DNA of 41,070 bases from positions 1-41,070 of the forward strand of contig JABFSG010000064.1 in assembly GCA_013140715.1 (NCBI GenBank), given 5' to 3'. A model generated the notes under the pieces. It was given only the letters and a program-made list of their open reading frames with translations, searched no databases and was not told the DNA's origin. This document shows positions 1-41,070 of the stretch, in pieces. Made by a program: the position numbers and the translations under genes. The stretch is from Nitrospiraceae bacterium. Lineage in GTDB: Bacteria > Nitrospirota > Nitrospiria > Nitrospirales > Nitrospiraceae. Within the stretch, counting starts at the first letter, position 1; each line of letters begins with the position of its first letter.

Positions 1-852
1 CCAGTGACCAGAGGGGCCTTCCTCCATATCAAGGGGCCTGAAATATTGAACATGTGGCTGGGGGAATCGGAGAGAATGGTCCGTGATCTTTTCGCCCAGG
101 CCCGCGCTCGTCGGAGCGAAGGGGCCTTGCCCTTTATCTTTATCGATGAGGCGGAATCGGTTCTCGGCACGAGACGGGCATCCCGTTCATTCAACATCTC
201 CAGTACCTTGGTGCCGATGTTTTGTTCGGAGATGGACGGAATAGAGTCGTTGCACGATGTGGTGATCATTCTGGCTTCGAACCGGCCTGATCTGATCGAT
301 CCTGCCGTGCTAAGGCCGGGGCGTATCGACCGTAAGATCAAAGTGAGCCGGCCGAATCGTGACTCTGCCGCGGCGATTCTCAATGTGTACCTGACAGAAG
401 ACCTCCCGCTGGACCGGCAATGGATCGATCAGCACGGTGGAGATCGGAAGAAGGCCTGCGCCGATCTCGTGGAACATGCGCTCTCCTCTATTTTTTCTCG
501 GATCGATGAGAATCGACTCCTCTCGGTCCGGATTCGGAGCGGACAGAACAAGATCCTCTATCGAGGCGATTTGATCAGCGGCGCGATCCTGGCTTCGATC
601 GTTCAACGGGCGAAGGAACGGGCGATCGATCGTGTGATCGCAGCGGGTGGGACTGAGCAGAGTGGTATGACCCTGGACGATCTAGTGAACTCCGTGCACG
701 CAGAGTTTCGGGAGGGTGAGATGTTGCCGCCTGACGATGCGGCGGAAGAATGGCTCAAGCTCCTCGATCACCATCCGGAGCAAGTGGTGGGGGTCTCGTC
801 GTTCCGGAAGGGGCGGCAGTCCGAGGAGAGATTGATCAACCAAATTATCTGA
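1..852 (+). CDS. arc: Proteasomal ring ATPase ARC/Mpa, C-terminal part
   Basis: AAA+ unfoldase that would recognise tagged proteins and thread them into the 20S proteasome. The gene runs in from the left edge, so the coiled coil, OB domains and Walker A are not visible. What is seen is the second half of the AAA domain: pore-loop region near GPEILNMWLGESER, Walker B FIFIDEAES, sensor-1 ASNRPD, arginine-finger region RPGRIDR, and then the helical C-terminal domain with the conserved RAKERAIDRV segment. The protein ends in LINQII. Mycobacterial Mpa ends in GQYL, whose penultimate Tyr docks into the proteasome, so that residue is absent here. It is the first gene of the window's proteasome operon, 103 bp before dop. 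Family assignment is firm; the symbol arc versus mpa is only naming. Confidence 0.93.
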   Translation, partial: PVTRGAFLHIKGPEILNMWLGESERMVRDLFAQARARRSEGALPFIFIDEAESVLGTRRASRSFNISSTLVPMFCSEMDGIESLHDVVIILASNRPDLIDPAVLRPGRIDRKIKVSRPNRDSAAAILNVYLTEDLPLDRQWIDQHGGDRKKACADLVEHALSSIFSRIDENRLLSVRIRSGQNKILYRGDLISGAILASIVQRAKERAIDRVIAAGGTEQSGMTLDDLVNSVHAEFREGEMLPPDDAAEEWLKLLDHHPEQVVGVSSFRKGRQSEERLINQII

Positions 853-955
853 AGACGTGAAACCTGAGACGTTAAACGTGAAAGGTGTAGATCTTCAGTC
901 TCGGCCTAGGACGGGTTCTGTCGTTTCACGATTCACGGTTCACGTCTAACGATTT
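853..955 (+). repeat. Intergenic TTCACG heptad and inverted repeat between arc and dop
   Basis: The spacer contains three tandem heptads TTTCACG, ATTCACG and GTTCACG at 924-944. An inverted repeat pairs AGACGTGAA (853-861) with TTCACGTCT (939-947), and the left side also holds ACGTGAAA near 875-884. The spacer can therefore fold into a long imperfect hairpin. No U-run follows, so it is not a typical terminator. No Shine-Dalgarno sequence is visible before the dop ATG at 956, so the hairpin may influence dop translation. The last point is inference. Confidence 0.6.
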
Positions 956-2482
956 ATGCGACTATTCGGGATTGAAACGGAGTATGGGATTACCAGGGAA
1001 GACCAGGATTTGGTCGATCCGATCGTGGAATCCATGGAACTGGTGCGAGCCCATCTGACTGCTTCGTTCGAGCGGCGCTGGGACTATGGAGGTGAAGATC
1101 CACACGAAGATGCGAGGGGGTTTCGGGTCTCCGGCCTGCAGCAAGATAAAGAGGAAGATGAGTTCGCCAAGGTCGATGCCCATCGCCCCTTTTCGTTTCA
1201 CGAGATGAAAAGCGATCTGGTTCTCCCGAACGGCGCACGTTTCTATAACGACCATACGCACCCTGAATATTCCACGCCTGAATGTCGCACGCTCTTAGCG
1301 CTTCTTGCCCACGACCGTGCGGGGGAACGGATTGTTCAGCGGGCGGCAGAACGTCGCAACCATGCGCTGGGTGGGTCCCATCTGCAGCTTTACAAGAACA
1401 ATACGGATTTTCACGGGCATAGTTATGGTTGCCACGATAACTATCTCGTCTCACGGTCGATTCCCTTCCCTTCGCTGACTGCTGGGCTCTTGCCATTTCT
1501 TGTCAGCAGGCAGGTCATTGCTGGTGCTGGCAAAGTCGGTGTGGAGGGGCAGGAAAGCGGGTTCGTGCCGGGCCAGTATCAGTTGTCCCAGAGAGCCGAT
1601 TTTATGGAGACGGATCTGAGTGTGGACACGATGCACAACCGGCCGATTCTGAACACGAGGGACGAGCCACACGCGGTTCGGGAAAAATATCGACGGCTCC
1701 ATCTCATCATCGGTGACGCCAATATGTGTGAGTACAGCACGGCGTTGAAAGTCGGGACGACGCAGTTGGCATTGGAGTTGATCGCGCGAAACGCTGTTCC
1801 CGCTCTTGAATTGGAACATCCGGTCACAGCGGTGAAGCAGTTGTCTCGCGATCAGAATTTGAAGGCGACGGTTCGTCTGAAGAACGGCAGCACCATCACG
1901 GGCCTCGACATTCAAGAGCAGTACTACCTTGCGGCCCAGAAGCACTTGGCCGGTCTTGACTGGGAGACCGATTGGATTCTTCAGGAATGGGCAATCACGC
2001 TACGGTTACTTACCGGCGATCGACGGCAACTGATCGGGCGGATTGACTGGGTCACCAAGCTTTGGCTGTTGGAAACCTTTATGCAAGAAGAACGGATTGG
2101 GTGGGATGATCCCTGGCTGGCGAGCTTGGATTTGGAATACCATAATATGAATCCGGACCGCGGGCTCTTCTTGGGGCTCGAGGCGGAAGGGAAGGCCTGG
2201 CGGATGACGTCGGAGCAGGATGTTGAATCGGCTCTGGTGGTCGGTCCGGCCGATACGAGAGCGGGGATTCGAGGCCTCTGCATCAGACGGTTTCCGGATC
2301 AAATCAAGACGATGCAATGGGAACGGATTCAGTTCAGCGGAGGGCTTCTTCCGAGAATATTGGAGATGGGCGATCTCTTTGAGCCGCAGGCGGTGCAAGC
2401 CTGCGCGCAGATATTCGAGAGCGCGGTATCTCCGATGGAGGCGCTGAATACATGGAACAGAGAAAAGGAGTCCCGATCATGA
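956..2482 (+). CDS. dop: Dop-type deamidase/deconjugase of the Pup/UBact system
   Basis: Member of the Dop/PafA carboxylate-amine ligase-like family (508 aa). The N-terminal FGIETEYGI carries the nucleotide/Mg-binding glutamates. An insertion around residues 45-85 matches the position of the Dop-loop that separates Dop from PafA. It is followed by FYNDHTHPEYSTPE, where Asp99 corresponds to the catalytic Asp of Dop and the THPEYS context resembles Dop's HAHPEYS. Later motifs include KNNTDFHGHSYGCHDNYL and NTRDEPH. In actinobacteria Dop deamidates Pup-Gln and removes Pup from substrates. The modifier encoded next door already ends in Glu, so only the deconjugating activity would be needed. The gene ends 4 bp past the start of ubact (2479), so the two are translationally coupled. 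Dop rather than PafA was chosen because of the loop and because a second, loop-less paralogue follows. Confidence 0.88.
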   Translation: MRLFGIETEYGITREDQDLVDPIVESMELVRAHLTASFERRWDYGGEDPHEDARGFRVSGLQQDKEEDEFAKVDAHRPFSFHEMKSDLVLPNGARFYNDHTHPEYSTPECRTLLALLAHDRAGERIVQRAAERRNHALGGSHLQLYKNNTDFHGHSYGCHDNYLVSRSIPFPSLTAGLLPFLVSRQVIAGAGKVGVEGQESGFVPGQYQLSQRADFMETDLSVDTMHNRPILNTRDEPHAVREKYRRLHLIIGDANMCEYSTALKVGTTQLALELIARNAVPALELEHPVTAVKQLSRDQNLKATVRLKNGSTITGLDIQEQYYLAAQKHLAGLDWETDWILQEWAITLRLLTGDRRQLIGRIDWVTKLWLLETFMQEERIGWDDPWLASLDLEYHNMNPDRGLFLGLEAEGKAWRMTSEQDVESALVVGPADTRAGIRGLCIRRFPDQIKTMQWERIQFSGGLLPRILEMGDLFEPQAVQACAQIFESAVSPMEALNTWNREKESRS

Positions 2483-2673
2483 ACTACATCTCAACACCGG
2501 AACGTCGTGAAGGGCCAGGCAATCCGATGCCGAAGGCGCCGAGTCCATCTGACGAGGGCGGTGGGCCGAAACGGCCTGAGACAGGGTCTCCCGATAAAGA
2601 TAATTTGTTGAAGCGTATGCGCAAGGTTGATCCGAAACAGGCGGAACGGTATCGGCAGAGAACGGGAGAATAA
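2479..2673 (+). CDS. ubact: Prokaryotic ubiquitin-like modifier UBact (Pup-like)
   Basis: A 64-residue, highly polar, Gly/Pro-rich and probably disordered protein between dop and prcB. It ends in YRQRTGE. Classical Pup ends in GGQ or GGE; the Arg-Thr-Gly-Glu ending is the type described as UBact in Nitrospirae and other Gram-negative phyla. The C-terminal Glu is the expected site for isopeptide linkage to substrate lysines by PafA without prior deamidation. The C-terminal third (DKDNLLKRMRKVDPKQAERYR) is amphipathic and is the likely ATPase-binding helix. Start: ATG at 2479 follows AAAAGGAG with good spacing and overlaps the dop stop by 4 bp. A longer in-frame start at 2452 lies inside dop and is rejected. 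Confidence 0.9.
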   Translation: MNYISTPERREGPGNPMPKAPSPSDEGGGPKRPETGSPDKDNLLKRMRKVDPKQAERYRQRTGE

Positions 2674-2683
2674 GACTTGAGAA

Positions 2684-2774
2684 GGGTAGGCGGGCTGTCC
2701 TCTGTGCTCGCACAACGCGCACGCTCAGAAGGTGCTCGTTGGATGCGCGCAGTAGAGGATCAGCCCGCCCACCC
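2684..2774. repeat. 91-bp inverted-repeat element between ubact and prcB
   Basis: The arms GGGTAGGCGGGCTG (2684-2697) and CAGCCCGCCCACCC (2761-2774) pair at 13 of 14 positions. The loop contains TGCTCGCACAACGCGCACG and GTGCTCGTTGGATGCGCGC. Near-identical inner strings occur at 22439-22488 and 24777-24823, so this is a member of a dispersed family. It lies inside the proteasome operon, 10 bp after ubact and 48 bp before prcB. In RNA it would form a strong hairpin that could slow ribosomes or polymerase or set the UBact:proteasome ratio. That role is inference. Confidence 0.75.
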
Positions 2775-2822
2775 TCATAAGAAGATAGAGCCGTCGCTCA
2801 ATTAAGGGGAGAAGGTGAAGAG

Positions 2823-3596
2823 ATGGGGATGCAGGGAGATTTTTTTCAGCTATTGAAGGAACAGGGCTATACCCTCGGTGTGCCGACGGCGGTGGGGGCC
2901 GGCCAGGCGCTCACGAATGCTACGACGATATTGGCCTTCAAGTATCGTGATGGTGTGTTGGTGGCTGGAGACCGTCGTGCGACCGCCGGCAATATGGTGA
3001 TGTACGATCGCACGGACAAGGTATTGGAGATCGATCGGCACAGCGTGATGGCGATTGCCGGCGTCCCGGCGACCGCCTACGAAATGGTGCGGATTCTGGA
3101 GCATTCGTTCAAGTACTACCGGAGAACGCAGCTGCAGGAATTGAGTTTCGACGGCAAGCTTCGTTCTGTCTCCAAGCTCTTGAAGGAGAATGTGCCAGCG
3201 GCCTTGGCTGGGACTGGCGCGGTGGTTCCGGTGTTTGCCGGCTACGATATGGAACAGGGTTCCGCGAAAATCTACTTCTACGATATTCTTGGAGCGGAGT
3301 TTGAAGGGGTGGAATATGCTGTGTCCGGGTCCGGTTCTCCCACGATCCGGGGGATCTTGCACTATCTGAATACGTGGGGCGAGCAGCCTCTCAATGCGCT
3401 GCCGCAAGAACAGGCCATAGTGCAGGCCTTACGATTACTCACGAGCGCGGCGGAATTCGATTCGGCGACCGGCGGCGTCAATCGCGAGGCAAGTCTCTAC
3501 CCTGTCGTCAAGTTGATTACGGAGGCCGGCGTGCAGACTGTGCCGGATGCGACATTGAAACCTCTTCATGAATCGCAGGTGGTGCGCTATGTATGA
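2823..3596 (+). CDS. prcB: 20S proteasome beta subunit PrcB
   Basis: Catalytic subunit of the 20S core particle (257 aa, Ntn-hydrolase fold). A propeptide of about 33 residues precedes Thr34 in NATTILAF, the predicted mature N-terminal nucleophile. Counting from it, Asp17 (VAGDRRATAGN) and Lys33 (RTDKVLEID) fall exactly where the family requires them, and SGSGSP matches the conserved active-site serine region. Maturation would be autocatalytic between Ala33 and Thr34. The start at 2823 follows a GGGGAGAAGG ribosome-binding site. The 3' end overlaps prcA by 8 bp, implying coupled synthesis of beta and alpha subunits. The active site looks intact. Confidence 0.96.
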   Translation: MGMQGDFFQLLKEQGYTLGVPTAVGAGQALTNATTILAFKYRDGVLVAGDRRATAGNMVMYDRTDKVLEIDRHSVMAIAGVPATAYEMVRILEHSFKYYRRTQLQELSFDGKLRSVSKLLKENVPAALAGTGAVVPVFAGYDMEQGSAKIYFYDILGAEFEGVEYAVSGSGSPTIRGILHYLNTWGEQPLNALPQEQAIVQALRLLTSAAEFDSATGGVNREASLYPVVKLITEAGVQTVPDATLKPLHESQVVRYV

Positions 3597-4422
3597 AGAA
3601 CCCTATCGCTGGGTGGAAGCAGTCGGCAATCGTCGGCAGTATCTCGACGACCAGTTCAAGCAGGGGAGCCCGGTCGTCGCGTTGACCTATGAAGGAGGCA
3701 TTCTTCTGACGACGGTAAGCAAGGGGACGCCGAAGCTTTACGAGATTTACGACCGGCTGGCCCTGGGCGGGATGGGACATCCCACGGATTTGGAAAAGCT
3801 GCGCTTCAGCCTGCTCGAAATGGCGCATGTCGAAGGTTTCAACCGCTCGCCGTCCGATGTGACGGGATCGAGGCTGGTAAAATACGGTATTGCTCCGGTG
3901 ATCAAGCAGGCCTTCGAGGAAGTGTATAAAGCGCCATTTATCGTGCGTATTCTGGTGGTTGAGTTGGGCTTGAAGCCTGAGAAGGACGTGCTGCTGACGA
4001 TCAACTACGATGGCACGTTTGAGGAAGCGATCGGCTGTGCCACCCTGGCTGCCACCCCCACTGTTCAGACCAAGATGCTGTCCTATCTCAAGGAACAGAT
4101 GCGAGCCACCCAGTCATTGGATCAGGCGTTGAACCTGGCGTTGCGAGCTTGGGCGATCGGTTCCTTGGCGCATCAAGAGGAGGAGGCAGACCAACAGACA
4201 GAGGCCAAGCCATCGGCAAACGGAGGTGCCGACTCCTCGGCTTCGGCAACCCCAAGCAGCGACAGCTTAATGGCACATGTACGGAAGGTTGCCGGCGAAC
4301 GGACGATCGAATGCGCGGTCCTCGAACGGCAGGCTCCCGGCAGTTCCAAGTATCGGTCGATTAAGCAGGCAGACCTTTCGCAGCTCCTGCCAAAGATGTT
4401 TCAATCCGGCGTGGCGAACTGA
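3589..4422 (+). CDS. prcA: 20S proteasome alpha subunit PrcA
   Basis: Non-catalytic outer-ring subunit (277 aa). Residues 1-50 (YEEPYRWVEAVGNRRQYLDD, then VALTYEGGILLTTV) match the N-terminal gate and first strands of PrcA. KLYEIYDRLALGGMG, VTGSRLVKYG and INYDGTFEEA are family-like. The Lys that becomes the docking pocket base in Mycobacterium lies in this region but cannot be assigned with certainty. A low-complexity Gln/Glu/Ala/Ser linker around residues 190-220 precedes a C-terminal extension. The ATG at 3589 overlaps the prcB stop; the upstream in-frame ATG at 3568 is inside prcB and has no RBS. Confidence 0.94.
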   Translation: MYEEPYRWVEAVGNRRQYLDDQFKQGSPVVALTYEGGILLTTVSKGTPKLYEIYDRLALGGMGHPTDLEKLRFSLLEMAHVEGFNRSPSDVTGSRLVKYGIAPVIKQAFEEVYKAPFIVRILVVELGLKPEKDVLLTINYDGTFEEAIGCATLAATPTVQTKMLSYLKEQMRATQSLDQALNLALRAWAIGSLAHQEEEADQQTEAKPSANGGADSSASATPSSDSLMAHVRKVAGERTIECAVLERQAPGSSKYRSIKQADLSQLLPKMFQSGVAN

Positions 4423-4423
4423 G

Positions 4424-5908
4424 ATGTTGAACCGTATTTTCGGACTTGAAACCGAATACGGACTCTTGGTGAATCAAGACCGGCCCGACCACTCTCCCAC
4501 CTGGTTCGCCCACAAGATTCGAGACCATCTGTTTCATGTCCAACGGCGAGGTGTGCTGGATCTGCACCATCGAGGGCACGATGAACCGCCCGGTAATGGA
4601 GGATTTCTCACAAACGCCGGGCGGATGTATCTCGACATGGGGCATCTGGAATGGGCCTCGCCGGAATGTGAATCGCTCACCGATGTGGTCGCAGCCGACC
4701 GCGCCGGCGACCAGCTGCTGCAGGATGCGATTCAAGACCTTGACCTAGCCGACACGGTTTCGTTGATCAAAAACAATGTGGACCATGAAACCGATGCGAC
4801 CTTTGGATCGCATGAGAACTATCTCGTTTCGCGCCGGTTCCCCTTTACCAGGCGCGGCCTCGGACCGTTAGTGACTTTTCTGGTTACCAGGCAGATCTTT
4901 ACGGGTGCCGGACGTGTCGGCATGGCTGGGCCTCAGGACGGGTGGGTTCAGAGAGATCGGCTCATTGTTCCAAGAGGGGCGACCTACCGCCATGCGCCGC
5001 AGCCTGTCCTTCCCTTTCAGATCTCCCAGCGCGCTGACTACATCGTGAACGACTTTTTCGAATGGGTGCAGCAGAATCGCGCTATCGTGAATACCAGAGA
5101 CGAACCGCTGGCGGATCCGAACCAATTCCGCCGGATTCATCTGTTATTGGGCGATTCAAATATGGCCGAGGTGGCAACAGCCTTGAAGCTAGGCACAACG
5201 GGGTTGGTTCTTCAATTGATCGAAGAGGGCCATGCGCCACTCGACCTTGAGATCCATGAGCCGGTTGAAGCCATGCAGGAACTGTCGCAGGATCAGGATC
5301 GACATTGGATCGTTCGGCTGGAATCAGGGAGAACGGTTTCTGCCATCGACATTCAGGAGGCGTTTCTCGCTTCGGCGGAGGCTCATTATCGTGGGCAGGA
5401 CGACGAAACCGATTGGGTGCTCGATCAATGGGCAGCGGTTTTGCAAGATCTCCGCGGAGATTACACCATGCTAGTGGGCCGGGTCGATTGGGCCTCGAAG
5501 TTGTGGCTGCTTGAAACCTTTCGCGAGGCTGAACAGATGAACTGGGAGGATCCGGTTCTGAAAAGTCTCGATCTGGAGTATCACAATCTTCACCAAGGCA
5601 AGGGGCTCTATTTTGGCCTCATGGAAGAAGGGAAGGTTCCACGACTGACTACGGACAAGGCGATTGCCTTGTCGATGGACCATCCGCCACGTAATACCAG
5701 AGCGTTTGGGCGAGGCGAGCTTGTCCGGCATTTGCTGGCCTGTGGATCGCATGATGAATCGGCCGACCTCAAACCAGAAGAGCGGTTTTCTCCTTCGTAT
5801 GTGATCAACTGGTCGATCTTCCAACTCAGTGGCCATGCGCCATTTCCCATGCCTGATCCCTTCAAAACCTACGCGCAGGAGGTGCGCGCCCATCTTCAAA
5901 CAGCCTGA
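4424..5908 (+). CDS. pafA: Pup/UBact-protein ligase PafA
   Basis: Ligase (494 aa) that phosphorylates the C-terminal Glu of the modifier and joins it to a substrate lysine, using ATP. It begins FGLETEYGLL with the family's nucleotide/metal glutamates. RMYLDMGHLEWASPE holds the catalytic Asp (residue 71). SLIKNNVDHE, SHENYLVSR, NTRDEPLADP and LLLGDSNMAE are conserved with the dop product. There is no Dop-loop insertion before the catalytic Asp, which supports PafA. The Mycobacterium motif around this Asp is SHPEY; here it is GHLEW. The start at 4424 is 1 bp after the prcA stop; a long upstream in-frame extension lies over prcA and is rejected. It is the last gene of the proteasome operon. Confidence 0.9.
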   Translation: MLNRIFGLETEYGLLVNQDRPDHSPTWFAHKIRDHLFHVQRRGVLDLHHRGHDEPPGNGGFLTNAGRMYLDMGHLEWASPECESLTDVVAADRAGDQLLQDAIQDLDLADTVSLIKNNVDHETDATFGSHENYLVSRRFPFTRRGLGPLVTFLVTRQIFTGAGRVGMAGPQDGWVQRDRLIVPRGATYRHAPQPVLPFQISQRADYIVNDFFEWVQQNRAIVNTRDEPLADPNQFRRIHLLLGDSNMAEVATALKLGTTGLVLQLIEEGHAPLDLEIHEPVEAMQELSQDQDRHWIVRLESGRTVSAIDIQEAFLASAEAHYRGQDDETDWVLDQWAAVLQDLRGDYTMLVGRVDWASKLWLLETFREAEQMNWEDPVLKSLDLEYHNLHQGKGLYFGLMEEGKVPRLTTDKAIALSMDHPPRNTRAFGRGELVRHLLACGSHDESADLKPEERFSPSYVINWSIFQLSGHAPFPMPDPFKTYAQEVRAHLQTA

Positions 5909-6107
5909 CTAGGCTGCTGTGGTTACCGCTTCTGATCTTGCCCTCCCTCCGTCAGCCGTCGCTTTCCCTGTGTCGAAACGGTTTTTCCTCGCCTGTGAGG
6001 CGCCCAGTCCAGCATACTTCTCAGAGCAAGAAAAGTTGACTGAGTGTCACGTCAAGGTTTCGACGCGGGGCGCCGATAACAAGATTTAGAGGTACGGAGG
6101 GGGGAAT

Positions 6108-6755
6108 ATGCTGACGGCAATTGGCGACGTGATGCGGCGAGCGTACGAACGGGGATGGATTACGACCAGAGACGGTAACATCAGTATGCGAAAGCGAGAG
6201 GGGAAGTATCTCTACATCACGCCTTCAGGTTGGCGGAAGACGATTGTCCACCCGGAACATGTTGTGAGACTGGAGATTGTGGAAGATTCGCTGACACATA
6301 AGCTGATTCCAAACGTCCGCAATGGACAGAGTCCTTCGGGCGAGCTGTGGATGCATTGGAATTTGCAGCGTGATTCGAAACGCACCAGGACGGTCGTGCA
6401 TGTGCATGCGACCCACATCGTAGCCGCGATCTATGCCGGCGTCGATCTGCAGAAAATCAGCGCCGAGTTTCCTGAGATTTCCCGCTATACGCGTGTGGGA
6501 CCGACCGTACCGACGCTGCCGGCGCTGTCTCGTGAATTGGCCGACGTCACGGCAGAGTGTCTCGGTCTGAGGCATGATGGGACGCTGGCGTTCGATATTG
6601 TGGGACAATCCAACCACGGGGTCTGTGCCGTGGCGCAGGATCCATGGGCCGCCTATGAGCACATCGAACGGCTTGAACATGTCTGTGAGATTGTTCTCAA
6701 GAGTGGCGTGGCAGCACTCGCGTCCAGCAACTTGTTATCCTCAAAGGCCGCTTAA
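6108..6755 (+). CDS. Class II aldolase/adducin-family protein
   Basis: Zinc-dependent aldolase-fold protein (215 aa) related to fuculose-/ribulose-phosphate aldolases and methylthioribulose-phosphate dehydratase. GWITTRDGNISMRKREG is the typical N-terminal phosphate/substrate loop, ITPSG follows, SPSGELWMHW contains the catalytic Glu, and VHVHATH supplies zinc-binding histidines. A third His is available in SNHGVCAV. The start at 6108 has a strong GGAGGGGGG Shine-Dalgarno sequence. It is transcribed alone: 199 bp separate it from pafA, and a terminator follows. The substrate cannot be told from sequence. Confidence 0.85.
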   Translation: MLTAIGDVMRRAYERGWITTRDGNISMRKREGKYLYITPSGWRKTIVHPEHVVRLEIVEDSLTHKLIPNVRNGQSPSGELWMHWNLQRDSKRTRTVVHVHATHIVAAIYAGVDLQKISAEFPEISRYTRVGPTVPTLPALSRELADVTAECLGLRHDGTLAFDIVGQSNHGVCAVAQDPWAAYEHIERLEHVCEIVLKSGVAALASSNLLSSKAA

Positions 6756-6776
6756 GAGAGTAGGATACATGGCACG

Positions 6777-6814
6777 AAAAAGGGCTCTTGGCGCCTTCGC
6801 CAAGAGCCCTTTTT
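6777..6814. terminator. Bidirectional intrinsic terminator
   Basis: A perfect 13-bp stem, AGGGCTCTTGGCG (6781-6793) with CGCCAAGAGCCCT (6798-6810) around a CCTT loop, is flanked by AAAA on the left and TTTT on the right. It can end the aldolase transcript on + and the tRNA-Asn transcript on -, which converge here. Confidence 0.92.
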
Positions 6815-6819
6815 GATTG

Positions 6820-7145
6820 TGGCTCCCCGGGCAGGACTCGAACCTGCGACCAGCCGGTTACAAGGACTCCCAATCTTTCGAAAGGGCTTGGACTATCTCA
6901 TCACCCGCCTGTGTGAGAGGAGAGGGTGTCGGGCGCTAGTGAGGCCTTATTGGATCGGCTCCTCAGCCTCTAGTCTCTGCACGTTCCTGCCTACTTAGGT
7001 GCCGTTCGGCAGGCTTCGCTCAGGATTACCGTATCGCCTCTCGGCGGAGTAGGCTTCCCTGAATTCACCCGATGTTTCAACCACAGTCTCCCGTGGAAGC
7101 TGCAACTTCTACAGCCGGCTGCTCTACCAACTGAGCTACCGGGGA
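6820..7145 (-). tRNA. tRNA-Asn(GUU), interrupted by a group I intron
   Basis: Reading the minus strand, the 5' exon is 7145-7111 (35 nt) and the 3' exon 6860-6820 (41 nt including encoded CCA). Joined, they give a 76-nt cloverleaf: acceptor TCCCCGG/CCGGGGA, D-arm GCTCAGTTGGTAGAGC, anticodon stem GCCGG/CCGGC with loop CTGTTAA, and T-arm GCAGGTTCGAGTCCTGC. The loop CTGTTAA with anticodon GTT is the one found in bacterial tRNA-Asn. The intron lies between anticodon nucleotides 35 and 36, so splicing is needed before the tRNA can work. tRNA-Tyr was considered and dismissed because there is no long variable arm. Confidence 0.93.
6861..7110 (-). ncRNA. Group I self-splicing intron (250 nt) in tRNA-Asn
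   Basis: The 5' exon ends in U and the intron ends in G, as group I splicing requires. P1 is clear: exon GCUGU pairs with intron GCAGC (plus 7099-7103), placing the U-G wobble exactly at the splice site; GUU just before it can form P10 with AAC of the 3' exon. Conserved core elements are present: P-like GAATTCAGGGAAGCC (7052-7066), Q-like AATCCTGAGCGAAGCC (7012-7027), R-like GTGCAGAGACTA (6971-6982) and S-like GAGATAGTCC (6890-6899). These closely resemble the cyanobacterial tRNA-Leu(UAA) intron, suggesting subgroup IC3. No homing endonuclease gene is present; short open frames inside are spurious. Confidence 0.93.
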
Positions 7146-7169
7146 ACGTAGTTCAGTTCAAGCGTTCGC

Positions 7170-7180
7170 ATTGTAGCATA
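7170..7180 (-). promoter_or_regulatory. Probable -10 region of the tRNA-Asn promoter
   Basis: The minus strand reads TATGCTACAAT at 7180-7170, so a TACAAT hexamer lies about 25 nt before the mature tRNA 5' end. A convincing -35 at ideal spacing is not seen (TTGATC upstream is only about 14 nt away). The assignment rests on one hexamer and its position. Confidence 0.4.
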
Positions 7181-7245
7181 AGTGATGAGGATCAAGGCGA
7201 GCGTTTTTGCGAAAGTAACAAGGAGTGGAGTCGTATTTCTCTGGT

Positions 7246-7515
7246 CTACACGTCAAAGTCCTCGGTTTCGTCCTCATCTGAGCTTGCATCGGTATTGCCT
7301 GCTGCGACTGATGCGTAATGCTTTGCCCAGGTCAGATAAAGATTTCCGCTGTCCCTCATGGTATCGGCTGCTTTGACGAGTGTCTGGGCTAAGTCAGGGT
7401 CTTTCCCGCTGGCATGAATATCGGCGGCGCGCCGCTCGAGCACTTTCGGGTACTCATGGATCAGACCTGCAATTTCTCGCAGGAGTTCGTCGATGACATT
7501 ATCTTCCGTTTCCAT
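7246..7515 (-). CDS. Small acidic protein of unknown function
   Basis: An 89-residue protein starting METEDNVIDELLREIAG. It is predicted almost wholly helical up to about residue 68, then has a highly acidic tail (SSDEDETEDFDV). No cysteines, signal peptide or membrane segment is seen, and I do not recognise a family. The ATG at 7515 was chosen because GGAGGG lies 7 nt upstream. A longer frame, to 7566, would begin within the terminator hairpin. It lies downstream of, but is separated by that terminator from, the oxidoreductase operon. Confidence 0.7.
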   Translation of the reverse strand: METEDNVIDELLREIAGLIHEYPKVLERRAADIHASGKDPDLAQTLVKAADTMRDSGNLYLTWAKHYASVAAGNTDASSDEDETEDFDV

Positions 7516-7539
7516 CTGATCCCTCCATAACGGCATCAA

Positions 7540-7574
7540 CAAAACACCCCATAGCGCAGGCGCCATGGGGTGTT
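7540..7574 (-). terminator. Terminator of the 2-oxoacid oxidoreductase operon
   Basis: On the minus strand AACACCCCAT (7574-7565) pairs with ATGGGGTGTT (7552-7543), extended inward by GCGC/GCGC, and is followed by TTTTG. It lies 28 bp after the last oxidoreductase gene and ends that operon. Confidence 0.85.
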
Positions 7575-7601
7575 GCGCGGGAGACCCGCTACCTAAAATG
7601 G

Positions 7602-7880
7602 TTATCCTTGATAAGCCTGCCCAAGGGCTGCTGACTCACCCTTCTGGGTCATCAGCTTTCCAGTGGCGCTGACCGCCTGCATGATGATGGCGTAATGCTT
7701 GGCCGCGTCGCAGACGACTACGCAGAGGTCACAACCTTTACAGCGGTCAATGGTCACCTCAGCCACCATCTTGGTTGGATTGAGGTCGAGGCAGTTGGCT
7801 TCAGGACAATACATGATGCACAGCCGGCAACCTTTTTTGGCCACGCATTTTTCATCGATGACTTGCGCTACGTTATACAT
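7602..7880 (-). CDS. Ferredoxin-like subunit of 2-oxoacid:ferredoxin oxidoreductase
   Basis: A 92-residue protein with two [4Fe-4S] motifs: Cys12-x5-Cys18-x2-Cys21-x3-Cys25 and Cys47-x2-Cys50-x2-Cys53-x3-Cys57. The first has an enlarged spacing (KCVAKKGCRLC) compared with the usual CxxC start. It would pass electrons between ferredoxin and the TPP-binding core. It is the last gene of a five-gene operon, 22 bp after the gamma subunit. The start at 7880 has GAAGGA upstream; the longer frame to 7976 overlaps the gamma gene. Confidence 0.85.
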   Translation of the reverse strand: MYNVAQVIDEKCVAKKGCRLCIMYCPEANCLDLNPTKMVAEVTIDRCKGCDLCVVVCDAAKHYAIIMQAVSATGKLMTQKGESAALGQAYQG

Positions 7881-7902
7881 GCGAGATGGTCCTTCTCTCT
7901 CG

Positions 7903-8610
7903 TTACGCCGCCATGGCAGGATTGCCGACTCGCAGCTCATACTGATTCTTTTCGGCCCACGCGCTGGCAATGTCATAGGCCGCTTTTACAGTTGCCAGAT
8001 TCTTGGCCAGCAGCATTTCCTTCTTGGCAAATTTTTTCTTGATGGCCTCGTCTAGGGAGGCTGTTCCACCGGAGGCCACGAACTTCTTTCCGAACCGTTC
8101 CTGTAAGGCGAGATCCAGGGATTCCATCGAGACGCACTTAGTGATGCCTGCGACCGACCCGAGCATCGACATATTCGTCGATAGCTCGGTCCCGGCAACT
8201 TCGATTGCGAGCTCAGTGCCTGCGATATAAAACAAGGCGACGTTGAGATCCTTCAGCCGCTGAACATCTTCTTCAGAGAGAAGGGGCTGGTCGGAGTTGA
8301 TAATGACGAGGCCGCCTTCCTTCACGCCGGAATAGAAGGGCATCGTATAGCTTTTCCCCATGGTGATGACCTGGGGGTGAAAGACCTGAATGACGTCGGG
8401 AAATACCAACTCACCACGGTCGTAGATCCGTTCGATACCGATCCGACAATAGCTCTCCGCCGGTGCCATTCGCTTCTCGGCGCCGAAGAAAGGATTGGAT
8501 ATCGAAAATTTTCCATCACGGTTGGCAGCCATGGCCAGGACATGTGCGGCGGTAACGGCGCCCTGTCCGCCTAATCCTGACATTCGGACGTTGAGTCTTT
8601 TCTTAATCAT
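7903..8610 (-). CDS. porG: 2-oxoacid:ferredoxin oxidoreductase, gamma subunit
   Basis: This 235-aa protein has the gamma-domain signature of pyruvate/2-oxoacid oxidoreductases: RMSGLGGQGAVTAAHVLA near the N-terminus, then NPFFGAEKRMAPAESYCRI and a strand-rich FPDVIQVFHPQ region. The domain contributes to the CoA-binding part of the complex. The start at 8610 follows GGAGAGACG. It is directly downstream of the beta subunit (23-bp gap). Pyruvate and 2-oxoglutarate versions cannot be separated by eye, so the por symbol is provisional. Confidence 0.88.
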   Translation of the reverse strand: MIKKRLNVRMSGLGGQGAVTAAHVLAMAANRDGKFSISNPFFGAEKRMAPAESYCRIGIERIYDRGELVFPDVIQVFHPQVITMGKSYTMPFYSGVKEGGLVIINSDQPLLSEEDVQRLKDLNVALFYIAGTELAIEVAGTELSTNMSMLGSVAGITKCVSMESLDLALQERFGKKFVASGGTASLDEAIKKKFAKKEMLLAKNLATVKAAYDIASAWAEKNQYELRVGNPAMAA

Positions 8611-8633
8611 GGTCGTCTCTCCCGAGAATCGGT

Positions 8634-9539
8634 TTAGGCCCCTTGAGCGGCAAGCTGCTTCGCAGCGGCCTTCTTTTCCTTGTCCTTGGCAGCGATCTCT
8701 GCCAAGAGTTCCTTGGCTGGCTCGCTGATATATTCCTTATAGGCGAATCGCTCGGTCGGTTTTTCCGAGTCCCGCATTTCCTGGAGCCCTTCCATGCTGT
8801 TCTTCCCGATTTCAAGAATACAAGGCGTGTAGAGCTGAAGGTAGGTAGGGCCGATTTCGCGCGAGATCATGACGGCGTTACGGACCACCTTCTCAACCAG
8901 AGATGGTTTGCTCACGGTGCATTGGACCACGTAATGACAGCCTGATTCCCGAGCGATTTCCGGCAGCCTGACCTTGTCGAAAAGCTTCCCGACCGGCGCC
9001 ATCTTGGCGACGAACCCCTTCTGCATCAGACCGCTCTCCTGTCCACCGGTATTAGCGTACAGTTCGTTATCGAAGCAGATCGTGGTGAACTTCTCCTGGC
9101 GGAACCAGGCTTGGAGCGTCATGTCGAGGCCGATATCGACGGTGGCGCCGTCGCCGGCGAGCACAACCACATCTTTTGTCCGGCCTGGGAAGCGGACGCT
9201 TAAGGCACGCTTTAAGCCGGAGGCGATGGCATTTTGGTTACCGAAGAGGGAGTGAATGTTATGCACAGCCACCATGGGGAACACCAGGCTGGTACAGCCG
9301 GTAGAGCCGACCATGACTGTGTCTTCAGGGTTCGGCAATGAGGCCAAGATGTACCGGAAGGCCATGGATTCCGGGCAGCCGGCGCAGAGGGAGTGCTGCT
9401 CGATCAGTTCCTTACTGTTCCCGATATCCTTCCAGCCCCGGTCCTCCTTACCATAGGTCGCGCTCTTGACCAGGTCCTGGTAGTCGGACGGCATAATGTC
9501 GTATAGGTCTTCCGAAATCTTGATACGTTCCTTGCTCAT
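8634..9539 (-). CDS. porB: 2-oxoacid:ferredoxin oxidoreductase, beta (TPP) subunit
   Basis: Thiamine-diphosphate-binding catalytic subunit (301 aa). HSLCAGCPESMAFR carries Cys52 and Cys55, and Cys82 in GSTGCTS and Cys211 are candidates to complete a [4Fe-4S] site. The TPP/Mg motif is LAGDGATVDIGL (Asp130), with the companion FDNELYANTGGQESG. The C-terminus is a Lys/Ala-rich helix. The start at 9539 has GGAGG upstream. With the alpha subunit it would make or use CoA thioesters through reduced ferredoxin, a key step of the reductive TCA cycle. Confidence 0.92.
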   Translation of the reverse strand: MSKERIKISEDLYDIMPSDYQDLVKSATYGKEDRGWKDIGNSKELIEQHSLCAGCPESMAFRYILASLPNPEDTVMVGSTGCTSLVFPMVAVHNIHSLFGNQNAIASGLKRALSVRFPGRTKDVVVLAGDGATVDIGLDMTLQAWFRQEKFTTICFDNELYANTGGQESGLMQKGFVAKMAPVGKLFDKVRLPEIARESGCHYVVQCTVSKPSLVEKVVRNAVMISREIGPTYLQLYTPCILEIGKNSMEGLQEMRDSEKPTERFAYKEYISEPAKELLAEIAAKDKEKKAAAKQLAAQGA

Positions 9540-9600
9540 AATGGCCTCCTCGGTGCGTATGTCTTATTCTAGGTGTTCAGTTTTTACTGCTCAGATGCGA

Positions 9601-10812
9601 TCAACTGCCACGACCAGCCAACGACATGGTGCGCATGCCGAGCAAGGTTTTTATTTCGGAGACAATAATTTCCGGTGGCATCGTCATGCCTCCGCAGACA
9701 TGCGGGCCAGCATTCACACGCTCGCTGTTCGGGATGGTAGCTTTAATCTCTTTTGCCAGCCAGCCGGTCACATTAAACTCCGGGACGATAATGTGCTTGG
9801 CGTTTTTTGTCGCTTCACGGATTTCCTCGCCCGGCCAGGGCCGCAAGGACTTGATCTTAACCAGACCGCAACGGATACCTTCGTCCTCAAGGAGGCGGAT
9901 GGCTTCGCGACCCTGAGACACCGCTGTGCCAGAGGCGACGATGAGGACCTCGGCATCGGCATTTTCTGTCTCGATCAACCCGTTTATCCACTTGATGGTG
10001 TGTTTGCGTGACCGCTCCACTGCCGCCCAGACTTCTTGCTGCCAGGAGGCATGGGTAGCATAGCTGATGTAGTTGCTCTTCATGACAAACGGATCGCGCA
10101 TCATCCGGACCGGTGGGCATTCCATGTCCATGCAGGGAACCGGTGAGCGATAGGGGTCGTAAGGAGGCAGGCACATGTCCGCTGGTGTGAGATTGACGAC
10201 ATCTTTGGTGTGTGTCACGAAGAATCCGTCGCAACAGAGTGCCAGGGGGAGATGCACGTCGGGCTCTTCCGATACCATGTAGCCTTTGAGGATCCAATCG
10301 AAAAAGTCTTGTGCGGTTTCCGCATGCCAGACGAGCATGCCGGTGTTGAGAAGATACGCAATCTCGAGTGTGTCCGGCTGAATCGACAGCGGCGAGTTGA
10401 TGCCGCGGCAGGTGACGATCATTTGAATCGGCAACCGTGCGCCGGACCACATCGGGAAGTTTTCCATCGCGCGCATCGTGCCTGGTCCTGCAGTCGTCGT
10501 AAACACACGAGCTCCGCCAAATGCTGCTCCCGCGCACTGGGACATCACCGCGAATTCGCTTTCACCGCGGAAGTAGTCACCGATGTAACCTTCGGCAAAG
10601 AGCTCGCCGATCAGGGCGGCCGCTTCGCTCTGCGGTGTAATCGGGTACGCGATCATGACGTCGCAGCTGGCCCGCCGGAGGGCTTCCTTGATGACCTCGC
10701 TGCCGGTGAAGAACGAAGGCGTGCGTGGCGCGTTGTTCATCATCTCCCAGGTGTCGGTAAAGGTCTGCCCTTTTTTATTCTTAGTGCCGATGACTGAGTG
10801 TGTGTCTGCCAT
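9601..10812 (-). CDS. porA: 2-oxoacid:ferredoxin oxidoreductase, alpha subunit
   Basis: This 403-aa alpha subunit has the pyrimidine-binding domain I signature AYPITPQSEAA, followed by GESEFAVMSQCAGAAFGGA and FTTTAGPGTM, and a later transketolase C-like domain (VLIVASGTAVSQGREA). It pairs with the beta subunit to form the active site. The ATG at 10812 is preferred over the GTG at 10818 because the AGGAG ribosome-binding site lies 8 nt before it. It is the second gene of the operon, 61 bp before beta. Confidence 0.92.
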   Translation of the reverse strand: MADTHSVIGTKNKKGQTFTDTWEMMNNAPRTPSFFTGSEVIKEALRRASCDVMIAYPITPQSEAAALIGELFAEGYIGDYFRGESEFAVMSQCAGAAFGGARVFTTTAGPGTMRAMENFPMWSGARLPIQMIVTCRGINSPLSIQPDTLEIAYLLNTGMLVWHAETAQDFFDWILKGYMVSEEPDVHLPLALCCDGFFVTHTKDVVNLTPADMCLPPYDPYRSPVPCMDMECPPVRMMRDPFVMKSNYISYATHASWQQEVWAAVERSRKHTIKWINGLIETENADAEVLIVASGTAVSQGREAIRLLEDEGIRCGLVKIKSLRPWPGEEIREATKNAKHIIVPEFNVTGWLAKEIKATIPNSERVNAGPHVCGGMTMPPEIIVSEIKTLLGMRTMSLAGRGS

Positions 10813-10857
10813 GGTCACGCTCCTTTCACTGTCGTCAGAGCCTCAAGCGACTTCGCG

Positions 10858-11493
10858 TTAATTCGAGGCTCCGCTCTTGGCTGACGTCAGCCGTGGTTGG
10901 ACTGTCCCTTTCAATTTCTTCACCCATTCGGCCAGTTTCATGATCTTTTCGACCGATGCGTCGCGGAACGATAGCATGGCATCTTCATGGCCGGCTTGAG
11001 CGCACATCGCAATGGTATAACAAGAGGTGCCGCCCCGAATGATCTTGAGCGACAAATTTGCCTGATGGCAGTGCACTCCGATGAACATGCAGCAGTCGAT
11101 TTTATTATGCCAGATGGTCAGATTCGGGTGGTTGGGATTAATTTCAACTTCAGGATTGATCTTAGGGTACTTGGGGCGGTAGTCCGGCATCGGGATCAGC
11201 ATGGGCGTTTGCCCTGGCTGCACACATTCCTTGAGGGTGTTGTACAGGTGGCGGATGGCCGTGGCCTTCTTGGCCGCTTTTTCGTTCCAGGCCCACAATA
11301 CTAGGGGACCAGGGAAGAGCGTTGGGACCCTGGCCATGAGGAATTGCTTTGCCGCCTCCTCGTAGGCCTTTTCCTCTGGGACGATGACACCGTTGATATG
11401 AGCTTCCCCAGGGTTTGGCAAGCAAATACCCATGCTTGCCGCCGATGGAGGAAGAAAATGTTCCGGACCTGGAAGGACACGATACTGAGTCAT
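10858..11493 (-). CDS. Accessory (epsilon-type) subunit of the 2-oxoacid:ferredoxin oxidoreductase
   Basis: First gene of the operon (211 aa), 45 bp upstream of alpha. The gene order (this protein, alpha, beta, gamma, ferredoxin) equals the five-subunit oxidoreductases known from Hydrogenobacter and Nitrospira. The body contains PTLFPGPLVLWAWNEKAAKK, a CCMFIGVHCHQANLSLKI segment with three cysteines, and GGTSCYTIAMCAQAGHEDAM; this resembles a small carbon-monoxide-dehydrogenase-associated fold. Function beyond being a subunit is unknown. GGAG lies 11 nt before the start at 11493. Confidence 0.75.
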   Translation of the reverse strand: MTQYRVLPGPEHFLPPSAASMGICLPNPGEAHINGVIVPEEKAYEEAAKQFLMARVPTLFPGPLVLWAWNEKAAKKATAIRHLYNTLKECVQPGQTPMLIPMPDYRPKYPKINPEVEINPNHPNLTIWHNKIDCCMFIGVHCHQANLSLKIIRGGTSCYTIAMCAQAGHEDAMLSFRDASVEKIMKLAEWVKKLKGTVQPRLTSAKSGASN

Positions 11494-11836
11494 TGATGCA
11501 TACTCTCCGGCAAGGGGTTAAAGAACAAGAAATATAAGATTTCCAATGGACTCAGCGATCCTTACTCTATGCTCTTTACTTGCCCCCTGCAACCTCGCAG
11601 AAGGCCCACCCATCAGAAATTTTGGGCTATCGAGTGAGGATAGATTAGGCCCTTTGTCCTAAATGAGAGTTCTGCGCATAGCCAGCCAGTAATGCTTATC
11701 TAGTTCGCATTTAGGAGGGAGCATTATAGAGTCGGCCACTCCGGTCTGTCAAACCTACTCGGTAGGCGTCAGACTGCTATGGGCTGGAGTGCTCGCGCTG
11801 AAGGGTACGCACAGAATATAAATATATTACAAGGTG
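11494..11836. other. 343-bp intergenic region, likely promoter of the oxidoreductase operon
   Basis: No gene is seen. The stretch is AT-richer than its neighbours and must hold the start signals for the leftward oxidoreductase operon. A 9-bp perfect inverted repeat, TCCTAAATG (11657-11665) and CATTTAGGA (11708-11716), is separated by 42 bp, a spacing compatible with a looped operator or with two sites for one regulator. I could not place a convincing -10/-35 pair. Confidence 0.45.
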
Positions 11837-13102
11837 TTATGGTAGCTGTTCACAGGCTTGATTCGATCCGAGGGCGCAGGCTCGCTCAAGATCCTCCTTG
11901 GCCAGGCGGCCTTGTAAACGTTCTTGATAGAGCTTTGCTCTGGTCGCCAGGGCGAGAGTATTGGTGGGATCCACCCGAATAACGGTGGAAAGATCTTCGA
12001 TCGCAGCTTCCGATTGATTCAGCTTGAGATAGACTTCGCTCCGCAGTGCATAGGCCTCTTTTTGATAGGGAATCCAACTTTCGTTCATTTGAGCGTTGAG
12101 GAGTTTCTTTAGTGTCGCCAACGCTTGATGCCAAGACTTTGCATCGGCCTGGCGGCGGGCCTGTGTCGTGTATAGATCGATGAGGCGCAGGTGCGCAATG
12201 TCAGCAAATGGATCGAGCTGAAGAACTTGCTCATAGGCTGCGGCAGCCGCGTCCCATTGTTTCAACCACGTGAGTACATCCCCCTTTCCCATCCATGCCC
12301 AGATGTTTTTGTCGTCAACTGTCAGGGCGAGATCGAAGTCTGTTCTGGCCTTGTCCAGATAGTCCGCATACTGCGCTGGTCGAGGCTGTTGGGAAAAAAC
12401 CAGAGAGACCAGCCGAAGATAGGTTTGGCCTCGCACGATCAGCGGATCGGCGTAGCGATCGTCGAGACTAGCAGCATCTGAGCTGAGCTGGATCTTATCC
12501 CACAGATTTGAGGTGTGGAGAGCCGTCTCAAGCATTGCGCGCGCCCGTTGGTGCGAGGTAGATTTCCCGGCCCGATCGATGGTCAGCATTCGGACTCCAC
12601 TCGGCCGTTGTTGAAGCTCTTGCAGCTGCGAGCGTAATTGGTGATTTTCCTGTTGGAGCCGGCGAAAGTGCTGTGCGAGTTGCTGATCGGATTGTAGACG
12701 GCGTATTGTTTCCGCGAGACCTGATATATCGACCGTGGCGCGAATGCGAATATAGAAGACGGGACGGTCCAGTTTGAAGGTACGCCTGGCTTCCAGGGTT
12801 TCCGTTTCTGTGATAGCGGAGGCAATCGTTCTAATTTCCAGCGAACTGGTTTGCGCGCTTCTCCCGCCTGATTCTTTCTCTACATCGTGGAATGTGGATT
12901 CGAGATACATGCCCGCTTCTTCCACGGCCTTGCGTTGGGCTCGTTGGAGGACTTTTTCTTCTGCGCTGGCTAAGGTGTCGCTGTCGGACATCACATATTC
13001 GGCTTCGGCGATGACGGTTTTCATGGAAGCGCTGAAGGCAGGGGTACACCACAGAAGGAGTACGGAGAGGGAGAGATAGAGCAATCGCCGGTACAGTTCC
13101 AT
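11837..13102 (-). CDS. Secreted LPP20/FlgT-like protein with coiled coil and TPR repeats
   Basis: 421 aa. The N-terminus is a Sec signal peptide (LLYLSLSVLLLWCTPAFSAS). Residues ~27-135 (VIAEAEYVMSDSDTLASAEE, RKAVEEAGMYLES, YIRIRATVDISGL) match the LPP20/FlgT N-terminal-like domain found in cell-envelope proteins. A Gln/Leu-rich coiled coil follows (~135-170), then TPR-like repeats from about 250, for example AWMGKGDVLTWLKQWDAAA and ALRSEVYLKLNQSEAAIEDL. It is probably periplasmic and may act as a scaffold. It has the same domain start as the protein at 16947-18104. No strong RBS is visible. Partner and role are unknown. Confidence 0.75.
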   Translation of the reverse strand: MELYRRLLYLSLSVLLLWCTPAFSASMKTVIAEAEYVMSDSDTLASAEEKVLQRAQRKAVEEAGMYLESTFHDVEKESGGRSAQTSSLEIRTIASAITETETLEARRTFKLDRPVFYIRIRATVDISGLAETIRRLQSDQQLAQHFRRLQQENHQLRSQLQELQQRPSGVRMLTIDRAGKSTSHQRARAMLETALHTSNLWDKIQLSSDAASLDDRYADPLIVRGQTYLRLVSLVFSQQPRPAQYADYLDKARTDFDLALTVDDKNIWAWMGKGDVLTWLKQWDAAAAAYEQVLQLDPFADIAHLRLIDLYTTQARRQADAKSWHQALATLKKLLNAQMNESWIPYQKEAYALRSEVYLKLNQSEAAIEDLSTVIRVDPTNTLALATRAKLYQERLQGRLAKEDLERACALGSNQACEQLP

Positions 13103-13185
13103 TCAGATAACTATACCGCTCGATAGCTGAAGGGGCAATGCAACCAAGATGGGCGAAGGGCTGAAGGGGAGTGGTAGGTTTTCGG

Positions 13186-13464
13186 CTACCGATCCTTTGG
13201 GAAGACTTGTGTAAATGGATGGACTTCAACCCGTTCAAATACACCATGGACTGTGTAGGGGTCTTCCTGGGCAAACCGTTGGGCATCTTCCAGCGAGTCC
13301 GCTTCGATGACAATCAGACTCCCTGTTTTGTCTGTGAGTGGACCGGCCAGCACAACCAGGCCTTGCTTATCGAGTGGTTCCATCTTCGCAAGATGCGCAG
13401 GGCGATGGATCTTTCTCTTCGCCTCCCCGTCGGGGCCATCAAATCCGAGGATGACAAATTTCAT
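13186..13464 (-). CDS. YciI-like (YCII-related domain) protein
   Basis: 92 aa with the ferredoxin-like alpha/beta fold of the YciI family: strand FVILGFDGPDG, then RPAHLAKMEPLDKQGLVVLA, GPLTDKTGSLIVIEA and the characteristic DAQRFAQEDPYTVHGVF. The His of RPAHL and the Asp of AQEDPY are at positions conserved in the family. Enzymatic activity is known for only a few members, so no reaction is assigned. It follows the DUF2203 gene by 34 bp and is probably co-transcribed. Confidence 0.85.
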   Translation of the reverse strand: MKFVILGFDGPDGEAKRKIHRPAHLAKMEPLDKQGLVVLAGPLTDKTGSLIVIEADSLEDAQRFAQEDPYTVHGVFERVEVHPFTQVFPKDR

Positions 13465-13498
13465 AAAGACTCGAAGGTTACGGAGTAGGGTTCTGGCA

Positions 13499-13912
13499 TC
13501 AGGCTTGGCCTTCTATCGGACAGCGGTCTTTATACCCTGCAGTCGTTTCATGCCACCAGAGTACTTCTTGTTCTCCGAACTTCCAACAGAGATAAACGAT
13601 TCGGCCGTCACGGAGATGGGGAAAGTCGCAGAGGCCGAGATCTAGATCCTTGACCAGAATACCAAGTTCCTGAATGGCCTGAAGATTCGCACTGACCTGT
13701 TGCAGGGCCGCGATGTAGAGGTGCCCAACGGTACTGCCTCCACCGTATTCAGCCTGGGCGCTGGCTTTCTCTGTATCTTCTTTCGTGCGGGCCAAAACAG
13801 CTTTCGCTTGTTGAATCGATATCAATCTGGAATTGAGCTGGGGGATAAGGCGATTGGCCTCGGGCAGTGTAAATAGTCGCTCGTGCTGTCCCTGCTCATC
13901 GTCGTGCGCCAT
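13499..13912 (-). CDS. DUF2203-family protein
   Basis: 137 aa. It begins RLFTLPEANRLIPQLNSRL, the hallmark of DUF2203, continues with a long helix, and ends with GILVKDLDLGLCDFPHLRDG, VYLCWKFGE and WWHET, all typical of the family. Function is unknown. The ATG at 13912 is preceded by GGAGG at 8 nt, so the longer frame to 14038 is rejected. Confidence 0.85.
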   Translation of the reverse strand: MAHDDEQGQHERLFTLPEANRLIPQLNSRLISIQQAKAVLARTKEDTEKASAQAEYGGGSTVGHLYIAALQQVSANLQAIQELGILVKDLDLGLCDFPHLRDGRIVYLCWKFGEQEVLWWHETTAGYKDRCPIEGQA

Positions 13913-14158
13913 GCGATGCCTCCGCGAAGCCCCCTCATTTAACACACCACACTTTTGCGCTGCAACCGCCGATATCGGAATCGCTATGGTGTCGCATTTC
14001 CGTCCAATCCTGTGCTCAGCGTTCGTACTTGCCTTCATCTAGCCAAAGCTCAGAGCCGGTTTTCACGGGGTTAGGAAGGGCATTGCTCTTGCTCACACTC
14101 CCTTCCGGTTTCATTTTCGACAGGAAATAGGTCAGATGAATATGAAAAGGGGGATCCC

Positions 14159-15025
14159 ATGGCACCAGTGTTGGAACTCGATCGGCAAACAGCTTCGTTT
14201 GTATGGCAACTCGAAGAGCAACGGAAACTTGAAAAGACTATCCTGGTCGAACGAGTTCGAGGAACGAGAGAAGGACTTGAGTCGGTCTTCAGCGACATCA
14301 AGAATCGGGTGGAGGTGCTGGAAAAGTTAAATGGGTTGGCGAGTGCCAGCTGCATTGCGCCGATCGGCTGGAGCAAATTGATTTTTACCGGATCGGATAG
14401 TGTTTCGGCGCCGAACACCATAGGATTTGGCGATCGGGATGAAACATTGTGCAGGCTCGATCAGATCAAGTACCTCGAAGATACGCACTACCTCCGTCTT
14501 GCCGCAAACCCTCACTATGTCGAGCATGTACTGCCGAATAAATCGCTCCAGGCGCGTGTGGGAGGGAATCCTTCTCTCTGGGATACGCTCGGGTATGTTC
14601 ACGCCGGCTACACAACTCTGTTGCAGATTCCCGCTTCGTTGGAGCCGACGACGGTATCGATCATGTCACGGGTGAATACCCTGTTCAATTGGGTTGAAGC
14701 CAACGCGGTTGGAGATGAGTGGTATGCGCATGTGTCTGCTACCGTGCGATTGTGGGTGACCTATGACGGCGAGTTCCGCCAGGCGCCGCCTGCCCAGCTT
14801 GTGAGCCTCCTGGCATCGCCAAGGCAATTGCGGACCCATCAGGACATTCCGTCGCATGCGCCAAGCGCAGCCCTCACGATGCAAGTCGCCGCCTCAGCCG
14901 GCAGTGGCACAACGATCAGCGTCTACGAATCCGTCGAACTCGTTGCCACCACTCCGAACGGCCATGCGTACCTTGACGGGATCTTTTCGTGGGAACCTTT
15001 AGCGGTGCAGCTACGGGAAGGCTGA
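14159..15025 (+). CDS. Unknown protein with N-terminal coiled coil
   Basis: 288 aa, not recognised. Residues ~8-58 form a charged helix or coiled coil (QLEEQRKLEKTILVERVRGT). The rest is mixed alpha/beta with no Cys pair beyond isolated residues and no signal peptide or membrane segment. SLWDTLGYVHAGYTTLLQI and YESVELVATTPNGHAYLDG are the most structured parts. GGGGG stands 6 nt before the start. It converges with the lipase-like gene at 15044, with 18 bp between their stops. Confidence 0.65.
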   Translation: MAPVLELDRQTASFVWQLEEQRKLEKTILVERVRGTREGLESVFSDIKNRVEVLEKLNGLASASCIAPIGWSKLIFTGSDSVSAPNTIGFGDRDETLCRLDQIKYLEDTHYLRLAANPHYVEHVLPNKSLQARVGGNPSLWDTLGYVHAGYTTLLQIPASLEPTTVSIMSRVNTLFNWVEANAVGDEWYAHVSATVRLWVTYDGEFRQAPPAQLVSLLASPRQLRTHQDIPSHAPSAALTMQVAASAGSGTTISVYESVELVATTPNGHAYLDGIFSWEPLAVQLREG

Positions 15026-15043
15026 AGGAGGAAAGGGGCCGGA

Positions 15044-16315
15044 TTACGAGACTTGATAGAGAGCCTGCACGATTTCTGAGGTGTTGAAGAGCATGGAATT
15101 GAGGCGAGTATAGGCTGCGTGACCAAAATAATGGTCGCGTACACTTGTCGATCCAGTGGAATCGTTGTAGTCGGCAAGAATTCCGAGCCCTTCACTGGGG
15201 ATTCGGACGGCGCGGCGGGCGCATTCGAGCCATCGCTCGAACCCATCAAACGGTTCCACGATTTCCCACAGACCTCTATTCGCTGTCTTGGCTGCATCGG
15301 TCGCAGGCACGGCATCGCTGCCTGCCACGGCCAACTCCTGCACGTAGTCGCCGCCCCAGGCAATCGGCATCTCCATCGTGATCTGAGGCAACTCCATCTT
15401 CGAGAGCCAAGTCTTTCCATCGGTCCGAAGATTCCGATGGTTGACGATGTGCAGCAATTTCCCCAATCCAGATGGGTCCCACCCGTAGCGTACCGGCGTT
15501 CCCAACGTAATGACGTCAAGAGTGGCTCCATTGAGGAGCGTATTGTTTGATATTAATGGAGCAATGCGTTGAATCGTGGAGAAGATGTCCGGTCGATCGA
15601 TCTGTAAGGCATAGGACGACAAGAGGTCGAGTACTCTTGTTCGACTGCTGCTGGCAGCTGCACATAGGAGGTTTGAGACCAGGGCGAGGACCAATCCGGC
15701 CTGTCCATGCGCTTGCACGAGTATCCGGTCTGCTTGGCCCAGCCTGTGGGTTTCGCACCAGTCACGAAGGCGTCCAAGGATCGTGACTGCCGCCATGGCA
15801 CGGCCCAGGTGATGGTGCTCGCAGGACCAGAACTCGCGAATGCAATGGATCGGACGATCCAGGCCTCGGCTGATCGATTGCCGCATCAGTTCTTCATAGG
15901 AGTTTGTAAAATTTCCGGCGTCTCCGATCTGCTCATCGAGCAGCCTTTTGGAGATATCATCATTCACGAGCGGTGGCTTCAATCCACCTGGCAGCGGTGC
16001 AATGCCGTTGCTGCTTTCGCGCATCAGAGCCAATAGGGCGTCGAGGCCTGCTACGCCGCGTGAATAGCCCCGCTTGAGCCCGCCCAGCTCATCCAATCGC
16101 TGTACCCCAAAGACGTCGGTCCCTGGGATGGAGCCATGCAGTAAGACGATCAGGCGCACCCCGGCCTGTGAGAGTTGCTTCCCGAGTGCGGCCATCGCGT
16201 CCTGCCCGGAGGGCGATTCCGGCAGGATTGTCGGAGTAACCTGTCGAACGGTGATCCGCTCGCCAGGATTCTTTCGGGACATTTCGTCGTGCTGAAAATT
16301 GTTTTCGGTCGGCAT
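15044..16315 (-). CDS. Alpha/beta-hydrolase (lipase)-like protein lacking the catalytic serine
   Basis: 423 aa. VRLIVLLHGSIPGTDVF resembles the oxyanion strand and HG motif of lipases, and VITLGTPVRYGW resembles the LGTP segment after the nucleophile elbow. At the elbow itself, where GHSxGG is expected, it reads QAHGQAGLVLAL, so the serine position is Gly. A late His (YFGHAAYT) could be the triad remnant. There is no signal peptide. It is probably a non-catalytic relative or an enzyme with a different mechanism. It follows the secreted 188-aa protein by 61 bp and is probably third in an operon. Confidence 0.6.
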   Translation of the reverse strand: MPTENNFQHDEMSRKNPGERITVRQVTPTILPESPSGQDAMAALGKQLSQAGVRLIVLLHGSIPGTDVFGVQRLDELGGLKRGYSRGVAGLDALLALMRESSNGIAPLPGGLKPPLVNDDISKRLLDEQIGDAGNFTNSYEELMRQSISRGLDRPIHCIREFWSCEHHHLGRAMAAVTILGRLRDWCETHRLGQADRILVQAHGQAGLVLALVSNLLCAAASSSRTRVLDLLSSYALQIDRPDIFSTIQRIAPLISNNTLLNGATLDVITLGTPVRYGWDPSGLGKLLHIVNHRNLRTDGKTWLSKMELPQITMEMPIAWGGDYVQELAVAGSDAVPATDAAKTANRGLWEIVEPFDGFERWLECARRAVRIPSEGLGILADYNDSTGSTSVRDHYFGHAAYTRLNSMLFNTSEIVQALYQVS

Positions 16316-16376
16316 GGAGAGTTACATACTTGATGTTGGCGACAGACTGCAACGGAGGATGACGTAAGGGGTGTAT

Positions 16377-16943
16377 TTATCGAATGACGGTCGGGGTTGG
16401 TTCAAGGTGGGCAGGCGCCGGCTTAGGCTGGATTTGGTTCTTTAACATGACTGCAGTGGCAGAACAGATTTTGTTGGTTTCGTCGATTTGGCGATCGACA
16501 ATCTTCACTCCCTGTAAATATTCTTGCACGACTTCCTCCCGCGTGACCTCGATATCCTGTTCGCTATCGCGTCCGGTCCGTTCGCGGATGCGATCGATCA
16601 TGTGTTCTTTCACGAGAATCCTGATCTGCTTGGCCAAATCAGTTCGAGCAGAAATTTCCGACACGCGCTGGCAGATGATCGACCCCTTGGCCATGTCACC
16701 CTGACCTTTGCCCACCAAGTACTGCTCTGACGAATAACTGTTCCGATCCTCGAGAGTGAGACGCGGTGTTCTACCCGCCTTGAGCGTGTCTCTACCCTCT
16801 CCCTGTTGCTTAAGTTGCTCGAAAGATTGTTCGGCGTGACTGCGAACGTTGCCGGCGTCTGCCGCGTTGACCTCAAACGGCAGCAATGCTGCAGAACTTG
16901 CAATTGCCAATGTGATGAACTGTTGTACCGTTTTCTTGTTCAC
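16377..16943 (-). CDS. Secreted LPP20-like protein
   Basis: 188 aa with a signal peptide (FITLAIASSAALLPFEVNAA). The mature part contains YLVGKGQGDMAKG followed by RTDLAKQIRILVKEHMID and a long helix: the pattern of LPP20-type envelope proteins (a small strand, then an Ala/Lys-rich helix). The ending is Pro-rich (PKPAPAHLEPTPT). Start is GTG at 16943 with GGGGGAG upstream; it lies 3 bp after the stop of the 16947-18104 gene, so the two form an operon. Role unknown. Confidence 0.7.
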   Translation of the reverse strand: MNKKTVQQFITLAIASSAALLPFEVNAADAGNVRSHAEQSFEQLKQQGEGRDTLKAGRTPRLTLEDRNSYSSEQYLVGKGQGDMAKGSIICQRVSEISARTDLAKQIRILVKEHMIDRIRERTGRDSEQDIEVTREEVVQEYLQGVKIVDRQIDETNKICSATAVMLKNQIQPKPAPAHLEPTPTVIR

Positions 16944-16946
16944 CGG

Positions 16947-18104
16947 TTATCTCCCCCGCCCTCCGCCATGACTATGACTGCCTCTAGGGCCGCTCCCCCC
17001 ATGATGCCCGCTTCCACCGAATCCTCGCGGAGCGATCTGAGAAGGTACGTGGGGCACATGTTGAAACGTCGGTGGATGGATTTGATTCCTCGTCTGAGGG
17101 AATTGTCCGATCATAGGTGCTGTGCCTATAGTTGGTTGTTGTGGTATCTGATGTCTGATATCAGGCTGATTGCCGATATGTGCTGGTGTTGTCGGTGTGT
17201 GATGGATGATTTCGTTCAACGTTCTCGGCAAGGTCTGAGACCCCGGTGCCGGGGTGAGCTGGTAGCGTGGCATGGTCGGTGGCCTTACCCCCGGCTGAGG
17301 GGGGATGGGTGGTTGAGGGGGCGACGGCGGCTGTCTTGTCGTAATTACTTGCTGTGCCATATGGACATGCTGATTTGTAGGCGAAAGGCCCTGGGCGACG
17401 TTCAGGAGAGCCTGAATCTGGGACAATCCTGCAAAGGAAGAGGGGTAGACAGTCGGCGAGATGAGCACCCAATCCGTCCAGGCTTGCGAGACCATGGCGT
17501 TCGACTGCACCCGGTTCAAGATATCTTGGCGTCGCAGCGCAGCCTGCTGGGTCTGTTCCGTGGTCGAGGCTTGTGCCAAAGCTTGATTTGCGGCGTCGAG
17601 GTCCTGCTGCAGTTGATCGTTTTCCTGTTGTAGCGCGACGAGCTGCTGGCGGGCGTCTTCGTTCTCCCGCAAAGCTGCGATCGCCAGTTTCACTTCTTCC
17701 GTCTCGATCTGAGCGACTAAATCCGTCGTGATAATGATGGTGTTTCCATCGAGCCTTGTATTGGTCGCTTGATCCAAGACAAGAACCAATCCAGCCGTAT
17801 AGGTTCGAATTTCATCTTTTGTCACATCCAGACCGTTCACGATGGTGACGCTTTCGAGATAGACCGCGACCTGTTCCAGGGCACTTCGTTTAGCTGCCTC
17901 AGTAGCCAGCCGGATGGCATCCTCTCGGCTGTCACGCTCTCCCATCCGGTGTTCGCCTTGAGCGGTCACGACTCGGACTTCTGCCAGGGTCACCGCTGGC
18001 CAAACGGACAGTATGACGAACAGCGCAAAGAGACCCAGTCTCGGTGGCGGGATCCGAGGGAACACCGATTGAGCAGCAGTTTTCAGGGTGGAGATCTGTG
18101 GCAT
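16947..18104 (-). CDS. Secreted LPP20/FlgT-like protein with Pro/His/Gly-rich tail
   Basis: 385 aa from ATG 18104 (GGTGAGG just upstream; a frame extending to 18239 has an Arg-rich, unlikely N-terminus). A hydrophobic segment (LGLFALFVILSVWPAVTLA) serves as signal or anchor. The domain VVTAQGEHRMGERDSREDAI ... KRSALEQVAVYLES matches the start of the 11837-13102 protein, and a Gln-rich coiled coil follows (~150-200). The last ~150 residues are Pro/Gln/His-rich, closing with GGSGHHGGSG and a His/Gly/Arg tail that could bind metal or act as a flexible wall-spanning region. First gene of a three-gene operon. Confidence 0.7.
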   Translation of the reverse strand: MPQISTLKTAAQSVFPRIPPPRLGLFALFVILSVWPAVTLAEVRVVTAQGEHRMGERDSREDAIRLATEAAKRSALEQVAVYLESVTIVNGLDVTKDEIRTYTAGLVLVLDQATNTRLDGNTIIITTDLVAQIETEEVKLAIAALRENEDARQQLVALQQENDQLQQDLDAANQALAQASTTEQTQQAALRRQDILNRVQSNAMVSQAWTDWVLISPTVYPSSFAGLSQIQALLNVAQGLSPTNQHVHMAQQVITTRQPPSPPQPPIPPQPGVRPPTMPRYQLTPAPGSQTLPRTLNEIIHHTPTTPAHIGNQPDIRHQIPQQPTIGTAPMIGQFPQTRNQIHPPTFQHVPHVPSQIAPRGFGGSGHHGGSGPRGSHSHGGGRGR

Positions 18105-18327
18105 CGCCCTCACCTTCCCGCCAGGATTGACGCGCCAGGAACCGATTCGTCGACTTCTACGAGAATCACGATAAGCATAACACCGACCTCGACTATTGCG
18201 CCAGGAGTCGCTCCATCTGCATGAATCCTGGTAGCACATGAGGGCAGGGCCTTGCCTCGCTTGCCTTGGCGGAAAACGCCATGATAGCGTAGAAACTTCC
18301 TCGGGAGAGAATAGAAAGGACTAATCT

Positions 18328-19350
18328 GTGCACAGCTCAGTCCGCTTTGATCGCGGATGGTCGATCCGAATATTGGCCGTCGCCCTCTTCATTTTCAATC
18401 TGGTCCTTCCGAGAGACGAGGCGGTTGCCGCTGTATCGGAACCGGCTTCTGCCTCAATGGCCTCGACCGAACACGTGATTCTCTTTGTCCTCGAGGGTTT
18501 CGGCCAGAATTCGCTGAAAGGCGGCACGATGCCGACTCTCAGCCGGTTGATCAAGGAAGGATCTGTCACCTGGTCTGCCACGGCGGTGAAGCCAGCATTA
18601 CGGCTTCCGACGATGGCCTCGTTGATTACTGGGATGCCGGTCGAAAAACACGGTATTACCTGGAACACCTTCGAGTTCAGCCGTGGTTACCCACGTGCTC
18701 CGAGCCTATTCGATTATCTTGATCTCAGCGGAGGGCGCGACAGCGCAATTTTTCTCATGGACGAGTCGCTCTATCAGCTGGCAAGACCCGAGCCTTATAC
18801 CGATTACCAGATGTGCGGGCCTCTGAAACCTGAGTGTAGCCCGGACCGAATCGTGTCCTATATCCGTCAATATTTCAAGAAAGCCACCAGCGGCCATGGC
18901 TACGGACACGCTATTCTTGCACTGCCGCATTTCCTGGTCGTCCACCTTCCTGAGGCTGGTCGAGTCGGTGCGGCCAAAGGCTGGACTTCGAGGGAGTACC
19001 GTGATGCCCTTCGCTCGGTGGATAAGGCAATCCACTCCGTGCTGGATACCTATTACGAGCATGGGCTAACAAAGCGGACAACCCTGTTTGTGACGTCGCT
19101 CAGTGCCGAAGGCAGGGATGCAAATCAGGAGCCGGCTGACGCGACTGTTCCTATGGTGCCATGGATTGCTTCGGGGGCGGGGATTAAACCTGGTCACGCG
19201 ATTCACCAGCCGGTCTCTATTTTAGATACCGGTGCGACGGTGATGCGGACCTTGGGACTGCAGACCCATACTGAATGGGAGAGTCATGCCGTGGAAGAAA
19301 TTTTTCAGACAACCTTTGTGGCGGCCCCACAGGGATCCGGTCTGCAATAG
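18328..19350 (+). CDS. Alkaline-phosphatase-superfamily (type I phosphodiesterase-like) protein, probably inactive
   Basis: 340 aa with an N-terminal signal or anchor (ILAVALFIFNLVLPRDEA). The fold is recognisable: VILFVLEGFGQNSLKGGTMP, LSRLIKEGS, and RLPTMASLITGMPVEKHGIT, whose Thr is at the nucleophile position. Family metal ligands are missing: the first Asp (DG) is Glu-Gly, the later D..GH motif reads LPEAGRVGAAKG, and the SDHG motif reads TSLSAEGRD. It is probably a pseudoenzyme in the periplasm or membrane. Start is GTG with AGGA upstream. It is followed by a small secreted protein and a HEAT protein on the same strand. Confidence 0.7.
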   Translation: MHSSVRFDRGWSIRILAVALFIFNLVLPRDEAVAAVSEPASASMASTEHVILFVLEGFGQNSLKGGTMPTLSRLIKEGSVTWSATAVKPALRLPTMASLITGMPVEKHGITWNTFEFSRGYPRAPSLFDYLDLSGGRDSAIFLMDESLYQLARPEPYTDYQMCGPLKPECSPDRIVSYIRQYFKKATSGHGYGHAILALPHFLVVHLPEAGRVGAAKGWTSREYRDALRSVDKAIHSVLDTYYEHGLTKRTTLFVTSLSAEGRDANQEPADATVPMVPWIASGAGIKPGHAIHQPVSILDTGATVMRTLGLQTHTEWESHAVEEIFQTTFVAAPQGSGLQ

Positions 19351-19355
19351 ATCGC

Positions 19356-19793
19356 ATGATGCGGAAGGGTAAGTGTTACATAATTCGTTGTCTGGTCGGA
19401 GCTTTGATTGGCTCTGCAGCGGCTGTCTCGCCGGTTGCAGCCGGTCAGCCAGCCTCCTATAGTCAGGAACATGCGATCATGATCGACGCCACAACCATCA
19501 ACCCTCAATCCTGGTGGCACGTGCCAGGCGTTACCCCGTCCATCTATGCGTCGGACCCCGAGTCCATGGATGCCTACAAGACGACCGAGTCTCGTGCCCT
19601 CAAACTGAAGCCGGGGAAATATAAATTTGGAAGCTTCACGTTTGATTTTCCGTTTACGGTGAACCTAGAGGGGAAGTTGGAGTTTGCCCAGTCGCTCGAC
19701 CAATGTGTCGGGGGACGTGGGACCCAAACCCTCATCATCCGCTGCAGCCGGACCTATCCATACGGCGGCCAGCGCGATTACCAGTATCAGTAG
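19356..19793 (+). CDS. Small secreted protein of unknown function
   Basis: 145 aa with a signal peptide (IIRCLVGALIGSAAAVSPVAA) and then a beta-rich mature domain, for example LKLKPGKYKFGSFTFDFPFT. Two cysteines (DQCVGGRG and IIRCSRTY) near the end could form a disulfide. The family is not recognised. It starts 5 bp after the preceding gene's stop and ends 13 bp before the HEAT gene, so it is part of the same operon. The exact start (ATG 19356 or 19359) is uncertain, as no RBS is evident. Confidence 0.65.
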   Translation: MMRKGKCYIIRCLVGALIGSAAAVSPVAAGQPASYSQEHAIMIDATTINPQSWWHVPGVTPSIYASDPESMDAYKTTESRALKLKPGKYKFGSFTFDFPFTVNLEGKLEFAQSLDQCVGGRGTQTLIIRCSRTYPYGGQRDYQYQ

Positions 19794-19806
19794 AGGAGCG
19801 GTATCA

Positions 19807-21162
19807 ATGGCCCAGTCGCTTGAAGGTCTGTTAGAAACGCTTGAGGATATCGACGACGCAACCCGAGAGGAGGCCTCCAAGGCTCTTGCGCAACTTGCCG
19901 ATCCGACGACATTAGACGCGCTTATCGGTGCCTGCGGGGATGACTATTGGACTGTACGGGCCCATGCCGGCTGGGGTGTAGCCAGAATCGGCGGGGCAAA
20001 AGCGATGGAAGCCCTCATCGTTCTGTTTAACGACTCAATCATGGAAGTGCGGAACGATGCTGTCATGGCTATGGCTTCAATGGGAGTTGCAGTCGTTGAT
20101 CGCTTGATTGCCGCATTAAAGGATGAACGGTGGCGTGTTCGTGAACATGCCGCGAAGACTTGTGGGGAAATAAAGGACCGGAAAGCCGTTGAGGCGCTCG
20201 TACTCGTCTGTCGAGATCGCGATGGTGCCGTCAAGAGTGCGGTCGTAGAGGCCTTGGGCAAGATCCGCGATCCGAAGGCAATCCCAGTCCTGATTAAACT
20301 CTTCCGGGATCCGTCAAAAACCGTGAGAGAAACCGCCGGGACCGCACTCATCTCTATCGGTCAGCCGTCAGTCGATCCGTTGATCGACTGTCTCAAGGAC
20401 AAGGATTTTGTCGTCCGGTGCCACGCGGCCCGCGCATTGGGCGGAATGACAACTGACTATCAAATCGGCCGAACGTGGGTGCGGGATTCTAAAGTTGTCG
20501 ATGTGCTGATCGCTGCGTTGAAAGATCCGGATCGGGCCGTCCGCGAAGATGCCACGATCGCCCTGGGCCAGATCGGCGATCCCCGGGCCATCGATGCCTT
20601 GATTGAGGCGATGAAAGATGGGGCGGTCAAACGGCATGCCATTGCGTCCCTCGGGATGATCGGCGATCCCCGCGCCTTACCTCCTGTTCTGGATGCCTTG
20701 AAGGGGAAGGGAATTCGACAGGACGGGACACCGACTCCCGGCTGTATCGTCAGCGAGGATGCTTTTATCAAGGAAGCGGCGGCGACGGCGCTCGGTCAGT
20801 TCCGTGATCCGCGCGTCATTCCCGACTTGATCATGCTGTTGAAGGATGGTGTATTGCGCGAGAAGGCCAGTGCCGCGTTGGCAGCGATCGGCGATACGGC
20901 GATCGAGCCGCTGATTGCCTTTCTCTATGACCCGAAAGCCTCCGAAGTCGTCGCAGAAGGGGAGAGGGTACTCTCCTATGCGTCAGTCCGATTGACGGCA
21001 AAAGACGCCCTGCGGCAATTGGCGCTTGAAACACTTGAGAAATTGGGGTGGACACCGTCGCCGGAAGACGTCGTCGTCAATTCGAGTGCGGTCGACAATG
21101 CCAGGGTAGACATGCCTCTTGGCGACTCAGGCCGATTCGGCCCTTCGGGAGATTTTGCCTAA
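19807..21162 (+). CDS. HEAT-repeat (PBS-lyase-type) protein 1
   Basis: 451 aa made almost entirely of ~31-residue HEAT-like repeats, such as DERWRVREHAAKTCGEIKD, DPDRAVREDATIALGQIGD and FRDPSKTVRETAGTALISIG. Repeats with a Trp in the second-helix start (YWTVR, RWRVR) alternate with others. The C-terminal cap ends LETLEKLGWTP and is followed by a disordered tail. Such solenoids bind proteins; no enzyme motif is seen. ATG 19807 has GAGGAG upstream; the longer frame overlaps the previous gene. Confidence 0.88.
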   Translation: MAQSLEGLLETLEDIDDATREEASKALAQLADPTTLDALIGACGDDYWTVRAHAGWGVARIGGAKAMEALIVLFNDSIMEVRNDAVMAMASMGVAVVDRLIAALKDERWRVREHAAKTCGEIKDRKAVEALVLVCRDRDGAVKSAVVEALGKIRDPKAIPVLIKLFRDPSKTVRETAGTALISIGQPSVDPLIDCLKDKDFVVRCHAARALGGMTTDYQIGRTWVRDSKVVDVLIAALKDPDRAVREDATIALGQIGDPRAIDALIEAMKDGAVKRHAIASLGMIGDPRALPPVLDALKGKGIRQDGTPTPGCIVSEDAFIKEAAATALGQFRDPRVIPDLIMLLKDGVLREKASAALAAIGDTAIEPLIAFLYDPKASEVVAEGERVLSYASVRLTAKDALRQLALETLEKLGWTPSPEDVVVNSSAVDNARVDMPLGDSGRFGPSGDFA

Positions 21163-21189
21163 CGGGGCTAGCAGGGTGGAAGGGTTGAT

Positions 21190-21256
21190 CTGGTTTGTTT
21201 TGTTCGTCTGGTTAGTCTCCTGTAACCAAACAAACCAAATAAACAAGAGAAACCAG
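21190..21256 (+). repeat. Imperfect hairpin between two HEAT genes
   Basis: A GT-rich left arm (21190-21214, CTGGTTTGTTTTGTTCGTCT and on) pairs with an AC-rich right arm (21223-21256, TAACCAAACAAACCAAATAA and on) around a GTCTCCTG loop. Most of about 20 positions pair. It has no U-tract, so it is not a standard terminator; it may be an mRNA stability or spacing element in the HEAT operon. Confidence 0.55.
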
Positions 21257-21299
21257 TCCGTTCTTGCGCGTCACGCTCAAGTTGGGATTGAGGCCTTGC

Positions 21300-22382
21300 A
21301 TGGCTGATGCGGTAGCCGAACAGATCGCGGCTCTCAGGGACGAAGATTGGGCGATTCGCGAAGAGGCTGCCATGATGCTTGGCACACTTCGGGATCCGAG
21401 GGCTGTGGCGCCGTTGGTCTCCATGCTTCACGACGGCGATCGCGCGGTTCGTGATGCGGCTATCGGCGCGCTCTTGGCCATTGGAGAGTCGGCTGTGATG
21501 CCGCTGGGTGCCTGTCTCTCCGATCCGGTGCTGACGGTTCAGGAGTTGGCTTCTTCCGTGTTGGCTACCATTGCCGATGTACGGGTGCTCACCCAGCTGA
21601 TTGCGGCCCTTGCGAGTTCAGACTGGATTGTGCGGATGCATGCGGCCAAGGCACTGGGGCGGATTCAAGACCCTCAGGCCGTCGGTCCGCTCGTGCCGTT
21701 GTTACAGGATAAGGTGAAAGCCGTGCGTGAGGAGGCGTCGACTGCCCTTGCGGCTATCGGAGAAGCGGCGCTCTCGTCTTTGCTCGATGCATTGACTCAT
21801 GTCGAATGGCTGGTGCGGTTGCATGCGGTAGAGGCCTTGGGGAAAACCAAGTCTCCTGAAGCGGTGGTTCCTCTGCTGTCGGTGCTCTTCAACGATAGGG
21901 ACAGGGCGGTTCGCGAGGATGCAGTCCGGGCGCTTGGCCAGATCGGCGATCTGCGCGCGGTAGAATTCCTCGTAACGGTAATGAGAGAGCCGGGGCTGCG
22001 GCCGCTGGCGGTTGATGCGTTGGGTGAAATCGGCGATCGTCGCACGGTGCCGGTGTTGATCGATGTTCTTGAGGGAGTAGGCCGACCGGAGGTCTCGATG
22101 CCGATCGATGGCTGCGGCGATCAGTGGGGTGAGGAACGCATCACATTGGGCGCGGCTGCCAGGGCGTTAGGTGCGATTCGGGATGAGGCTGCCATTCCGG
22201 CGCTTATCAAGGCGCTCGGTTATACGGTTACAAGGGCGGATGCAGCCGATGCGCTGGCTCGATTCGGAGGCGTGGTGATTGCTCCGCTGCTCGCTTTGTT
22301 GGCACATGAGCCGGATGACAATCTCCGGTACCATGTTAAAGAGACGTTGGCGAGAGTGGGCTGGCGGGCAGGCCGCATCTAA
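21300..22382 (+). CDS. HEAT-repeat (PBS-lyase-type) protein 2
   Basis: 360 aa solenoid. Repeats include DEDWAIREEAAMMLGTLRD, SSDWIVRMHAAKALGRIQD and HVEWLVRLHAVEALGKTKS; the Trp-x-Val/Ile-Arg pattern recurs in alternate repeats. It ends VKETLARVGWRAGRI, similar to the cap of proteins 1 and 4. No enzymatic motif is seen; a protein-binding role is inferred. ATG 21300 has GAGG 8 nt upstream and is preferred over the 21264 in-frame start. Confidence 0.87.
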   Translation: MADAVAEQIAALRDEDWAIREEAAMMLGTLRDPRAVAPLVSMLHDGDRAVRDAAIGALLAIGESAVMPLGACLSDPVLTVQELASSVLATIADVRVLTQLIAALASSDWIVRMHAAKALGRIQDPQAVGPLVPLLQDKVKAVREEASTALAAIGEAALSSLLDALTHVEWLVRLHAVEALGKTKSPEAVVPLLSVLFNDRDRAVREDAVRALGQIGDLRAVEFLVTVMREPGLRPLAVDALGEIGDRRTVPVLIDVLEGVGRPEVSMPIDGCGDQWGEERITLGAAARALGAIRDEAAIPALIKALGYTVTRADAADALARFGGVVIAPLLALLAHEPDDNLRYHVKETLARVGWRAGRI

Positions 22383-22728
22383 CAGGATGCTGAAAAAGGC
22401 CGCCAGCAGGGGGGAAGGAGTGGCCAGGTGTTCCTCTTGCTCGCAGAACGCGCACGATATAAGAATGTGCTCGTTTGATGCGCGCAGTAAAGGGCAGCCT
22501 TGGCCACTCCTTCAACGAGGGGTACTGTGAATTTGGAAGGCCCTCGTCCGGGCGAATGGCACGTTTCGAGGAATCGATTGCGTAGCCAGTGGAGGGTAGG
22601 GTGGGTGAAAAATATCTGCCAATGGATGAGTGGGTGAGAATGTCGCGCGCAGTTGGGATCATCCCAGCCACCCCTTAATAGGCAATAGCTCGCTGCGGTC
22701 TTGCTGAACGGCCTTTTTGAGCATCCTG
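22383..22728. repeat. 346-bp dispersed repeat element with CAGGATGCT termini (copy A)
   Basis: Bounded by inverted repeats CAGGATGCTGAAAAAGGCCG (22383-22402) and CGGCCTTTTTGAGCATCCTG (22709-22728), 19 of 20 matching. An inner perfect 10-bp inverted repeat, GGAGTGGCCA (22417-22426) with TGGCCACTCC (22501-22510), encloses TGCTCGCAGAACGCGCACGA. No transposase reading frame is inside. A related copy lies at 24663-24960 and the inner module also at 2684-2774. It looks like a non-autonomous, MITE-like element. The following 22729-22802 holds no recognisable feature. Confidence 0.8.
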
Positions 22729-22802
22729 CTCGTGGGCCGGTGCGCAATGTTGAATGGTAAATGTTGAATTTGTAACTCAGAACATAGAACTCATTGCCTG
22801 CT

Positions 22803-23903
22803 ATGCCGAAGGAAACGATCGAAACGCTGGTCTCTGAGCTCGTTCACGAAGAGGATTGGCGACGGATGCGGGCGACGGCTGCCTGCCTGTCGGGCGGGCC
22901 TCGTGCAGTGCAGGCCCTCGTTCACGCACTGCAGACCGGTTTGCCGGCGTTGAAATCCGAGGCAGCAGCCATGCTGGCCCGTGTGAACGATCCTCAGGCT
23001 GGGGTGCCCTTAGTCGGCTTACTTTGTGATGAAGATGAAGCGGTCCGCAAGGCCGGTGCGTCGGCCTTGGAACATATGGCAGGCGTGCTCGACGAGACGA
23101 CCGCTGCCTCATTGACGTCGCTGCTCTATTCCTCGAAAGACGAGGAGATTCGTGTGGTAGCCTCGCAGTTGCTGGGGATCATTCCAAATGCGATCACGCC
23201 ACTCTGCGAGATGTTGACCCATCAAGATCCGGAAGCGCAGATCATGGCAGCGGAGATGCTGGAACGTTTGCTCGATCCCCGTTCGTCGGATGCGCTCATC
23301 AGCGCCATGGGGCGACCGGCTGTTCGCGACATTGCCGTACGGACGCTCAAGAAATTGAGCGCCATTCGTGAGCGCATCGACCAGGTATTGGACGAGCTTC
23401 GCGCAATCGAAGAGTTGAGCGAACGGGAAGAGGCTCGCATGAGCACCGTGATCAACCTTCTGGCCATCGGACGCCCAAGTGTGGAGATTTTGATCGAGTA
23501 TCTGGAAGATGACGATTGGGTGGTCCGGGAAGCTGCCGCCGACTTGCTGGGGAAGATTGGCGATGTGCGCGCAGTCGAACCCTTGATGCGCCGGTTGCAG
23601 GTCGACAAAGATACCGGGGTAAAAGAACTGGCCATGAAATCATTGGGGCTGATCGGCGATGCCAGGCCGGCCCAACTCTATATCGAAGCCATTCCCATTC
23701 GACCCTTGCGGGTCTATGCCATGGAGGCCTTGGCCAAGGTGAAAGATGTGGAAGTGTTGCGACCTTACAAGGAGCTGTTCGATCGATTGAGGACGGACCG
23801 AGATGGCTTGGTTGCCTACAACTCAGGGTTGATTGCCGACAAACTTGAAGCGCTCGACGGGGCGCCAGTTGGGAGTCAGGGGGGGCAGGAGGACGATGAG
23901 TGA
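22803..23903 (+). CDS. HEAT-repeat protein 3
   Basis: 366 aa. HEAT-like repeats appear in the N-terminal half (LLCDEDEAVRKAGASALEHM) and again at the end (DDDWVVREAAADLLGKIGD), separated by a more divergent stretch around residues 120-220. It lacks the Gly-Trp cap of its neighbours and ends in an acidic tail (GGQEDDE). Start is uncertain: ATG 22803 and TTG 22794 are both possible and no clear RBS is seen. The stop overlaps the next gene by 8 bp, indicating coupling. Confidence 0.78.
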   Translation: MPKETIETLVSELVHEEDWRRMRATAACLSGGPRAVQALVHALQTGLPALKSEAAAMLARVNDPQAGVPLVGLLCDEDEAVRKAGASALEHMAGVLDETTAASLTSLLYSSKDEEIRVVASQLLGIIPNAITPLCEMLTHQDPEAQIMAAEMLERLLDPRSSDALISAMGRPAVRDIAVRTLKKLSAIRERIDQVLDELRAIEELSEREEARMSTVINLLAIGRPSVEILIEYLEDDDWVVREAAADLLGKIGDVRAVEPLMRRLQVDKDTGVKELAMKSLGLIGDARPAQLYIEAIPIRPLRVYAMEALAKVKDVEVLRPYKELFDRLRTDRDGLVAYNSGLIADKLEALDGAPVGSQGGQEDDE

Positions 23904-24660
23904 CGGGATGCAGGCGGAACGGATCGAACAACTGATCGGGGCCCTTCGGGACGACAACGAAACACTCCGCGACCATGCAATTGCCAGTTTGAGTCAAGTG
24001 GGTGAAGACGCTGTAGGGCCGCTGATCGGCCTCATGGCAGACGAAGATGTCCTAATCCGTGAAGCGGCGACCAGTGCCATTGTGCGGATCGGTCCGTCAG
24101 TTGTCGAGCCTTTGATCGAGGCCTTGGGGGACGAGGAATGGGCGATTCGCGAGCAGGCTGCGTCGGGCTTGGGCAAGTTGAAGGACCCACGGGGGGTCGA
24201 TCCTCTTGTGGGGGCGCTCAAGGACAAAGATGGCGCGGTGCGGACTGCCGCCGTTTGGGCGCTTGAGCGGATCGGCGATGCGCGCGCGGTGCCCGGGTTG
24301 ATCGAAGCCTTGACCGATAATACGGTGCGTGAGGATGTCGCGCGTGTGTTGAAAAAGATCGGCGATGCGCGGGCCGTGGAGGCCTTGATCGACGGGCTGC
24401 TGGGTAATAATTGGATGGTGCGACGCCATGCGGCCGAAGCTTTGGGCAAGATCGGCGATGTTCGTGGGGTAGTCCCATTGATCGAATCGCTCAAGGATGA
24501 AGACTGGCTCGTGCGGCGGAATGCCGCCGAGTCGCTTGCGAGGCTTGGGGCGAAGCAGGCGATCGAACCCCTGCTCCCGCTGCTCGAAGATGAAAATACG
24601 ATGGTCCAGGAAACAGTCGAGGGTGTGTTGGGGAGTCTTGGGTGGAACGCGAAATCATAA
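23896..24660 (+). CDS. HEAT-repeat (PBS-lyase-type) protein 4
   Basis: 254 aa. About seven regular repeats such as DEEWAIREQAASGLGKLKD and GNNWMVRRHAAEALGKIGD, ending VEGVLGSLGWNAKS. Three to four repeats carry the Trp-x-(Ile/Val)-Arg motif. It starts at ATG 23896 with GGAGG directly upstream, within the end of HEAT protein 3. Probably cytoplasmic scaffold or adaptor; no catalytic residues are recognised. Confidence 0.87.
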   Translation: MSDGMQAERIEQLIGALRDDNETLRDHAIASLSQVGEDAVGPLIGLMADEDVLIREAATSAIVRIGPSVVEPLIEALGDEEWAIREQAASGLGKLKDPRGVDPLVGALKDKDGAVRTAAVWALERIGDARAVPGLIEALTDNTVREDVARVLKKIGDARAVEALIDGLLGNNWMVRRHAAEALGKIGDVRGVVPLIESLKDEDWLVRRNAAESLARLGAKQAIEPLLPLLEDENTMVQETVEGVLGSLGWNAKS

Positions 24661-24662
24661 TA

Positions 24663-24960
24663 CAGGATGCTGAAAAAGTCTGCCAGCAGGGAGAGTGATG
24701 GCCCAGTGAGTCCCCTATGCTCGCGCAATGCGCGGTCTCAGAAAGATATGAAGGGAGCCGCCGAACCGTCCTTTTTGCTCGCAGAACGCGCACGATGGAA
24801 CCGTGCTCGTTCGATGCGCGCAGTGAAGGACAGTCCGGCAACTCCCTTGGGCGAGACGGTGTGATGGTGCAGAAAGGGAATCAAGAGATCCTCGCCAGGG
24901 TGAATGGCGCGTCCCCGCGCGTCAGGGGTGGGTGAGGAGTCTGCCTTTTTGAGCATCCTG
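24663..24960. repeat. 298-bp dispersed repeat element with CAGGATGCT termini (copy B)
   Basis: The left end is CAGGATGCTGAAAAAGTCTG (24663-24682) and the right end is GTCTGCCTTTTTGAGCATCC plus TG (ending 24960); the reverse complement gives CAGGATGCTCAAAAAGGC. It contains two TGCTCGC..GCGC modules, near 24718-24738 and 24777-24823; the latter is nearly identical to copy A. It sits between HEAT proteins 4 and 5. The remaining 24961-25070 holds no gene; AAGGA at about 25060 serves the next start. Confidence 0.8.
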
Positions 24961-25070
24961 CGCGAGGGACTTCCCATTGTGCCTCATGAGCAGACTATAG
25001 AAGCTCTCCTGTGTAAGAATGGTTTTTCTGCGGTCGGTTAATTAATAATTCTGCGTAAAGGATACATACT

Positions 25071-25781
25071 ATGGCGGATGAAGCTCCTCCAAAGCTTATT
25101 CAGATCGGTCCCAAGGGGGGCGTGAAGAAAGATGGGTTCAATCTCGTGACGGAACGAGTTGTCGCGGTGAATCCTGAGGCAAAACAGCTCGAAGTCGAAC
25201 TGTTGGCTTACGATGGGAAGACGGTTGTATTGGACGTCGATGACGAGGCGCTTGAAGAGCTGAAACGGATCAAGGTCGGGGACGGCGCCACGATCCGCGT
25301 CGTCGAAGAGGGTGGGCGACGGGTTGCCAAGAGTTTTCGGATTCGCGCGAAAGATCCCAATGCAGCGCGTGCCGACGCGATGTTGTTGGATCTGAAGGAT
25401 AGTCACTGGCTGAATCGAAAATATGCGGCTGAAGTGTTAGGTGAGCTCAAAGAAACCCGTGCCGTTCGGCCGTTGGTCGATGCGTTGGCGGATGACGTCG
25501 GCGACGTCCGGCAACGGGCCTACGACTCCTTGATCAAGATCGGGGGAGCGGCGGTGCCGTCGCTCGTGCCTTTGCTGGTTTCGGAAGAAGACGAGATCAG
25601 ACAATCCGTGACAGAAATCATCCGTAAAATCGGAAAGCCCGCGGTGGAACCGCTGGCCTCGGCACTCGTCGAGGCCGACGATCGATTAAAAACCAGGGTG
25701 ATGAAGGTATTGGACCGGATGGGCTATAAGCCGAAGGTCAAAGATGAGGCCAAGACCGTTGAAGTGCCGCGACTGACGTAA
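25071..25781 (+). CDS. HEAT-repeat protein 5 with N-terminal beta domain
   Basis: 236 aa. Residues 1-95 form a beta-rich domain (VTERVVAVNPEAKQLEVELL, KVGDGATIRVVEEG) resembling a small barrel, unlike the other HEAT proteins here. Residues ~100-215 hold HEAT repeats, beginning DSHWLNRKYAAEVLGELKE, and finish VLDRMGYKPKVK, a Tyr variant of the cap. AAGGA precedes the ATG. The gene meets UDP-glucose dehydrogenase tail to tail with a 7-bp gap. Confidence 0.82.
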   Translation: MADEAPPKLIQIGPKGGVKKDGFNLVTERVVAVNPEAKQLEVELLAYDGKTVVLDVDDEALEELKRIKVGDGATIRVVEEGGRRVAKSFRIRAKDPNAARADAMLLDLKDSHWLNRKYAAEVLGELKETRAVRPLVDALADDVGDVRQRAYDSLIKIGGAAVPSLVPLLVSEEDEIRQSVTEIIRKIGKPAVEPLASALVEADDRLKTRVMKVLDRMGYKPKVKDEAKTVEVPRLT

Positions 25782-25788
25782 CGTTCTG

Positions 25789-27114
25789 TTAGGTGGCAGA
25801 AGCAGGAGCCTTGCTGGGCCTTCCGACCGAAATATGACGGAAGCCGAAGCCCGCGACCCGGTCCGGTTCATAGACATTGCGCAAGTCGAAGAAGATGGGC
25901 TGGCGCAAGAGGGTTTTCAGTCGGTCGAAATCAAGGGTTCGGAACTGGTTCCATTCGGTCATGAGAATTAACGCATCCGCTCCCTCTGCCGCTCCATATG
26001 CGTCCTTACAAGGGATGAGGCCCGACACCGTGTGGCAGGCTTCTTCAAGCGCGGCTGGGTCGTATGCGCGAACGGTGGCGCCCTGATTCATGAGTTCTTG
26101 CGCGATGGCCAAGGCCGGCGCATCGCGTAGGTCGTTCGTGTTGGGTTTGAAAGACAATCCCAACATCGCGAAGGTCTTCCCCTTGAGTCCCCCGACCGCG
26201 TTCGTGATCTTTTCAACCATGCGGACTCGCTGCTGCTCGTTGATGAGGGCGGCAGCGCTTGCGATCTGCATGGGATAGCCGACTCGCTCCCCTGTCTGTA
26301 CCAGCGCCGCCAGATCTTTCGGGAAGCAGGATCCACCGAACCCCGGTCCTGCATGCAAGAACTTCGATCCAATCCGGTTATCGAGCCCCATTCCTTTTGC
26401 GACCATCTGTACGTTTGCGCCGACCCGTTCACAGACTGTGGCAATTTCATTGATGAACGAAATTTTGGTGGCGAGAAAGGCATTGGAGGCATACTTGATC
26501 ATTTCAGCAGTCGGAATATCGGTCACGACGAAGGGAGTTTCGATGAGATAGAGCGGGCGATAGAGATCTTTCATGATAGCAACCGCCTGTTCGCTGTCTG
26601 CGCCGATAACGACCCGGTTTGGCCGCATGAAATCTTCGATGGCGGACCCTTCACGAAGAAACTCAGGATTGGAGACGATGTCGAAACGGAATTTTCCCGT
26701 TTGATTGGCGCTGATCACCTCGCGCAGTTTTTCTCCGGTTCCGACAGGGACGGTAGACTTGGTCACGATGACCTTGTACCCGGTCATACTTCTGGCGATG
26801 CCGCGGCCGACTTCTTCTACGTAGGAGAGGTCAGCCGATCCGTCCGGTCTCGGCGGGGTTCCGACCGCGATGAATATGACGAGGGCCTTGTCGACGGCTT
26901 TGGCGACGTCGGTGGTAAAGCTGATCCGGTTTTCCCGAATGCCTTTGGCCACGAGCTCCGTAATTCCCGGCTCATAGAAAGGCACATCGCCTTTCTCAAG
27001 TCTGGCGATTCGTTTGGCGTCTGTATCCATGCAGGTGACGTTGACTCCAAATTCAGAAAAGCAGGCGCCTGTAACCAACCCGACATAGCCGGTTCCAATC
27101 ACACTGATATTCAT
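25789..27114 (-). CDS. ugd: UDP-glucose 6-dehydrogenase
   Basis: 441 aa. Oxidises UDP-glucose to UDP-glucuronate with NAD+, feeding envelope polysaccharide synthesis. The Rossmann motif GTGYVGLVTG is at the N-terminus, FIAVGTPPRPDGSADL follows, catalytic Cys lies in GFGGSCFPKDL, and the C-terminal domain has LGLSFKPNTNDLRDAPAL. The ATG at 27114 has AGGAGGAGAG upstream; the frame extending to 27201 is not needed. Related UDP-sugar dehydrogenases (for example for UDP-ManNAc) are less likely given the motif set. Confidence 0.93.
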   Translation of the reverse strand: MNISVIGTGYVGLVTGACFSEFGVNVTCMDTDAKRIARLEKGDVPFYEPGITELVAKGIRENRISFTTDVAKAVDKALVIFIAVGTPPRPDGSADLSYVEEVGRGIARSMTGYKVIVTKSTVPVGTGEKLREVISANQTGKFRFDIVSNPEFLREGSAIEDFMRPNRVVIGADSEQAVAIMKDLYRPLYLIETPFVVTDIPTAEMIKYASNAFLATKISFINEIATVCERVGANVQMVAKGMGLDNRIGSKFLHAGPGFGGSCFPKDLAALVQTGERVGYPMQIASAAALINEQQRVRMVEKITNAVGGLKGKTFAMLGLSFKPNTNDLRDAPALAIAQELMNQGATVRAYDPAALEEACHTVSGLIPCKDAYGAAEGADALILMTEWNQFRTLDFDRLKTLLRQPIFFDLRNVYEPDRVAGFGFRHISVGRPSKAPASAT

Positions 27115-27282
27115 GCGGTTCTCTCCTCCTATGGCCGAGAATGAACTGTGCCGAGTATAACAACGGTATCGAAGTCGAGCAATGAAGTTATAGAAAGCCA
27201 TGCTCAGCTGGAAGAGCTGCTCGTTGACAGCTGTGCGAGGGCTGAGTACTATTTACACCCTTCATCGGACAGCTCCTGTCGT

Positions 27283-27693
27283 ATGGCAACTCACAGCAGA
27301 CCGCTTCAACGACCACTCGCCGTGATGATGCGCCGGACTTTGCGCACGATCGGTCCTGATGCGACGCTGTTGGAAGCGGCTCAGCTAATGCGCGCCACGA
27401 GAGTTGGCGCATTGCTGGTGCATGAGGCCGACCAGTACAGAGGGCTGATCAGTGAATCGGACTTGGTTCGCAAGGGGATGGCCGATTCTTGTCCGCCGCA
27501 CGAGACGTTGGTCCGTGCCGTCATGAGCCGCCCACTCCTGTCGATCGATGCTGCCTGCTCACCCCATGAGGCGAGTGAGAAAATGGCGGAGCATGGGATT
27601 CGGCATCTTGCCGTCTCCGACGAGGGACAGATTGTCGGAATCATCTCCGTCCGTGACCTCTTACGCTATTTCAAAAACTGGGGCGGTCTGTGA
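27283..27693 (+). CDS. CBS-domain protein
   Basis: 136 aa from ATG 27283 (a GTG at 27148 would add 45 poorly conserved residues; no strong RBS decides). Two CBS motifs: VMMRRTLRTIGPDATLLEAA ... GLISESDLVRKG and VMSRPLLSIDAACSPHEASE ... GIISVRDLLRYF. A stand-alone pair of this type usually senses adenine nucleotides or SAM and regulates a partner. The partner is not apparent; the gene is divergent from ugd and 58 bp before the synthase-like gene. Confidence 0.82.
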   Translation: MATHSRPLQRPLAVMMRRTLRTIGPDATLLEAAQLMRATRVGALLVHEADQYRGLISESDLVRKGMADSCPPHETLVRAVMSRPLLSIDAACSPHEASEKMAEHGIRHLAVSDEGQIVGIISVRDLLRYFKNWGGL

Positions 27694-27751
27694 GCCTATT
27701 GGTTCACGGGAGAAGGTCGGCTAATCCCCCTATCCTGTGCGATATTTCTGC

Positions 27752-29323
27752 ATGACTGTTGTGGACCGTTCGATTCGCACCCCCCGATGGTTTCTACTCT
27801 TGACGGCGCTGGCGACCGGTGCGGTGGTCATGGCGCTCGAAATTGTGGGAAGCCGGCTTTTAGCTCCTGTCTTCGGAAACTCTCTGTTTGTCTGGGGCGC
27901 ATTGATCGGGGTGATTCTGGCTGCCATGAGCAGCGGATATGCCTTCGGCGGTTGGGTGTCCGATCGGTACCCCGGTGCACAGGTGTTGGCCGGCCTACTA
28001 TTGTTCTCCGGAGCCTGGACCTTTCTTATTGCGTGGCTCGGCCAGCCGGCGCTCTTCAAAGTGGCTTCCGCGATAGAGGATCCTCGGTGGGGCCCCTGTG
28101 CTGCTGCAGCGCTGCTATTAGGCCCGCCGGCATTTGGCTTGAGCGGTGTACTGCCGGCCCTATTGCGATTGGCCGTGTCGGACTTTGAGTATTTCGGACG
28201 GCATACTGGTCGGATGATTGCACTCTCGACTATGGGTAGCTTAGTGGGAACGTGGGGGACGGCGTTTTTCTTTTTATCATGGATTGGCAGCCAAGCGCTT
28301 GTTGCATGGCTCGGTGCTGTTCAAGTGGGGCTTGGAATCTGGTGGTTGATCAGGGGGACGACTGGGCGGCCAGTGGCGATCGGAACGGTCGTTCTAAGCA
28401 TTCTAGGGTTAGGTGCCGGCGCCTGGTTTCCGGTCCAGGTGTTGCCGTCGCCGGTGCATCAGGAAGACAGCCCGTATCAGCAAGTACGAATTCGCGATGA
28501 TGACCTGTTTCGTTACCTGATCTTGGACCGGACCTACCATGCGGTGATGTGGAAGGTGGACCCTATCGCGCTGTTTCTTCCCTATAGCCAGGTGATGGTG
28601 GCATCGCTGGCGTTGGTGCCGGAACCGAAACGAGGTTTGATCCTCGGTCACGGAGGCGGTTCGCTGGCGAAATGGCTCGCTCATCGCTGGCCTGAACTCG
28701 AGCTGGACATCGTGGAGTTCGATCCCGCGGTCGTCCGCATGGCCGAAGACTATTTCTCGTATCAGCGGCCTCCCCAACATCACGTGCATGTTCGGGATGC
28801 CCGGGTCTTTTTGAATTCTACAGATCGGACATACGACATCATTTGGGTTGATGCCTTTGCTCGACAGATGATTCCGTTTCACCTGACCACGGTGGAGTTT
28901 TTCGCAGCCTTGCGCGTTCATCTGAAGCCGAATGGTGTCCTGACGTTGAATTTGGCCTCGTCGGGCGAGGGAGGAGACCTGTTGCGGGCCAATGCGGTGG
29001 TGCAGACGATGAGACGCTCCTTTCCCAGCATAGAGTCCTTTGCGGTCAAGGGGCCATGGAAGTCTTCTCCGGAGCGATCGGAGAACATAGTCTTTTTTGC
29101 CGGTTCGCCGCTTGAACAGCATTCGTTCTCTACCATCGTGGCCGATGTGAACCGATTGGTTGAACAGCAGCGTCTTCCATTCGAGGTTATCGACTTGCTG
29201 GACACCCGCCGTACCCAACCTTGGGAGGAAGGGCTTGTTCTCACCGATGACCATGCGCCGTTTGATCTTTTAATTGGGTCTACGGTCCATGAGGTGCAGC
29301 CTGAGGCGGTGAACAAGCACTAA
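27752..29323 (+). CDS. Membrane-anchored spermidine-synthase-like methyltransferase-fold protein
   Basis: 523 aa fusion. The first ~215 residues hold about six to seven membrane helices (for example LLLTALATGAVVMALEIVGS). The C-terminal half is a spermidine synthase-like domain: GLILGHGGGSLAKWLAH (SAM-type glycine loop), LDIVEFDPAVVRMAEDYF, RDARVFLN, WVDAFARQMIPFHLTTVEFF. Whether it transfers an aminopropyl group cannot be judged; such fusions are common and mostly uncharacterised. ATG 27752 is chosen over GTG 27737. Confidence 0.83.
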   Translation: MTVVDRSIRTPRWFLLLTALATGAVVMALEIVGSRLLAPVFGNSLFVWGALIGVILAAMSSGYAFGGWVSDRYPGAQVLAGLLLFSGAWTFLIAWLGQPALFKVASAIEDPRWGPCAAAALLLGPPAFGLSGVLPALLRLAVSDFEYFGRHTGRMIALSTMGSLVGTWGTAFFFLSWIGSQALVAWLGAVQVGLGIWWLIRGTTGRPVAIGTVVLSILGLGAGAWFPVQVLPSPVHQEDSPYQQVRIRDDDLFRYLILDRTYHAVMWKVDPIALFLPYSQVMVASLALVPEPKRGLILGHGGGSLAKWLAHRWPELELDIVEFDPAVVRMAEDYFSYQRPPQHHVHVRDARVFLNSTDRTYDIIWVDAFARQMIPFHLTTVEFFAALRVHLKPNGVLTLNLASSGEGGDLLRANAVVQTMRRSFPSIESFAVKGPWKSSPERSENIVFFAGSPLEQHSFSTIVADVNRLVEQQRLPFEVIDLLDTRRTQPWEEGLVLTDDHAPFDLLIGSTVHEVQPEAVNKH

Positions 29324-29568
29324 AACGTTGAAATAGTTATGATTTGCAGGCTGAAGCAAAGTTCGATGTTGAACGTGAGGCTCAGAAGATATATAGAATA
29401 ACGTTCTTGCTTCCCTTTTCGTTGCGGTGCTATCTATAGGGCCGCCTCTCGAAGAGAATACGAACGATTACGGCATGATGGACAGATGCAGGGCGGTCTG
29501 GGCTACGTGGGCTTGGGAGTAGGTATGTACCAATTAATTACATCTCTTCTTTTTTAAGGAGGTAGGTC
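29324..29568. other. 245-bp intergenic region upstream of the cupredoxin gene
   Basis: No gene seen. A possible sigma-70 promoter is TTGCTT (29407-29412), an 18-nt spacer and TATCTA (29431-29436), about 130 nt before the cupredoxin start. The immediate upstream AAGGAGGT (29558-29565) is a near-perfect Shine-Dalgarno site, suggesting strong expression. Confidence 0.4.
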
Positions 29569-30048
29569 ATGGGCAAGACGATGTTAGGAGTCTTCTTCGG
29601 CCTCGTGATGGTTGTGGCTGGGGCGTCTGCAGCGTTTGCGCTCCAGGCAGGCGGAGTTGAAATCGGGGATTTGGAGACTGGCTCCGTCGTAGGTCAGTCG
29701 TTTAAGGAATTGGATGTCGATGCCCAGCTGTATGCGGTTGAGATCGGAGAGTTAAAGACGTGGTATCCACCAGTCACGATCATCGACTTCAAGGTTCGGC
29801 CTGGTCGTCCTGTCTTGTTGAAGGTGACGAACAAATCCACTGCCGACCATGGTTTTGAGATGACCGATGCGACGAACGCCGGGGCTCCGACCGTGATGAA
29901 GGCTCAGGTTGTGTTAAAACCTGGTGAAACCAAATTTATCGGGATTCCAACCAGCGATATGTTCTATGCTACTCAGGGGAATACATTGACCTATCGCTGC
30001 CATCTGCATCCGGGGCATGTCGGTGGCAAGTTGCTGATGATCAAGTAG
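29569..30048 (+). CDS. Periplasmic cupredoxin-like copper protein
   Basis: 159 aa with a signal peptide (MLGVFFGLVMVVAGASAAFA, cleavage near residue 24). The mature domain is a cupredoxin fold; ligand candidates are His94 in TADHGFEM and Cys144, His145, His147 and His150 in YRCHLHPGH, so a mononuclear copper site of the type-1 or related kind is likely. It could carry electrons or handle copper in the periplasm. It is monocistronic, with a strong RBS and a strong terminator, indicating high expression. Confidence 0.87.
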   Translation: MGKTMLGVFFGLVMVVAGASAAFALQAGGVEIGDLETGSVVGQSFKELDVDAQLYAVEIGELKTWYPPVTIIDFKVRPGRPVLLKVTNKSTADHGFEMTDATNAGAPTVMKAQVVLKPGETKFIGIPTSDMFYATQGNTLTYRCHLHPGHVGGKLLMIK

Positions 30049-30069
30049 TTATTCTTGGCAGATGTGAAT

Positions 30070-30116
30070 AACCACCGTTCTCTCTGCGAAAATGCAGAGA
30101 GAACGGTGGTTTTTTT
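30070..30116 (+). terminator. Strong intrinsic terminator after the cupredoxin gene
   Basis: A perfect 17-bp stem ACCACCGTTCTCTCTGC / GCAGAGAGAACGGTGGT around GAAAAT is followed by six or more T. It ends the cupredoxin transcript. Confidence 0.95.
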
Positions 30117-30301
30117 ATACAATGGGCAATTGTTTGACGGCGGAGAGTTCTGCGTGTACTAGCGCGAGGGTAAAAATACAAATCTAATTGCTACATCAAG
30201 CAAATGGAGAGTCTGGCGGTCGCTCGACGAATTGGTTGTAACAGTACCGTTGGCAGGACAGATCGAAGGAAGCTTTTGGCAGGTGACGGTACGAAACAGG
30301 A

Positions 30302-30333
30302 GGGCTCTGCTTTTCATGAGAAAAGCAGAGCCC
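30302..30333 (-). terminator. Hairpin after the ferredoxin gene
   Basis: GGGCTCTGCTTTTC (30302-30315) pairs perfectly with GAAAAGCAGAGCCC (30320-30333) around a 4-nt loop. It lies 24 bp past the ferredoxin stop on the minus strand. The following tract CCTGTTTC is only weakly T-rich, so it may be a weak terminator or a 3'-end stabiliser. Confidence 0.6.
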
Positions 30334-30357
30334 TCGTTGTTAAACCGCTGGCGACGA

Positions 30358-30753
<396 letters not shown>

Positions 30754-30916
30754 TCACCCTGCCACGACCATTATGCGTGGCGCGATGTGAGCGCCATTCT
30801 ATTCCGCCGCTCTTTTCCAAGTCAACAGAACGGCACTTGTTCAGAAGGCCTAGGCCCCTGCTACCTGTGGGTCTTTGGGCTCAGAGAGTTGCGACAGGTC
30901 GTGATAAGGGACGGCT

Positions 30917-31411
30917 ATGGCTACTTCACCGACGAGCGACTGGGGGCAAAAAAAGAAGCGTATCGTGACGCTTGCTCTCATGGCGGTTTTCTTAATGAGC
31001 GCATCATTCTTTCTCATCGATCGAAAAGAAGAGACGATCATTGTCGTCTCCTTTCCCAATGGTCGTGAGCTCGAGATGGAAGTGGCGGATACGCCAGAAA
31101 AATTGCTTGTCGGCCTCGCGTTTCGGGAGACGTTGCCAGAGAACGGTGGAATGCTTTATATTTTTGAGTCGACCGGACAGAACCATGTCTGGACGAAGGA
31201 GTATCGGTTTCCGGTGGATATGATGTGGGTTGATGAGAGCCATCATATCGTGGGGCTCAAGGAAAATGTCGCTCCCTGCAGGGAGAATGACTGTCCGAAA
31301 TATAGCTCCTCTCCCGAAGCGGTCCGCTATGCGATTCAAACAGGAGCGGGTTTTATTAAGCAGGAAGGGGTCACTATAGGACTGGAACTGAAATATACGC
31401 TTCGAATGTAA
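30917..31411 (+). CDS. DUF192-family membrane-anchored protein
   Basis: 164 aa with an N-terminal membrane segment (IVTLALMAVFLMSASFFLID) and the DUF192 domain: VEVADTPEKLLVGLAFR-like segment (here MEVADTPEKLLVGLAFRE), NGGMLYIFE, YRFPVDMMWVDESHHIVGL, then CRENDCPKY. Function of the family is unknown. The ATG at 30917 has AAGGGA upstream. It precedes the Rieske gene by 53 bp. Confidence 0.88.
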   Translation: MATSPTSDWGQKKKRIVTLALMAVFLMSASFFLIDRKEETIIVVSFPNGRELEMEVADTPEKLLVGLAFRETLPENGGMLYIFESTGQNHVWTKEYRFPVDMMWVDESHHIVGLKENVAPCRENDCPKYSSSPEAVRYAIQTGAGFIKQEGVTIGLELKYTLRM

Positions 31412-31464
31412 CCTGCCGCGCACAGGCGGCGCGGCAAAACGCATGACGAAAGGAGCGGGACAGC

Positions 31465-31785
31465 ATGCTAGAGGGGTTTCAATCTGTTGCTCAGGCCAAC
31501 GAGTTGCCGCCAGGGCAAGCAAAAGTCGTGATGGTGAACAGTCGGGAGATTGCGCTGTTCAATATCGAGGGGACATATTATGCCATCCATAACCGTTGTC
31601 CCCATGAAGGCGGGCCTCTCTGTGAAGGGCGCGTAAAGGGCTTTGTCGTCGCCTGTCCCTGGCACGATTTGGCATTCGACGTTCGAAACGGGCGAGGAAC
31701 GGATGGCGGCGGATATTGTGTAGGGAGTTACGATGTCCAGGTGGATGGAACCGAAATTCTTGTCGGACCTCGGCGAAAACCATAA
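31465..31785 (+). CDS. Rieske [2Fe-2S] ferredoxin
   Basis: 106 aa. Cys45-Pro-His47 (NRCPHEGG) and Cys64-x2-His67 (ACPWHDLAFDV) are the cluster ligands. It lacks a signal peptide and large extension, fitting a soluble ferredoxin of the NirD or dioxygenase-ferredoxin type. GGAG precedes the ATG. It is followed 39 bp later by the next gene of the same strand. Confidence 0.92.
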   Translation: MLEGFQSVAQANELPPGQAKVVMVNSREIALFNIEGTYYAIHNRCPHEGGPLCEGRVKGFVVACPWHDLAFDVRNGRGTDGGGYCVGSYDVQVDGTEILVGPRRKP

Positions 31786-31824
31786 AACGCGAGATGGAGA
31801 AGAGCGGGTTACCGCGTTAGTACG

Positions 31825-32181
31825 ATGAGCGCAGCATCCAGCCAGAGCCATGACGGCGCCACTTATTCGGATGGAGTCAAGGTCGTTCAGACGACCCTTG
31901 AGCAGCCCATCCAAATCCATCTCTGGGAAGACAGAACGCGCGGAGAGCTCTGGGTTCCGACCTACGATCCCACGGGGCTCGAGCTGCTGGCTGACGACTA
32001 CCTTCGTATCGCCGGAAATAATGCCGTCGATAACGGACAGCGGACGTTCGAGTTTAAAGCGGTCAAGCTCGGAACCCACCGGGTGTTGTTTGAGAAACGC
32101 ATGGGGTGGAAATTCACCGCTGAAGATCGGCGTGTCTTTGACGTAACGGTCTCTGGCCCCTCGTCTCGGAAGGGTGTGTAG
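31825..32181 (+). CDS. Chagasin-like (inhibitor I42) candidate
   Basis: 118 aa without signal peptide. The central part LWVPTYDPTGLELLADDY and the later FEFKAVKLGTHRVLFEKRMG and VFDVTV resemble the beta-strand pattern of I42 cysteine-protease inhibitors, but the hallmark NPTTGY loop is replaced by TYDPTGL and no GxGG loop is clear. Treat as a beta-sandwich protein of uncertain role. It lies between the Rieske and transaminase genes, 2 bp before the latter. Confidence 0.5.
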   Translation: MSAASSQSHDGATYSDGVKVVQTTLEQPIQIHLWEDRTRGELWVPTYDPTGLELLADDYLRIAGNNAVDNGQRTFEFKAVKLGTHRVLFEKRMGWKFTAEDRRVFDVTVSGPSSRKGV

Positions 32182-32183
32182 TC

Positions 32184-33041
32184 GTGCCGGATGTGGCTTT
32201 CATCAATGGAACATTTGTGCCGTTGGCTGAGGCGAAGGTCTCAATCGAAGATCGAGGCTTTCAATTCGGTGATGGCGTCTATGAAGTGATCCGCACCTAT
32301 AGGGGGCGTCCGTTCGCACTCGAAGGCCATTTGGCGCGATTGCATCGCAGCGCCACGGCGCTCGATTTGGCCCTGCCCTATTCCAATGCCGAGTGGACCG
32401 ACTATGTGCGGGAAGGAATTAAACGGGCTTCCTATCCCGAGGCCAAAATCTACATTCAGGTTACCAGGGGCGTCGCTCCCCGTGATCACGCCTATTCAGC
32501 CGAAACGACGCCCACGGTCGTCATGACAGTTCGTGAGTTCCACCCGCTCGATAGGTCCCTGCAAGCGGCTGGCGTAGAGGCGATGACGATTGAGGACATT
32601 CGGTGGGGGCGTTGTGACATCAAGAGCGTAAATCTTTTAGCCAACGTGCTGGCACGACAACAAGTAAGGCAGGCCCAGGTCTTCGAAGCCATTTTGATCA
32701 AAGAGGGATTAGTCACCGAGGGGGCGGTCAGTAACGTGATGGTGGTTCAACGAGGAACCGTCGTTACGGCTCCTGAAGGGCCTCGCATACTGTCTGGGGT
32801 GACAAGGGCGACCGTATTGAATTTAGCCCGAAGCGAAGGTTTACCTGTCCAGGAACGATTTGTCTCGCAGGCGGATCTCTACCACGCCGACGAAGTCTTT
32901 CTTACGGGAACCACGGTCGAAGTGTTGGCGGTCGTCCGTATAGATGGGAAAATTATCGGAGGCGGAAGGCCTGGACCGATCGTTCAACGGCTAGCCGCCT
33001 GCTTCACGAGTCGGGTCTCGAGCCCTCTTGCTTTGGCATAG
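32184..33041 (+). CDS. dat: D-amino-acid (class IV) aminotransferase
   Basis: 285 aa PLP enzyme. FQFGDGVYEVIR is a class IV motif, TRGVAPRDHAY follows, and Lys147 in CDIKSVNLLANVLARQQ is the PLP-binding lysine. FLTGTTVEVLAVVRIDG is the C-terminal signature. The likely reaction is D-alanine + 2-oxoglutarate to pyruvate + D-glutamate, supplying D-amino acids for the wall; branched-chain aminotransferase is the main alternative. Start is GTG at 32184 with GGAAGGG upstream. Confidence 0.85.
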   Translation: MPDVAFINGTFVPLAEAKVSIEDRGFQFGDGVYEVIRTYRGRPFALEGHLARLHRSATALDLALPYSNAEWTDYVREGIKRASYPEAKIYIQVTRGVAPRDHAYSAETTPTVVMTVREFHPLDRSLQAAGVEAMTIEDIRWGRCDIKSVNLLANVLARQQVRQAQVFEAILIKEGLVTEGAVSNVMVVQRGTVVTAPEGPRILSGVTRATVLNLARSEGLPVQERFVSQADLYHADEVFLTGTTVEVLAVVRIDGKIIGGGRPGPIVQRLAACFTSRVSSPLALA

Positions 33042-33068
33042 GCAGCGTGCTATGGTCCCCGGACTGGA

Positions 33069-33091
33069 AGTGGGCTCATGCCCACTTTTTT
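33069..33091 (+). terminator. Hairpin and U-tract in the rimP leader
   Basis: GTGGGC (33070-33075) TCAT GCCCAC (33080-33085) is followed by six T. It is an intrinsic terminator for the transaminase operon, or a partial attenuator if read-through feeds rimP, which begins 11 bp later. Confidence 0.75.
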
Positions 33092-33101
33092 GTTTGATCT
33101 C

Positions 33102-33617
33102 ATGAATGAGTCATCCAAAGATACGGGGCTTGGGGTGTCGTTGAGGGAGTCCCGACCGGTCGCTGATCGCATCAGCGAGGTGGTGTCGCCCATCCTCTGG
33201 GCACTGGGTTTGGAATTGGTTGATGTCGTGTGTGTGGGGCAGGGTGCGCGGTCAGTTGTTCGCGTATTTATCGATAAGTTGGGCGGCGTCACGGTAGAGG
33301 ATTGCGGGCGTGCACACCTCGCGATCGGTCCAGCCCTGGACGTGGCTGATCCGTTCCCCCATGCCTATACGTTGGAAGTCTCCTCGCCCGGTCTGGATCG
33401 GCCCTTCAAACGGATTCAGGATTATCGCCGAGCGTTAGGGAAGCAAGTGAATGTGAAGCTTAGGCAGCCGATCGATCGACAGTGGCGTGTGGTCGGACTA
33501 TTGGCGGAAGTGAATGAACAGGGGATTGCAGTCGTGGTGAGTGATCCTCGTCCCGAGCGGAAGATCGTCCTTGAGTTCGACTCAGTTGCTGAAGTTCGGC
33601 GCGTCGTCACGTTTTAG
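33102..33617 (+). CDS. rimP: Ribosome maturation factor RimP
   Basis: 171 aa from ATG 33102. VVSPILWALGLELVDVVCVG, VRVFIDKLGGVTVEDCGRAH and LEVSSPGLDRPFKRIQDYRR are diagnostic. It assists maturation of the 30S subunit. It heads the conserved rimP-nusA-infB operon. The start is uncertain: an upstream ATG at 33078 lies in the loop of the hairpin, and no RBS supports either. Confidence 0.93.
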   Translation: MNESSKDTGLGVSLRESRPVADRISEVVSPILWALGLELVDVVCVGQGARSVVRVFIDKLGGVTVEDCGRAHLAIGPALDVADPFPHAYTLEVSSPGLDRPFKRIQDYRRALGKQVNVKLRQPIDRQWRVVGLLAEVNEQGIAVVVSDPRPERKIVLEFDSVAEVRRVVTF

Positions 33618-33671
33618 GCAGCACCGCCGCATTGCAGTGTGGCTGTGGGGACAGTCGTCGGAGAGTAAACT

Positions 33672-34835
33672 ATGAATCGAGAATTGATTTCAGTTATCGA
33701 TGAACTTGGTCGGCAAAAGGGAATCGAGAAGACCCGAGTCATTGGGGCGATCGAAGCCGCCCTCCAAGTGGCTGCCAAGAAGCGGTTCGGGCAGGCTGAA
33801 AATATTCAAGTCGAGATCGACCCCAAGACGGGTGAGATCTCCGTCGTGTCGAAAAAGACCATCGTCGATGCGGTCATCAATCCGAAAACGGAGGTTTCCC
33901 TTCAGGAGGCCCGCCAGTTTGACAGCGAGGCGGAGGTCGGCGATGAGATTGGGTCACTCATCGAAATGAGCGACTTGGGACGAATCGCTGCACAAACTGC
34001 CAAACAAGTCATCTTTCAAAAGGTCCGAGAAGCTGAGTGGGAAGCGGTTCAAAAGGAATATTCCACGAGGCAAGGAGATCTGGTTAACGGCATCATTCTC
34101 GGGGTCGAGCGCCGGAACTACTTGGTGGATTTGGGCAAGACCGAAGCAGTATTGCCGATTCAGGAGCAGATTCCGCGGGAAACGTACCGCGGCGGTGATC
34201 GGGTCAAGGCCATGCTCTTGGAAGTGCGCAGAACCCCGAAGGACGTCCAGGTCATCTTGACGAGAAGCCACCCGCAATTTGTGGCGAAGCTCTTCGAGTT
34301 GGAAGTCCCGGAGGTGCTCGAAAAAATCGTTGAGATCAAGTCTATTGTGCGGGAGCCCGGTGATCGGACCAAGATTGCCGTAACGTCCCGAGAGAAGGCG
34401 GTCGATCCGGTCGGGGCCTGTGTGGGAATCAAGGGATCGCGTGTCCAGGCGGTGGTCCGCGAACTGCGTGGAGAAAAAATCGACATCATTACCTGGACCT
34501 CCGATCCGCGCGTATTTATTGCCGAGGCCTTGAATCCTGCAAGCATTGAGAAGGTCGGCGTCGATGAGGAAAAGAAGTCGGCTTTGGTCGTGGTTGCAGA
34601 TTCCCAGCTGTCTCTCGCGATCGGGAAGAACGGTCAAAATGTACGGTTGGCCGCTCGTCTTACCGGCTGGAAGATCGATATCATCAGCGCGACGGAGTAC
34701 GAAAAAGAAAAGGCCGAACGAGATAAAGAGATCAAAGCGGCGTTAGCGGAGGAAACTGAGGCGCTGCATCAGCAAGAAGAAGCCCGAGAGCAGGAATTGA
34801 AGGCTCGGGCAGAATCGGAGCCGGATGCCGGATAA
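33672..34835 (+). CDS. nusA: Transcription termination/antitermination factor NusA
   Basis: 387 aa. N-terminal RNA-polymerase-binding domain ([20 protein letters not shown]), S1 domain ([20 protein letters not shown]) and two KH domains ([11 protein letters not shown]-like [20 protein letters not shown] and [20 protein letters not shown]). The C-terminus is a short Glu/Gln-rich helix; the acidic repeats of E. coli NusA are absent. GGAGAG precedes the ATG. Confidence 0.96.
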
Positions 34836-34867
34836 ACTGGACCAAGAAGAGTAGGTGTCAAATTCTC

Positions 34868-37411
34868 ATGCGTGTGTATGCATTGGCTAAGCAACTCGGG
34901 ATGGAAAACCGTGATCTTATCCCGGAATTGAAACGGATGGGAGTCACGGTCGCGTCGCACAGTAGCGCGTTGGATGATGATGTGGTGCAGAAGGTTTTGG
35001 AGAAGCTCGGTCCGAAGCTCAAGGCTCAGGGGAAAACGCCTGGTAGGACGGCTGAGGCCGATGCCGATGTCGGTCGAGGTGAGCGGAGCAAGGCCGGGCT
35101 CTCCCAAGCAGCCCCGGCGCCGGAGGAGCCTTCTAAGTCCGACAAGCGACGCATTCTTATCAAGCGTAAAAGAGCCGATGACCTTCCAGCGGAAGAGGCA
35201 ACGTCTCTGCCTGCAGTTGAATCAGTAGGCGTATCCGTAGTGTCCGTCGATGTTTCCGTGGCTAGTTCTCCGCCCGCAGTGCACCCCCAATCTGGAACCC
35301 CAGCCGTTACGCATGTCGATCCGACGGTGACGCTTGATCCGTCTCATGTTATCGGAGCGCCGATTGCTCCGGTTCCTGCTACCGCCGTCAAACCGGCGGT
35401 CGTGCCAAGCGTCGATGTAATTGCGGGGAAAAAGAAGACGCTCTCCCTCGAAGAAATGCAAGCTGAGGGTTTGAAAGAGAAGGCGAAAAAGGTTCGTAAG
35501 CCGGGACGTACGCGGGAAGAAGAAGAGCTTCGGCTTCGTGAGGATGCGGCTCGCTGGCAGGATCTTCGCGCCATTCCCATGCAGCAGCGTCGTGACGACC
35601 GTAGCAAGCACGCGCATCACAGTGCGCCCGGAGAGGTGACTAAGCCACGGAGAAAGAGTTTTAAGTTTGTGCCGGGTATGACAGTCAAGGAGTTCGCCGA
35701 GCTGATCGGACAGCGTCCGGCCGACATCATGCGCAAGCTGATGGATATGGGCCAGATGCTCACATTCAATCAGACTATGAATGTCGACGCAGCGGGGATT
35801 ATTGCGGAGGAGCATGGGGTCAAGATCGATGTGACGATGGAGAAGGCCGGAGAAGAGCTGTTGGACTCGATGGTCGAAACGGACGAGAATGCCCGGTTTG
35901 AGCCGCGGCCGGCGGTCGTGACGATCATGGGCCATGTGGATCACGGCAAGACATCGTTGCTCGATGCTATCAGACAAACGAAGGTGGCAGAAGGTGAAGC
36001 CGGTGGGATCACACAGCATATCGGCGCATACACGGTTGGGGTTCGCGGGAAGCAGGTGACGTTCCTGGACACGCCGGGCCACGAAGCGTTTACCGCCATG
36101 CGAGGCCGTGGCGCCAAGATTACCGATATCGTTATTCTAGTCGTGGCGGCAGACGATGGCGTGATGCCGCAGACCATCGAAGCGATCAATCATGCCAAGG
36201 CTGCGTCCGTTCCGATTATTGTAGCGATCAACAAGATCGACAAACCCGGCGCCAATGCTGATCGTGTGAAGAACGCCTTGTCTGAACATGGACTCATATC
36301 CGAGTCCTGGGGCGGCGACACGATCATGGTGGAGGTCTCAGCCAAAGAGAAGATTGGCCTGGATGCTCTGTTGGAGATGATTCTTCTGCAGTCTGAAGTG
36401 CTGGAGCTCAAGGCCGATCCGCATCGTCTGGCAAAGGGCGTGGTTGTGGAGGCCAAGCTGGAGCGCGGCCGTGGTCCTGTGGCGACGGTGCTGGTTCAGA
36501 GCGGGACGCTTCGCGTCGGCGACGTGTTTGTCGTCGGAATTGTGAGTGGAAAGGTTCGCGTCTTGATCACGCATACGGGGGCAAAAGTGCAAGAGGCCGG
36601 TCCTTCTATCCCGGTTGAAGTGGCCGGGCTTCCCGGTGTGCCGTCCGCCGGTGATGTCTTTCAGGTCGTCAAGGATGAACGGATCGCGCGTGAGATCGCG
36701 GAAGAACGAGCGCGCAAGCAGCGAACGGCCGATTTGTCTGGGTCAGCGAAGGTCACGCTGGACGATTTGTTCTCTAAGATCAAGGAAGGATCCGTCAAGG
36801 AGCTGGCATTGGTGATCAAGTCCGACGTCCAGGGATCGGCTGAAGCGCTGACGGCAGGGGTTGAAAAACTTGCAACCGCCGCCGTCAAACTGCGCGTCAT
36901 TCACAGCGGCGTCGGCGGGATCACGGAATCCGATGTGTTGCTGGCTGCCGCATCGAACGCCATTGTTGTCGGGTTCAATGTCAGGCCGGAACCGAAGGCC
37001 TCCACTCTGGCCGAACAGCAGGGTGTCGACGTCCGTCTGTACACCATTATTTACGACGCGTTGGCCGAGATTAAAGCTGCCATGGAAGGGTTGCTCGAGC
37101 CGACTCTCAAAGAACGGACGTTGGGCCGGGCCGAAGTGCGACAGGTCTTCACCGTATCCAAGGCCGGTGTCATTGCGGGATCCTATGTGGTGGACGGCAC
37201 GATCACCCGTGCTGCTATCGGAGTACGGGTGATTCGAGACAACGTGGTGGTCTATGAGGGAAAGCTTGGATCGTTGCGTCGCTTCAAGGACGACGTTCGT
37301 GAAGTGCAGCAAGGGTATGAGTGCGGAATCAGCGTCGAGAACTTCAACGACATCAAGGCGGGAGACATCATTGAAGCCTACGCGATCGACAAGATCGCTG
37401 CAAAACTCTGA
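34868..37411 (+). CDS. infB: Translation initiation factor IF-2
   Basis: 847 aa. An IF2_N domain ([20 protein letters not shown]) is followed by a long Pro/Val/Lys-rich linker and a second IF2_N-like helix region ([19 protein letters not shown]). The G domain has [12 protein letters not shown] (~355), [13 protein letters not shown] and NKID. Domains II-IV and the initiator-tRNA-binding C-terminus ([30 protein letters not shown]) are complete. It lies 32 bp after nusA; no ylxR gene is between them. Confidence 0.97.
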
Positions 37412-37427
37412 GGCATAAGTCTGCCCT

Positions 37428-37715
37428 GTGGGTATCATCGTCGGACTCTGCACGGTCGAACTGTTCATCCCCGAGAGTCATTCGTTGAAGGATAAGCGGC
37501 AGGTGTTATTGAGTCTCAAAGATCGACTGCGGGATAAGTTCAATCTCTCGGTTGCCGAGGTCGATGGGCAGGATCTGTGGCAGAAGGCCGTCTTGGGACT
37601 TGCCTGTGTGGCCAACGAAGGACGCTACGTGAACCAGGTGTGCGATCAGGCATTGAGCTTGATTAGGAGCGTCCCAGCAGTGGAGATTGTCCAGTCCCGA
37701 GTGGAATTGTTGTGA
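37428..37715 (+). CDS. YlxP/DUF503-family protein
   Basis: 95 aa: IVGLCTVELFIPESHSLKDK, RQVLLSLKDRLRDKFNLSVA and a C-terminal strand VEIVQSRVELL are diagnostic of DUF503. The usual position between infB and rbfA supports the call. Function is unclear, probably ribosome-related. Start is GTG. Confidence 0.9.
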   Translation: MGIIVGLCTVELFIPESHSLKDKRQVLLSLKDRLRDKFNLSVAEVDGQDLWQKAVLGLACVANEGRYVNQVCDQALSLIRSVPAVEIVQSRVELL

Positions 37716-37730
37716 CGGCAGTATGCCCAG

Positions 37731-37852
37731 CAGGGTACTCAAAATGGCCGTCCAGCAAGGCCGCAATAAGCGAAGAGGCGAGGCGTACGCTTCAGTACGT
37801 TGAGTCTCTGAGCGACGCGAGAACGAAGCGGGTGGACTTTTTCAGCATCCTG
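37731..37852. repeat. 122-bp dispersed inverted-repeat element (copy D) between ylxP and rbfA
   Basis: The left end CAGGGTACTCAAAATGG (37731 onward) and the right end TGGACTTTTTCAGCATCCTG (37833-37852) resemble the CAGGATGCT(G/C)AAAAAG termini of copies A and B. The inner part is different: GAGGCGTACGCTTCAGTACG, then TTGAGTCTCTGAGCGACGCG. It sits in the operon 15 bp past ylxP and runs to 5 bp before the rbfA start. Confidence 0.75.
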
Positions 37853-37856
37853 CTAG

Positions 37857-38258
37857 GTGGAGCGTGAGGTGGCTAAGACTGGGTACCATCGAGCCGATCG
37901 TGTCGCCGATCAAATCCGCATGGAAGTAGCGGATATTCTCATGCGCAAGATCAAGGATCCGCGTGTGCAATCCGTGACCGTGACCGATGTGAAATTGACC
38001 AGCGATCTGCGGATTGCGCGTGTATTTGTGACGGCCATGGGAACGGAAGAAGAAGAACGAAACGCCTTAGCCGGGCTGGCTCAAGCCAGCGGGTTTGTCC
38101 GCGGTGAGCTGGGGCGCCGACTCTCTCTCCGGTATCTGCCGGAGATCGTCTTTGCCAAGGATGTCAGTGGGCCAAGAGGCGATCGAGTCTTGAAATTATT
38201 GGACGATCTCCAGATCAAAACGGATTGTGAGTCACCCGAAGAGAAAATGAGTTCGTAG
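37857..38258 (+). CDS. rbfA: Ribosome-binding factor A
   Basis: 133 aa with the KH-like fold: RADRVADQIRMEVADILMRK, IKDPRVQSVTVTDVKLTSDL, RIARVFVTAMG and RRLSLRYLPEIVFAKD. It helps process the 5' end of 16S rRNA. The annotated start GTG 37857 and GTG 37869 are both possible; the latter has GGTGGAG upstream. The repeat element next to it ends 4 bp before. Confidence 0.94.
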   Translation: MEREVAKTGYHRADRVADQIRMEVADILMRKIKDPRVQSVTVTDVKLTSDLRIARVFVTAMGTEEEERNALAGLAQASGFVRGELGRRLSLRYLPEIVFAKDVSGPRGDRVLKLLDDLQIKTDCESPEEKMSS

Positions 38259-38271
38259 TATCGGGGTCGTG

Positions 38272-39228
38272 ATGATGAATCTCGCACAGAGCTGCGCCAT
38301 TGTCGACGGAGTCCTAACAGTCAAGAAAGAATTCGGCTGGACTTCCCACGACGTTGTGGCAAAAGTACGGCATCTTCTCGGCGGAGTCAAAGTCGGTCAT
38401 GCCGGTACGCTCGACCCTGCTTCAACAGGAGTCCTGCCTCTGCTGATCGGGCGGGGAACCCGTATCGCCGAATATCTCGTCGAGTGGGATAAAGAATACC
38501 ATGCCGTGCTTCGTCTCGGCGAAACCACCGATACACAGGACGCGACGGGAACGGTGCTAGCCAGTCTGGCGAGTGATTGGGTGACGCCAGAGGCCATTCA
38601 TGCGGCGGTCGATCGATTCCGTGGACCGATTGAACAAATTCCGCCGATGTATTCGGCGGTGAAGGTCGGCGGCGTTCCTCTGTATAAGTCCGCGCGGGCT
38701 GGTAAAACGATTGCCCGGGCTGCTCGAGTGATCGTGATCCATACCCTCGACGTGTTGGCCATTCAGGGGCGGGACATCACCCTGCGCATCGTCTGCTCGA
38801 AAGGCACCTACGTACGGACGCTCTGTGCCGACATAGGAGAGGCATTGGGTGTCGGCGGCCATATGTTGGCATTAGAGCGAAGACGAGTGGGTCCTTTGAC
38901 GATCGACCACGCACTGACGGTCGATGAGGTGGTCACACGTCATGCTATCGGTCGATTGGGAAACGATCTATTGTCGCTGAATCGTACGCTGGACCAACTG
39001 GGGACTGTGGTAGTGGATGAACAGACTGTCGACCGTGTGCGACACGGGGTTCCGGTGCCTGCAGTCCAGATTCTTCATTGTGATGAGGCGGCCGATCGAG
39101 CGCGCCGATCACACAAGGCGATTCGTATCCAGGGTACAGACGGACGCTTGGTGGCAATCGGAAAGTATTCAGAAGTTTCGGATGGTGTCGTCAACATCGA
39201 TAAGGTGTTGGTCGATCAGGACGTATGA
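38272..39228 (+). CDS. truB: tRNA pseudouridine-55 synthase TruB
   Basis: 318 aa. GHAGTLDPASTGVLPLLIGR contains the catalytic Asp; PPMYSAVKVGGVPLYK and CSKGTYVRTLCADIGEALG are family motifs, and a C-terminal PUA-like domain follows (AIRIQGTDGRLVAIGK). It makes pseudouridine 55 in tRNAs. GTG 38269 or the adjacent ATGs may be the start. Confidence 0.95.
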   Translation: MMNLAQSCAIVDGVLTVKKEFGWTSHDVVAKVRHLLGGVKVGHAGTLDPASTGVLPLLIGRGTRIAEYLVEWDKEYHAVLRLGETTDTQDATGTVLASLASDWVTPEAIHAAVDRFRGPIEQIPPMYSAVKVGGVPLYKSARAGKTIARAARVIVIHTLDVLAIQGRDITLRIVCSKGTYVRTLCADIGEALGVGGHMLALERRRVGPLTIDHALTVDEVVTRHAIGRLGNDLLSLNRTLDQLGTVVVDEQTVDRVRHGVPVPAVQILHCDEAADRARRSHKAIRIQGTDGRLVAIGKYSEVSDGVVNIDKVLVDQDV

Positions 39229-39278
39229 TACGGCGTTGCGGATAGGGATAAAGATACGGAATAGGAAGGAAAGAGCCC

Positions 39279-39548
39279 ATGGCATTACTGAAAGAAGCAA
39301 AGACCGAGTTGATCAAACAGTACCGGCAGCATGAGACGGATTCCGGCTCGCCGGAAGTTCAGATTGCGGTGTTGACCAACCGAATCACGTATTTGACGGA
39401 ACATTTCAAGCTGCACAAGAAAGATCATCACTCCCGGCGCGGCCTGCTTCTTCTGGTCGGGCGGCGGCGGCGGTTGTTGGATTATCTTCGCGGCGTCAGC
39501 GATGCCCGCTATCGTGCGGTGATCGAACGATTGGGCATCAGAAAGTAG
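39279..39548 (+). CDS. rpsO: 30S ribosomal protein S15
   Basis: 89 aa with the full S15 signature: [40 protein letters not shown] and [22 protein letters not shown] precedes the ATG. Confidence 0.98.
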
Positions 39549-39558
39549 CATCCTGTCT

Positions 39559-39586
39559 CGCTGTGGCGTCAGGGGGCGCCACAGCG
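39559..39586 (+). promoter_or_regulatory. Hairpin in the rpsO-pnp spacer
   Basis: CGCTGTGGCG (39559-39568) pairs perfectly with CGCCACAGCG (39577-39586). There is no U-tract. In E. coli the same spacer carries an RNase III site that controls pnp; an equivalent role is an inference from position and structure. Confidence 0.55.
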
Positions 39587-39692
39587 GGTAGTCATCAGTC
39601 GCACAGGTGAACACTGACAGAGGCTGGAGTGTCCCCGTTCGCTCGAGTTTCTCTCTGTGGGCATCTGTGGGGCCTAACCAGAGGAGACCCAG

Positions 39693-41070
39693 ATGGTACA
39701 CACAGTTGAAATAGAAGTTGCCGGGCGCATTCTGCGGCTCGAGACCGGTCGTGTGGCACGACAAGCAGATGGTTCGATTTGGGCTTCGTACGGCGACACC
39801 GTCGTATTGGCGACGGCCGTCGCCTCACAGGTTGCCAAGCCGGGCATCGATTTTCTTCCCCTCACGGTCGATTATCAGGAAAAATCCTTCGCCGCCGGAA
39901 AAATTCCCGGCGGATATTTCAAGCGAGAGGCGCGTCCATCGGAAAAAGCTGTGCTGACCAGCAGGCAGATCGACCGGGGACTCCGTCCGCTCTTTCCGGA
40001 GGGTTACTACTTCGAGACTCAGATCATTGCTTCAGTCCTCTCGGCCGATCAGACCGGCTCGTCCGACATCCTCGGTATTATCGCCTCCTCTGCTGCCCTG
40101 ACCGTCTCGAATATTCCGTTCGACAATCCCATTGCAGGCGTAAGAATTGGTCGACTGGATGGCAGGTTCGTGGTCAACCCTGATCTTGAGACGGTAGCGA
40201 AGAGCGAGCTACATCTCGTGGTGGCCGGGACGGCTGATGCGGTCATGATGGTTGAAGCAGGGGCGAACGAATTGTCCGAAGCCGTCATGCTTGAGGCGAT
40301 CGAACTCGCTCACGCCGAGATTAAGAAGATTGTATCCAAGATTCGTGAACTGCAGGCTGTTGCCGGAAAGCCCAAGCGGAAGGTGGCGAAGGAGCAGATT
40401 GACTCAGCACTCGCCGCTCAAGTGAAGGCCTTGGTGGCGCAAGGGATCCGCGAGGCCATCATGATTCCGAACAAAGCAGCGAGGCAGGAGCGGTTGGATG
40501 AGGTCAAGAACGACGCTGTCCAAAAGCTCAAGAACGCGGACGATCCAAATCGGGAGCGGCACGTCAAATTGGTGTTTCATGAACTGGAATATACGGAAGT
40601 CCGGAACATGATTCTGGAGAAAGGTTCGAGGGCGGATGGACGTGGCCCTGCTGATATCCGTCCGATCACTTGCGAAGTCGGCGCGCTGCCGCGGACACAC
40701 GGCTCTGCGATCTTCACCAGGGGTGAAACTCAAAGTTTAGCAGTGGTCACGCTGGGGACCACAGACGACGAGCAGCGAGTCGATGCATTGGAAGGGGAGT
40801 ACATGAGGACGTTCATGCTCCATTACAATTTCCCGCCATTCAGTGTCGGCGAGGCGCGGCCGCTTCGCTCACCGGGACGCCGGGAAGTGGGTCATGGCGC
40901 ATTGGCAGAACGGGCCTTGGTTTCAGTGGTTCCCAGTAAGGAGGTGTTCCCTTATACGCTTCGTATCGTGTCAGACATTCTCGAATCCAACGGATCCTCT
41001 TCGATGGCGACTGTCTGTGGTGGGAGCCTTGCTTTCATGGATGCAGGCGTGCCGATCAGAGAAGCGGTTG
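39693..41070 (+). CDS. pnp: Polynucleotide phosphorylase, N-terminal part
   Basis: The gene runs off the right edge; 459 codons are visible. First RNase PH domain: RQADGSIWASYGDTVVLATA, PGIDFLPLTVDYQEK and IPGGYFKREARPSEKAVLTS. The helical linker follows, and the second RNase PH domain starts at RADGRGPADIRPI, with TRGETQSLAVVTLG, HYNFPPFSVGEA and GRREVGHGALAERAL. KH and S1 domains would be outside the window. GAGGAG precedes ATG 39693. The enzyme degrades RNA 3' to 5' using phosphate. Confidence 0.97.
   Translation, partial: MVHTVEIEVAGRILRLETGRVARQADGSIWASYGDTVVLATAVASQVAKPGIDFLPLTVDYQEKSFAAGKIPGGYFKREARPSEKAVLTSRQIDRGLRPLFPEGYYFETQIIASVLSADQTGSSDILGIIASSAALTVSNIPFDNPIAGVRIGRLDGRFVVNPDLETVAKSELHLVVAGTADAVMMVEAGANELSEAVMLEAIELAHAEIKKIVSKIRELQAVAGKPKRKVAKEQIDSALAAQVKALVAQGIREAIMIPNKAARQERLDEVKNDAVQKLKNADDPNRERHVKLVFHELEYTEVRNMILEKGSRADGRGPADIRPITCEVGALPRTHGSAIFTRGETQSLAVVTLGTTDDEQRVDALEGEYMRTFMLHYNFPPFSVGEARPLRSPGRREVGHGALAERALVSVVPSKEVFPYTLRIVSDILESNGSSSMATVCGGSLAFMDAGVPIREAV

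Follow-up and report, generated by a model that had tools for sequence, protein, structure and literature searches.

A UBact–proteasome operon beside a canonical Pup system in a Nitrospira-type genome

Nitrospira oxidise nitrite in soils and in water treatment, and to our knowledge their regulated protein turnover has been little studied. The name UBact is said to have been given by Lehmann, Udasin, Livneh and Ciechanover in a 2017 paper (BBRC 483:946). Experimental work on UBact was not found in the open literature that was searched. The window analysed here, a stretch of 41,070 nucleotides from a Nitrospira-type genome of the Nitrospirota, encodes a system that shares with the UBact of Lehmann 2017 matches to both profile models, the RTGE tail, an operon of dop, pafA, prcB and prcA with an Arc-type ATPase, and a Gram-negative host of the Nitrospirae. 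No feature of the window system excludes membership. The variation between E and Q and the charge relation between UBact and Pup, both described below, are results of the present analysis, and they may or may not be in Lehmann 2017.

The UBact system resembles the actinobacterial Pup–proteasome in gene order, in its homologous ligase, depupylase, ATPase and 20S subunits, and in the C-terminal Glu or Gln that follows a Gly. It differs in having TG in place of GG, a basic tail in place of an acidic one, an acidic enzyme segment, and an ATPase without a GQYL-type tail. The Corynebacterium glutamicum Pup is like the window's tag in its encoded C-terminal Glu, with dop kept for removal only, but C. 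glutamicum has a single system, an acidic tail and a GGE end.

Duplicated pupylation loci, L1 and L2, have been described in Leptospirillum ferrooxidans by Barandun, Delley and Weber-Ban in 2012 (PMC3511204), with no terminal GGE in the L2 "Pup". The two cases are alike in having two complete systems per genome, in the same gene context and with very different sequences, and the L2 "Pup" is very probably UBact. They differ in that pup lies outside its operon in Nitrospira and in the other members of its order. Given the 2012 report, the coexistence of two systems is itself not new. An account of specificity was not found in the accessible part of the paper, and the new content here is the pairing of tags with enzymes across the phylum and a testable account of how the systems may be separated, in which we infer a charge swap.

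The UBact gene and its operon

The window operon reads Arc/Mpa–dop–UBact–prcB–prcA–pafA on the forward strand. The original prediction had placed a Pup-like modifier with an RTGE end, of the UBact type of Nitrospirae, at 2479–2673, together with dop, pafA, prcA and prcB, and the profile searches bear out the tag, its type and its neighbours. The ORF at 2479–2673 (+) encodes 64 aa (MNYISTPERREGPGNPMPKAPSPSDEGGGPKRPETGSPDKDNLLKRMRKVDPKQAERYRQRTGE*) and clears the UBact models of Pfam (PF20513, 76.5 bits, cut-off 27.8) and NCBIfam (NF033388, 81.8 bits, cut-off 35) by a wide margin. It ends in RTGE, as its relatives end in RTGE or RTGQ, and its locus encodes Dop and PafA homologues, 20S subunits and an Arc-type ATPase. 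In the Pfam search (E <= 0.01) this protein did not match the Pup model PF05639, and the GG[EQ] end of Pup is absent. The product is thus UBact, already known as a kind, the ubiquitin-like tag of nitrite-oxidising Nitrospira. The nearest named relatives are Nitrospira, and the cultured N. moscoviensis and Ca. N. defluvii also have UBact. The ORF is far beyond chance, because UBact is present in 115 of the 147 genomes analysed from this family and the tail V-D-P-x-Q-x-E-R-Y-R-Q-R-T-G is invariant in 18 aligned orthologues spanning the phylum. Its ATG overlaps the dop stop codon (ATGA at 2479–2482).

The gene upstream, dop of the UBact system (DopU, a depupylase/deamidase homologue, 956–2482, +), matches PF03136 with 542.5 bits and falls just under the TIGR03688 cut-off (453.9 vs 492.3 bits). 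It has the Pup_ligase fold, the catalytic Asp, a Dop-loop with Trp47 and the alpha-loop Thr217, and its conserved residues are E8, E10, W47, R90, Y92, D94, R205, R227, H241 and W453 (A. cellulolyticus numbering). The putative UBact ligase gene pafA (PafAU, 4424–5908, +; PF03136, 430.7 bits) scores below the TIGR03686 cut-off (324.3 vs 551.3), and Dop and PafA profiles score it about equally. It shows the Pup_ligase fold without a Dop-loop and the catalytic Asp71, equivalent to D64 of C. glutamicum, and the best fold match of its AlphaFold model (pLDDT 83.3) is the PafA–Pup crystal structure 4bjr (TM 0.80).

Between these genes lie those of the two 20S subunits. The beta subunit gene prcB (2823–3596, +; TIGR03690, 170.4 bits) has an intact Thr1/Asp17/Lys33, which the beta subunits of both the UBact and the Pup systems keep (T/D/K in 71 of 73 matches). 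The alpha subunit gene prcA (3568–4422, +, start perhaps at 3589) encodes a divergent protein with a C-terminal extension (TIGR03691, 78.5 bits; PF00227, 29 bits). This subunit exceeds its Pup-system counterpart by ~54 residues and ranks among the operon's least conserved proteins. The proteasomal ATPase of Arc/Mpa type (ArcU) is represented by its C-terminal part (4–852, +; TIGR03689, 259.6 bits over positions 251–509 of 512). Its 5' part lies beyond the contig start, and a full-length orthologue was read in another locus (L068).

The terminal residue of UBact varies among species. Of 77 named Nitrospira UBact loci, 54 end in E and 23 in Q (~30% Gln), and the UBact proteins of two loci (L054 and L062) are identical except for this residue (E vs Q). 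In the 16 genomes where both tags were read, the UBact/Pup ends are E/E in 10, Q/E in 3, E/Q in 2 and Q/Q in 1; therefore, the two ends vary independently. The suggestion that Dop would be needed only for tag removal holds for the present genome, in which the encoded Glu requires no deamidation. This reasoning is also accepted for C. glutamicum, where the encoded C-terminal Glu makes deamidation unnecessary (PMC3511204). The suggestion does not extend to the family, since the RTGQ ends in 23 of 77 loci mean that in many species Dop has to be capable of deamidation. In DopU the catalytic residues that were checked are retained, and so are the Trp of the Dop-loop and the Thr of the alpha-loop.

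A second system and the pairing of tags with enzymes

The same genome has a second complete canonical Pup system, whose pup is detached from its operon. Contig C16 carries ARC (end TGHYL), dop, prcB, prcA and pafA, with no tag gene between dop and prcB. The single Pup, the sole PF05639 match of the genome (77.5 bits, end YVQKGGE), is encoded on contig C36 by an orphan gene at ~7336–7540 of locus L067 (G000:C36), flanked by recJ and a gene for a membrane pyrophosphatase. In relatives at the level of class and phylum, pup sits inside a C16-type operon and adjoins the dop of the Pup system (dopP); it moved away within the order. In many relatives the distance between pup and dopP is ~46–50 kb. 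Because a second complete system is present, a proteome search for UBact must separate two tags.

The distribution of the two systems shows which enzymes go with which tag. Among the 147 family genomes, Pup is present in 132, UBact in 115 and both in 105. The genome of the window has four Pup_ligase genes, and at least four ligase/Dop genes are found in 100 of the 115 UBact-positive genomes vs 2 of the 32 UBact-negative ones (Fisher p 8e-18, in which independence is overstated as the genomes are related). The two UBact-negative exceptions (G071 and G112) are explained as contig breaks or Ns at UBact. The UBact-only genomes G163 (a single contig) and G063 lack Pup and contain just the window-type (U) Dop/PafA pair, and the Pup-only genomes G217 (a single contig) and G203 lack UBact and contain just the other (P) pair. 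At the level of loci, the full U set is present in 20 of 20 UBact loci of the family and the full P set in 20 of 20 P loci. Further out, 17 of 20 UBact loci have the full U gene set in order, and one remaining locus is cut by a contig end. Co-occurrence thus shows that UBact pairs with the enzymes of the window and Pup with the other set. The UBact-only loci (L134 of G163 and L162 of G063) are natural material for the study of UBact without Pup.

Charge inversion and a shared enzyme segment

The two tags are opposite in charge. The 27 residues before the last carry a net charge of +5 in 49 of 51 UBacts, including that of the window, and of -4 to -6 in 31 of 31 Pups. The enzymes of the two systems were compared in an alignment of 26 DopU, 26 PafAU, 21 DopP, 21 PafAP and two PDB sequences. 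Where both enzymes of one system shift charge, 20 columns shift in the same direction vs 2 in opposite directions, and 12 vs 0 at a stricter threshold, counts in which neither columns nor sequences are independent. For example, Glu at PafAU E370/DopU E379 stands against Lys at PafAP K346/DopP K377, and Arg/Lys at PafAU 353/DopU 362 against Glu in the P set. Concordance in exact state alone is not significant (5 vs 1, p 0.22).

The concordant columns concentrate in a segment of ~110 residues that corresponds to C. glutamicum PafA 290–400. In DopU it spans approximately residues 317–417 (1904–2206, +) and in PafAU approximately residues 308–408 (5345–5647, +). The mean net charge of the segment is -10.8 in DopU and -10.1 in PafAU vs -1.6 in DopP and -4.5 in PafAP. 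A sliding comparison along the enzymes gives one clear peak, at 349–388. A tree of the segment splits the systems with support of 99 and rejects a Dop clade (AU p 8e-8), p-values here being optimistic because the segment was chosen after the charge columns had been seen. Outside the segment, the tree splits Dop from PafA with a moderate support of 93.6, and a U clade is not rejected there (p 0.19); given this support, a different history of the Dop/PafA paralogues is possible. In a first quick enzyme tree DopU and PafAU had been joined, and splitting by region showed that this signal came mainly from one segment.

The tag is the ligand that Dop and PafA have in common within a system and that differs between systems, and on this ground the segment is a predicted modifier-binding region. 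A listing of the residues that contact Pup in the groove was not found in the open literature. The signature of DopU and PafAU could also have arisen by gene conversion between the neighbouring genes and not by adaptation to the tag, an explanation that we regard as unlikely but worth keeping in view. It would account for the interleaving of Dop and PafA in the segment tree and for the Dop–PafA identity of the U set, 0.45 in the segment and 0.34 in the rest. However, the segment identity of Dop and PafA is 0.479 within the same genome, hardly above the 0.466 between genomes of a lineage or the 0.442 between other lineages, and therefore there is no sign of recent conversion, and the reversal of charge agrees with the tag.

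Proposed working of the two systems

By analogy with pupylation, PafAU would join the C-terminal Glu of UBact to lysines of target proteins, with prior deamidation by DopU in species whose tag ends in Q. DopU would also remove UBact from targets, and ArcU would feed tagged proteins to a dedicated 20S proteasome of PrcAU and PrcBU. The canonical system would work in parallel with ArcP, DopP, PrcBP, PrcAP and PafAP from contig C16 and the pup product from contig C36. The opposite charges of the tags (basic UBact tail, acidic Pup tail) probably keep the systems apart, with the modifier-binding segments of both enzymes in each system having changed charge to match the tag, and the different C-terminal tails of the two ATPases may distinguish the systems as well. 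It is probable that a complete pupylation-like UBact–proteasome system works beside the Pup system and that charge separates them. The fuller proposal has about an even chance of being right: the systems would be kept orthogonal, with little cross-talk, by reciprocal inversion of tag and groove charge, co-adaptation of a shared segment and different docking tails, as a natural two-code tagging. If true, it would offer natural orthogonal tag–ligase pairs of use in proximity labelling and in targeted degradation, and it would be an example of co-adaptation by two homologous enzymes to a ligand that they share. The analysis assigns cognate enzymes to UBact, finds that one cell usually keeps two tag–proteasome systems, and provides a residue-level hypothesis for their separation.

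A single network with cross-talk, in which each enzyme pair works with either tag and the duplicates serve dosage or regulation, is quite improbable. All checked catalytic residues are common to the Dop and PafA of both sets, as such a network would allow, and some modifiers occur where their enzyme pair was not found (G065 and G105, for example, have Pup and two enzymes only), which assembly gaps can explain. Against it, single-system genomes keep matched sets, the tags are inverted in charge, the enzyme segments are system-specific, and the terminal E/Q states vary independently.

The penultimate Tyr of the ATPase tail docks Mpa to the proteasome (PMC8755798). It is present in 37 of 37 ArcP and in 0 of 38 ArcU, whose C-termini are of the QII, II or AIE kind (...RLINQII in the window) and not of the GHYL, GQYL or HbYX type. 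The coupling of ArcU to the 20S particle is therefore uncertain, and the tail indicates either that docking takes another form or that the tie to degradation is looser. A regulatory tag that marks or unfolds its targets without degrading them, ArcU having lost its docking tail, is accordingly conceivable though doubtful. A degradation-independent role for Pup has been suggested in proteasome-less actinobacteria (PMC3511204). In the UBact operon, however, prcB and prcA are kept throughout the phylum and the active site of the beta subunit is intact, and the altered ArcU tail may fit the altered alpha subunit. It is hardly credible that UBact is a remnant that has decayed or lost its function next to a Pup system that works, given that the UBact tail and the catalytic residues are invariant across the phylum and that some genomes depend on the UBact set and no other.

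Charge matching was also considered for the coil regions of the ATPases and is unsupported, the net charges of the two hardly differing (-1.5 vs -0.7). The N-terminal coil region is shorter in the ArcU genes of loci L068–L087 and L123–L142.

Scans of the window gave no promoter or terminator signal above chance, and no tRNA was found in it. Genes resembling those of a multi-subunit 2-oxoacid:ferredoxin oxidoreductase, judged from ORF translations only, adjoin the operon at 7602–11493 (-). The spacer between UBact and prcB (2671–2822) folds with -73.1 kcal/mol (z -5.9) and holds a REP/MITE-like palindromic repeat (2683–2775, +), identified by its fold and its genome matches. A specific RNA element after UBact was ruled out, as the hairpin belongs to a repeat that is dispersed over the genome (43 matches), including further copies in the window near 22432–22493 and 24768–24837. 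In other Nitrospira, the same spacer holds unrelated hairpins of varied size.
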